Position numbers and translations under genes: made by a program
From: Bolinopsis microptera
Lineage: Eukaryota > Ctenophora > Tentaculata > Lobata > Bolinopsidae
Direction of reading: 5' to 3'
Length of the DNA: 64,000 nucleotides
Assembly (NCBI RefSeq): GCF_026151205.1
Contig: NC_087078.1
Coordinates: forward strand, 6,899,675-6,963,674
Part shown: in pieces, positions 1 to 64,000 of the stretch
Layout of the letters: each line of letters begins with the position of its first letter
Numbering within the stretch: the first letter of the stretch is position 1
The notes under the pieces: model-generated
Databases searched by the model: none
Told to the model about the DNA's origin: nothing
The model's input: only the letters and a program-made list of their open reading frames with translations

Positions 1-2215
1 ACAAAAAAACGTGCAATTTTTTTTCCTCAACCGGATTTGTTTCGCATATACTCAAACACTATAATTTAGTTCGAACGAGGATTTAGATGGTTGTTCATGG
101 TATCTGTACCAGACGCCATAGAATTTCCCTAAGTTTAAATTGATTCCGTCCATTGATAACCGCAAGCTTGGTAAGAAAGGGGGATCTCACGTTCACAGAG
201 AAATCAACTGTGCAAGAAAGCCCCTGAAAATGAAATATATTTTAGTCAATTTCAATGCATTGCGTGCAGAGGCAACTTATTATGAATGTGCGGTAAAAAT
301 GGTTTCATATAGGGCGATTCCGGCCTTTACTTGATTTATATATTTTGTGTGCGCCACATGTGCAGCCTTTATGTACTTTAAAGGGAGATCACCAAAACGT
401 TTTTGCTCCCGAACATCGAGTTTTATTGTATCTTATGGGTTAAATAACAAAAAAGAATAAGAATGCCCACACCTCAAATTTTCTAAAAATATTCCCTCAC
501 GAGAAAACAAATATTTTTCCTTTTTTCCGAAAGTTTTAAATTGGAGAAGTCTTCACTTAATACCGATAGTATCGGTTCCATTTTAAAAGTTTTTTTGGCT
601 GATATTTTTACTGAAATTACTACACTCCGTGCAAGACAACCCTTTAAAGGATTATTTAATTGAACAATAAATGACCAAGTTACAGGAACGAACAAGGTGA
701 AAAAAGAAGAAAAAGAAAAATGGGATTTTTTCTACCAACCAAAGTTGTACATCTTAACCACTCGCCCCGAGGTCATCTGAATAAACGCTTCAATCAAAAA
801 TTCTGTGAGATGTAGCTGATGAAAATACAAAACTGTTTGAACAGGAGTCTCCTCAGTATTGAGTTTTTAAAGTAGAAATGTGGCTAACGACTTAGTAAAT
901 TATCGTAAAAAAGGGGCCAAAACATTGGTCTCCTACCAGAAAAGTATTGCTGTTTTCAACCCCGGGGTGCCCCTGGCCTCAGTGTACCATCAGGGGGACT
1001 GTAGTGCCACCCAGCTTCTCTGAGAGGTTGTATTTGCAAGATGCCAAGGACTGGCAGGGATTATTGAAGAGGAGAAGGGCGGGGGTTTGAAGGGTTCGGG
1101 GGAGAGTTTGAGGACTGGGGTAGTTGTAAGATGGGTAATTTTTGTTGAGATACTTTGGGGCATTTGTTTAGTACTTGACTCGATGTATGCGTTGTTTTTG
1201 TAGAATCTGAACCTCAATTGAAAATTGCATTCTTAGGTAATTTTTAGCCCTATGTGTTTTACCATGATGACATTTTTAATGATAAAATTATTGTTTTTAC
1301 CCGGTCCAACCCTACATGACACTCAATCACTTAGAAAAGTAATAGAATTTACAAGCATCGACCAATTTCCAAATAAAGAAAGGTTAATTTCTGAATCTAA
1401 CCATTCTGACCCCATTCTTTGACTTTGTTCAAAATAAACTTTTTTTAACTAAAATGGTTTACGTCATGATGCAGTAAACATTTGCCGTGTTTCCAGATTA
1501 TAGATTTATTATTGTTTTAAGATTTTTCTCCCACTATGTTATTTTTGAATTGTATCAATTTAATGGAATTCAATTCTAATGGAGATTATTCGAATTTCGA
1601 CTTTGATTTGACTCAATATAATTTTAAAAGAATGACACAGATAATTGTTTGAAGAGGGATGTTGAGAACCTCCGCTTCGAAAAATAATACAGACTTTACA
1701 TTTTCTTACCATCACAAATCTATGAATGAATAAACAAAAGCACAACAATACTCAACTTAACAACCAAAAAAATGTTCAGCAGTTTATGATCACAGATCAA
1801 GAAAAAGTAAAATGAAGAACAGTGAATGAAGCGATAATCGAGCCTCTCCGGGGCAGGATGGTCTCTTCTTATCAGGTAGCCGCCAGTTTTCTATTTCATG
1901 TTTACTTTTCCTTTCGGTCTATAACAGTATAACTATAACTTCAAATTATACCGTCTCATAATTTACTGCTTCACTTAAGGATGCGTAAGGCCAGTGTATA
2001 TTGTTCCTTGGCCTTAGTTCTAATGATAATGTTAGGATTTGCTGTAATCATATGCCAGCGTTTAAAGCCTTGAAAACTATAAATTTTGTTTAGTGTCTTT
2101 AAATTGTCAGCCTGGCTCGGGCTAATGTTCACATCTCAATCATAACCGTGAGGTGCAGCATTGTTCTTGAAAAATGAAGCCACCTCTCCTCGGCAAGCGC
2201 ACATTATAAGACCTT
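1..2215. other. No gene recognised
   Basis: AT-rich DNA with short ORFs only. None has a recognisable motif, a convincing splice pair or a composition different from the background. It may hold the 3' UTR of the minus-strand receptor near its right end. Confidence 0.5.
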
Positions 2216-3405
2216 CTAGCGGAGATAGAGAGTCGACTTCCTCCGAACAGTGATATCCTCAAGTTCAATACTCCGCTCTGCTCGTAGCTGATTCTCCGAG
2301 GACCCTCTCCTCAACTTGACCTTACAGATCCCCTTCTGTTGGTGATGATTCAGCTCGGTGTCGATAACCAGCTCGTTCTTTGCCGTGGTTCTCTCTCGGA
2401 CTATTCGTCTGGCGCTGATAGTGAGCTTAAAAGAAGAGGCTAGTGTGTCCCGATACTCCCCTCGTCTCAGTGCGTAGATCACTGGGTTAGCGACTGGGCC
2501 CACATTGAAACAGCACTTGGCAAACCTGAGCGAACACCACTTCCCCCTGAGGGGAGAGGTTGAAGTTGAGATAGCGCTTCAGGGCTACCATGGGAACAGA
2601 GAAGGTGGTCATGAGGTATACTGCTACTAAAAGGAGCAGCTCTCTAGCTATCCCTGGCATCTGGGCTCTGTGTTTAGCCAGGCCTCCCCCGACCCCCCTA
2701 CTACAGGGTATCCCACAGAACTGTGCCAGCACCACACCAGACAGCAGCACTATTATCACACTCCCCATCAGGATGATATAGGGGATCACGTTAACGTGGG
2801 GCACGTGGTCGTTAACCGTTGTTCCCGTGTAGCTCACGAAACAGGACTGTACGCTCGGGATGAAGATGAACGTCCACAGCGGGTTGGAGACGGTCAGGAA
2901 GATGCCTATAAACAAGTACTTAGCAACTATGACATGCACCACTCTCCCTCCGAGTCACCCATATCTTGTAGGCTAGAGGATAGAGCACGATGACGACCCT
3001 GGTGAAGCTGAGAACCATTAAACTGATGATGGAGCCCCAGGGGAAAATGTGCAGAAGGTTCGAGAAGATTCTACAGAGAACATTGTTCTGGGCGAAGAGT
3101 TCAATCTTGTAGAACATGGAAATGACCATGGGCTCCACAAAGATAGCAGTTCCGATATCGTCGACAGCCAGGGAGAATAATTGGAGTCGGGAGGGGAGAC
3201 GGTAATGACGGTGTTTGCAGAACATATACAGGACCAGGGAGTTAAAGTGGATTCCTAGGATCATGAGGGAGAGGATCAGTATGACTGTCATCACCTCCAG
3301 GGTAGTTGTGGGACCTGACACCACGTCTATCAGGGGGGTTGTAGTGGGGCCTATAACCACATCCAGTGAGGTAAGCCCTGATACCAGTCCTTCTGTCCCG
3401 TTCAT
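2216..3405 (-). CDS. Class A (rhodopsin-like) GPCR, frame broken twice
   Basis: This is a seven-helix receptor read on the minus strand from an ATG at 3405. The first frame (3405-2920) holds a short N-terminus with an NGT glycosylation site, TM1, TM2 with the SLAVDD aspartate, and TM3, which starts with a Cys and ends in TRV in place of DRY. The second frame (2942-2487) holds TM4 with NPLW, a loop-2 Cys, TM5 and TM6. The third frame (2503-2216) holds TM7 with NPVIY and a basic tail. Each junction needs the same one-base shift (near 2950 and near 2505), and the protein is otherwise continuous, so introns are not needed. Either it is a young pseudogene or the assembly carries two one-base errors. 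The ligand is unknown. TM6 lacks the usual CWxP. Confidence 0.75.
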
Positions 3406-6280
3406 ATCCTGATGGGGTGATATTGTAAGACAAAGTAACTTTAGAAGTGTTTCTTAAACGAAAACAAGTGGTGTAATTGTTGTTGTGATGCAATTATATA
3501 AATCGTAGTCAGACTTTGAAAGAGTTTACAAAAGTAATAAATAATATAACCAGAACAGGACTAAAAAAGTTGGCACAAGCATTATTTAAGTACTATTTAA
3601 ACAGCTTAAATTCAAATTGAGAAAACAGACGGACACGAAGTAAACCAGACGGACACGAAGTGATCCCAGGAATTTAATAAAGTACTTAAACGGCCACTTT
3701 ACTTCGACTTTTATATCAATGCGTATGATAACGGTCACATCGCTAAATGCCATTAAATGATTTGATACGCTTTATTGAAATTAAAATGCTGAACTCTGAA
3801 GCCTGAAGGACGTCGACCGGAAACAAAATCTGACATTTTGATCTTAGATGTAGACATAAATTAATATAACTATAAATTATTGACGAAATGGGCTTCTATT
3901 GGCTACATTGCACAAGCTGGTCGCAGCCGCAAATATGTGAGATTTAGAGATCTGTTGGCTCGAGAAAAACCCATGACTGTCAATGTTGGCAGCTGATTTA
4001 ATGACATTTGAATCCGGCAGTGGATTTTGGCAAGTCACAATTGCTATTACAGCTGATGCTGTAAACGTGCGTTATATACTCCCTACATCTTGATTTGGAG
4101 GTGTCACCTTCGTTTGGCACATGGCAGAAACAAGGTGGAGGTAGACATGTAATTGTCACAGCAACGAAAAGTTGGCCTCAAAATTTCCGGATTTTGGTGC
4201 CATACTATAATTGCAATTTCAAGCTTTTAAATATTACGCAAGACTGGCTGCTTAATTTCGAAACGAGCAAAAACTGTCGCTCACTAATCCTCCAGTTACC
4301 CAGCATATGTGACAGAAAAAAGTGATTAAATCCTCCGATTAAATCGTTCGCACTAACTCTTGCAAGATATGCAGTATATGACTGTAATTGTTCTTTTAAA
4401 AAATCCTTCTAGTCGTTGGAGCGATCATCACCAACGGATTTTATATGCAATCTACAACCTCTCCTAGTTCAATGACCACAGTGTCTGATGAATAATAACA
4501 GTAAAATAATACATTGACCTAGCTTTCCATACTGAACCTATGGTAGATATTACGAATAGAAAGATAGTCTCGGGATACCCCATGTTTTACCATCAACATA
4601 ATCTGTGTGGTAATTATAGGATTCTCCCCGACAGTCCTCCAATATCTTATAGAATGAGATGTCATTCACTCTCATTCCGAATATTGACATCATGTTCGGG
4701 GTATTCTAATTCTATGAATCATTTGACAATTTGCCGGAATACCTTGAGACAGGCTCCAGAAAATGACAAAATCTCCACCTTTTCCAAGGTTCAGTTGATA
4801 ATTTGCTGAAAGCGGTTACGACTAGTCGACCGAGCAGTGCCATAAGCTAACAGATATTGATTAAATACCACGGAACTCCTATACTCGTAATAATATTATA
4901 TATGTGATTATGTGCTCAGGCTGATTGGTAAACTACCACACCACGTACAACTTGGAAGTTGTAGGGGGGGAGGGGGGTGGGCTGGGAAGGGGATTTATGA
5001 AGGATTTTGGGTTTTTTTAATCTTAAAAGCACCCATGAGTTAATGCTCAAAATCAACAATACTAGAAACGTTGGAATTTCTTGGGCGTATGTCAACTCAA
5101 ACCTATGTTAAAATGCTCAAAATTAATTATTAATCCTACCAGTCGTCACTGTCTTAAAAGGGTAGCTGGGAACATAAAGATAAATACCTGAGACCTCGGT
5201 CCCTTACTTATTAGAGATACGAATTAACGATATACTCCACGGAACTGCAAATGAAATGGAGCGAACATGATCATAGGATCTGATGATGATTAATCAATTT
5301 CGTCTAATATTGATCGGAGGCTGATTGTACGGTGTCAGCTGATGGACTAGCGATTTGTTGGGACAGCAATGTACAAGCGAGTAACAACTTCATGTCACCC
5401 GGCTGATCATGTCCACCATGTTAGTTTGATTGCCAAACTCGAGATAGCATCGCGTGAAAATATCGATTTATCAGATTAAATCTACCCATGATTCTATGTG
5501 CTGGTGTAAACGTTTGCAATACTCACTGTTCAGACTGAAATATTGTGCCAAAATCGGTGAAAATATCGATAATAAGGATACACCTGATTAAATTTGCCCC
5601 GGGTCATGCAAGTGACGGCATGAAAAGGAGAGTTTTAAGGTCACATGACTTACCCCAGCAGACCAATACACTTCAACTTATCTTGGCCGACTCTCTCGTG
5701 CAATCAAATACTGAATTCTTAAACACACCCGTTATTTCAATCTACTCTGGCACAAGCGTGTGATGCCGGGATAGCTATAAATCTCCGAATATCTTATCAG
5801 AAAATATCATCAGATTATTGGCTCCTCCTCGTACGTAAAATGTTTACACTTACCCCCTCATACTACTAGCTAATTTAATAAGGACAATAAACCCGGGGGC
5901 GCAATGCGCATGTCACCGTAGTGGTGAAAGTTATAAGGTTCATCTTGTTACCTTGTAGAAATGGTGCTACAGTGACCATCGAATTTTGACCGGCAAATGT
6001 TATGCATGAAGTTAGTAGAAATAATATTATTTGATCAAGTTGAGGTTAATTGTACTAGCAGATCGGAAAATATCTTCAAAATTCACCACTATAACGAGAA
6101 ATTGTCAGTTTCTGCTAATATTCCAGCAAAATTTAACAAAAGGAAACAAAACTTGTCGGAAAGATGTAAAATAATTCAAAAGATAAGGGGGTGTAATTTT
6201 GATTTATATTAACCGCCTACTTTTAGTACTGGAGGGGGTTCTGGAAACATAAGAGTGACAGGTTTGTTCCAGAAGCTTTC
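3406..6280. other. No gene recognised
   Basis: AT-rich DNA. Around 3625-3660 a 16-base segment ending in ggacacgaagt is repeated twice. A G-rich stretch lies near 4962-4990. Short ORFs (for example 4095-4325) have no family signal and no supporting splice sites. Confidence 0.45.
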
Positions 6281-6289
6281 AAATAAATC

Positions 6290-7010
6290 GTTTTCAGCTA
6301 ACTCAAAATCTTACCACAACAGATTCGAATTTACCAGTCGATGGAAAAATTGTGATATGCACTACCACTATATACCATAAATTTGTCTTTTACCCGAGAA
6401 TCTTAAAATATTATACACCCGAACAAACTGCAACAAACTCTCATGATATTGATATTTATTAAGTCGGCATAAGATATTACTATTACATTTTGAGATATAA
6501 CCCTTATCGGATCGTTGGCATGTTCAGAGTGGGTCTCATTTATGAATAACTTAGCTTATTTGGGGTTAGGAGGAGGAGACGTATATATTACTATGGTAAC
6601 GTTTAGGCTCACAACATAGCCATTTTTCACGTTTGAGACTTATAACTTTATACTTTTATAAATGGCATACTGTTCAATATTAAATTGAGTATACCTGTAC
6701 TGCGGAACATGAAAGATAGAACTCCAATTTTACACTATGCAAAATTTCATTCGATTTGAAACATGCTGCACAGTAACTAATTGAAATTTTACTGCTAATG
6801 AATCGCATTTACCAGTCGATGGCAAATAATGACGATGCCCCCTAAATGAAACAGTGAATAAGTGTCTCCAAAATATGTGCTAGAACAATGTACAAACTGT
6901 AACACACTGTCACGTCGGCAATCGGCATGGCAAATATAGCATTGAAAGGATTAATGGCATGTTTGTGATGGGTCAGATTTAGGAATGACTGTCCGGTTCG
7001 TGTTAAAACC
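6290..7010. repeat. Diverged tandem duplication, about 480-base spacing
   Basis: Two segments share scattered identical words in the same order. Both carry ttaccagtcgatgg (6324 region and 6809 region), then a caaactg...aacaaactct/aacacactgt word, then a ggcat...ttggcatgtt/aatggcatgtt word followed by gtgggtc/atgggtc. The copies are too diverged for clear borders. This is either an old duplication or two copies of a degraded repeat family. Confidence 0.4.
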
Positions 7011-7380
7011 AGCTTTATTCAATAGTTTTATGAGTTAAACAAGTGAGTAAAAGTCACGTTTGAATAGCGCCCTCTCAAAGAACTAGTAAATGTTTTAACA
7101 TAATATTTATATTGTTATTTGTTCCGCTAGTACTAGTACTACGCCAAGTACTAGGCATCCGTATTTCTTATGACTTTATGTTTGATCTATAAAGAGGTAT
7201 TAGCATAATTAAATTTAATGCCTTTGTCATAGACTTCGCTAAAGCAATGAGAGTATCGAACGAGGGTCGAGGAAACAATAGGAAATAATTAAAATGAGTA
7301 AAAAGTAAAATTCCACTTTAACTTCAAGATAAGGCTAGTTTCACAAGTAATCAATTATAAAGTTATAAGTACAGTAAAAT

Positions 7381-7644
7381 ATGTCAAAATTTAAGTCTTT
7401 GTCGGAAATAATTCGCAACAAAATGATTTCAACGGGAAATGGTCGGGACAAATTTCAGAAATCAACCCAGAGCCCAGAGGGATCCCAAAATTTCCTACGT
7501 CAGATAACTCCACAATTACCACTTTTTTACCACGTTGATTCCCCGCTAATAAGTCAACTTCAGAATGTCGTAGAAGGTTCTAAAAGTTCTATTAGTCATA
7601 ATAGGTTTAAAAGATTTAGAAGGATTCTCCCAAGTCTCAACTAA
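7381..7644 (+). CDS. Small ORF of unknown status (87 aa)
   Basis: An 87-codon ATG ORF with a Lys/Arg/Ser/Asn-rich product. It has no signal peptide, membrane segment or known motif. It lies upstream of a TATA-like sequence at 7820-7830, so it is not obviously tied to that promoter. The composition is that of surrounding DNA, so a chance ORF is the more likely explanation. Confidence 0.12.
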   Translation: MSKFKSLSEIIRNKMISTGNGRDKFQKSTQSPEGSQNFLRQITPQLPLFYHVDSPLISQLQNVVEGSKSSISHNRFKRFRRILPSLN

Positions 7645-7814
7645 CACAACATATAATTTACAATGAGCATGATGTCGCGTATGAAAATAAGATGTTTTTT
7701 GTCACGTTATTGCAGGGTAAACCAGTGTTTATAAAGAGTCAAACAGAAGCATTTTTAGTGACTTGCACCATGTCCACGTGGTGTTGTATTTAGAAGAATT
7801 CTATACAGATTCGA

Positions 7815-8120
7815 ATGACACTATATAAACTAATTTAATGTCGAGCGGTCACGTGATATGTTTGGGCTGATCACGTGGTATGTTGATAAACACATCTGAC
7901 CCTCCTGATTGGGTGAGAGTCAGAACTTTATCAGCACAAGATTAATAATAAATACACCTGAACTCCATGATTTGCCATAATATACTGAACACTGCAGGAA
8001 CCAAGCAGAAGCGCACAGTGAGAGGAGGTTCAGACAAGTTGAGATCAGACGAGGGTTACCTTAAAACTGGACCACTTTTATATCTTTAGTAGAGGCACCC
8101 GGTTTACTTGCTTAACAGGT
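7815..8120 (+). promoter_or_regulatory. Possible promoter and non-coding first exon
   Basis: A ctatataaac TATA-like box (about 7822) is followed by two cacgtg E-boxes (about 7850-7880). A donor-like aacag|gtaaga occurs at about 8118. Further exon-like segments with good splice sites occur near 8910-8960 (ttttcag to cag|gttagt). No coding sequence connects to them, so this could be the 5' UTR of an unseen gene, a non-coding RNA, or chance. Confidence 0.2.
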
Positions 8121-10050
8121 AAGAGGTTCAAGATCCCAAGAAACCAATGAGATCTGTTAATTTTATTTCCTGTTTTAGTTATGTGAGTTAAATTTAACTA
8201 AATATGTGCATAATGTACGGTTGAAAGAGGAATTTTAGGTTTAACAATTTAACGGATTACTAAAGAGAGATTTGTGAAAGCAATTATCTGGTTCTAATGA
8301 AAAATATATGCAGTATGCACACATTTTCTCTGCGCTATAATTTTAATGAGAATAATAATTTAATGACACACATTTCCTTTAGGTCGAAGCTTATTAATAC
8401 GAAAAAGCAGCTGTTTAGGAGACTAGACAAGATACGAACTCGAAGTAAGGACCTGTTCGGAGTATGAGTTTTTGAAGAATTCTGATCCCGTTTATCGAAA
8501 AAACCCGTATAAAGAGCCTGTTAAGTGTTCAATATTGTGCGATGCTGTTGAAGAAAATACATGTCTCCAGATAAATATATACATGTCTCCAGACGTATTT
8601 ACTATTCGGACTGTGATTGGATAAGACTGGATTTCATTTACAGGTAATATCTCAAGCCTGACCAATGAATAGTGTGCATTTTGTAATCACACAGAATTTA
8701 TCATCATATTTTAAATTAAATGGAACTAAAACCTACTGCTTATCTTAATCTACCACCATAATGGGACCTGATAAGTGAAAACTGCAGTTGGTAACCCGAA
8801 CTGAGTCAGAAATTTCACGCAGGTCACTTTAAAACCAGACGTCAGGGAAGTAGTTACCACTACCAGGTTAAACTGACAAATTCTCTCAAAACGATATGTT
8901 AAATTTTCAGAGGATTCACTGGAGATAGAGTGGGGGTGACTGCCAGTTCTTCAGAGGTTCAGGTTAGTTTTAGTTATTAGTTATTAGTGCTTTTCAATAT
9001 AAATAAAAAACGAGGCCTTCGTGTTATGGAGCCAGGAATTGGATAGGCTTTTACCCGTTTAAATACCCAATAAATGCAATAGACTTGAAGTGTTGTATTA
9101 CTGATCTGTTTAATTACTGTGATAGAGTTAATAGTGTAAAATCCGGATTGGAGTATTATTTATGAGTCGCATTGTTGTAATGTATTCTGGGTAAAATTAT
9201 CTTTATCCCGGTTGTTGCGACAAGTAAAAATGCTCTTATTAGGGAAAGGAGATTACTCGACGTTTCAATGTAACTACATCGTATTCATGATCTCAAATTA
9301 TTTGTTATATAGTAGTGTTGAAAGTATTAAAACATGAGTTAATAGTAACATAAGTACACTTGAAACAAGATTGTGAGTCCCCTGCGGGCAGAACATCTGG
9401 TTATTCAATGTTTAAATGTAATTTCAGCTCCCTCAATTACCTGTAAACACCGTTCTGATGGGTAAAGTAGATACTTACGCTACAATTTTCATTAGCGAAA
9501 GTTGTGCAGTAGCAATTTGAACCGCTTAACACAGTGCATATTGAACATTGATTCATATGATTTCCTGTGTCAAAATTTCACAGTTTTGACAGAATTTGTC
9601 GCGAGTGACAAATTATTAAGTTAACTATCGGTGGAATTAGACAGTTACAGAAAGAGTATTGATAAATGAGAAATCACTAATATGTTCTACCGGACATAAT
9701 ATATAAATAGCATAGCAACCAAGTGCGATCCAGGCCTTTCGAATGCTTGAAAAAGGTCAAAATGAACGGGCAAGAGAACAAATTAATATCGATCATATTT
9801 CAATTAATTTATGCCCCGGATGAGTAAAGAAAGCAAGTCACATCACACGGAATTACCCAAATCGGGCCACCAGTAGTAACCGAACTGTAAGCTAACTTTA
9901 ATACAACTCTCATCTTTGCGAGCGAATCATTATTTGCGGTTAACTGCACAATCGACGGTCACTAAAGCCCAGAGAAATGAATGATCTACCATTATATTGA
10001 AATAAGTTGAAGTACTAAAGATTTAGATAGGTCTAGCTCTACCAGTACCA
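8121..10050. other. No gene recognised
   Basis: AT-rich DNA with no convincing coding segment. A pure AT dinucleotide run lies at about 10063-10094, just before the LINE copy. Confidence 0.4.
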
Positions 10051-10094
10051 GGATCCTTATAAATATATATATATATTATATATATATATATATT

Positions 10095-12312
10095 TTGTTC
10101 AATTCTCTACAGTGATAAAGAACTCAGACAGAAATATCAAAGTGCGATTGCTGAAAGATTATCGGGTAAAACTTATCCAGATGACCCAAATGAGAAAATG
10201 AATGAACTTTTTAGTGACATACGTGCGTGTGCTGAAGAAACTATACCACTGAAAGGGAAATCCTCTAAACAAAATTTCTCCAGTGATCTAACAGTAGCTT
10301 CATTAGTTGCTAAAAAGCGTGATCAGACTCTGAAGATCAAATCAGCCCCAAATGGTAGTGATGTTAGTGGAGATAGGAGAGAAGTTAGAAAGATTCAGAA
10401 TAGCATTTCTAAGAGACTTGTGCAAATAAATAACATGAAGGCTGACGCTCTAGCGGAAGAAATAAATAACACTGACGATGCTAGAAAGATGTTTGAAGCT
10501 TCAAGATCTTTAGCTGGAATAAGAAAGTCGGGTAACATAGTGGTCAATGATATCAACAACAACCCTATTGGTACTGATTTAGGGAAAGCAAACACAGCGA
10601 AATCTTTCTTCGAAAAACAACTAACAGAAGGAGTTGAAGCTGGCCTGCAACCTTTTACCTGCGATCCAAAACCACTTGATAACCCCATCACACCAGTTGA
10701 AGTTAAACTGCAAGTAAACTCAAATCAAACCGTGCCAGTGGTCCAGATAATCTCCAGAATGAGCTGATAAAGTACGCCCATCCAATCACTTTTGAGAAGT
10801 ATGCTGAGGCAATTAACGAGTCATTTAGTGGGAACAAATACATAAGTTCGATAGGACAAGGTATTGTGACTCCTCTACAGAAGCCCGGTAAACCTAAGGG
10901 TCCCCTCACAAGCCTTAGACCACTTACACTGTTAAACGGATCGAGGAAGATGCTCACTCAAATTGCCTTAAAACGGGTTGAGAGTAGAATTGACAACTAC
11001 ACCATGCCATGGCAGAGTGCTTACAAGAGAGGTAGGAGCTGCTCTGACATTGTGTGGGCTCAGAGAATGCTCATATCTGTTGTAATGAGGAAGAAATGGA
11101 CATTTAGCAAAATGAGTATTGATATGAGTAGAGCTTTTGATACCGTGAAAAGGGACACTATCATCAATGTTTTGAAAGATGCTGGTTGTTCGGAGGACGA
11201 CATTCGTTTAGTTCAATACCTTCTATCGAATACTCTCCTTAGAGTTCGTGTTAACTCCTCACTGTCGGAAGAGTTTGAAAGTTTACTCGGAGCCTTTCAA
11301 GGTGACAGTTTATCTGGAAAGCTATTCACACTTATTCTTGCAGCAGCCTTACACCACCTCAGAGCTGTATCTGGGAGACCAAACCCGCCAGTATCAGAAC
11401 TAGGTTTTCCAACTGAGTGGGAATATTCAGACGATTGTGACTTTGCTGACGAGGACATCGAGAAACTGAGAATTTTCCTTCCTACAGTGAAGGAGATTCT
11501 CAAAGACTGGAACCTCCAAGTAAATGAAAGTAAAACTGAATTCAGTACCTTCTACCTAGCGACAAAATCTGATAAAGATACAAACGGTCAGCCATTAGCT
11601 AATAACGAACCATGGAGTAGTAACAAGTCACTAGGTTCCTTACTGTGTACTGAGAAGGACATTCAAAGAAGAAGAATCCTAGCTGAGATTGCTTTTAAGA
11701 ACTTTGAAAAAGTTTGGCTGTCTGGTAAGAAAATATCCCTTGAAAGAAAGCTGAGGTTATACGATGCTCAAGTTGTATCTGTATTGATTTACAACTCAAA
11801 TAGTTGGAGTCCTAAGAAAGCAACCATGGAGAAAATGGACACACTCCATCGTAGACACCTCAGGTCCATTTTAAACATCAAATGGCCTAAAGGTATGATA
11901 AGCAACAGAGCATTGTATGAAAGGTGCAAAGTTGAAAAGTTATCCAAGCGTATTGAACACCAGCGGTGGAAAATGTTTGGACACATTCTCAGGAGTATGG
12001 AGAACACCCCAGCCCAAACGGCTCTCTCATTTGCTATTGAATCAGATAATTTATTCATTGGAAGATTGGGGAGACCTAGAATGAACTTGTTATCGGTTTT
12101 AAGAAGTGATTTAAATAGTAGAAGTTTGCAAATGGACAACTTGTATGAATTGAACGAAATTAAAGATATAGCTGCATGCAACAGATGTTGGGAAAATCTT
12201 TTTCAAGGGTACAGTTTACCGCATTAAGGTATTTTTAAGAATCATTTTTGTCGGTAAGATCCTGTTTTATAATAATAATAATAATATATTTTGTAGCTGT
12301 ACTCCTACACAT
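10095..12312 (+). pseudogene. Non-LTR retrotransposon (LINE) copy A, 5'-truncated and frameshifted
   Basis: The reverse transcriptase of a LINE lacking its N-terminal endonuclease. The first frame is open from the AT run through 10767. The main RT frame runs 10866-12227, and its open frame in fact begins near 10745. The frames need one shift near 10740, in the CGPD motif that is intact in copy B at 27.5 kb. Visible parts are TPLQKPGKPKGP, motif A IDMSRAFDTV, AFQGDSLSG, and the active-site box degraded to YSDD. A C-terminal RRHLRSIL...WKMFGHILRS domain ends in GRLGRPR. A TAA repeat lies in the 3' region (12270-12285). It is close to copy B in protein sequence but clearly older. The clade is not assigned. 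Confidence 0.85.
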
Positions 12313-13990
12313 TAAAAGTCGGTGTTGATTAGATCTTTGAAATAAGTCTTTGCATCATTTTATTAAACATCGTTATCTGAGATAAAATTGTTCTAAAAGC
12401 AACTGGAATATTCACAAATCTTTAAAATAACTTACAAACTAGGAAAGGAAAACAAGTCTTAGGAAGAGAAACAAAACTATGTGACTTAAAACGGTACAAA
12501 ACTAAAATATACTGAGTAATAATCAAACGAAAAGAATGGCTGCGTACATTTTATCTAATCTATTAAAGATTAGTTTCTCGGAAAAAGCTAGATTTCTCTG
12601 AATCAAGCAGTAAAAATATATAAATAGTAATGAATATAACACGTCTCTGATAGCAATATTGTAAACTAAACACGGGTTAATAGGCTGAGATCATGTCAAA
12701 TAAAATAAATAAACTAAACACTAAGCTCCAGCGGATTTAAAAAGGATGTGGTTACTATCGAGGGTGTTCATACCCCCATATATATATATATCTTACTTCG
12801 CAACACAGTGTAACCATATTTAGCATATTGGACTAAAGTGGTTTTGACATTGGATGAAACACATCGTGAAGTTTGGCTGCCTTTTTGGGCGAAACTAATG
12901 CAATATATTTTTTGGTGTGAGTGAGAATCTCACTGTGAGATCAAGTGAAACAGGACAATATTAATTGTTTTACGATTTCAGACCGGGCAATTTCCCATAT
13001 TGTCGTCCGGTTGCTGGTCTCAGTAACACATAATGCACATAATGTAATGGGCATAAATCAAAACGCTGAATGTACTTTTCTCCGGTTCTTTTCAGTCTCT
13101 GACGAATCAACAATGTTTATGCCATACCACACTTAGGTGTTTTGGTTTTTTTTCGGCTGAAATCAGTCAAAACGATCAAATTAAATGAAACCAACTGCCA
13201 ACATCTACGGTCTACGCCACGAGGCCGAGGGCTAAACTTAACGCCTTGAACAGATGAACAAAAGTGGACTGTGGTCAACAATCGTGGTCGTTTTTCTGAG
13301 TATGATATAATATTAAAGAATTGACAAAAACGTGAGACGTCTAGAATGTTCAGCATGGACAAAACCCACATGATTAAATGGATTGCTTTGTTTCTGCTCA
13401 TTGATTTATAAACCCCGCTAAATTATATTGCTCCACAGAAAAGCTAAAAAGAGAAGTGGTAAAATTTAATTAATATAAGTCTGGGTTTAAAGTCTGGATA
13501 AACTGTAGCTTGAACTGACCTCCCATCTTCAATTCTTTTATAGTCCATGTAGCCGTCAGCGAGGATATTTTCCGGGCTCCCATGGTTAAGAAGTAGGCAC
13601 ATAATCGACGTTAAAATGCACAAATTAAATTCATAGGTTACGTCTGTGAAAAGGTGGTCACTAAAAGCTCGAAGCTGTTTTAGAACTCTATTAAAAGCTG
13701 GAAAATTAGATGCCAGTCGCTGGGTTTACGAAGGTGTGGTATATTACAGGTTGCAGTTCACTGTCTACATGATAGGAAAGGGAGATTTTCTACGATCACG
13801 GTCAATCCAATTTGAAACGCGTATTTCACCGCGGATTCTCTTCATTCCATTTCTTCATCCCAGCTTAGCATCAAATCTATTTGTGCAAATATGTTTGGAA
13901 TGAACCAACGTGATTTTTTCAGTATTTTGCGTACCTACAACTTGTAAAAATCCTGTGTCACAGAGAGAGAAAACAATCCTAGTTACATAG
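12313..13990. other. No gene recognised
   Basis: AT-rich DNA with a TATATA run at about 12778. Short ORFs on both strands lack motifs and splice support. Confidence 0.4.
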
Positions 13991-14039
13991 TTAGACTTGA
14001 TAGTTCGATATTACCTGAGGACCTACAGCTTCACTGTTA

Positions 14040-14315
14040 AGGCCTGCCCACACTACGCCTCTATTCCCCGAATGTCTGCCCACACTACGCCATGTTTTGA
14101 CGGGCCACATGGCGTGGGTCAAAAAACCGGATTCACACAACGAGGCGCGTAGTGTGGGCAGAGCTCCTGCCAGTTGGCGTGGAAACTCTCGGGGAATTCT
14201 GGCAAGGATTTTAAAAATCCATGCCTCTATTCCCCGAGAGTTTCCACGCCAACATGGCGTAGTGTGGGCAGACATTCGGGGAATAGAGGCGTAGTGTGGG
14301 GCGTGGGCAGACCCT
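14040..14315. mobile_element. 276-bp MITE with TA target duplication and nested hairpins
   Basis: The ends are inverted repeats beginning agg.ctgcccac. The outer repeat (14040-14098) holds two copies of ctgcccacactacgcc around cctctattccccgaatg, and it is mirrored at 14243-14315. Inner copies of the same words pair again, giving nested hairpins. TA dinucleotides flank both ends (14038-14039 and 14316-14317), as in Tc1/mariner-type MITEs. It has no coding capacity. Confidence 0.7.
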
Positions 14316-14360
14316 TAGTGAGTCACCAACACTACTGACCTAAAAGATCCGGTATATAGT

Positions 14361-14440
14361 GAGTCCGGCCTCACCCTGGGAGTCCGGCCTCACCCTGGGA
14401 GTCCGGCCTCACCCTGGGAGTCCGGCCTCACCCTGGGAGT
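14361..14440 (+). repeat. 19-bp minisatellite, about 4 copies
   Basis: The unit gagtccggcctcaccctgg is repeated head to tail with almost no variation, just downstream of the MITE. The short ORF across it is only the repeat read through. Confidence 0.85.
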
Positions 14441-16293
14441 TCGCACAGGATGTCGCCAGTTTTATTTCTCCAGGAAACTTCACCCAAATAAACAAAACAG
14501 ACCCTCAGCTCTGTTTCATACATGCAAAAGTAAATAGAAGGTCTATACTTTATAATGAACTATACCCTTTAGTTGTACCTACACAAGGGTATACTTATGA
14601 CTTGCTTATGTTGGCTCTGAAAGTTATTTGTTTTGCTACGTATCCGAAAAATACTTGACGATCATAAAAACTGTAGATTGGTTATTGCAATCGGTATTGG
14701 AAACATCGAAGAAATTGTTAAACTTTATCAATATCCCCCGACATCGCCTACGTGGGAGGTAAGTTAGTTCATAGTTGCACTACAAAAATCAAACATCATA
14801 TATGATATAATATACAAGATACGCGACGTGTTCAATGTTCATATACTGTGGCAGGAACTCTGGCGATATCGTGTAACCAATGAATTCTTTAATTCGATTC
14901 TAACGGCCCTGGTTAACTGAACTTCGTGGTAGATAGGAGATTTAGGATTATACTGACTATTCCTTTTCCCGTCAACTTTTACAGAGGGTGAGAGGGTGGG
15001 AAAGGGGTCGGGGCCGGTGTCCAGAAAACGTAGAGGCTTGGAAATATTGCCCTGTTCAGCGGATGGTTTGGAACATAAATTAATGTACAATGATTCAAAA
15101 GTGTTGCAAAGGTCATAAAACAGCTTAATTAGGCCAATAGCGGATGTAACTCTAACAGTAACGCATGTATTCTGCAGCTACACCTACTCTAGTTTTTGTA
15201 GTCAATAACTAAGCTAGCTCAGAAAACTTAAGGTTAATAAAGACAAGAGTAGTTCAATAACATGGCGCTGCTGTTGCGAAGCAATCAGTTGTACCTACTA
15301 CAATATCATCAGACAAGTGGACAATCCCATTAGATCAGGAGCGCACATTCCCCAATTTCGGGGGCCTATAATACTGTGTCACAATTTGGCCCCATCAAAT
15401 TTCAAAGAAGTATAAGGCCAGAGTCGAAAGGTAAATTGGATTGCATTATTTGAGCGTGACTGGTTAGCGGGTAAATTGAACTTTTATTGGTGTAATGGGT
15501 GTTTTAGAAATGCGAAACGCCCTTGCAGTGAACGCCCCTGAAGTGACGCAGAAGGAACTTGAAGTGACGCAGAAGGACCTTGAAGTGACACGGAACACCC
15601 TGCATGCAGTTACACCCCTGAAGTTACGCAGTTCTGTACCTACTCTTGATTACTCCCTACTAAAATGAATCATGTTATCGATCATTGTAAATGTAGGGCG
15701 TCATCCCTGATCTAAATCCCTTTCTGGAATGCGAATCATCGGAAATTTGATCTTGAAAAAATTCCAAACTGTGTTCAGTTATCAGGTTATAATTTCAAAA
15801 ATCGAAGCTCTGTAACATGAATTCACGATTTAATTATTACGTATTTCTGTATTATTCACACAACAGCAGCGAGACACTTCTGTTTTTAGACTTGACAGTG
15901 TTTAGAGATAACCGAATGATATGTAGCGACAAATCAAATAAACAGGTTTACTTTCCACTGCTTCAATGTTATGGTATCACGGTTCAACTCAACTTTTATC
16001 AATTATCAGCATCAGTGATTAGGTCACAACTAAGAACACTGATCACCTGATTCTCATCCTGTTTTAGTGACTACATCATCTCTGATCATAACGACATTAA
16101 ATTAGTCCAATATGTAGTGTGACCGCATCAGAGGACCGGTGTGAGAGGGTCTGTGTGTAACACTTAATAATATTTGTTTGGAATGTTCTAGCGTGATTTA
16201 CTTCTCTTTTCTCTTCCTACTCTCCCTTGTTTGCCTTCTTGCTTTGCTATCGTGTATTCGTGTGTAGTACTAGTATTGGGAGAATTAATGACA
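14441..16293. other. No gene recognised; short 21-bp repeat at 15538-15600
   Basis: AT-rich DNA. Near 15538-15600 a unit like ttgaagtgacgcagaaggac occurs about three times with growing divergence. Nothing else stands out. Confidence 0.4.
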
Positions 16294-18542
16294 TTATTCT
16301 ACAATGTTTTCATGATTGAATTGTGTTATCAAACGGCAAAACATCATGGTTCGCCATATGATAACAAATCTTATTCGACCAAAATACTTTTGATTTTGAA
16401 ATCCAATCAGTGTGCTCTCCAAAGCTAATCTAACGGCATGCATCACATTGAACCCCCGGTCCCTCAGAGGCATTTGTCCGATCGCACGTCTACAGAAAAA
16501 AAGGTGCATTGCAGAAGCAGCTCTCTCGTGACAGACAATCCTTGAGAGCTCGTTCCTGCAGCTACGTAAAGACGCTCCAAACCGTATACCCAGCGCAAAA
16601 GAATCTGCTCAGAAAACATAGAGACCTAACACGCCTATAATGCTCAAGAAAACGCCCAAAGCCTAAAACTCGTTATTAAGATATTTGTTTATCTATACTT
16701 GTAAACCAGTTTTATTTCAGTATCCAAAATTTATTTATCATCATTATATTGTAAAACCATTATTCATTAAATCAATTAAGCATCAAATTTAAATTTCCGA
16801 CTTTTAACTACAGTCCAAAGTATCTTAACAGATAATTTTCAAAAATCTTGTACTGCGGCAATGAAATCACGGCCCGTATATTACATATTCTCAACATTTG
16901 TTGCATTAATGTAGTCTTAAACGAGCTATTGTTGTCTTATGTTTGTCTTAAATCGTTTGTTTGTTTAATGTTTGTCTTAATGTTGTCTAATTGAGTTTGT
17001 GTCATTAAAAATAGACAAAAAAAAAAAAAAATTTAAAAAAAAAAAAAAAAAACATTTTTAATGATTATCTTAATGTTGTCTTAATGTTGTTCTTAATATT
17101 TTATCTATTTTGTTCTATCGTGTTTGTTTGTCTTATTGTTGTCTTTATTTTGTCCCTTATTGTGTCTTATTGGTTGCCTGTAATTGTTGTCTTAATGTTG
17201 CCCTTAATGTTGTACTTAATGTTTGCCTTTAATGGGGTTGGTTAGGGCCCCTTAATTGTTGCCTTAATGTTGGTCTTAATGTGTCTTATCGTTTGTTGTC
17301 TTATTGTGTTTGAAGTTTCCAACTGGAGATAAAGATAAAATCACTTACTCTCTCTACACACAGGTTTCCGCTCAAAGTTGAAGACTCTAGCATCTCTCCT
17401 GGAGCAGTTCGCCTTGAACTCCCATGTAACTGTGAATCCCCAAACTCTTGGATCTGAAATGGAACGTTATGCAGTACTTCGACAATATATTGTTGCACTT
17501 TAAACACAGCGTTGAGGTATATTGTAAACACTTATAAAGAGATCAATGAGTTGAGTATATCAATTGTTAGTAAAACTGTTAAAGTTAGACTGTGTGAGCA
17601 TAACATTTGTTAGTGTTACTGTAAAAGTGAGACTGTGGGCCAAAATTGGCACAATCGTTGCTACTTATTCGTGGAACAGGGTTCTAGCTTGTAGCTGTAG
17701 CATACTGCATACAGCTTATTTGTATATTGATTCGTATTTAAATTAAATAATGTTGATAGTTTTGGATCGAGAAAAATTGTAAATGCTCTTGAAAAAAGAA
17801 GTAAAATCTATGATTAATGCATAATGAATAGGGTGACTAAATACGACAAGAAGAAGAGATGAAGCGTGGTTCTGGGAACATACAGTGCGACAAGTTAAAC
17901 TAATAATAAGTTTGAAGCATCCCTGGGATCCCTTACCAGCATTCCCTACTGCTCTTAGTATTTTAGAAAAATTAAATTGGATATGAGGATCGGACATTGT
18001 TAAATGTTTTTGTTGTGCATTCAACATAATTTTTATCTAAGAACCTTTGGGTCCCCTCCGTTATAAGGATCTAACAGTCCAGAAGATGTGCCAGTTATAT
18101 TTAAATTATCGCCTAGCGGTCTATAAAATCTGGGACATCAGTTAGATCCAAACAATGAGGCTTCGCTTCTCATCGTTCCATTTAAGCACGCCGAGCCGGG
18201 GAAGAAGAACGATAGAAATATGGTGCGAAGTGCTCTGACAAAATTACAGCCCCGATTCTGATAAAGACAGCAGTCTTATAAAGTTAGAAGAAAAACATAA
18301 AGCGTTTACACAGATTACACACTTTAAATGACTGGCCTCTTCCAAAAGCACTGAAATGTTCACAGCAATAGCCAATAGTACAGACTGACCAATACTGAAG
18401 GCCAGTGAACAAGGAGTTACATCATTTTTACAACTCACATCTAAACCAAACTATATGTAGACTTACCAGGACCACTTCCAGTACCGGAGATAACAACACA
18501 GATCAGTATCGATAGGAGCAAGAGGACACATATTGCAATCAT
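16294..18542 (-). CDS. Candidate secreted Cys-containing protein, three exons
   Basis: Hand-built minus-strand model with exons 18542-18467, 17453-17349 and 16604-16294. Exon 1 starts with an ATG followed by a typical signal peptide (long Leu/Ile/Val core, then SGTGSGP) and ends at a perfect gtaagt donor. Exon 2 has a ttcag acceptor, reads through WGFTVTWEFKANC and RKPVC, and ends at another gtaagt donor. Exon 3 follows a ttttctgagcag acceptor and stays open for about 100 codons with several Cys. Phase is 1-1 at both joins. Exons 1 and 2 are the better supported. Exon 3 may be read in the wrong place, because another Cys-rich frame overlaps it. No family recognised. Confidence 0.45.
16900..17310. 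repeat. Degenerate TTAATGTTGTC-type repeat and A-tracts
   Basis: Many imperfect copies of the words ttgtcttaatg and ttgtcttattg lie around A-rich tracts at 17017-17052. It is intronic if the minus-strand secreted protein model is right. Confidence 0.7.
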
Positions 18543-19600
18543 TTGTAGACGGAACCGGAGGTCAAACTAGATAATGTGGAAAGTAATTAAGAAAGAAGTC
18601 CTGTGGCATAAGTGCGTTACAAACCACGCGGTCGCCTCTTCCACAGTACGCCTCTTCCGCTGTGAGATCCCCCAAGGGCCCACGTGTTGCGCGCAGTAGT
18701 TTTCCAAGTATAATAATTATCAATTATCATGTTTCGATGAGACCCCTCTACAGTTAAAAGTACTGACAAAAGTACTGATAAAAGTTTGGAATTTCTTATC
18801 GATTTAATTTGAACTTTGACTAATGTGAAATGGTGAATCGTTCCTTTTATTATTCTATAATCGTTAATAATATTGTTATTACTTTATTATAATATAATAG
18901 TTCCTTTCATTATTCCTAGAGAGATAAGGATTCACGGTCAATTTCATGACTGGTATTCCGTATCGTAACTATAATATATTAATCTTGTTTGCAGTTTGCT
19001 ATACAAAACCTAGAGATTAAAAAGATATTGACTGGCATGAATGTTTCAAACTATACATGCTATACATGCTATAGTCGATTGTAGATAAATAGTCTGATTT
19101 TAATAGTCTGATTTTAATCTGCGGATGTATTGATGAAAGAATGTCTGCTAAAGTTTACATGACGAGACAAATTTCGGCACTGATAACTAAATTCCAACAT
19201 CCGATATGATCGGCTTGTGTCATTATGTAATTAATTATGTGGGCATCAAATATATTCACATTATAACCAGATCTGGTGCAGGAAAAGATCATAATTTTTT
19301 TGCCTTGCTGTAAATATGCAGCATGATATTTGTTTAACTTCTTATTTTTTCAGTCTTACCACGGGATAAACCCAAATATATCATTTTTTAATTGGTCATT
19401 TGCATTATTTCCGTGAATCGGTTGATTAGGTCAGACTCTTTTCCTAATCCAATTACAACCCAGCTACGCTGAGAATTTTACAACAATCCGAGATCATAAG
19501 CATCTTAGGGCAAATAATTTTATACGAAAATAAATGATTCTGATTTCTGATTTCTTATCAGGAGCTCCACACTAAATCCACAAGCAGTACTCCAAACCCT
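18543..19600. other. No gene recognised
   Basis: AT-rich DNA upstream of the minus-strand signal-peptide exon. It would contain that gene's promoter if the model is correct. No ORF of note. Confidence 0.4.
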
Positions 19601-19635
19601 GAAACTGTCTTTCTCTGAAACACAGCTGTAAAAGT

Positions 19636-19783
19636 CACGTGCTATTAATAGTCACGTGATGTGCTGGATAGACCACGTGACGCTGGTCTGATCAGCCCGT
19701 TAATTAAAGCAGGCGCTGTGATCGTAGTTACCATGACGACTGTTATAGTTACCATGACAACCGTTCCTAGTTACCGTGTAGAC
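19636..19783. promoter_or_regulatory. Cluster of three CACGTG E-boxes and RFX-type X-boxes
   Basis: Exact cacgtg palindromes lie at 19636, 19653 and 19674. They are followed by gttaccatgacgac (19727-19740), gttaccatgacaac (19748-19761) and a weaker gttaccgtgtagac (19770-19783). The middle motif fits the RFX X-box (GTNRCC, spacer, RGYAAC) well. RFX sites often drive ciliary genes in animals. The nearest gene 5' end on the minus strand is at 18542, about 1.1 kb away. Confidence 0.4.
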
Positions 19784-19849
19784 ACGTTGCCGGGGTCGGT
19801 TCTGTTGCTTTAGTTAAACTGATACATATACCCACTATAATATAGTATA

Positions 19850-20232
19850 GGTAACTCGGTAATCTGCCGATGCACATCTGGGGCACACCTCGGGCACACC
19901 TGGGGCACAAACTCGGGCACACCTGGGGCACACCTCGGGCACACCTGGGGCACAAAGCGCACCTCGGGCACACCTCGGGCAGAACCACCTGGGGCACACC
20001 TCGGGCACACCTCGGGCACATCTCGGGCACATCTCGGGCAAAATTCGGGCATGGTAATTGGGGAACCTTGGGAAAAGAACCTGGGCACACCCGGGGCACA
20101 TCTCGGGCACATCTCGGGCACATCTCGGGCACACCTCGGGCAAAACCACCTGGGGCACATCTCAGGCACACCTGGGGCACATCTCGGGCACACCTCGGGC
20201 AAAACCACCTGGGGCACGGTCATTCGGGCAAT
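19850..20232 (+). repeat. Left terminal inverted repeat made of 11-bp satellite units
   Basis: About 26 bp of unique end sequence is followed by 11-bp units (cacctcgggca, cacctggggca, catctcgggca). These are interrupted by a single unique block containing ggtaattggggaacc (20050-20085). The inner end is cacggtcattcgggcaat. It is mirrored at 22945-23360 with a different unit number. ORFs across it on both strands are repeat read-through, not genes. Confidence 0.9.
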
Positions 20233-20484
20233 GAATTATGGCTGGGCTACTAACCTCAATGATATCATTTATTACCTAATTATATTTGCGATAGTATTAT
20301 ACTAGTATTATACTATCGCAATATAATATATATGAGCAATATAATTTTCAGAGACACATATCTAATATCTATTTATTTACGAACAAGTGAAAAACACGAT
20401 TGAACTGAACATAATAATTTCATTAAACTGTAAGCAATATATTACATAATCAATCGGTATATTTACAAAACTATTAAACACATT

Positions 20485-21456
20485 CTAATCAAAAATTCTA
20501 CGCATCAACTGCGGGAGCTCCTGGTTAAAATATCTTCTGACGGAAGGGCCGGAGCGGGTCAGGTGGTTCCTTCTCAGCCAGATGAATTCAGCGAGGGCGA
20601 TGTAGAGGGCTGAGGTGTCTCTTCGCGTCCTGCCGTGTCCTCGTAGCATGTGCCTCTTGGCGTGAAACCACATGCCCTCACATGTATTCGTATGAACACC
20701 GGTGACGGGGTCGACGAAGCCTCTGCTGTGGTTTACGACCAAGTGGGTGTAGCCGTGGTGTCGGAGGGCGTTGTACCCCTTCCACTTGTCGGTAAGGATG
20801 ATGGTCCCAGGAGCGACGTGTTGCTTGATTAGACGAAGAAGAGTGTGGTGGTTCCGTTTGTTGTCTGTGCACTCCACCAAGAAGCATTCGCCGGTAGTTC
20901 TGCAGTAGCCTCCAACGATCCACTTCCCGATCACTCGTCGTCCACGGTGGTACTTCCGTTTGCCGAACTTCGACTCGTCGATCTCCACGATGTGCCCGCG
21001 TCCTCCAATCTTCCTCGTTGCTCCGTTCTCCAGAAGGTCCTCCACCATACACTGTCGAATAGCTTTGTAAAGGGATCGCACTGTTTTCTCGTTCATCGAC
21101 AGGATTCTGGCTGCATCAGCAACGCTGGTACCGTTGACGAAGATCCAAAGTAGGTGGAGGAAGTTGATAAAGGTAATGTTGCGGTTGTAGAGGACACTTC
21201 CTGCTCTGACAGAGAGGTGGTGCTGACCGCCAGGACAGGACCAACAGTAGCCATCGCTGTACTTTGTGGAGGCGCAGGATCGTAGCTCCATGTAGGTGTG
21301 GCACTCTGGACAGAAATGGTTAGGACGTAGGAGTTCCACATCGAGGCAGTACTGTAGAGCTGTGGCTTCTGAAGAGAGGACTCCAGTTCTTCTGAGATCT
21401 TCGTAGGAGAGGAAAGTGAGAGCCATATTGAATGATAGTATTAGCTGTTTGCTCAT
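20485..21456 (-). CDS. Merlin transposase (ISXO2-like DDE), 323 aa
   Basis: Cuts and pastes the surrounding element. Residues 49-74 form a zinc ribbon (CPEC and CWSC pairs). Residues 109-133 look like a helix-turn-helix. The DDE catalytic core follows, with D160 in VEIDESKFG, D223 in ILTDKWKGY and E260 in HTNTCEGMW, the usual ISXO2 spacing and context. Length is normal for the family, with no frameshift or stop. The start could instead be the Met at residue 11 (NMALTF). It reads away from the second ORF, with about 385 bp between the two starts. The element's ends and target duplication match the family. Confidence 0.93.
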   Translation of the reverse strand: MSKQLILSFNMALTFLSYEDLRRTGVLSSEATALQYCLDVELLRPNHFCPECHTYMELRSCASTKYSDGYCWSCPGGQHHLSVRAGSVLYNRNITFINFLHLLWIFVNGTSVADAARILSMNEKTVRSLYKAIRQCMVEDLLENGATRKIGGRGHIVEIDESKFGKRKYHRGRRVIGKWIVGGYCRTTGECFLVECTDNKRNHHTLLRLIKQHVAPGTIILTDKWKGYNALRHHGYTHLVVNHSRGFVDPVTGVHTNTCEGMWFHAKRHMLRGHGRTRRDTSALYIALAEFIWLRRNHLTRSGPSVRRYFNQELPQLMRRIFD

Positions 21457-21840
21457 GTTTATATATCTCGACTGGAATTTTGACCGCTTGCTGGGACGTC
21501 ACAGAAGAGTACCTTATATTTGTCACGATCGCAAGACTTTGTTGTTCTTCTTATCACGTCACATGACTAGATCAAACATTCCGATTACGATGAGGCGAAG
21601 GCATTTTGATTTCTTGCCATAGCGTCACGTGAGAGGGGCTGTGAATACTCACCACGTGATCCATGTTACCGTGTTATGGCTACCATCTTGTTGGGCCATG
21701 CGATCCATGCGATCAATGCGATCCGAACCGTGAATTAACAAGCTCTGATCCCGAAACCCTCGGGTATAAAGGTTGTTATCGCATAGGTTCCTCATACCAG
21801 TTTTCGTTCTACTACCACAACATATCTACTACTATTCATC
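21457..21840. promoter_or_regulatory. Bidirectional promoter region of the Merlin element
   Basis: The divergent transposase and second ORF share this interval. It holds cacgtg E-boxes at 21626 and 21653 and a triple gcgatc word near 21698-21723 (ccatgcgatc type). The E-box words resemble those 2 kb away at 19636-19679, outside the element. Regulation is inferred from layout only. Confidence 0.4.
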
Positions 21841-22659
21841 ATGCCTACACGATCCGGACTTCGACTATCCCGACCTATTCCTCCCCCAACTTGCAGTCAT
21901 TGTGGCGCACGAGGTCACATCAACACAGTGTGTCCACGATCCTCCTACTCTCCTGTTATCCCAGCCCTCACCTGCCCCCACTGCATCCGAACAGTCCGAA
22001 GTGGACAGAGTAACGAGCCAGACGGTACGCAGATAGTGGTTACGATAGACCCCTGCGATACACACTCCTCTCCTGTCGTCAGACCGTCTCCCCCTCCCCC
22101 TCACACCCCTGCTGCTCCTACAGCACCTGTGGTTCTTCCTCCTCCTCCCCCTCGAGCTGTCGTTCCGGTAACCTCAGCACATGTTCCAGTTCCCGCTCCC
22201 GCTCCCGCTCCCGCTCCCGCTCCCGCTCCCGCTCCCGCTCCCGCTCCCGCTCCCGCTCCGGCTCCGGCTACTGTTCCGGCTGCCGCTCCTGGTCCGGCTG
22301 CCGCTACAGCTCCCACCGGTCCTGTTCCGGCCCCTTATCCTGGTTCGAGCCGCACCTTCACCATCGACGGAGAAGTTTCAAAATACGACAGGATCCTGGC
22401 ACGTGTCCGGAATGGTGCTACGAAGAAGGAGGCACTCGCTGCAGAGGGGATATCTGAGTCCTTTTTCGGCAGGAAGCGCTGCATAGCAGAGGCAGCGAGG
22501 ATTGACCTACCTTCTCTCCGACATGGACTCCTCCAGCTGATAAATCCCACGCTAAAAAACCTTCTACCAGTGGCCAGGGATATCTGCAACCGGAACCAAA
22601 CTGTGCTTCGCACACTCCACGCTTCAGGAGAAGCACTCCCTCCCAAGAGGATATACTGA
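21841..22659 (+). CDS. Second ORF of the Merlin element: CCHC knuckle plus HTH-like protein, 272 aa
   Basis: Not a known Merlin companion to my knowledge. Residues 18-31 fit a CCHC zinc knuckle (CX2CX4HX4C), and a second CPHC pair lies at 45-48. A proline-rich linker follows, with an alternating Pro-Ala run at about 116-140 coded by a (cccgct)n hexanucleotide. The C-terminal part (about 171-245) reads GATKKEALAAEGISESFF and RKR, like a helix-turn-helix. This suggests a nucleic-acid-binding accessory protein. It starts at an ATG, ends in TGA and has no breaks. It lies wholly between the inverted repeats. A captured host gene is possible. The function is unknown. Confidence 0.75.
   Translation: MPTRSGLRLSRPIPPPTCSHCGARGHINTVCPRSSYSPVIPALTCPHCIRTVRSGQSNEPDGTQIVVTIDPCDTHSSPVVRPSPPPPHTPAAPTAPVVLPPPPPRAVVPVTSAHVPVPAPAPAPAPAPAPAPAPAPAPAPAPATVPAAAPGPAAATAPTGPVPAPYPGSSRTFTIDGEVSKYDRILARVRNGATKKEALAAEGISESFFGRKRCIAEAARIDLPSLRHGLLQLINPTLKNLLPVARDICNRNQTVLRTLHASGEALPPKRIY
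22187..22262 (+). repeat. (CCCGCT)n hexanucleotide coding Pro-Ala
   Basis: About twelve near-identical cccgct units inside the second Merlin ORF. The repeat has no stop in several frames, which creates overlapping shadow ORFs on both strands. Confidence 0.9.
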
Positions 22660-22944
22660 TTTATTTTGTAGTTACAGTAATACTTATAGTTTTTAATGGT
22701 TATGAGATGTTCCGATTGATACTTTAATAATATAATATTGCTTACCTATTAAATTTATTAGATACATTATGAACAGATCAATCGTATTTTTCAATTGCTC
22801 GTTAATAATAATAAATACATTTTTTTAATAATAAAATTGTGTCCATGAAAATTATATTGCTCATACATATAGTTTAATACTGTCACCAATATAAGTAATA
22901 TAAATAATGATATCTATCATCACAGTAATAAATAATAATCCATA

Positions 22945-23360
22945 TTGCCCGAATGACCGTGCCCCAGGTGGTTTTGCCCGAGATGTGCCCCAGGTGTGCC
23001 TGAGATGTGCCCCAGGTGTGCCCCAGGTGGTTCTGCCCGAGGTGTGCCCGAGATGTGCCCGAGATGTGCCACGGGTGTGCCCAGGTTCTTTTCCCAAGGT
23101 TTCCCAATTACCATGCCCGAGATGTGCCCGAGGTGTGCCCGAGGTGTGCCCGAGGTGTGCCCGAGGTGTGCCCCAGGTGGTTCTGCCCGAGGTGTGCCCG
23201 AGGTGTGCTTTGTGCCCCAGGTGTGCCCGAGGTGTGCCCGAGGTGTGCCCGAGTTTGTGCCCCAGGTGTGCCCGAGGTGTGCCCGAGGTGTGCCCGAGTT
23301 TGTGCCCCAGGTGTGCCCGAGGTGTGCCCGAGGTGTGCATCGGCAGATTACCGAGTTACC
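22945..23360 (-). repeat. Right terminal inverted repeat made of 11-bp satellite units
   Basis: Inverted partner of 19850-20232, with the same end, the same central ggtaattgggaaacc-type block (23095-23115) and the same inner end. It has more units than the left copy, so the arrays have changed length independently since the ends were last identical. Confidence 0.9.
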
Positions 23361-23680
23361 ATAGTATATTATACTTATATACATCACCCAATCGCATTTT
23401 AATGTGGAGCGCATAATATGTTTGTTTCTGTCGTAAATGTACTATATATTTTTGGTTGGTTGATTTTAAGTTATAACATCGGCACGTTATACACGATTTA
23501 ATCGCGCAACCCTCGGAAATGATAATACCATCAGCTATATTACTAATATACATAAATCGGGGAAAGTAGAAAATATTTTCTCGAACATTGCATCGATTCC
23601 CTCATTAACTGGTGATTCCCACGCGAGAAAGTGCAAGCAAGTAAGTAGGAATAAGTTGGTAGGTGTGTCAGGTTAGCGTG

Positions 23681-23694
23681 GTTTCCACGACAAC
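23681..23694 (+). promoter_or_regulatory. X-box-like site upstream of the transporter
   Basis: gtttccacgacaac resembles the RFX X-box and lies about 350 bp upstream of the transporter ATG. A single motif is weak evidence. Confidence 0.25.
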
Positions 23695-24038
23695 CCAATA
23701 TCAAATACAAACACGGACCTAATGACTTGTCAGTACATGATTATTGTACACTAACTTGCCTCTCTACGGTCTGCCTTTTCATATGTTTTTGTATTTTATT
23801 ATTGCAGGATTATAAGTCAATCATATATGTCTGCTCTTATTTTAATTTTCAGTTATACTTATCCCATTTATGAAAAGGATGCGATTTTAATATAATTTAT
23901 AATTTGATAACTCGAATCGAAAGCGTCGGCTTCGGTGATTATGAGGCAGTTAGACGGTATAGATGAATGCTTTTACTAGACTTGATGTACATGATATTGT
24001 TGCTCCAACCTTAGGGCGTTGTCATATACACGGTTACC

Positions 24039-27000
24039 ATGGAGCCTGCACCATTTGACAAGAAACTCAACTTTGCCATGAGACGAGAGCGTCCAACAAA
24101 TACAACCCTGCTATCTATCGTTACAGGTAATTTAAATTATTAGTTAATGAATTTCCTAATTTTACCAATTATTATTAAGGACTATTACTAATCGAATATT
24201 CTTTTTCTCCAAAAGTTGATTAATTATGCCGTTATAGATGTGTTTCGATTGATTCATTTCACGAGTCAAACTATCAGCTATAACTTGTAATTGTATTTCA
24301 ATTTGAAACATTATTTACTAAACATTGTTTATAGTGCCAACTATTTTTTTAAGTAAGCTTTTAAATCATTATACGATTAACTAAATAACTATTTTGTCCG
24401 TCAATTTATTAATGTTTTTAATGTCTTTTGAAATATGGCCTGGACGATTGATCTAAATTCATTCGTTACCTCTGATTCTATAAATCATCGAATATTGATC
24501 ATTATTATGTTATTCTCCTAATCATTTCCAGATCCCGCAGATTTGCTAACTGGTATGAATATCGAGTTTTAGCTGAGCTGAACTTTATTTTATACGCTAG
24601 TTTTAACAGTCTAACTATCGGGCGTAGTGATCTTGCAAGAGCTTCGTTTTACCCGATGCAATAACCATAATCATTGATTTGGTTTTGTATCTTTAATAAT
24701 GCTGTATGTTGATCTTGCAAGAGCTTCGTTTTACCCGATGCAATAACCATAATCATTGATTCGGTTTTGTATCTCTAATAATGCTGTATGTTGATCTTGC
24801 AAGAGCTTCGTTTTACCCGATGCAATAACCATAATCATTGATTTGATTTTGTATCTCTAATAATGCTGTATGTTGATCTTGCAAGAGCTTCGTTTTACCC
24901 GATGCAATAACCATGATCATTGATTTGGTTTTGTATCTCTAATAATGCTGTATGTTGATCGCTAAAATTATAATACTAACAGTATACCATAGGATTTTGT
25001 TTCTGCACAAAAATTATAAAACGGGAGTGTTAGTGCTCCCTATGAGAATTTAATCTTTAGTTTCTGTTATATTTCCTGTCTTATTCTAGTATAAACCCTT
25101 AACTCAATACTACAGGTGTGAGTCAGGAAGACGAGGAGGGACTGGTAGACAGAGAGGAGATCCCCGAGACTGACTACCCTGACGTTGATGAAATGGTCAT
25201 AGAAGATGAGCAGCTCTATAATACATCAGGACTGAAAGCTACTGGTAAACACTCAGCAGGTATTGTAACAGAGGCATGCTCGGACTAGGTATCACAATGC
25301 TGGCAAGCATTACCGTTGCCATTATATTCACAATACTATCTTACTATTTACCCACTATACTATTATATCCCCTATATTGTTTTTCAGGCATTAAGACTCA
25401 TCGAAAGTAGTTCAGCAGGTATATTTAAGCTCAAAACATTCATTGTCGTGAATAAGTAAAAAGTGCCATATTCAGTCTGTTATCGACATATATGCCTACC
25501 TAAACACAAGGAAACATTTTCAAAGGTAAAATTTCGAAATCGTTGAAATTACCTCCTTATTAATGAAGTTGCGACTGTGTAAATTATCCTGACATTATAA
25601 TCAAAAAGATATGATATTTGACCAAAACCCATAATCATGGGTAGAGTGAACCGCTGCCAGTGTCTCTCTTTTCCAAAGAAAAGGAAATGATATTAATTTG
25701 AGGTACCGTCCGCAAATGCAAATTGATACCGAGAATGAAATCGATCGCTCGCTTTTCCTATTCATTCACGGCTTACGAATTGTAATAAAGCTTATTGAAT
25801 GTGAAAAGCGAGCGACCGATTTCATTCTCGGTATCAATTTGCATTTGCAGACACTTCCTCAAATAATATCATTTCCTTTTGTTTGTAAAAGAGAGACACT
25901 GGCAGCGGTTTACTCTACCCATGATTATGGGTTTTGGTCAAATACTGATATAGTACTTATTGCTTTATTGGGAACTTTGTCCCCTTACTTCAAGGCTTTA
26001 TTTTAAAATTAAAATAAAGAATTCTTACTTATCTTGACTTGAGATTTGCTAACAACAAACCTCTGTAGATAAAGAAAAAGCAAAGAAGAAGAAGAAGAAG
26101 AAGAAGATAGTTCCGCACGCAGACCTGAGTAGCGAGGAGGGTGATATGGAGAGTGTGACTATTGTTAACCCTATGCACTCCTATCTGGGGGATAGCCCTG
26201 ACCAGATGACTATTGGTAGGCATCTTGTTACTTTGTTACGAACTAAACTTGGACAATATTTTTTCTTTTTATACGGAATTGTTAAGTCATCACAAATCAT
26301 TGTATCATGATGCATGAATAATATTACCCTAAACATGAATTTTCAGCCCAGGATTTTAATTTAGAATTACTTTATAATTGGTTGTTATCTAATTAATCAG
26401 GAAAAGACGAAGAAGAGCAGAAACCAGCTCTAAAACTACCAGACATGAATATATCTGGGAAGATCCAGTCCCTAAAAGACATCAAACAGACCATTAAATC
26501 AGAAGCTGGGAAGTTAGGTCACAAACTCAAAATCAAACAACCACCTAGTGCACCGGGTGGTAAGAAGCAGGTAGTGTTTCTTTCATGTTTATGATCTTTG
26601 ATTGTGTTCACTGAATGTGGTAACTGTTTAGTTACTTTTTCTGGTCGGTCAAAACTTTTCAACTGCTGCCAAGATTCGTTTATCAATTCCCGGTACTCGG
26701 TAGCTTTCACCACGGTGCATTTATATCACAGTGTTTCAATCTCAGGGTGGCGCACCTGAAGATAACGGGTTGACCTACACTATAGACGAGGCTGTGGCAC
26801 ATATGGGAATGGGCAGGTGGGTTTTCAACTTCCGCTGTTTTACTGCTAAGATTAGAGATAGAACAGATATTACTCCTCACAACTAAACTTATTATAGTTA
26901 TACTTCTGGCATCTGGCTGTAATGACTGTATCACATGATGCAAGTCATGTGGTTGCCCTGACGAACACGTGGTAGCCCTGACGAGACACGTGGTTGCCCT

Positions 27001-30000
27001 GACGACATGTTATCCCAGGTATCAGATAACTTGGTTTATCCTACTGGGCATGAGTTCAATGGCACAGGCTTCAGAGATAGCACTAGCCAGCGTCATTCTA
27101 AGTGATCTGATATGCGAATGGAAAATCTCTGTTGCGAAGGTAAGTCTAATTTAAGACTTTTGGGTCATGCAGTTTGTTCAAGTTACACCCTGTTTTGTAT
27201 CAAAATATTTTGTATTTTTGTGCGAGTACATGGATGAACTATGCTAATAAAGCATAACCACTTTAGGCATCACTTATCCCCGCTCTGGTGTTGCTGGCTG
27301 CCGTCCCAGGGGGCTATATCGGCGGGGTCATCGCGGACAGACGGGGCCGGAAAACTGTCATGATTACTGGCCAGTGGCTCATCTTAAGTGAGCGACAGAG
27401 TGTGATACAGAGTGTGAGCATTGTGTATTTTGATGGTGTAAGCATTCTGTTTTAACTAATAATGCCATTTCTGAAAATTCTGATATATTTGGTATATTGA
27501 GTAAATGTGCCGTCCAGGTGGTTGGTAAAGTGCCCCCGGGGAAGCCTCATCAGTACAGCGACGATCCAACTGTCGTTAAACTTTCAGCAGAGAGAAAGTC
27601 CCTTCAGCAAGAATGTAGTCTCACAGGGATAAGCGACAGGAGTGACATCAGAAAAAGAATCAACCATCTCAAACGTACCATCAAAAAGAGGTTGAAATCC
27701 ATCAACGAGGCCACTGCTAATGCCCTAGTAGATGTCATCAACAACACCGACAGCTGCAGAAGCATGTTTGAAGCGAATAGAACTTTGGCCCAGTGTAGGA
27801 TGAAGAAAGACGGAGTGACTGTCCACGATGCAGACGGGAATACCTTAGGTTCTGACTCATTAAAAGCAGAAGCCATTAAAGAATACTTTAATAATGAGTT
27901 CAATGACAAAGATGAACCCCACCTCCCAGCATTCATAGACCCTCCTGGAAGCCTCCTCTGTCCCATAACACCTGAAGAAGTTGGCCGTGCTGTTATGAAG
28001 CTGAAATCCGGTAGAGCGTGTGGCCCTGACGGTATACCTAATGAGCTAATGAAAGCTGCTGGATATCCCCTCCACTGTGAGTTGGCTAGGATCTATAATC
28101 TCTCCTTTGAGACCAACACATACATCCCAGCTATTGGAGAAGGTATCCTGACACCCCTTCAGAAGCCAGGAAAACCCCGAGGTCCGATAAAGTCTATCCG
28201 GCCCCTCACATTGCTAAATGGAACTAGAAAAGTCCTATCCCTCGTAGCCTTGAACAGAATCAATTACCACGTTGATATGTACACTGGACCTTGGCAGGCG
28301 GCATACAAGCAGGGTCGCAGTTGTGCTGACCTGGTATGGTCTCAGAGAATGTTGACATCAGTGGTTACCAGGCGCGAGTTTGAGTATAGTAAAATCAACA
28401 TTGACATGACCGCTGCGTTTAATACTATCCGCAGACAGACCATCATCAACCTCCTCATTGATGCAGGATGCTCTAGAGACGACATTCGCCTAGTTCAGTA
28501 CCTCCTCTCAAATACAAAGCTCAAGGTGACGGTCAACAGATCTGAGTCTGGTGAATTTGTGATTAATATTGGCGCTTACCAGGGAGACAGTCTGGCAGGT
28601 AAAGTGTTTACATTGACCCTTGCCGGTGCCCTGAATCACATCAGAGCCGTGATCAGTGTCACGATTCCTAGACCGAACCCCCCAGTCTCTGATAGAGGCC
28701 TCCCGTTAGAGTCCGCCTATGCTGACGATGCTGAGCTTCTGAGTGAAGATGGTCAGAGCCTGGTGAAGATACTAGAGATTGCCAGTGATATACTAAAGGA
28801 TTGGAGTCTCTTTGTTAACGAATCAAAGACGGTGTTTACAAGAGTGTATTTGGCAGATACAGATGCTTTAGATGCCCATGGCAATAAAATTAGAGGAGAT
28901 GAAGAGTGGCGAGAGTCAGTGCTATTAGGATCAAAGCTCTGTTCAGAAAGAGATATTGTCAACAGACGCAACAAAGCCAATGTTGCCTTCTACACCTACA
29001 AGAAAGTCTGGTTGAATAGCTCTGTTCAGATCAGTGAGAGTAGAAAGCTGAAGCTGTACGAAGCTCTTGTCACTTCAGTGTTGTTGTATAACTGTAGCAG
29101 CTGGGCTGCTCCTGAAACCGTAATGGCATCTGTCGACGTTCTTCAAAGGAAGCATCTGAGACAGATAATCAACACCTATTGGCCTACGGTTATCAGCAAC
29201 GAGAACTTATATAAGAGATGTAATGTCAGACCCCTTACTGAAAGGATCAAGAAAGCAAGATGGAAGATGCTTGGGCACGTTCTTAGAAGCGGTGATGACA
29301 CTCCCGCCTTCTTATCTTTCAGATTTGCATGTTTAGGATCTTTTGACTACAAAGGAAGGAGGGGCAGACCTCGTTCAAATTTATTTGATTTATTATTAAA
29401 AGACATTATGACAAAACAAATTATTGTGATTGTAAATAAAAGATTTAGTTTAAGTAATTTTAATGATTTAGTGTACAAAGCTCATGATAGACGCCTTTGG
29501 AGAAGTTATGGGTGAGTCGAGACTACTCGGCCACTCGATTTTATGATTTAATTTATATTATCTTGTGTTTGCTGTATATAGTTGATTAATAATAATAATA
29601 ATAAGTTTTGTAGATACATATAGTTTCTACACCTTTATCCTCTGGTCCCTAGGGTCAGCTGATCCCGGGCCAGAGGAAAACTACCGACTGCCAAGGTCTG
29701 ACGCCTAGGCAGTCGAGACCTCTTATTGAGACCCTTTATAATAATAATTAATAATAAGCATTCTGTGACTTAATAATGGTGTGTGATATTAGATTGTGTG
29801 TTATTGAATTGTGTGTTTTCAGTTTGAGAATTGAGTGGAAACATGTTCGTGCTTCGCCGGATTTTTATGTTTAAGGATGTGTCTCTCATCATATCCATAA
29901 GATTTTTTGGAAGTAATTTATAAAGCACGTAATTTTTAGTGACTGTCGTCACATTGACAAAAAACAAAACCACTCTGTCCACCTAATATTCTTCAAACCT

Positions 30001-33000
30001 CTCTACTTTTCTACGCCCTCTAAACTCTCAAACTATCCCAGTATTCGGAGTTCTGAGCGCGTTCATGACCAGTTACCACTCCTTCGTTCTAATCAGAATG
30101 GTGGTAGGGTTTGGGTTCGGGATCGTAACGTCACTGGTGATAGTTCACGTGAGCGAGATCTCTCCTCCTCAGTTCAGAGCTTACAGTATCGCTCTCAACG
30201 TCTTCATGTGGTCGGTTAGTAGCTTGGTGGCTTGGTAGCCATGGTGACTTATCAAATGTAACGTTGTTTACGTTGGTTATTTAAGTATTTAGCGATAACT
30301 TACAAAATCAGAAACTTAGTGATCTTGGTAACCTGGTTACTTAGTAACTTATCAGCTCACCAGCTCCCCCCTAGATAGGAGACTGTTTCATAGTGCTGAT
30401 GGGTTACTACTCCCTTGGTTACGGGTGGAGTGTGGTGGTGTTAGCAGCCTGTATACCTGCTCTCATCATGTGTGTTGTTATCCTATTCCTGGACGAGTCA
30501 CCCAGATACCTCTCTATATCTGATAACGTGAGTGAATTTTTAGAGTCTAGTTAGTATTACTTGACCTCTTTTGTTTTCATGTTTTAGCAAAAAGTTAGTT
30601 GTTGAAATTGATCATTTATTCAGTACGTTGCGCAAATTAAATTATTTAAAAAAAAGCCTTAAACACTGTAACCATACCAGATACACGAAGCAGAGAGAAT
30701 ACTAAATAAAATGGCAATGATAAACTATAGTACCTTACCACCTGGGAAGCTAACAGCAATTCCGGGTGGGATTTAATTACCATTTTAAAATGTTAAAGTG
30801 TAAAAGTATAAAAGTGTTTTGTAATTGTGCTAACTTCAATATCCTACTGACCTGAATAGCATGATATCGGAATTTTACCAGTTTTTCACACGCAGTTTTT
30901 AATATGTTGGCTGCTTGAATCTATTCTCATCGTCAGAATTGGAAATAAAGTGTTTAATGAATTTGATAATATAATTATTTGATCAGAGCCTGATAGAGGA
31001 AACATTAGGGATATGTTCACTGGACAGTTTAAAAGAAATTCTTTACTACTGCTCTTCACCGTCTTCGCCGCCAATCTCGTATATTACGGGAACATCTTCA
31101 GTCTTCCTTACCTCTTTAAGGTTCGACCTTCGAAAGAAATGTGTAGATGTTAACTTTAAATCGCGGTCGAATTTTGAATTAAATATATATAAGCGTGTTT
31201 TTAGATTAATCCAGTCATTTTAAAATTTGACGTCTGAATAAATCAAATATTGGATTAACTTTTTAAATTCCATCAAATTCACTGAACGGAAGTCGAAAAT
31301 TGAATTAAAATTACTGTAGTTGTTATATTTAGACTTGGCATCTTTGTAAGCATATGGATGTTTGTGTATAATGTATATGTATAATGTATAATGCATAATG
31401 TATAATGTATAATTTGTTTATTTCAGGACGAGTACTGCGCAGTTATGAACTCCACAAACCTGAATGTGACCTTTGTTGACATCGACTGCACTTTCAGTAA
31501 ATCCGAACTCATGGCAACCCTTGAGGTATTTATATGTATTAGGATTGATAATGATACCGAAATTTTGTGTGTTTAATCTGATTGTTCCACCATAATTTCC
31601 ATTTCAGCTCCTTTGATATAATTGATAAATAACTCTAATTTTTGTTGGTGAAGCGAATCAATAGCCAAAGTAAGGTTTTTGAAATCTTATATTTACTCAA
31701 TACTCATCATAACCCAAATAAAACCTTAGGTGTCAGCAGCTGAATTCCTCTCTATCCCTATATTCGCTCTGCTGGTTGAGAAGCTGGGCAGAATCAAGAC
31801 CGGCATGATACTAGGTGAGGCCGGGTATAATTTGCTGTATTGTATAATGTACTATTTGTAAAAGTTTCAAATCAAATCAATTTGTAAAACTTTCCAGTGT
31901 CTCCACTTTTTGAAACAACAAAAAACTGGACCAGCATAACTAAAATCGAGCAAATCGAAATTTTGGAGGGAGTAAAGTTACGTATAATCCGAAAATTAAT
32001 CCTCCTATGTATTGGTATAATTTTAATTTGGCACCAAAAACCAAAATCTAATCGGAACGGTTTAATTCACGGCCCATCCTTATCTTGTCCAAAGTTTGGC
32101 GGATCTCTTCCAAGGTGCTGTTATTCCGATTTGATCACCAAGTCACACCACCGTATCTTCAGGAGTAGCTACTGCGATCTCCACTGCTGCTTGTGTCCCG
32201 TGTCTGGGTCTCATACTTTTCAAATCAGAGCTGTTTTTACAACGTATGGTGGTGAACGCCTGGCTCCTCCTTATCTTCATCTACTCTCCTGAGCTCTACC
32301 CAACTTATATCCGCAGGTTTCTTGAATGTTTTGAGGAAGTGCTGTTTGCAAATTTTAATCATTTAGATTGCCATTGATTGTAGAGGGCAGAGAGCTTAGT
32401 GAGGAAGTATAAACTCCTAAATTGTCAGATACCCACTACCCATTAGGACCAGCCAATCTCTACTCAGTGCTCGACCAACATCTCGACACCAAAGTCCCAC
32501 TCTAATATTTAACAATAAAAACTGCTCCCTCAGTTCACTATTTCACTATTTCACTATTTCACTATTTCACTATTTTACTATTTCACTATTTCACTATTTT
32601 TCAGTGCTGCGTTTGGGATGATAATGGTGTTCTGTAACCTTGGAGGAGCGTTTGCCTCCCTCATTGTATACGATGTGGGTCTGGACTACAGTTTCAGAGC
32701 CATGTTTCTCTTTCTTTCTCCCTTCGCTCTGTCAGGGGCCATCCTCACTTTCTATTTTAAGTAAGTACTAACGTTGTTTGTTCCAAATCAGAAATTCTGA
32801 TTCACCAGCTCTTGGTTAAATTTTGTGTGGCCCTCTTACATTTCATCTCATAACTTTTTGAATGACTCGTATCAGGGCACTTCTAAAATTTATACAACAA
32901 TTACCATTCTTGATCTTCATCAAATAAACTGCACAGGGAAGAGACGAAAGGAAAGTTGCTAGTTGACAACAAGACACAAGAGGACACTGAGCTGAAGACA

Positions 33001-33090
33001 ATAACAGATCAAGAGAAGAAGCAGTCCTCAGCATCTTCAGCAACAGATGAGGAGAAGTGTAGTGATAGGAAACAGATGTCCCCCTACTAA
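24039..33090 (+). CDS. SV2-like major facilitator transporter, 16 exons, 679 aa
   Basis: Exons: 24039-24126, 25116-25244, 26069-26215, 26401-26570, 26746-26816, 27019-27139, 27267-27387, 30042-30214, 30375-30527, 30681-30765, 30987-31120, 31427-31525, 31730-31814, 32163-32316, 32605-32760, 32937-33090. The joined length is 2040 nt, with phase kept at every GT-AG join. A charged cytoplasmic N-terminus (about 178 aa, with an eight-lysine run) precedes TYTIDEAVAHMGMGR, typical of SV2/SVOP. TM1 follows, then motif A (IADRRGRK), then DESPRYL after TM6. Exon 12 (about 33 aa with Cys, NST and NVT) sits where SV2 has its luminal domain but is much shorter. SPELYPTYIR lies near TM10-11, and the tail is charged. 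The substrate is unknown. Exon 10's donor and the start are the least certain points. Confidence 0.85.
24629..24960 (+). repeat. 82-bp tandem repeat, four copies
   Basis: Copies start at 24629, 24711, 24793 and 24875, each beginning gatcttgcaagagcttcg and ending tgctgtatgtt. Only single-base differences separate them. The array lies in intron 1 of the transporter. It is young and non-coding. Confidence 0.92.
25615..25944. mobile_element. 330-bp foldback MITE in transporter intron 2
   Basis: Nearly the whole segment is two inverted arms: tatttgaccaaaacccataa at the left pairs with its complement ending at 25944. Small indels separate the arms, and the centre is near 25780. No clear target duplication was found. 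The ORF at 25698-26006 is only read-through of one arm. Confidence 0.75.
26946..27006 (+). repeat. Three copies of a 20-bp E-box-like unit
   Basis: Three units of about 20 bp, each cacgtggttgccctgacga or a close variant, end about 12 bp before the exon 6 acceptor. Two carry cacgtg. A role in splicing or transcription is only a guess. Confidence 0.7.
27451..29754 (+). mobile_element. LINE copy B inserted in transporter intron 7
   Basis: Bounded by a 12-bp target duplication taagcattctgt (27439-27450 and 29755-29766). The 5' end is truncated inside the coding region, since the RT frame is open from the first bases of the insert. The 3' part holds TAA repeats (about 29588-29603 and 29740-29754) and two stem-loops, cctctgg...ccagagg and gactgcc...ggcagtc. 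It lies in the same orientation as the host gene. The long open frame and clear duplication mean a fairly recent insertion. Confidence 0.9.
27452..29515 (+). CDS. LINE reverse transcriptase, N-terminally truncated but open
   Basis: An RT of a non-LTR element lacking its endonuclease. From a TTG at 27497 it reads 672 codons, and the frame is open back to the insert edge at 27452. Motifs are GRACGPDGIPNE, TPLQKPGKP, motif A with catalytic D303 (NIDMTAAFN, where the usual AFD is AFN), AYQGDSLAG, and the YADD box at 408-411. The C-terminal part has LQRKHLRQI, RWKMLGHVLRS and RRGRPRSN. No ATG begins it, so it is probably not expressed. It shares its full layout with the broken copy at 10.1-12.3 kb. 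Confidence 0.9.
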   Translation, partial: LTNNAISENSDIFGILSKCAVQVVGKVPPGKPHQYSDDPTVVKLSAERKSLQQECSLTGISDRSDIRKRINHLKRTIKKRLKSINEATANALVDVINNTDSCRSMFEANRTLAQCRMKKDGVTVHDADGNTLGSDSLKAEAIKEYFNNEFNDKDEPHLPAFIDPPGSLLCPITPEEVGRAVMKLKSGRACGPDGIPNELMKAAGYPLHCELARIYNLSFETNTYIPAIGEGILTPLQKPGKPRGPIKSIRPLTLLNGTRKVLSLVALNRINYHVDMYTGPWQAAYKQGRSCADLVWSQRMLTSVVTRREFEYSKINIDMTAAFNTIRRQTIINLLIDAGCSRDDIRLVQYLLSNTKLKVTVNRSESGEFVINIGAYQGDSLAGKVFTLTLAGALNHIRAVISVTIPRPNPPVSDRGLPLESAYADDAELLSEDGQSLVKILEIASDILKDWSLFVNESKTVFTRVYLADTDALDAHGNKIRGDEEWRESVLLGSKLCSERDIVNRRNKANVAFYTYKKVWLNSSVQISESRKLKLYEALVTSVLLYNCSSWAAPETVMASVDVLQRKHLRQIINTYWPTVISNENLYKRCNVRPLTERIKKARWKMLGHVLRSGDDTPAFLSFRFACLGSFDYKGRRGRPRSNLFDLLLKDIMTKQIIVIVNKRFSLSNFNDLVYKAHDRRLWRSYG
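31371..31416 (+). repeat. Short ataatgt repeat in transporter intron 11
   Basis: About six copies of the 6-8-bp word tgtataa/tgtata lie just before the exon 12 acceptor. Non-coding. Confidence 0.7.
32531..32603 (+). repeat. Tandem tttcacta repeat at an acceptor
   Basis: About nine copies of an 8-bp unit (actatttc) end directly at the acceptor of exon 15, so the minisatellite forms the pyrimidine tract of that splice site. Confidence 0.8.
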
Positions 33091-34350
33091 GATTATAGAG
33101 ACTAGAGACTATAATCGGGATTATTATCTTCATTATTATCTTCTTCATTTCTCGCTTCTAGCTGAGCAGCTGTGTTGTCAAATGTGATAGGACTTTGGAA
33201 ACTTAGGAACATTGATTCAGGAGACGCTGTGGTGAAAAACAAAAGTATTTTATATGTCCAGCAAGTAAATATGAAACAATGATTATATATTAGACTAAAA
33301 CTAAAAGAGATAACAGCATTTTTGCCCAATGTTTGGGATGATGGCGTTTAATGGCCCTGAATTTTAGGTAAATTATAGGTATTAATGATGTTAACCTTTT
33401 TTGTTTAAAAAAATGTAGACGCCTTTTTGGCGAGGATTTGAGCGAATTCAATATTTAATGTAAGCTGCAAGTTTTTTTCTCGATCAGTGGTATTTTCCCG
33501 TCCGACAAATTTAACCGTTTCAATTTGTAATCAGTTAATTATTACTATATTGATTTATCAACGAACAAAGACTTATCACTTCGGTTAAAAAGATCAAATA
33601 AAGCTACTGACCAGCTTCTTTTAACAATATCCACGTGACCAGCGTGAAACAAGCATATTCGCTCACAGAGAGCTCACACACTTCAACAAGCACACCACGA
33701 GAAAGCAAGATTCGTTCTCGACGTTATTGTCTGTTAGCTTGAGTTTCGGTAGGTCGCTAGTAAGACATTGCGTGGGATTGACTTTGTTTTTGTAACACCT
33801 TGCGGTTTTCATGTTAACAAATTTGGGCTCACTCCTAAAATATTAAACCGCAGGATCTCTGCTCGATCTCAAAAGCTGATCTTTGTTATTTTGCGGTTAC
33901 TTCCGATATTTTCATTACTCAATCACCCTCCCCCGTGGCTTATTAGCTTATTGTTGAAAGTTTTTTGTGCAAATGACGCCCCCTGCAACTGATATAGTAA
34001 CAACAAAATCACTATCATTCATCCAATATTAACCAATAATGAGAGATATTTCTACTAGTATCATTCAGGAAAGAAAGTTAACTTTCCTTCACTCTCAAGT
34101 GATGTAGTGCACGTGGGTGTCGTTTTATACAACCGGGGTAAGTTTAAATAACTTAATAAGTTTTAAAAGACAAATCGTCTCATTTCTCGACAGATACTCA
34201 TGATCTTGATAACAGTTCGATGTCTGCTCATGCACTAACATCATTTCTTTTTTACTGGGTTTCGTTAATTTCAAAGTTATCATTCATTGATGGATTACTA
34301 TGATACTGAATACAATGAAGGCCCTCCCCAGTTATCGGTAAGAGCTTACC
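33091..34350. other. Intergenic DNA between transporter and innexin
   Basis: The 3' UTR of the transporter is followed by AT-rich DNA. A donor-like ccgggg|taagtt at about 34135 and the acceptor tttcccag at 35272 would allow a 5' UTR intron for the innexin, with the minisatellite inside it. No coding ORF of note. Confidence 0.35.
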
Positions 34351-34357
34351 CTGACAC

Positions 34358-35028
34358 ACACACTGACACACTGACACACTGACACACTGACATTCTGACA
34401 CACTGACACACTGACACACTGACATACTGACACACTGACACACTGACACACTGACACACTGACTCACTGACTCACTGACTCACTGACTCACTGACTCACT
34501 GACTCACTGACTCACTGACACACTGACACACTGACACACTGACATACTGACACACTGACACACTGACACACTGACACACTGACACACTGACACACTGACA
34601 CACTGACACACTGACATACTGACATACTGACACACTGACATACTGACACACTGACATACTGACACACTGACACACTGACACACTGACACACTGACACACT
34701 GACACACTGACACACTGACACACTGACACACTGACACACTGACACACTGACACACTGACACACTGACACACTGACTCACTGACTCACTGACTCACTGACA
34801 CACTGACACACTGACACACTGACACACTGACACACTGACACACTGACACACTGACACACTGACACACTGACACACTGACACACTGACACACTGACACACT
34901 GACACACTGACACACTGACACACTGACACACTGACACACTGACACACTGACACACTGACACACTGACACACTGACACACTGACACACTGACACACTGACA
35001 CACTGACACACTGAAACACTGACACATA
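34358..35028 (+). repeat. 8-bp minisatellite (ctgacaca)n, about 80 copies
   Basis: Almost pure ctgacaca units with two variant blocks: ctgactca at 34458-34517 and about 34772-34798, and scattered ctgacata at 34540-34660. On the minus strand the 8-bp period leaves several frames open and gives SVSVCQCV ORFs, which are artefacts. Confidence 0.95.
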
Positions 35029-35293
35029 CAATACATGGATAAACGTCCGAAATTCAAAGCCTAAGCAGAGACTCTGATAAAATCCTGATTTTTGAGCCTG
35101 ATAGTAATAGCTCTTGATACTGGTGGTGAATCATATTTAATTTGAAAAGTGACTATTGAAGATATGGTTCACCTCTTCACCAGCATCCAAATCAAATACC
35201 AAATCTTACTGGCGGAACCTTACAGTTACATAACTAATTACGTTGCTTTAATTTAATACCCCGATTTCCCAGGTCACAGCTCTCGTATACAGA

Positions 35294-36661
35294 ATGGGAC
35301 TGTTTGAGGTTATCACTTCCTTCGCTATCGTCGGCAAGAACTTCAAAACAAACGTCTACAAATTGATAGGGGTAGACGACGGATTCGACCGATGGAACAG
35401 AGGTTTCATGGTTTTTATTAGCGTTCTGTTCGGAACTGCAGTGGTTATGCATCACTGGATGTACGACGTCATCAACTGCTTGGACTTTCAGTCGCCTCCC
35501 AACGGGTACCAACCCACTGAGGCGACATCAAACTTCCAAAGGTTTGCGGAGGAGTACTGCTGGGCGTACGGAATGTACACAATAAAAGAAGCTTACGATC
35601 TGGAGAACACCGCTACACCCTTTCCAGGGATTATCCCCGAGGAGATGTCCGTGTGTATGGAGAGGGAACTGGTGGGGGGAGGTAAAATTATTTGTCCTAA
35701 AGCTCACGAGATGAAACCTTTTCAACGGATATATCTCAGGTGGTACCCGATTGTTTTCTTTTACTTCTGGATCGGGGCCATGCTCTATTTCTTTCCTTGG
35801 AGGATTTACAAGTTGTTGGGATTACGAGATCTGAAAGACGTGGTTATGATGCTCCAAAACAGACCTCAGTTCGCTGACGATCTCCCATATTACGTGAACC
35901 GGGCAGCAAAGTGGCTTCACAACACACTAACAGTCTACGTTGAACAGCGAGACAGTCTCCGCGGTAAAATACTCCGACATTGGTACCTCATCCTGTTAGT
36001 CGGGTTTAAATTCGTGTATCTTGGTATCAGTTTAGGGTTGATGCACTACACCAACAAGATGCTGATCACAAACCACAACCACGGTGCGTCCTTCATGAAC
36101 TATGGTCCGCTTTGGTTCTCAGATGTGACCAACAACACCGCCTCCAGGTTCACCCCAATACAAAACAAGTTGTTCCCAAAGATGGTGGCATGCGAGGTGA
36201 AAAGATGGGGTGTTAGTGGACTGGAGGAGTGGCAGGGCATGTGTATTTTATCTGGAAACGTCCTCTATCAGTGGTTGTTTCTATTCTACTGGGGTGCTAT
36301 TGTGATATCCATCTTCATTAACTGTGTGGCTATTCTCACCATTCTCTGCTCCGAGATTCGCCCTAACATCAGCTACGCTAGGTTCCTAAACTCTACCTAC
36401 GTTGAGGATACCAAACAACTCAGGCTTATCTACCGGAGTATCGGCTCCTCCGGCCGCATTATCCTCAGAGTGATTGGGAACAATGTGGAACCAATTGTTA
36501 GTGAGGAGTTGGTTAAGTACATGGTGAGGTTTATGATGGATCAAGAGGATGATCAAGGAGCTGGGGAGGGTGAGGTCGTGAGTCAAAGATATAAACAAGT
36601 GCCATTGTTCGAACAGACTTCTAGTGATCTCCTCGATAAGTTAGCTTTAAATGAAACATAG
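35294..36661 (+). CDS. Innexin gap-junction protein, 455 aa, intronless coding region
   Basis: Forms gap-junction channels or hemichannels in the plasma membrane. Four membrane segments lie at about 37-57, 151-175, 230-252 and 324-351. Loop 1 has Cys at 62, 89, 121 and 134, with YCW at 88-90 matching the innexin YC[VW] signature. Loop 2 has Cys 300 and 317 in ACEVKRWGVSG...GMCIL. The N-terminus and cytoplasmic tail are intracellular, and the tail is acidic. The length is typical. The start is the first ATG, 22 bases after a good acceptor (tttcccag, 35265-35272), so a spliced 5' UTR is likely. A single coding exon is notable beside the 16-exon neighbour. Confidence 0.95.
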   Translation: MGLFEVITSFAIVGKNFKTNVYKLIGVDDGFDRWNRGFMVFISVLFGTAVVMHHWMYDVINCLDFQSPPNGYQPTEATSNFQRFAEEYCWAYGMYTIKEAYDLENTATPFPGIIPEEMSVCMERELVGGGKIICPKAHEMKPFQRIYLRWYPIVFFYFWIGAMLYFFPWRIYKLLGLRDLKDVVMMLQNRPQFADDLPYYVNRAAKWLHNTLTVYVEQRDSLRGKILRHWYLILLVGFKFVYLGISLGLMHYTNKMLITNHNHGASFMNYGPLWFSDVTNNTASRFTPIQNKLFPKMVACEVKRWGVSGLEEWQGMCILSGNVLYQWLFLFYWGAIVISIFINCVAILTILCSEIRPNISYARFLNSTYVEDTKQLRLIYRSIGSSGRIILRVIGNNVEPIVSEELVKYMVRFMMDQEDDQGAGEGEVVSQRYKQVPLFEQTSSDLLDKLALNET

Positions 36662-36921
36662 TTTTAAGCATTCAAGCTTGTTTCGGTATTATTGGTGTTG
36701 AGTCAATAATACAAAAGCATGGAGTGTGGATCAAATTCATGATGTGTTACTGAAGCTGAAATTTTGTTTCTAAATTTGACAATGTTACTTGTAAAAATGT
36801 TACTTCATAAAAATAAGCCAATGCAATCTAGTGAGTATATATTCATTTTTAAAGACAAAATCTACTTTTGGCATTTATAAAACAGGTAATCCGTGAGTCT
36901 AAGCTGACTATTAACCCTTAA

Positions 36922-38278
36922 GGGGGGGGGCCAATGGATATTTTTTTGTGAAACTTGATTTCGAGATAGCAGTTGACCAACAAACTAAGACCAGTGACCG
37001 AACTTTTGAGGGGGTCCCGGACCCCAACCGCCAAACGGTGCCCGCGGGGCAGCCACGCCCTTATTTGGTCCAAATTAGGCCCAATTTAGCCAAATACTCT
37101 GAACATGCCCAAAACCCAAATTTTAGGTGCTCTACTTGTAGCTAGTGGCCTCTTGAAGTCGTATATGAAATTTCATCAAGATTGGACAAAAAATGACTGA
37201 GTTATGAGCCAAAAACCATATGCCCATATTTGGGCATACGCACCAAATTTGGTAGATTTCGTCCCATAAATTGGTCAAATATCAATATTTTTCACTGAAA
37301 CTTACTTTATATGAAAGGTAAGCCTAAACTACATATTCTCTGTAAGTTATAGCTTTATATCTGTTTAAATGTGGATACTAAGGCGAAAAGACCACAAAAA
37401 ATGAACTAAATTGCCCATATCTTGGTTCGCGATATTCGCGGAATTGATCTCATTAAAATTGTAACAACTCAATCAGTTTTCAAAATTTTTCCATGAAATT
37501 TTCGGAATCGACTCGAAATCGCATTTCCACCTTAGTTTGAGGACAGATTTTTGATTAAGGCCTCAAAAAAAATTTGGCGGCCAAATTCTGAATTTCTCCG
37601 GGAAAATTTTGGAATTTGGCCGCCAAATTTTTTTGGAGGCCTAAATCAAAAATCTGTTCTCAAACTAAGGTGGAAATGCGATTTCGAGTCGATTCCGAAA
37701 ATTTCATGGAAAAATTTTGAAAACTGATTGAGTTGTTACAATTTTAATGAGATCAATTCCGCGAATATCGCGAACCAAGATATGGGCAATTTAGTTCATT
37801 TTTTGTGGTCTTTTCGCCTTAGTATCCACATTTAAACAGATATAAAGCTATAACTTACAGAGAATATGTAGTTTAGGCTTACCTTTCATATAAAGTAAGT
37901 TTCAGTGAAAAATATTGATATTTGACCAATTTATGGGACGAAATCTACCAAATTTGGTGCGTATGCCCAAATATGGGCATATGGTTTTTGGCTCATAACT
38001 CAGTCATTTTTTGTCCAATCTTGATGAAATTTCATATACGAGTTCAAGAGACCACTAGCTACAAGTAGAGCACCTAAAATTTGGGTTTTGGGCATGTTCA
38101 GGGTATTTGGCTAAATTGGGCCTAATTTGGACCAAATATGGGCGTGGCTGCCCCGCAGGCACCGTTTGGCGGTTAGGGTCCGGGACCCCCTCAAAAGTTC
38201 GGTCACTGGTCCTAGTTTGTTGGTCAACTGCTATCTCGAAATCAAGTTTCACAAAAAAATATCCATTGGCCCCCCCCC
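36922..38278. mobile_element. 1.36-kb foldback element with TTAA target duplication
   Basis: Two arms of about 665 bp are inverted copies with very few differences (for example near 37040/38155), around a loop of about 25 bases at 37588-37613. The ends are nine G (left) and nine C (right), followed inward by ccaatggatat. TTAA flanks both ends (36918-36921 and 38279-38282), as for piggyBac-type elements. It has no coding capacity. The mirrored 65-codon ORFs in each arm are by-products. Confidence 0.9.
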
Positions 38279-38282
38279 TTAA

Positions 38283-40010
38283 TACTATTCCAGTGTTCCG
38301 AGTGATCCGAGACTCAAATCGGTAGTCGGTTTGTTGGCCTAACTAGATCTTATTGGCCTAACTTTAACTAGGTATATCGAAAAAAAAACCGGACGGATGG
38401 CCTTTATGAGACGTTAACGGCAGTTGAAGTTTCCATTCTGTCAATTCTCAATTCTGCTAACTAGAAATTTGTGTTTAATCTTCAAGTTCTTACAGTTACA
38501 AATAAATATATATCATAAATGTATATAATAGTTTATGCTTGAAAACTAAAATCCCCTTTATCATGGGATGGCTCTTATTATAAAACATGACAATACGGTT
38601 ATAAAATACCGTGCGCTCCCTTTACTGATTCATAGGTTCTATTTCTAATCGTTTAGTCAAATACAGCTTCAAAGTTTTACATCTATAGCAAGGTTAAACC
38701 CACATTAAAGGTCCGGGACCTCTCTGCAGTCTGGCAAGCTATTGACTTATTCAGTGATTTGCTGCACTCCCTCTCTACTCACCAGGTTACTCGTACATTG
38801 CTCTTCTGCAGAACAAAATTATCTCTCGATAGACCCAACCACAGCTGATCACGCAGCACGCGTGAGATGTGAATCGCGCGGCACACGTGAGGCTAGGATG
38901 TTGTAAAGACTAAAGACCGCATTCTCGATTTAGGGGCAGCACATTACATTTTCTTAGCTCCATTTTGTCAACCTGAACTGTAAGTTTAAAGGGGATGGGT
39001 TATCGGTTACCTCATCTTATTATCTTACTACTCGAGTAAACATCTAGAGATCGGGATCGTTGGCGTGACAGTTTTTGATCCTTTACAATTAATAGTAATA
39101 CTTTAATAGGACATAATATAACTAGAATTGCAGAAGGATCAGTTTCAGACAAAGTAGTTAAGCCCAAATAATTTTATAGCTATGCCTGAGTTGGTTTGAA
39201 AATGGGGAATGGGCCATTATGTTAGCCCTACGTGTTTTGGTAGGAATTGTTACTGAGTCAAATTTTACTAAGAACATTAAAAACTGACCCGTTATCTGTC
39301 TAAGTTAGGAAAAAATACAAAGTTGTACCAACGAATTTTAAAGATACGTAATTTTATTACGTCTTGGCTATTGTCTTCTCGTCCCCGTTCGAAAATAAAA
39401 TAATATTAAGCGTGACTTGTGTCTTATACCATTGGCATTGGTTGGTATGAAATATACTGAAAGAGAAACTGAGATGGAAGCATTTTCTGAGTTTTGCTTT
39501 CAATCATATTCACGGGTATTTAAATTGAATGATTGAAATCATTTTGTCCAAGTGATCGTGTTTTAATGACACTTTGAAAGATTTCATAATGTCCTTTTGT
39601 TTCACTTTCACATGTAAGACTTGTGTTATTTTTTGAACAAACAACTTGCCTGAAGATTGCCGTTTACAGTTTGTTTGTAACTTATGCTACTTTTGAATAA
39701 TGGAACAAATTTAACAATTTCAATGCATTGTTGATTGTGAAAATGTCTCCATAAACACATTTATTCAAAAGGATAGGTATATCGTTAGGTTTGAATAAAT
39801 TGTCTCCCGATAAAGTGTATTTAAACTTACATGACTTTACATGTGTTCAAGAAGTCTTTTTTGATACGCTAGATTTTGTTCAAGAAAATTGAGCTCCCTA
39901 CATCAATTTCCACGATTTTGACAATAGTATTTGAAGCAATCATAAGATTATGATTAATTAAAGTTATTACATGTTAATAAAGTATTCGCCGAATTTAGTG
40001 CCGGTGGGTA
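38283..40010. other. No gene recognised
   Basis: AT-rich intergenic DNA between the foldback and the sushi gene. No convincing exon was seen. Confidence 0.4.
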
Positions 40011-40012
40011 TA

Positions 40013-40184
40013 CCTTATCGGACTTTATTTGAACGGACATTAATTGGACGCTGGAGTCCCTAACGTTCATTTTAATGTCCGTCTGACAAGGTAGTCAAAT
40101 TAAATACCTCCGATTGTTCATTTTAATGTCCGTTCAAAATTATGTCCGTTCACGTAATGTCCGGTCAAATAACGTCCGATAAGG
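40013..40184. mobile_element. 172-bp MITE with TA target duplication
   Basis: The ends ccttatcggac.ttatttga pair with the complement at the right end. TA flanks both sides (40011-40012 and 40185-40186). Inner copies of aatgtccgtt give further hairpins. It lies about 100 bp upstream of the sushi gene's ATG, so it may sit in the promoter. Confidence 0.7.
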
Positions 40185-40284
40185 TAGTACATTTCCTGAC
40201 ATGCCTGTTTAATGTTTATTGTTTAATTTGATATCAGATAAATCTCAATGTTTTTCAATAAATTTCATACCTTCTGAAGATCTC

Positions 40285-43200
40285 ATGAAAATATTGTATC
40301 TGGTTCTCCTCCTTTTTCGGAGTTGCTCTAGCGCTTATACGGAAGACGATGGTAAGAATTTATTATATACATATTATATATATATTATATTTTAATATAC
40401 TTTATATATATATTATACTTTAATTTATTATACAATATACATATACTTTAATGTCGAATCAATTAATTGAAACAGTAGTTTTGAAAACTTAAGCATTTTT
40501 TGATACCTATAAATACAAAAAATTGCTATATAAAAGTCCCGTTTCGTTTATAAACGAATTGCATAAATGTGAGCTGTATAAAATTTAGTACTATACCTGC
40601 AAATTAGAGATTTCACAGAATTTTTAAAAAAAATTGTATTAATACTCGTAAAAAGATGTTGGGATAGCTGATCCACCAATATTTGTATACTATGGTAGTC
40701 ATTTAACTTTAACGCGGCAACGTGCCTGAAATACAGCCTAGGCATTAGTAATTTATGCATTACCGATTGACTGTTGGTTCTTTGCAGGTTTCTTAGATAT
40801 TTTTTAGGAAGCGCTATATACTTATAACTATTACAATAGCTTCCGCCATTTCATAATACAAAATACAATGCGAATATCCTTTTTTTACTCTTCAACTTTC
40901 ACGTCCATGTTTTAATAATTCGTATTTTTTGTTTTCAGGAGAGCCGGAATGGGAAATTCAACAAAAAAATGTCTGGTTTCCACACTCCTGGGAGGATATA
41001 CCTTTTGAATTGAAGACAACCTCCTCGATAGGAAGTGGTGATCGAATCTGGTTTGAAGTTGGGCACTTAAACGGCAATGTTTTTGCAAGAGTTGTAGTGC
41101 GATTAGTTGATACTCCTAACTTCGAAATTGACAACTGCCAAGGTGATACTACGCTGCAAAATCTACCCGACGCTCAAAATGACGTGAGGATTTGGACATT
41201 CATTAAGCAGGGATTGAAAGGAATTTCAATCAAGTGTAACGGAGTATTGGTTGCAGAAATGAATTTTGCTGAATCAGATCAATGTTCGTCCTCAGTGTGG
41301 GTGACTACTACAGTAGAATTCATCAAGCTTAATCCTGATTGGGATAGATCAGTGGGATTCAGATTTGGTCAGTGGGTCTCAGGTGGGTTAATATTGTGTT
41401 ATCATTATTACCTGGGGACCCCAGGCTATTCCGCCGATCAGAGATATATAAGTTCTCGAAACTTCAAAAGTTTAAACCAAATAGATCTAGTGAGCTCGTA
41501 GGATCAAATAATTTACTGGCTAGCTGCCCGATACTCAGCTGCATGCTAGCGAGGTAAATCAATAATAGTACTAAATAGAATAGTAATACTTAATAGAATT
41601 AAATTTTCATTCTGATAATATAATCTTCTCACTTCATATTTTGTTCATTGTTACAGAATGTCAAGCTGGAAAATTCAGTGCTGCCGGATCTGCAACCTGT
41701 TCTGAATGCGAAGCTGGGGAATTCAGTGCTGCTGGATCTGCAACCTGTTCTAAATGCGAAGCTGGGGAATTCAGTGCTGCCGGATCTGCAACCTGTTCTG
41801 AATGCGAAGCTGGGGAATTCAGTGTTGCTGGATCTGCAACCTGTTCTGAATGCGAAGCTGGGGAATTCAGTGCTGCTGGATCTGCAACCTGTTCTGAATG
41901 CGAAGCTGGAAAATTCAGTGCTGCCGGATCTGCAACCTGTTATGAATGCGAAGCTGGAAAATTCAGTGCTGCCGGATCTGCAACCTGTTCTGAATGCGAA
42001 GCTGGAAAATTCAGTGCTGCCGGATCTGCAACCTGTTCTGAATGCGAAGCTGGGAAATTCAGTGCTGCTGGATCTGCAACCTGTTCTGAATGCGAAGCTG
42101 GAAAATGCAGTGCAGCCGGATCTGCAACCTGTTCTGAATGCGAAGCTGGAAAATTCAGTGCTGCCGGATCTGCAACCTGTTCTGAATGCGAAGCTGGGGA
42201 ATTCAGTGCTGATGGATCTGCAACCTGTTCTGAATGCGAAGCTTGGGAATTCAGTGCTGCTGGATCTGCAACCTGTTCTGAATGCGAAGCTGGGGAATTC
42301 AGTGCTGCCGGATCTGCAACCTGTTCTGAATGCGAAGCTGGGGAATTCAGTGTTGCTGGATCTGCAACCTGTTCTGAATGCGAAGCTGGGGAATTCAGTG
42401 CTGCTGGATCTGCAACCTGTTCTGAATGCGAAGCTGGAAAATTCAGTGCTGCCGGATCTGCAACCTGTTATGAATGCGAAGCTGGAAAATTCAGTGCTGC
42501 CGGATCTGCAACCTGTTCTGAATGCGAAGCTGGAAAATTCAGTGCTGCCGGATCTGCAACCTGTTCTGAATGCGAAGCTGGGAAATTCAGTGCTGCTGGA
42601 TCTGCAACCTGTTCTGAATGCGAAGCTGGAAAATGCAGTGCAGCCGGATCTGCAACCTGTTCTGAATGCGAAGCTGGAAAATTCAGTGCTGCCGGATCTG
42701 CAACCTGTTCTGAATGCGAAGCTGGGGAATTCAGTGCTGATGGATCTGCAACCTGTTCTGAATGCGAAGCTTGGGAATTCAGTGCTGCTGGATCTGCAAC
42801 CTGTTCTGAATGCGAAGCTGGAAAATTCAGTGCTGCCGGATCTGCAACCTGTTCTGAATGCGAAGCTGGAAAATTCAGTGCTGCCGGATCTGCAACCTGT
42901 TCTGAATGCGAAGCTGGGGAATTCAGTGCTGCAGGATCTGATTCTTGCAGTTCTTGCGAAATAGGAAAAGAGGCTAACTCTGAGAAAACTAATTGTAGTG
43001 AGTATCGGGATTTCAATTGTTAATTTTGTATTTCAAAATTCAAATAAATTTCACATCAAAATGTTGCAATTAAATTTACACAAGACCAAAATATCTATAT
43101 AATGAGGCAACAACAAGATTTATGAAGGTACAAGGAACATGATAATGAAAATCAACACTACCAGACTGCAGCTGAAGTGAGGAAACATTTGACTGTGGGA

Positions 43201-46200
43201 TATACTGAAGGGAAAGGAAGCAGTTCTAACGAGCTCTTCTCAAACACAAGGATATATCTTGTGAACGTGGCTAGTATAAATGAAACATTTGATATGGAGT
43301 TGTAGAGGGAGTTATGTGCCTCGCCGGGCTTAAGTAGTGGATGACCTTGCTGTACGCAGTGGCGTAACGTTGCCTGTTGGCGCCCCCCTGCCGAAAAGGC
43401 GCCCCCCTGTTGGCGCCCACTCCCCTTTTGGTGCCCCTCCCTAAAATTGAACAAATTAGGTGATTTTAGAGGATACGCCGGTAAAATCTCTAAAAAAGTG
43501 TGTATCTAGAGCAAAACGCGCAGTTTTGCTAGTACTTTAGTTAAGTTTTCGAAATTGTCCCACATTCAAACGACGATTTGGCGCCCCCCTAAGACGGCGC
43601 CCCCCTGCACAGCGGGGTCAGCAGGGCCCTTCGTTACGCCACTGGCTGTACGGCAAGTTAAACAAGGATCTGAAACTACTAGGTTCCGTACAGACTCAAC
43701 TCTGCACCCGTGTCAATATGTTCATTATATGCAAGCCTCTTGATTTATAATCACCGAGTCTAGTAATTGTTTAAGAGAGTGCTCTGGCAGTTACGAAACT
43801 CGAGAGACTGTGGGATACTGAAGGGAAAGGAAGCAGTTCTAACGAGCTCTTCTCAAACACAAGGATATATCTTGTGAACGTGGCTAGTATAAATGAAACA
43901 TTTGATATGGAGTTGTAGAGGGAGTTATGTGCCTCGCCGGGCTAAAGTAGTGGATGACCTTGCTGTACGGCAAGTTAAACAAGGATCTGAAACTACTAGG
44001 TTCCGTACAGACTCAACTCTGCACCCGTGTCAATATGTTCATTATATGCAAGCCTCTTGATTTATAATCTATTTCGATTAAACCAAAACAGTGCACGCGA
44101 CGGTTCAACCATAATGACATCAAGTGTAATATTGTCCAGGAACAAGAAGAGTTGTTCGTAATCAGAGTAGTATAGTTTATTTTGGCCAGTTGGTAGATCA
44201 CCGACCGGCTATAAGCCGGCTACTAACCGGCTTTAAGCCGGCTACAATTTTTATAGCCGGCTATAAGCCGGCTTATAGCCGGTTAGTAGCCGCTTACATT
44301 TGTTGTTGAGCGACGGCTATTAGCCGGTTATAAGCCTGCTATTAGCCGTTTTGGTATTAAAAGTGGTTATAAGCCGGCTATAAGCCGGTTATAAGATACT
44401 AACTCAACTACATCGTACTGAACGATAGTCAGGAGCCGGCTATAAGAAATTCAGTGAAAACGGCTATTAGCCGGTTATAAGCCGGCTATTAGCCGTTTAG
44501 GTATCGAAAGTGGTTATAAGCCGGCTATAAGCCGGCTATAAGCCGGTTATAAGATATTAACTCAGTTCAGTACGATGAAGTTAAGTTAATATCTTATAGC
44601 CGGCTTATAGCCGGCTTATAACCACTTTCGATACCTAAACGGCTAATAGCCGGCTTATAACCGGCTTATAGCCGTTTTCGCTGAATTTCTTATAGCCGGC
44701 TCATGACTATCGTTCAGTACGATGTAGTTGAGTTAATATCTTATAACCGGCTTATAGCCCGCTTATAACCACTTTCGATACCTAAACGGCTAATAGCCGG
44801 CTTATAACCGGCTAATAGCCGTTTTCACTGAATTTCTTATAGCCGATACCTAAACGGCTAATAGCCGGCTTATAACCGGCTAATAGCCGTCGCTCAACAA
44901 CAAATGTAAGCGGCTACTAACCGGCTATAAGCCGGCTATAAAAATTGTAGCCGGCTATAAGCCGGTTTATAGCCGGCTTATAACCGGCTTATAGCCGGTC
45001 GGTGATCTACCAATTTCCCTTTATTTTTAAATAGACATGGAACCAACTTCCTAATGGTTGATAACCTTTTCAGTGTCCTGTCTAGCGGGTACCTACAAAG
45101 ACAGTTCCATGGAAGCGTGTCTGCAGTGTTCTAGTAACACCTACAGTGCAGAGAGTGCGGGATTCTGTACTGCTTGTCCTCAAGGATCTCAAGCAAATGA
45201 AAATCGGACAAAATGCGGTAAATCTTTTAAGTTTTTATTTGACTCGAAGCTTTGCAATTCATTTTTTGCTATACCTGCCTTATATTATGGTTTTGGCAAA
45301 TAAATGTAGGACTTACGACGTAAACAAAGTGTCTGTAACCTTGCACAAAAATCATTTAATAATCCTTATTTGAACAAATAAAAAAAGTATGATTAACAAC
45401 AATATCAATCATGTACTCCATCCTCAGTTTCATGTGAGAGCTTGCCCTCAAGCTGGGAACAGATAATGACACAGTCACAGTTCCCCCTCGCACCTGGGAG
45501 TGAAGTGTCCTTGATGTGTAGCACCGGACACACTCTGACTGGAGCCAGCACTGTCACGTGTATTGAGGAAGATGACTTCTCCTTCAACGAAGAGCCTTTT
45601 TGTGTTCTAGGTTTGAAGATCCGCTGTATTAAAGTATTAGATACGCTATTTTTTTCCTCAAATTTGTAATTTGATGTAGTAATATAGCATATTATCATTA
45701 ATAAAGTGTTTCTGTTAACTTTTCTCCATCAAGGCTTCATTTTGCTTTTCTTTAAAAAGTTAATTTAAAGCATCATATTTTTCGCATATGAGTGTGGTGT
45801 TAACTGTTAAATCATGTGTTTTTTCTCCTTTTTATTTCCTAAGTCATTTTAATCGTCGCACCTTGACTTATAGCTTAGTAATTAAAATATACATACAGAC
45901 GACTGCAGCAAACTGCCGAACATCCAGAACCTAGGAACAACCACCCAATTTCCTGTTTCCTACGATACCCGGGTAACAGTGCATTGTGATGCTGGGTACT
46001 CTCTTGTAGGTGGTGACGTCATCACATGTATCCAGGATGATAACTATAAAACTATTGATGGTCAACTTCCTTCTTGCGAAGAAAGTGAGTTTATCGTTGT
46101 TACTTCTACCATTAACGGTTTTATGTATTTAGAGCTGAATATGGAAAAGATTTCTACTTTGCCAGGTTAACCACACAATTGCACGATACTGTTGACTGTT

Positions 46201-48122
46201 CACCTTCTGAATTAATAAAAACTTTTCATAATAATCAGAGTTCTGTTCCGGCGTACCTCCTGATATCTCACATTTAAAGTCGAGCACGATCTTCCCTGTA
46301 AGTTACGGAATAGTTGTGTCAGTGAGCTGTACGGAGGACAGAGAATTGAGGGGCGACAAAGTGATAACGTGTAACCAGGGTGTGCACTTCGAGTTCCTGG
46401 AAAAACCCAAGTGCAATGATTTCGGTACGTGCGATTTTGAGCTGACATATACATCTTTTTGAATTTTATACAATTTCTGTTTCAGCCGGTTAGAAAATGA
46501 AAATCTCTTCACAAACAATGTTCACGCAGAAGTGATAACACGTAAATTCAATATACTTGCACAAGTTTAGCATTTATATAATATAAGCAACAAAACAATT
46601 CGTATAATACCGGAGATAATATTAGATTCCACAGGAACTTGCACGGAGTTGCCGATAGGACGACACTTGAAAACGGATGATGTATTCCCGGTGAAGAAAG
46701 GAGCTGAGATATTCGTGAACTGCTTTGAGGGGTTCACCCTCACTTCAGGAGACAGAACGATAACCTGTGTACAAGACGCTGACTATATCTCATCGAGTCA
46801 ACTGCCTACTTGCATCCCTGGTAAGAAATTATTATTCAAAAGGTGAAATACATTGTGATGCCTGCACTATCGATCTAAATTCAAAAATTATTATACCAAG
46901 AAAGACAATCAGAAATCAGACTCTATGTAAATACTAAAATTTGTTTACAGAAAAGTGCACAAAATTGCCGAATATATTTGACTTGAAGACCAGCACCTCA
47001 CTTCCTGTGGATCACGGTACAATTGTGGAAATGGACTGTATCCCGGGGTACAGTCTGTCAGGGAGCAGACTCATCACCTGTATCAAGGACGAAAACTGGA
47101 GTTACTTGGATTCCCCACAGTGTATTTTAGGTAGGATTTTGTAGTGCTCTAAATAAGGGATTATGATTAAGGAATTGAGGCACGTTAGCAGTGTTAATTT
47201 GTGAGAAAGGGCAATTTGAGAGCACTTGGTATTATATCCAACCGGCAGCCTGCTATTGTCAACATTGAGATAGGTAACCGGTAACATCAGGAAAACGAAA
47301 AATTGGTTGAATTGAATAAATATTTCCGTATTCACCTGAAATTCTTTACTTCGCAGTCTTTGTCCAATTTATCATATCCTGTCCACAAACGGTCACCCCA
47401 TCATCTCAGATACTTGTACAGAACTACCAGCAGCTGTATCAGACATGATAACAACCAGCACCTTCCCCGTGATAGTAGGAACAGTGGTGGAAGTGAACTG
47501 CAAGCCTGGCCACACTCTCGCCGGGGACAACGGCATTACGTGTATCAGGGACACTTCCTTCACAATCAGTCAACGCCCTACCTGCACCATAGGTTTGATA
47601 ACCATTAAATCACAAATTTAGATCCATCATTAATATCAGAATAATGAAGAAATTTATGATAGTTGACAAGTGGAAGATACTAAAACTGTAACGTCAATCT
47701 GCAGATCGCTGTACGGGTATGATGATTGAGAACTACCTTTCAACTAACGCTACATTTCCTATCACGTACGGAACTGCGATCACAGTAGCTTGTGATCCTG
47801 AGTACTTGCTGGCGGGCAGTAAAGTGATAACTTGTGAGAAAGGGATTGTCTACTCTCACAAGTCTTCACGGCCTCAATGTGTTAACCCAGGTGAATAAGC
47901 CAATTTACTAGCTGATATTAATATTATTGCATGTGGAAATAGCATATTAAATAATAAAATATGTTTTTTTTTATATAAGATTATCACAAATGTGATGAAA
48001 GTTGTAAGTAACAAGAAGTTTCTGATCAAGTGTTTGGATACCTTTCAGTGACCTGGCTCATTATCACTCACTCACTATTTCCACATTCCTGTTTCATTGT
48101 TGGAATGTGCATTGTGCAGTGA
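40285..48122 (+). CDS. Secreted or surface sushi (CCP) protein with Cys-rich 16-aa repeats, 13 exons, 1127 aa
   Basis: Exons: 40285-40351, 40939-41382, 41657-42997, 45074-45217, 45428-45610, 45899-46084, 46239-46424, 46635-46820, 46951-47130, 47410-47592, 47705-47890, 47980-48003, 48049-48122. The sum is 3384 nt, and every intron is phase 1. Exon 1 codes a signal peptide. Exon 2 (about 148 aa) is a Trp- and beta-rich domain I could not name. Exon 3 holds about 27 Cys-rich units (CEAGKFSAAGSATCSE type), like EGF- or GCC2/GCC3-like repeats. Exon 4 has a related diverged module. Exons 5-11 each code exactly one four-Cys sushi domain (TCTELP...ITCI...PTC pattern). A 24-nt micro-exon and a hydrophobic last exon (LTWLII...) may form a membrane or GPI tail. 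Adhesion or recognition is likely. The last two exons are the least sure. Confidence 0.8.
41657..42940 (+). repeat. 48-bp coding repeat with an 11-unit higher-order duplication
   Basis: About 27 copies of a 48-bp (16-codon) unit lie in one exon. The marker unit GEFSVAGS occurs at 41821 and again at 42349, exactly 528 bp (11 units) apart. The variants between them (CYECE, GKCSAAG, SADGS, EAWEF) recur in the same order, so a block of 11 units was duplicated recently. Since 48 is a multiple of 3 and the unit lacks stops in other frames, two further long ORFs appear (41648-42964 plus, 42468-43016 minus). These are artefacts. Confidence 0.95.
43191..44069 (+). repeat. Direct duplication in sushi-gene intron 3, one copy interrupted
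   Basis: Segment 43191-43752 and segment 43806-44069 share gactgtggga...cttgatttataatc almost base for base. The first copy is longer only because it holds the hAT MITE at 43357-43644. The second copy preserves the uninterrupted target site. Confidence 0.92.
43357..43644. mobile_element. 288-bp hAT MITE with 8-bp target duplication and adjacent empty site
   Basis: The ends are cagtggcgtaacg and cgttacgccactg, typical of hAT elements. The flanks gctgtacg occur at 43349-43356 and 43645-43652. The neighbouring duplicate (about 43960-43970) reads ttgctgtacggcaag with a single copy, proving the target duplication. The interior has repeats of ggcgcccccct. There is no transposase. Confidence 0.95.
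44190..45013. mobile_element. 824-bp foldback built from ATAAGCCGGC satellite units
   Basis: The ends ttggtagatcaccgaccgg (left) and its complement (right, ending 45013) enclose arms made almost wholly of 10-bp units such as ataagccggc and ctaatagccgg. The units are themselves partly palindromic. The symmetry centre is near 44590. It is in intron 3 of the sushi gene, 61 bp before the exon 4 acceptor. No target duplication was seen. Confidence 0.85.
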
Positions 48123-48589
48123 TAATGCTATCAGATGGTTCTAGTTGACGACCCGTCCAATTGATGTGCGTGTATGTTGTTATGTAGTGTTATTTAAGTC
48201 ACCTCAGGATACTATAACGTCAGAGTTAAACCATAATTCCTTAAAGACAGATATCTTGTAATGAAGCAGGTACAATCCATGCTCGATATTTTATCGAGGG
48301 AAAATAAGATTTTAGTATCATGTTTGAATGACATGGATTGATTGTGGGTTATAGTAGTCGAAATCTTTCAATACCAATTAATTATCGTTCATTGAACTGA
48401 CCAAACTGATAGCAGGTAAGTGCAGATTTCAAAAATAAGCTGGTAAGGTTATTTGTATTGAGTTGAAAATTTTGAAACCTCGAAGCGACTCACCTGATTT
48501 AAATATTTTAATCTGTTTGGATATTAAGTTAGTTTCAATGCAAAAAACTAGTATATCTCTGTACCGCGATTTCACGATCTCGTCGCTTA

Positions 48590-49277
48590 TTAGTCTAACT
48601 CTATGTAATAAGCGCTATGAGCTGGCACAGAATTTTTTGTTTCTGATTTTGATAAATTTGGTACCAAAAGTTGCCTCTAAATGTGAATAATGAAAATTCA
48701 CCGTGTAGCACGATAACGTCGAGCTGTATGTGGGCCTTTTTTGCATAGCAAGAGTGTACAAAGGACGAAAAATGGGTAATTTATTACCTAAAATGCATAT
48801 AACTCCTAACATATTGAATATTTTGAAATAATTCATACAGGATCGTAATGAGCTTAGTCAGACGCAACTTTTAGTACCAAAATTATAATATTTGAAGCAC
48901 AAAACTTTTCAAAAATTTGTTCAAAATTTCACACAAGGGGGGACCCTTGTGTTCAGATTTAAAATTTTTGAAAATAATTTTCCTTTAAATCTTAAAATAT
49001 TAGTACTAAAAGTTTTGTCTCGATGAGCTGATTACGATGCCATAATAATTATGTGATAATAACTGAAAATGTGAAAGTTATAGGCCAAAAACTAAAAATT
49101 TGCGCGAAAAAAGCACGCGCAGCAAACAAGCGCCGTGAAGCATTTTTAGCGAAAATTGCTACACGGTGGATTTATTTTATTCACATTTTTAGACAACTTT
49201 TTGTATCAAATTTATCGAAATCGGAGACAAAAAGTTCTGTGCTCGCGCTTGGCGCTTATTACACTGACTATATATGA
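48590..49277. mobile_element. Diverged 690-bp foldback element
   Basis: tgtaataagcgc near 48604 and its complement near 49250 begin two arms that remain alignable through to a short centre, caaggggggacccttg (48937-48952). Shared words include caccgtgtagc, gataaattt and acttttagtac. Differences are many, so it is older than the TTAA foldback at 36.9 kb. Ends are approximate. Confidence 0.75.
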
Positions 49278-50550
49278 ATCCCCCATTCAGTGAAAGAAAA
49301 TGTGAGCTAAGGAGAAGAAAATGACTGCGACTATCAACAAACTACGGACTACCGCAACTTCGTCGGAATTAAAGACGAACAACCTATCTAGCATCAAACA
49401 TGGTGAGCGTTTTTTATTTTAAATCAATGATATCTGAGTTCAATTGCATTTTAAGATCTAAAACCACCATAATTTCCATTCATTTTGCAATGAACATTTT
49501 TATGGACAATATATGTATATGTTTAGTTGGAAACATCAATATTTTTGTCTGGTACTATATCACTCTTTTAACGATACAAATCATTATCATGATGCACTGT
49601 GCTTGAATCTTGTTGGATATTTCATATTCAATACGAACTCAGACTTGAAAATCATTTCGACTTCGGACGTTGTTAGTGACCACTAACCTATGTCCTGTGA
49701 CCTGTGTGAATGGTTCGTACAACTTGAACAAGTACGCTGTGTGGTTCGTACTTCGTACAACAACTTTTGTTATTTGTCTTCTTTCAAGATAAGTATTTTT
49801 GATCAATTCTAATTTCAGGCAATAATGAACAATGAACTTTACATACCTATATAATTTTATTCACATTATATCCCAGGTTAAACAAACACCCAATGTCCCA
49901 AGTGTTGGGCCATTTGATAGATTTTGTAATTACTCCTTTAAAAATAACAAAAATGAAAAATATACTTTTTATCCACCACAATCCATTTCTACTTTAAAAT
50001 ATCAAATTTTCCTAAAACATTGTCTATCAAATGGATCGGTGAGGGACCAGGATTTATTTAATAACATTACCAATCGCTGATAATTTTTATTGCAGAATTG
50101 TCAGTTGCACAATTAGATACTGGTATACTATAAAACCTTCGCAGTGGCACCAACCCCCCCCCCTCTCCCTCTCTCTCTCTCACCCTCTCTCTATGAGCAC
50201 TGGGAACACTGCGGTATCGACCTTATTTCTGAGAAGTCCGACTCTTGATCTTCTAAAGGAAGTAAGTTCATTTGACAGTCCTTAAATATTCACTACACCC
50301 TTACTATTTTCTAATAGTAATAATTAATATCTTTACCTCTTTTCAATTTTCTTTCTTACGGCTTACCCACACAATTCTCGCAAATCTCCCTCTAGCTCGT
50401 ACAAGTTAACAAAATATTGCTTGGTTTAATTTGCATCACTCGTCATACATCTTCCAGCTCCTTGAAGACAGATACGGCTAAAGAAATGAAGACTTCTAAA
50501 GAAGCTAGGCTAACACTGACATACAAAAGCGGAAAGCCAAACCCGGTTTG
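49278..50550. other. No certain gene; possible exon near 49307-49402
   Basis: Sequence 49307-49402 is flanked by ag and a good gtgagc donor and is open in phase 1. An alternative frame from 49312 ends in a stop after ENDCDYQQ. Either could be a stray exon, but nothing joins it to a gene. A C-rich then CT-rich tract lies at 50152-50195. Confidence 0.25.
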
Positions 50551-50563
50551 ATCGTTATGTCTT

Positions 50564-50759
50564 TTTTTTTAATTTTTTAAATTTTTTTTAAGAGAGGCTG
50601 GGCCAAGATAGCCCACGAGAGGATAGTATTGAGATGCTCTGCCTACCTCTGGGGTGTGGCAACCCTGGGGAAGGTTGCCGGTGAAATCAGAGTGATTGGT
50701 GGAGGATGGTGTAAGAAGTGATATGAGTCAAAATGATACGCTTAAATGCCAGCTTAAGC
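50564..50759 (-). mobile_element. Short poly(A) retroposon (SINE or LINE 3' end), 196 bp
   Basis: A 13-bp duplication atcgttatgtctt lies at 50551-50563 and 50760-50772. On the minus strand the element ends in an A-rich tail (complement of 50564-50590). The body contains ggcaaccttccccagggttgcc-type stems. No clear tRNA-like A and B boxes were seen, so its source is open. Confidence 0.8.
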
Positions 50760-50772
50760 ATCGTTATGTCTT

Positions 50773-52888
50773 GTTCTGTGTTCTTTAAATGTCGGTGTAA
50801 ACCTTCAGTCGGTTAGATTGTGACATGATCATTTAATTAAACATTTGATAATTTAAATGAAAGAAGTGTTATTATATATTGATACTTGACCAGTTTAACA
50901 AGATTCCAAACGATCTCAACTGTTTTTATTTCACAAACTCATGTGTCTGCCGTTAGAAATGTAAAACACATTTCATCAGGTAGCAGCAATAATTGCAGCA
51001 GCACCTAACGACGAGAAGGAAGTTTCGAAGAGACCATGAAGACTGTTCTGCCTTCTCCAAGAATATTGATCACAGATTAAATGATTAAGGTAAGATTTGA
51101 GTTTTTATAGTCATAATTTATTAATCTTCCTAGTGGCTCCCAAGTCAATTGATTCTTATAAAAACCAGAGGTACAATATCAGCTATTGAACAAAACTGCC
51201 AACATCTATTCAGAGGTGTTTACTTTATTCCTATCATCATGCTATAGTAGGATTATACTACTACTATATTTTGTTAGTACTACTGCTGTGTCATAAGATA
51301 TTAGTTGTGTGATCCAGGTTGGCTGTCAGAACGATGACCACACAAAGCAAAAATATCCCTTAAATCTTTTTCTTATTCTAAACTTATTCGAGCTTCTGAA
51401 ATCTGAATGCATGTTAGAATTATAGCCAATAGTTAATCTGCAATTTTTGTTGTATTTATTAAGTTATTAGGCATTGGCACCCTGAATCTTTATCTCTCTG
51501 TGTGTTTTTGAATTTTCATGAGCTGAGCAGAGGGAAGAGACTAAATTCTGACCTTCTCTTCCCTTCTCTGTCCTGGGCAGGGAATATTAACGGGTTAATT
51601 TACTAGAACTTCCAGTCTTCTGAATGTGAGTCTGGGATAAGGTATATTTGGTTATTCAGTATCGGCCTATTGGACCTTTATCTTGACTCTGTATCTTTGA
51701 ATTTTCATGAGCTAAGCAGAGGGAGCCAGTCCTAGTTTTTGATCACCACATTACTATTAGATAACAGGTCCTGGGTCGGCGATTAGAACAAAGCAACAAC
51801 CGTTTTATGAGATAAGTACGCAGACTATAGGCGCTTTTAAACTAGACTATGCAAATACAAGTCGCACAACTCATGATCCGATCTTACTTGAAGTTGATAT
51901 CTATAGAATCTTAGGATTTGACACTTGGTCCTTATTGATCAATGATCATGCAATAGCTTTACAAAATAACAGTCCCGTAGAATTTAAAACAAAGCAACTA
52001 CGGTTTAGAGGACCAAGTATTTAGTATAAACATTAAACGCCCTAAAACATGAATATTCAAATACTCGACTCCTCAAATCCTTCCATTCATGATACTTTTA
52101 AAATCTAAAAGTAAAGTGAGGTAAAATTTGCAAAATCATTGTCATTCTCCATTCACTGGATAATGTGTAATTATAAATTTATTACGCGCTTTTTCATAGG
52201 ATATTATAGATTTCTACTATCTTTTACTGATCAAGATCAAAATTCTATTTCAGGCAGTCGTGCTCTTAACCTAAATCTTCATCACACCATAAATATTAAT
52301 TATCGATCTCGTGTTGATTCTGAGAGAGGCAACAGTTAATATTTCAGATCAATTCTGTAAAAAAGAAAAAACATTACAAAAAGATATTCAGCGGAGACAA
52401 GATTGGATCAGCCTAAAGGAGCAGAAGAAGCATGAAAATTGATCAGCAGTCCTCTCATTTGAACATTGTGAAATCAATAGATTACTGTGCACAGACATGA
52501 TAAAAACACTTATTCACTTTTTAGTCATTCATGATGGGACATATTTTTAGAAACCAATACCTTTAAAGGTATTATTTCTATTTCACTTTTACTCGGGTGG
52601 TGATTTTCGAATTTTTAAATAGAATATTTTGGACTGAAGATGAGCCTTCTAAACGACTTCTGAGTCTAAATACTTTTATTTTTCTCTTTTAAAACCTCCG
52701 GTCGTAAAAAGTAACTTAAGTTACTTTTTGTTATTTTTCTTGGTTTAACAGAATATGTCTGTTTTATTGAATGATTACCCCTTTAAAGTTTAAACCTGGT
52801 ATCAATAATATAGAACAATTAGACACTGTTAAGGGATTTCTAATTTCTAGTACTTTAAACTTTACTAGTTAACTTTTTAAGTTAAGAT
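50773..52888. other. No gene recognised
   Basis: AT-rich DNA. Around 51505-51540 and 51690-51730 the words ttgaattttcatgagct and agcagagggag recur, indicating a short duplicated repeat. No coding ORF of note. Confidence 0.4.
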
Positions 52889-54089
52889 TCAAACTCCATT
52901 TCCTATCTCGAACCCCCATAACTTGATGTTCTTCAAAGGTGAACGTGGGTTTACAATTTGCCCCCCGCATTCATTATCCGAGTCAGAGTTTTCTAAGTTA
53001 AGGTGAAGGTTTCTTTGGAGGTCAGGCTTATCATCCTTCGGAAACTTGTCTTGGGCTAAGTTTATGGTGTCCCCACTGAGGACTTTAAGTTTAGGGGACT
53101 TGTCGCTCTTTGAGATGGAGTTATAGCGTCGGAAGGTGAAGACCTTGTTGGGTTGAGATATTTTATCAGAGTAAGCATGTTCAGCTTTTGATTCTTCAGG
53201 TGCACCAACATTCAAATCACCGTTCTTTCTATCGGTGTGTGGAATGTTAGACTGATTTTGACAAGCTTCCCGATAACTTGGGGGCGACGTTTTATAAGGA
53301 GCATTGATACGAATTTGTTCGAGGTTTCCATCGGAGTCATTCGGGGTGTTACTAAGTTTTGCAAGCCTTGCTGTCGATTTACGATTAATTCTGCTAACCA
53401 GACATTCTTTCCACTTATCCTGAAAAAACGTGATGGTGGTAAGTTTAATTTTCAAGTTATTCCTTGATATTATCAACAATCAGCAATTAACGATCGATTA
53501 ACCACAATTAACCACTTGCAATGAATATTCAAAACATAAGTTTCCTGTTTACAAACCCCAAAAGCATTGACCTCCTCTAATGTTAGATAAACTTCCTCCT
53601 CCACCGCTGTAACTAGGTAATTGTAATGATCCTCTTCAAACCTGCAACAATAGATTTTTATCTTTAACACAAGGTGCTGGAAATTGATAGATAGGATCGA
53701 TGAGATAATCATAAATAGAAACTTTGTTTAGCTGGTAATGGTAAACTCTTGGATTTATTTTTAACTAATTTTATACAACTTCAAACATGTCAGCGTCCAA
53801 TAATGTAAATAACGCACTGTATAGCGATGGCATAAGGATAGTCCCCGATCTTTATTGAGAAGTACTCTCCTTTTCTTGGGTCTAGAGCTAAGATGATTAT
53901 ACTAACTTCGTACAAACAGCTCAGTATCGCAGCATCTATGTACCCTGTAATTAAATTCCAATTTAAGTGATTAATCCGTATTAATAAACTTAATAATGAG
54001 ACTAACGGTTCCACGAAATGAATTGCTAAGGAAGAGCCCTGAGCATATGAAAGTAGCATCATTTGATGTATTGTATGTAACACCCCCAT
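52889..54089 (-). CDS. Unrecognised three-exon protein: hydrophobic N-terminus, PPxY tail, about 279 aa
   Basis: Minus-strand model with exons 54089-53866, 53641-53557 and 53419-52889 (840 nt, phase kept). Exon 1 is mostly hydrophobic with two or three possible membrane segments (SLAIHFVEPLVSLLSLLI and AAILSCLYEVSIIILAL). Exon 2 codes an acidic helix-like segment (VTAVEEEVYLTLEEVNAFG). Exon 3 begins DKWKECLVSRINRK and continues as a polar, Ser/Asn/Lys-rich tail with PPSYREA, a PPxY motif able to bind WW-domain proteins. Donors gtactt and gtttgt are weak. More exons may exist upstream. It could be the end of a larger membrane protein. No family recognised. Confidence 0.4.
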
Positions 54090-54599
54090 ACCATTATAAT
54101 AGGGTTAAACCGCTTTCCTAATGTGTTGAGTTATGATTAAAAAAACTGTTTTGGTCACGTGCGACAGTCTGATATTAATAAAACACTGATTTGATTTTTT
54201 ACTGTTTAGGGCTCGGATTAAGGGGGCATACACCAAATCTGTCCAGACCAAATGACCTCATAGGCAGTTCAGTGACCTTCTAGCGCACCGTTTCCACACC
54301 AAAAAAAATTATTTTGAGAATTCCCATTTTTGTAATCGAGCATTTCCTGGTTGAGAGTGCAATTTTCGGAAAAAATTATTTTGTGGTTGAGACGCTATAA
54401 GTTAATCATTTCTTGATTTCTGCTTATTTGGTTCACAGGTTTTTCCTAGACTCCGTGATAGGATATTAGCTTTCTGTACCAGTTTTAAGGAGCAGGAGCA
54501 GCCACTGGTGGAGTGGGCTTTCTGCTAACTATAAGAGATACATCGCAATCAGCCTCATTAAACCCAATGGCTCAAGGGTGCTGACTCCTCTTACAACGG

Positions 54600-57130
54600 A
54601 AATCCAGACTCACAAATATAACTGCCTATAGACCTACCGAGGCAGCACTAGTTGAAGAAAGCGAGATTTCCATAACACCCATAGACAGGCATGATTGATG
54701 TTCCATCGCACCACCTGCTGATCACAAGGGAGATATGAACGCACCGGCTTGAACGGAGAGGAGAAGAAGATTCCCGTTTGTGTACTTTCATACTCGTACC
54801 AATCGGAATGGAGAGCTACTGAGAGACACTGCCCTGGATGCGATATGGAACTTACCAATATCCCGCCTTCAAGAAAGAAGGTCAACAAGAGGGTGGACCT
54901 TCCTTAATCCGATGGACACGTAACAAGGTCAGATAATAGTGAACAATCATATCCTCAATACGGACGGAAGTGGAAAAACTCATTACAGAACACTGAAGAT
55001 TTACAACACTTTCAGTCGTTGGATACTGATCACAGAGTTGATAGTGTGTAAGATCAAAGTTAGCTTTAGAGAAAGCACAGGCCTCCGAAAAAAGTTAACA
55101 ATGATATAGTGCCCTGAAGTCGGATGTGAAGCTTCCAAATAATTATGCAATTGAGTTCGGAATAGATTTCTCTGGCCTGGTCGAGGAGGATGATGGGGCC
55201 ACTGAAAGCTACGGAAGCTGAGGGTGCTATTGAGGCGGCAAACAAGAGCCTTCTGCCAAAGAAGACTCGACAAAAGCAGATTGACCCCTCAAGTGACGCC
55301 AAGAGTGACAGTGCAAGGAGTTGACTGTTCTTGGCCAAAGGACCAAAACCAACAGAGCCTTGTTGAGAAAGAGAGAGGAAGTCGCCACTAAAAAGAATTT
55401 TACAGGCCTGCTACAAAGAGGTAAGGAGGAATCCTGAAAGGGAGAAAGATCAGGAAAGTCGAGGATACTGCTGACGTTGTAAGAACAAGGAAAGCTGGAA
55501 GCTTGTCAACGATATTTCAGGAGACAAACTCAGCTCTGGACGTCGTGGAAAGGGGCAGCTCAACAGAACGTCTGAGGAACTGGAGAAGCCACTTCTCTGG
55601 GGTTACTTGGGACAGGCCTCCACAGTCCCCTGACAATAGTATCCGATCAGGCATATACAACTCCACCACTGAACATAGAGGATGGCTCCCGTTCACCATT
55701 GATGAACTACGTCTTGCCAGAAAAGCAGATAGTAGTAGGCAAAAGCCTTAAGGTTATGATGGTATCTCACCTGAAAAACAAGTATGAAGAGGGTGACATC
55801 TATGACGTCCATCCTGAAGTTCTGCAACTATGCATTAATGTGATGGTCCTCATGCCCGATTCATGGAAACTCAGAAATATTGTTTCCTGTGCCAAAGAAG
55901 GGGACCACTAAGACCGCAACAACAAGAGGAATATCTCTGACATCGATAGTCAGTAAAACACTGAACAAAATGTTAGCTGAACAGGAAGAAGCCAAGTCTT
56001 GAGGAAGATTTTAAGGACAACCAACTGGTCTTTAGACCCTGGGCGCTCGTAACAACATCGCCACATCCTTCTCTACGAAGAATTATGGAGGGTGCTATAG
56101 CCAAAACATCATAAGGCCACCATGGTTTACGATAGCTTTCAAAAAGGCGATCGATCTAGTGTGCATAGAGTTTGCTCATGAAGAATATTGAAAGCATATG
56201 GCCATACCAGAAGCCATAAGTGCGGCTCATTGAGGGTATCAATACTGAGCAACAAAGGCAAAAAGTATTACAGCCGATGGTATATAACAGAAATGTTAGA
56301 TATCCTGGTGGAGTAACTGCAAGGAGACACTCTTGCCCCGTACTTTCATTATCGTTATGAACATATCATGACAGTGTCTAAATAGACGATGATGACTCGG
56401 ACTCGGGTTCACTCCTCAGGCCTGCACGGAGTAGAAGGATTGGTGCCGAAAAGATCGCAAGAACGTCGACTTTGCGATATGTAGGCCCTTATCACTATAC
56501 CGATTGCAGGGGGGGCAAACTACTCCTGGCAGGCTTGAGAAAGCAGCACTGATTGTTGGCAAGCCATGAACGCACTAAAACTAAGTTCATGACTCTGAAC
56601 ATGACCGAGAGGCGAGTAGTCTTAATAGTTGTTCTGTAAACCACTGGAAAAGGTACAGACTTTTGTTTACCTTGGAGCCTTGGATAGCAACAACAGAGAG
56701 GGAACCTTCGGGTCAGAAAAGCTAAGGCTTGGCACCTGCCACAAGCTTAAGAAGATGTGGAAGTCTGACCTTAGATGAGGACTGAAGATCCGTCATTTGT
56801 TGCTACTGTGGAATCAATACTCTTTAAATGGTTCTGAAACGTGGACTGTTTGACATAGCAATTGAAGAAACGCAATTGATGGCTGCTACAACTAGAATGC
56901 TAAGGATGGCACATAATGTGGGATTGTGAAAGCAGCGCAAACCAACCAAAGAAGTCTATGGCAACCAACGAGAGCGAACCATGAAGAACCAAGAGCGCAA
57001 GGAATGCGACTAGCGGCCATAATCCACCGGCACCCAGGGACAAGTCGCAAACTCGCTTGCTACAGCTTGGAACCAACTCATGGGTGGCGGAGTAAGGGTA
57101 GACCACCATGACCTCATGTTATAGCCAACG
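54600..57130 (+). pseudogene. Decayed LINE with endonuclease and RT remains
   Basis: Read in shifting plus-strand frames. GDMNA and NRNGELLRDTALDAIWNLPI, then TRGWTFLNPMD (54735-54910), match the end of an APE-type endonuclease. Near 56130, SFQKAIDLV matches RT motif A, and LQGDTLAPY follows at about 56320. VYLGALDSNNREG near 56680 and IRHLLLLW...RGLF near 56790 match the C-terminal part. Stops and shifts occur throughout. It is a different family from copies A and B. The 5' border is uncertain. Confidence 0.7.
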
Positions 57131-57659
57131 ACTGACACGGTCTCAACGACACTGGAGAAATGGTCGGACTATGGCGGAATAGAGTTTTATAGACAGCGCA
57201 CCAAAACATCGGACCTGAAGCGCCTTAGTCAGATAAGTCACCGCTGCATTCAGAAATTCTCCGGGGGCGCCGTCATGCTTCTATCTATCACCATCACGGC
57301 CTATACAAATCCCAGCCTCCAATAACGAGAAAATCAGTCACACTGCACAAAAATTGTGAATATAAGACAAATGACCAAATGATGCTACTGGGTGAACAAC
57401 CTAACCCACAAAAGATTTCTGCTGGGTTCAACAGGCTGCAGAGAATGCTTGAGAAAATTTTCTCCAGCAAATGATGTCTCCATTAGACAGCTTCAATCCA
57501 CACGATAAATTTCAGTAACACTATTAGGTTTAACCCCTTTAATCGCGACCACTACCATCAAATCAAATAGTGAACATGATGAAACTGATATCAGATTTGA
57601 CTCGCAAGGGAACACAACGTCTAGTCTTCTAAATAACTGCAAAATAGTATACTGCGAAC

Positions 57660-59100
57660 GCGATCAAAAATTACAAGGCTATGAATAAAAGTTCTCGTTA
57701 AACGTTAGGTCACTTAATGGAAAACTTGAAGAATTTCGGAGGAATATAGATCAATACACAAAAATACGACGTTCTCCTGGCGTCCATGAAACAAATTGAA
57801 CACGGAATGTTTGCCTTTTCTGGGCGAGGAGGCTGGGAACTAGACAGTTTCATCCCCACCGTTTGTTCAGACTCCCCGCCCAGAACGTCAAATACGTGGT
57901 GAGGTATTAATACATATATGCTAACAAAAACCTATGTGAAAATTATCTGAATAAACTTTTAAGAGCGCTCTAGGTTGCCATGATAATCCTAAGTATAGAG
58001 AATTCTATGGTTTGCAGAACTAACTCCTGAAAGGGCACAAAACGCGCAAACTGTAATAAAATCGCTATCCAATTGGGGACTTGAAAGGTTTCCTTGAACA
58101 CTTAAAAAATTTTCCTCCCGTAGAATACAAGAATCGAAACAAAAATATCATACTGGCCGTGATACTAACAGAGACCTACTAGAATTACGGGAGAATAGAC
58201 TCTGTACTAAGTATGAGGACACTCTAGCAGAGTCAATTTGATCGCTACCCGTGATATCAATACCAACTGGAGTCACAGATCACAGTGCGACCTATCATTG
58301 ACATATTTTCGTCATAATTGCCATGCTGTTACAAAATCGGGAGTAAATTTCTGAATCAATCTCTGACCACCGTTGCAACTTTGGTCACAATTAAATGGGT
58401 TGATCAGAATAGGCTCCAGTATGAAACTTCAAGAAGATACACAGAAACATCTTCTCGAGTAATAAACGCTGACAGCATCAAAAAGTTTCGAGAACGACAT
58501 TTCACCGTAGACTGTAACTTGGTTAATTACTATGAATCTGCAGATGAAAAATTTGAGGCTTTCGAGAAAAAATTAGTGAAAAAAAAAAACTATACGACCG
58601 AAATTCCCCAACTTAAGCAAAAAAGAGTAAAACAGGCCGCCGTAAAAACACAAAGCCGGTGGATCCAAGAATGGTTACGGTTTTTTTTGGCCGGGCCAAA
58701 AATAAAAAAAAAAAAAAAATGTGATCGAGAAAAAATAATTTTAGGAAAGATTTTATAAGGTACAAGAAAATGAAGAAATTTGTGTAATAAAACACGTGGA
58801 TAAGGCAGAAAACAATGGCAAATTGTTGTTAACAAGAAAGAAAAAAGGCAAAATTAAGATAAACAAAATTAACTATTAAAATATCAAGGGAGCGAGAAAC
58901 AGATTCTGGAGCAAATTGCGAATAGCTTCAATGACTTAGTTTCTGCAATATAGGCTGATACTCTAAGAGAGAAAATGGGTACCTCGTATGCTCCGAGGCC
59001 GGACTATCGCACAGAAACACAAGATAGCAAATTCCGAGATAAAAGGAACAGAATGCAACCGCCCATAATTAAGGGATAAAAAAAGAAAAGAGACAGCGCA
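57660..59100 (+). pseudogene. Second decayed LINE fragment (endonuclease and linker)
   Basis: LNVRSLNGKLEEFRRNID at about 57698 resembles the N-terminal start of a LINE endonuclease. The open stretch 58318-58758 holds a Lys-rich linker-like region (NADSIKKFRERHF, YYESADEKFEAFEKKL), as found between endonuclease and RT. Tracts of A near 58583 and 58708 and several stops break it. It is likely another family from the LINE at 54.6-57.1 kb. Confidence 0.5.
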
Positions 59101-61880
59101 TAAAACTAAACATAACAGCAGTGATGTTCGTCCCTATCACGTGATGCTATGCCGCCCAATCACACGCTACATGCGGCCAGCTTGCGTACTGCTTATCTTC
59201 TTATTTTATCTTGTAGAGTATTAACTGAACACATAAATGAGCTCATGATTATATCCGGAAACTCCGTCGAATCATGTGTAATCCTGAGCAGTTGTATAGC
59301 GTCGGCCCTGAGGGTCCGTCTAGTGTGCGGGTTTCATGTTTTTATAATTAAGTACGATCAAGTATAGCTTGGGAAAATAAAAAGGATGTATTGAAATTAA
59401 GGGCTTTTCAATAAGACTATGTTACCGGCTATTTAAAAGAACCCCGTAAACAAAATAATTGATTTCGACTTTATAAACTTAGTAAAGCAACGACAAAGCA
59501 TGCTTGGATAAATAATTCAAGGGGCTATATTTATGAGTCTCATCTGAACTTGATTTCTCTTGGAGAATTTCTCTTTACATTTCTTTACGTGCGAATAATT
59601 GAAGACATGCAGACTTTAAGCTAAAACTTTATTGAAAAATACTCAGTCCACGTAACTAACGGTCCCTTCTTCATCTGAAATAAAATTGTAAAACATGTGT
59701 AAAAAATAACGACGGAAAGAATTATAAAATAACATTAAAACACAAAAACGAGAAATAAAATTTAACGAAATATGACCCAAAAATGTAATTGAAAAAATTC
59801 AAACAACAAAAAATACGGACAAGAAGAAAATGTAAGCTAATAACAAACCCAAATACTGAACTACTCCAGATACTATACAATTAGTAAATTAAAAACTGGT
59901 TGAACAAAATCACAATTCTGTGTCAAAACTATTGATAAACTCAGCAACTAAGCAACGATAACTTCTGTTTCCATGTTACTAACCAAGATAGTCCTATCAA
60001 TACATTACTTTACTATTTAAATATCGACTACATAATGTACAAATAACTCAACCAGAACGAACATTCATTACAGGACTTAATCTCAATAAATACATCGCTT
60101 CTACAAACTTCATACGAAACAGTTTTTACTCTGTAAATCAAGTACCTTAACTCGGGAATATTAAAGCGGTTTAATTGTATGACTGGGAAAAGAAATAACC
60201 GGAAAATATGGCGGAATTTCCCAAAACCCCCCAAATTATCGGTAATGTATTTACCTTTGCCGAACCTTTCAAGTTTTTTTTCAGAGGTCAACTAATTTTT
60301 CAACCGAAATATCTTTTTTTGTTACTTGTTAAAGAAGTTATTTCAATTTACAGTTTACTGAATTACTCAGAAATAGAAAAAAAGACACGTCCAAGTATTT
60401 AAAGGAAAATAAATCTATAGCAATAATAAGTCAAATCTCATTAAAGCGTATTCTCATTCTCATTATCGCTAATGTCCCCTCCAATATCATTAAGATAACA
60501 CCCTGCTGCGACCGTCAAATCCGAAGTAGTATTGTTGTCTAACAAGACATTTCATTTTTGTCCGCTAACTGGGGCTACAGCACTGAAGTATCCGGAGCTT
60601 AATTTCCTGCCCACCGCATGGTATTGGGGAACGTCCCTTGCTTTGCATCTCAACGGCCCAGTAATCATCCACCGGGACCATGGAAATAGTGGCACCGTAA
60701 CTCACTTCATGGGCAATAAAAGTGAGAATCACGTCCACACCTGAAATCAGATTTCTATAACCCAATTGTATTTTTATAACGAAATTAATGGTAGCAACCG
60801 CCAATAAAGTTACAGCCCTCCATCCCTGCTTCAACAATTCTTCTCTACACATATGAGACTTCAGGTAAAATATGATGAATCACCACCCCTTGGAACCCCC
60901 ATAATCTGAGTCGGCGGGTTTTTTTATGACTGGAAAAATTTTTACCGAAAAATATGGCGGAATCTTCCAAACCCACCACTTTTATCCTAGTTATAATAAT
61001 GCCGAGTAAAGGTAACTTTAAAAATAAAACTGGTGGTTACGGTAGGATGAAGAGAAGCGTAGTGCTGTCCAACCCATGCTCTGGGAAGTGCTCCTAGGAT
61101 TCCTACACCTTCTATGCTCCATAAGACAGCATGGAGGCTTCCCACAGTTTCCCCCAGCATCTCTTACACATAACACGCAAGTAACTAAGTAAATAGCCTC
61201 CTTTGTTTGAGCATGTTTTTCCTGTGAGTCTAGGGCAGATCTCACAATTGTTTAGGGTTACCAAGTGCACAAGTCTTCTTAACCAGTGGACGAGAGCGGC
61301 AGAAGATGTCCTGTAACCAAGCTGCTTGGTTACTAACAATATTTCAACAGCACTTAAATTATTCATAACTACGGACTCTTCAAAATACTCAATTATAAAT
61401 GTATTATAACTCCACTTTTGATCTATTTGACGGCCACTTATTATTTATCATAATTGCAGCCGGTTTTTCCAGGGAGTGCGATTACAAAACTAGTTGCACT
61501 GATTTTCCTGAAAGATACTGTGATATATTGAACTTTTAATAGCTTTTCAGAGGATAGATTTAACGGGATGATACATGGGTGGTTGAAAATCCACAGCAGG
61601 CATTCAAACGTTCAAAACAATCATCACAACAGCGAGATAATAGGGACGGGCCGGAATCTTGGTCATCATCCTAAGCGCCAATACAATCGATAAGTTATGT
61701 CACTGACGGGGGGGGAAACCGACCAATCACATCAAGGTAGCAAACGAGCATTGGACGGTTATGCTAAGTTTATGTTTTCTTATCTGTAATGACCCTCTGT
61801 TGAAAATGAATTAACCAGACATTTTTGTGGAGCTACTATCTTACAACTGAAAGAGGAGTCTGGCGGATGACGTCACATCG
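59101..61880. other. No gene recognised; a repeated 40-bp word
   Basis: AT-rich DNA. The words tgactgg.aaaa and aatatggcggaat.tt.ccaaa occur at 60180-60230 and again at 60928-60980 in the same orientation, suggesting two copies of one degraded repeat. Short ORFs on both strands have no motif. Confidence 0.4.
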
Positions 61881-61886
61881 TTTCTC

Positions 61887-62460
61887 GGAGGAGGTTTCGG
61901 GTTGAAGTGCTCTCAAACAACAGTGCGATTAGTTTTATAACCTCACTGTTTTTAGAGCAACTACGAACAACACAGACCGTGCGATTATAAACTAATTGCA
62001 CCGCATATATAAAACCCGAAGCGTGGAGATATACGCGAATCTAAACACATGTATAATAATCGATTACACCAGTATATTGCACTCGGTTCACCCTCGTGAA
62101 ATAACTGAAATAATCGAACTCGGCTCGCCTTCGTGGATTATTGTGGGCAACTATCCGTCTCGGAGGTAGTGCCCAATAATCACTCGGAGAGGTTTTCGGG
62201 TTGAAGTGCTCTCAAAACAGTGCCGATAAGTTTATAAACTCACTGTTATTAGAGCAACTAACTACAACAGTCCCGTGCGATTAAAAACTAATTGCACCGA
62301 TTATATAAAACCAGAAGCGTGGTAGATATACGCGAACCAAACTGCATGTAGTAATACGAGTTACACCATTAATGAACTCCGGTTGCAACTCGTGAAATAA
62401 CTGAAATAATCGAACTCAATGCTTCGCCCTATTGATTATTGGGCACTATCCTCGCGGTAG
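61887..62460 (+). repeat. Diverged tandem duplication of about 290 bp
   Basis: Copies near 61887-62175 and 62181-62460 share gggttgaagtgctctcaaa, actaattgcaccg, tatataaaacc.gaagcgtgg, agatatacgcgaa and ctgaaataatcgaactc in order. Both end near ttattggg.actatcc. Possibly two adjacent copies of one mobile repeat. Confidence 0.75.
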
Positions 62461-62855
62461 AGGTCCGCGGCGGAGGCCCGCCGGACTCCGAGCGACTCCG
62501 GCGCGCTTCCGCCAAAATGTCTTTACACTGGACTCGATTACATTTTGCGGACTCGGAGTGGGAGGCCGAGCGACTCCGAGCGGACTTTAAAGTCCGGCCG
62601 GCGGACTCCGAGCGGCTCCGCGGCGGCTCGCGGAGTGTCCGCCGCGGACTAAGCACTAGGCGGACTCACGTCCGCCGCGGACTCCGGCTGAGGTGCTTGC
62701 GGACTTCGCCCGAGCCTCTCCGCCAGACTTGAATCCGTCGGAGTCCGGCGGAGCTAGCGGACTCCCGCCAGCTCGGCGAGACTCCGCTCGGAATCCGCCG
62801 GACTCCAACAGGTCCACAGACTTCCGACCTCCGACTCCGACCTACGCTAAATATT
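62455..62855. repeat. GC-rich island of GGACTCCG words
   Basis: About 400 bp, far richer in GC and CpG than anything around it. Many copies of gcggactccg/cggagtccgc lie in both orientations, so many short hairpins are possible. ORFs across it (Arg/Ser/Pro-rich on both strands) look like by-products. It directly follows the tandem duplication. Confidence 0.7.
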
Positions 62856-62869
62856 TGTCACGTGACAAC

Positions 62870-64000
62870 CCAAAGCATTTTGCAATAATGTGGTCAGGAT
62901 GAAAAGGTCGCTAGTGATAAACCTTAACCATTACCCTCACTATGTCAATATGTACAACTCTAGTCCTATAACTTTGACCCTATAAATGTATAAAACGTTG
63001 ACCCTACCCCTCCACCCAAACCTTCCGCACGAAATATAATGTCATTGACTGACACTGTGACCAACACAATTTTTGTCATATTATATCTCAATATTAGGGA
63101 AGCGTTTTTAGTTTTAACCTACACGCGTTGCATGGTGGCGTCAATCGTCCGGATCCCAGCAAGCAAAAATACGTCCGACGCGATCACAGTGGAACGACGC
63201 AGCCCAGCACTCACTATCTACGCTTTTCGAGCTCCGATCGTCCTGTGACGAAGTAATGACGAAGCCTAGGTCCTCAGGTAACATCGACCACCGATTGAAA
63301 ATTCCATTGCATTCAGTTGTAATGACCCCCGCGCACGAAGCGCGCGGCTACCCCCTGTATCGTCAGAACGATAAAGGGGTAAAACATAGTGAAACGACCG
63401 CGGGGGTCGCAACTTGAATACAAAAATTTTCAAAGATTTTTTGACATAAGGTCAAATGTAAAACTAAAATTTGATTTGATTGATTGACGACGTCAATTTT
63501 TGACACAGCGCGAGCGCATGCGGAAAAAGGACCGCGTAGCAAGTCAAGTAATGTTTGATATGGCCCTATCCGTTTAATCAAGTAATGTGTATCACTCGCT
63601 TCACACTCCGCGATCCGAACTTACAGTATATAATCCGACAAACGGCCCCAAACATAAGGCCCCCCCCCCCCCCTAAGTAATGTTAGAGTACATCCAGAAA
63701 GCACTCTGGCAAGTCATGGAGGGATGAGCGCTCCGAGACGGGATGACTTTACCTAATTATTCACCTCATCCTCATTAAAGAACGCGCCGCTGGGTAAAAA
63801 GAAACCTAGCCAGATAAGAGTGGAAGTCGGCGCCCTCATTAAATTTTTGGGAGAAAATTCGCTCGCCAAAATTTGTGACCAGTACTCTGTCCTAGCCCTG
63901 GCAGCTCATTGCGCCGTCCGCAACGAGCTTCCGTTGTTTCCGTCGACGTGCGAACGAGCAACGAGAAAAATGTGTGGCACTCGGGTGGCACATCATACCG
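62870..64000. other. No gene recognised
   Basis: Mixed AT-rich DNA with a possible hairpin pair gacccccgcg...cgcgggggtc (63324-63407) and a run of C at 63660-63673. No coding exon was recognised to the window end. Confidence 0.35.

Follow-up and report, generated by a model that had tools for sequence, protein, structure and literature searches.

A two-gene Merlin transposon in the ctenophore Bolinopsis microptera with a putative accessory protein not found in the open-access literature

PIF/Harbinger elements encode a Myb-like second protein with a helix-turn-helix (HTH)-type DNA-binding domain beside their DDE transposase, and in CACTA/Spm elements the protein TnpA is thought to gather and pair the ends at subterminal repeats. 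Merlin/IS1595 elements are characterized by a DDE_Tnp_IS1595 transposase, ends starting with GG, a duplication of 8 or 9 bp, and internal tandem repeats, and members of the IS1595 family are described with a single transposase gene, according to the portion of the 2021 Merlin survey that was available (PMC8101967). The same portion states that Merlin transposases lack the N-terminal zinc domain Zn_Tnp_IS1595, and no mention of a second or additional gene or ORF was found in the available main text, supplements excluded (PMC8101967). Likewise, no second conserved Merlin gene was found in the open-access literature, in a search that did not cover Repbase. The element described here is a Merlin with two genes, the second coding for a putative accessory protein of a new type, unreported as far as the open-access literature shows; a single host genome is the source of all the evidence.

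The window, that is, the whole stretch of 64,000 nucleotides that was analysed, contains a complete Merlin element of 3511 bp (19850..23360), assigned to family A and delimited by perfect 26-bp inverted ends and an exact 8-bp duplication. The target-site duplication reads ATAGTATA on both the left (19842..19849) and the right (23361..23368), and the left terminal inverted repeat (GGTAACTCGGTAATCTGCCGATGCAC, 26 bp, 19850..19875, plus strand) is matched perfectly by the right one (23335..23360, minus strand), both ends (19850 and 23360) starting with GGTAACTCGG. Across the genome, 90 ends matched the family A terminal repeat with at most 2 mismatches, including 60 exact matches, and a reversed control gave 0. 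Adjoining the terminal repeats are GC-rich satellite arms with an 11-bp period, detected with Tandem Repeats Finder on the left (19872..20201, plus strand) and inverted relative to it on the right (22975..23338, minus strand). The transposase gene (20485..21456, minus strand) encodes 323 aa with a DDE_Tnp_IS1595 domain, matching PF12762 at E 1.9e-15 (57.6 bits, cut-off 27) and NCBIfam IS1595 at E 1.6e-30. A spacer of 384 bases (21457..21840) separates the divergent gene starts and holds 3.2 copies of a 9-bp CCATGCGAT repeat (21696-21724) and, by eye only, a TATAAA (21765-21770). The second gene, ORF2 (21841..22659, plus strand), has 272 codons and a stop, begins with ATG, has no internal stop, and is supported by its recurrence. 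An earlier note on this DNA had described an intact 272-codon ORF lying divergently inside Merlin ends, and its coordinates and motif positions proved correct.

The window element resembles the described Merlin/IS1595 (IS1016) elements in its transposase domain, its GG ends, its 8-bp duplication (ATAGTATA), and its internal tandem repeats, but differs in that a second gene stands beside the transposase or its remnant in six families. The trait of a sole transposase gene is not fulfilled, with a second ORF lying between the ends in families A, B, and E; since this is a usual trait and not a strict criterion, the two-gene element is still classed as Merlin. The window transposase gave no Pfam match to Zn_Tnp_IS1595 at E≤1, yet it has a CX2C...C...WxC motif near its N-terminus, which is common to the transposases of families A, B, D, E, and F (window, L023, L050, L052, and L032). 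Elsewhere in the window, a long palindromic array with an 11-bp CCGGCTA-type unit (44190-45013) resembles the arms of family C and is perhaps a deletion derivative of a related Merlin, and a 48-bp unit repeated 26.8 times with 95% match (41656-42940) can be read by eye as a Cys-containing 16-residue protein repeat.

Relatives of the element were grouped into families A to G. The ORF2 proteins of five family A copies, including that of the window, are 95-100% identical, with 260-272 residues; both genes are intact in the window, C3:1.518M, and C3:16.518M, and in C1:17.445M the transposase is intact and ORF2 is broken. These four family A copies are flanked by exact duplications (ATAGTATA, GAATCGTC, AAAACATG, and ACTTAATT). 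In family B, whose transposase is 64% identical to that of A, a 315-aa transposase is accompanied by an ORF2 of 330-422 aa in L023, L024, L025, and L026, with exact duplications in L023, L025, and L026 and none in L024; a further copy, L049, also encodes a transposase of 315 aa, and the end of its ORF2 is altered. The gaps between the two genes in family B (533, 612, 691, and 770) differ by steps of 79, and L023 carries 5.7 copies of a 79-bp tandem repeat between its divergent genes (2180-2630). In family C, the ORF2 frame is uninterrupted up to the stop at two loci, L033 and L034, and neither has a transposase match nearby; in other copies, pieces of the transposase lie at a distance of 1.6-2.3 kb on the same strand. 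Two unusual loci of this type were observed: a single open frame at L055:798-2246 (minus strand) that fuses a partial DDE transposase to the linker and C-terminal domain of a family C ORF2, probably via deletion, and a family C-type ORF2 at C7:2037381-2045891 (L043, L056, and L044), whose linker has grown to about 8 kb, with open stretches of 731 and 2080 aa in one frame and a zinc knuckle short of one residue. Family D is represented by L030, with an ORF2 of 264 aa divergent from a partial transposase, and by L050, with an intact transposase and no ORF2 match.

Families E and F form a second deep clade, with transposases that share 37-41% identity with the A, B, and D transposases, and their ORF2s were found with the profile of the A-D ORF2s. 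The family E element L052 has perfect ends, the duplication GAGCACAG, an ORF2 of 288 aa, and a transposase frameshifted near its end. In family F, L061 combines a full ORF2 (329 aa) with a truncated transposase, and in L032 and L047 the transposase is intact and the zinc part of ORF2 is gone, through two different deletions; exact duplications were found for L061, L047, and L062. Family G consists of L060, with an ORF2 of 381 aa counted from the first ATG and no transposase found within 5 kb.

The association of the two genes was assessed across the genome, where the window ORF2 query gave at least 117 matches and the window transposase at least 127; merging of these lower-bound matches within 3 kb on one strand yielded 87 ORF2 loci and 105 transposase loci for the A-D query. 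Among the matches listed, 27 of the 87 ORF2 loci lay within 4 kb of a transposase, compared with a mean of 0.33 and a maximum of 3 in 200 random placements, in which contig C13 was taken as 12 Mb and not its actual 16.35 Mb, with small effect. The pairs were divergent in 18 cases, on the same strand in 9, and convergent in 0. The family E ORF2 query and the family F transposase query gave at least 97 and at least 132 matches genome-wide, respectively, and 21 of 74 ORF2 loci among the matches listed were within 4 kb of a transposase (random mean 0.32, maximum 3 in 1000), a count that uses all 132 transposase rows and in which the 74 loci include three host-array loci and family G. These pairs were convergent, as in E, in 12 cases, tandem, as in F, in 9, and divergent in 0. 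Gene order thus differs by lineage and yet the genes stay paired, the pair having survived rearrangement, and ORF2 or its relatives adjoin transposases or remnants in families of both deep clades, six in all. Against an accessory role of ORF2 were counted the loci of this gene without a transposase match within 4 kb, which, among the matches listed, numbered 60 of 87 for the A-D query and 53 of 74 for the E/F query.

In eight elements, from families A, B, and E, the 8-bp duplication is exact and both genes are represented between the ends, including C1:17.445M, with its broken ORF2, and L052, with its frameshifted transposase. Duplications were checked in 17 copies and were exact over 8 bp in 11, matched in 7 of 8 letters in L002 and L049, and were absent in L003, L007, L024, and L050. 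The earlier note had looked to recurrence between Merlin ends in several copies for support, and this was found, within this genome only, in these eight elements of three families and in a pairing far above chance. Its converse, that other copies of the transposon would lack the ORF, holds in part. An intact transposase, meaning a near-full-length open frame and not a tested enzyme, was present in 15 copies (4 A, 7 B-type, 1 D, and 3 F); 11 of them have adjoining ORF2 sequence, 7 with a full intact ORF2 (3 A and 4 B), so the refutation does not apply as written, and the remaining L027, L031, L050, and L051, without any ORF2 profile match, were counted against an accessory role. A full-length open ORF2 is also present in L002, L003, L034, and L061, whose transposase is either deleted or truncated or could not be found. 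The family F copy L047 has its exact 8-bp duplication despite a damaged ORF2, although the damage may predate or postdate the insertion; if loss or damage of ORF2 is older than such insertions, ORF2 is not needed in cis, being either supplied in trans or dispensable. An apparent absence of ORF2 from far-clade transposases (0 of 39 transposase loci with less than 55% identity had an ORF2 match) was rejected as an artefact of the window-protein query, as the A-D profile found diverged ORF2s.

Comparison of the N-terminal regions of ORF2 from seven families showed that the invariant columns are exactly eight Cys/His residues, C18, C21, H26, C31, C45, C48, C72, and H75. The first set (C18, C21, H26, and C31; CX2CX4HX4C; 21892..21933, plus strand) and the second (C45, C48, C72, and H75; CX2C...CX2H; 21973..22065, plus strand) are each invariant in 7 of 7 families, and the N-terminus reads, from its sequence, as a two-zinc module in which zinc binding by both sets is inferred. 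The CCHC knuckle of the earlier note was right as to residues 18, 21, 26, and 31, but it is not a lone knuckle, the second Cys/His set having been missed. The first set is like the zf-CCHC zinc knuckle (PF00098) in its residues and, in families A-D, in its spacing; it differs in remaining below the profile cut-off in the printed scores and in being merely half of a larger module. Four of seven members matched PF00098 at E≤1 (window member E 0.18, best E 0.00045), with printed scores of 18.7, 15.8, and 12.4 bits, all under the cut-off of 20.8, and the spacing is CX2CX3HX4C in families E, F, and G. A PDB sequence search with the zinc alignment gave top rows that fit the knuckle half, with a Gag nucleocapsid chain at E 0.0013, and the structure model of residues 1-87 reached a pLDDT of only 46. 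The Pro-Ala linker also claimed by that note is present after the zinc residues (22066..22341, plus strand), is partly covered by a 6-bp tandem repeat (22191-22314, plus strand), and varies in length among copies, the whole protein measuring 330-422 aa in the five full family B copies against the shorter proteins of family A.

The C-terminal domain of ORF2 (22345..22656, plus strand; 104 residues) is predicted to be of CCDC106 type with an HTH, on the basis of an AlphaFold2 model, the alignment, and the profile matches of relatives. The single-sequence AlphaFold2 model of residues 168-272 was of moderate quality (mean pLDDT 71, pTM 0.39), with helices at 175-190, 195-202, and 206-219 followed by a long one at 223-262. 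The segment had previously been read as HTH-like, with a three-helix fold expected for residues 171-245; the domain is indeed predicted to be helical and to contain an HTH, but it is longer than proposed and of CCDC106 type. When HTH profiles were compared with 13 aligned C-terminal domains (7 from ORF2 and 6 from host exons) at E≤1, HTH_7 matched 3 of 13 (best 1.6e-5), and HTH_28 and HTH_29 matched 5 of 13 each; no Myb family was present among the Pfam matches listed for the ORF2 proteins, where HTH families of other kinds were.

The CCDC106 profile (PF15794) matched 9 of the 13 aligned members at E≤1, the best (6e-9) being a host exon; the relatives of ORF2 matched within profile positions 115-219 of 220, with E-values of 7.3e-6 for F, 3.2e-5 for G, 1.8e-4 for E, and 0.019 for C. 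No direct match was seen for the C-terminal domains of A, B, and D, member details having been examined for 10 of 13; the window ORF2 had none at E≤1 over its full length and none at E≤10 for its C-terminal 105 aa, and no Pfam family matched the window domain. None of the printed ORF2 scores reaches the curated cut-off of 30.2 bits, the best being 26.5 (family G, genome search). A six-frame genome search with PF15794 at E≤0.01 gave eight matches, half of them in a host-like exon array on C10 and the others in families F (three) and G (one), and two of the C10 exons exceeded the cut-off with 36.9 and 34.1 bits. The family A domain is 47% identical to that of family C, and the profile of A-D ORF2s finds family F at E 2.4e-6 among the fetched loci. 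Judged by this chain of relatives (C, F, and G), and not by the window protein directly, the C-terminal domain of ORF2 is homologous to that of CCDC106. The likeness is confined to this helical domain; the N-terminal half and coiled coil of CCDC106 are absent from the ORF2 and host matches, whose printed alignments start at profile position 104 or later, and in place of the N-terminal half ORF2 has its two-zinc module and Pro-rich linker. Structural comparisons with the C-terminal model were weak. Foldseek returned nothing at E≤0.001, and VIA-align ranked an algal photosystem subunit first (Z 8.1), followed by TnpE (5.6), a GAT-domain complex (4.8), a Fis-Xis DNA complex (4.7), DeoR (4.6), and CENP-B (4.4), the lower rows being tied and nothing conclusive; the highest entry for any transposon or DNA-binding protein thus stands at Z 5.6, and the weakness of these matches was counted against an accessory role. 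PDB sequence searches gave only low-complexity-like matches for the window ORF2 (best E 0.017) and, for the C-terminal alignment, a best E of 0.13 (Tn552-type invertase).

The host-like array lies at C10:10829500-10847300 (L058, L064, and L059; minus strand) and comprises six exon-sized CCDC106-type domains, with a stop immediately after each, together with, by eye, at least 8 exon-sized C2H2 finger units. Its layout resembles that of a gene in which many DNA-binding exons serve as alternative last exons, an arrangement of which lola of insects is an example. None of the 148 matches listed in a search for a BTB domain falls in C10:10.83-10.86 Mb, but only 150 of 309 candidates were scored and absence is not shown. 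The host exons (C10:10.83-10.85 Mb) have only the C-terminal domain in common with ORF2, at 18-24% identity to that of the window, and no convincing zinc module was found at the locus, where the best profile match (E 0.0074) covers a short stretch. A tree of the C-terminal domain that includes the host exons has no starred branch, leaving the direction of transfer between host and ORF2 unresolved. The earlier note would have regarded the ORF as merely trapped had a single-copy host orthologue existed elsewhere; this is not what was found, since the C10 relatives are six domains that match the C-terminal part only. A trapped single-copy host gene is ruled out by the recurrence of ORF2, its linkage to the transposase, and the multi-domain host locus.

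Comparisons of the two ORF2 domains between families A and B, A and C, B and C, and E and F showed saturated silent sites (pS 0.74-0.88) with pN of 0.30-0.41, and the transposase gave a pN of 0.23 (A-B) and 0.20 (E-F). ORF2 is under constraint, yet evolves faster than the transposase; deeper comparisons between families are too diverged for an estimate (pN up to 0.65). A chance open frame is ruled out, as homologues remain open at 45-54% identity over the two ORF2 domains with saturated silent sites. The transposase and ORF2 trees both separate {A,B,D} from {E,F}, with support of 100/100 each and finer branching unresolved; C and G were included only for ORF2, in whose tree the split is between A-D and E-F-G, and a long-branch warning for D and G touches the support of its deep branch. 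ORF2 is, with high probability, a functional gene belonging to the element.

What that function would be is less certain. With somewhat better than even confidence, ORF2 serves transposition as an accessory protein, binding element DNA and acting as a partner of the transposase, a mechanism that is inferred and a function that is untested. This reading rests on the position of ORF2 inside the ends, its linkage to the transposase, which holds in two clades and three gene orders, and the retention of its frame, ligands, and C-terminal domain under silent saturation. The CCDC106-type HTH domain would bind element DNA, most likely at the inverted ends or at the arms with their 11-bp period, the two-zinc module may touch a further ORF2 molecule or the transposase, and the low-complexity linker, whose length is free to vary, could let both ends of the protein act far apart. 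Bound in a row, several ORF2 molecules could bring the element ends together in a pair on which the transposase acts, as has been proposed for TnpA. The 11-bp period of the arms is near one helical turn and might offer a natural array of sites in families A-D; arms with this period and other sequences were found in one copy each of B, C, and D, and such arms of differing sequence would suit an array of binding sites. In E/F, however, the arms have units of 14-15 bp and not 11 bp, which was counted against the idea. Also counted against it were the binding of a protein, the p53 activation domain, by the corresponding region of human CCDC106 (PMC10713525) and the family F copies L032 and L047, in which an intact transposase stands beside an ORF2 that has lost its zinc part. 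If single-gene copies still move, the proteins must act in trans. Like TnpA of CACTA/Spm, ORF2 would be the second protein of a cut-and-paste element with short subterminal repeats, although the transposase superfamily is not the same, and it resembles the Myb-like protein of PIF/Harbinger as a separate HTH-type protein next to a DDE transposase, but has a zinc module and no Myb match among the Pfam matches listed.

Other roles for ORF2 can be considered. It could be a regulator of the element itself, which would bind the spacer between the genes or the arms and set transposase expression without a role in cut-and-paste; the short common divergent spacers of A (385-404 by the measure of the pairing count, in four copies with an intact transposase) and B (533-770) hold tandem repeats (9 bp in A and 79 bp x5.7 in the B copy L023) that an HTH protein could bind. 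We consider this unlikely, since the convergent and tandem pairs of the far clade keep ORF2 without a common divergent promoter and the printed spacer repeat units of A and B differ. The zinc part could also act as a nucleic-acid chaperone on element DNA or RNA, in the manner of the retroviral nucleocapsid knuckle, with the HTH being secondary. Only the first zinc set supports this, through its fit to CCHC knuckles (zf-CCHC and the Gag nucleocapsid chain, at the E-values given above), and the idea is scarcely credible when the second, un-knuckle-like CX2C...CX2H set is equally invariant and the first is spaced CX2CX3HX4C in E, F, and G.

Two further possibilities involve the host. The C-terminal region of CCDC106 is predicted to be compact and helix-rich and binds the p53 activation domain by pulldown, as reported in the accessible part of PMC10713525, where no mention of DNA binding by CCDC106 was found, and CCDC106 is nuclear and promotes p53 degradation according to the part of PMC6423756 consulted. 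As the C-terminal domain of ORF2 is related to that of CCDC106, ORF2 could likewise attach to a host regulator, the counterpart in humans being the p53 activation domain, and thereby soften the DNA-damage response to transposition. Such an action on the host appears rather improbable: every printed ORF2 score is under the PF15794 cut-off, A, B, and D are unmatched, and the domain reads as an HTH. ORF2 might instead be a captured host gene that merely rides on the element without a role in it, for which CCDC106-type exons in the same genome (C10:10.829-10.847 Mb) make a host source conceivable and the many ORF2 loci without a nearby transposase are compatible evidence. A useless passenger should decay, however, and constraint is found in families of two clades and three gene orders, the two trees agree in their deep split, and the zinc module was not convincingly found at the host locus; we therefore regard a mere rider as quite improbable.

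Merlin is described as a simple eukaryotic cut-and-paste system; a second gene kept across two deep clades would make it a two-component system in this lineage, and the C-terminal domain is a lead on the origin of the p53-binding CCDC106. It is conceivable, though doubtful on present evidence, that a Merlin accessory protein was the ancestor of the C-terminal domain of vertebrate CCDC106 as well as of the CCDC106-type exon array in the ctenophore, which would make it a helper domain that hosts have co-opted more than once; no link between CCDC106 and transposons was found in the open-access literature. Two other features of the genome were observed. The region C6:15.35-15.85 Mb is dense in fragments of Merlin ORF2 and transposase, some of them in repeated near-identical pairs, and is perhaps heterochromatic or centromeric. 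A ctenophore photoprotein had 61 matches genome-wide, those of full length with 85-90% identity, and near-identical genes of this kind form tandem arrays at C5:17012652-17026413, C13:11082373-11094352, C1:21999334-22006938, and C3:3415412-3427375.
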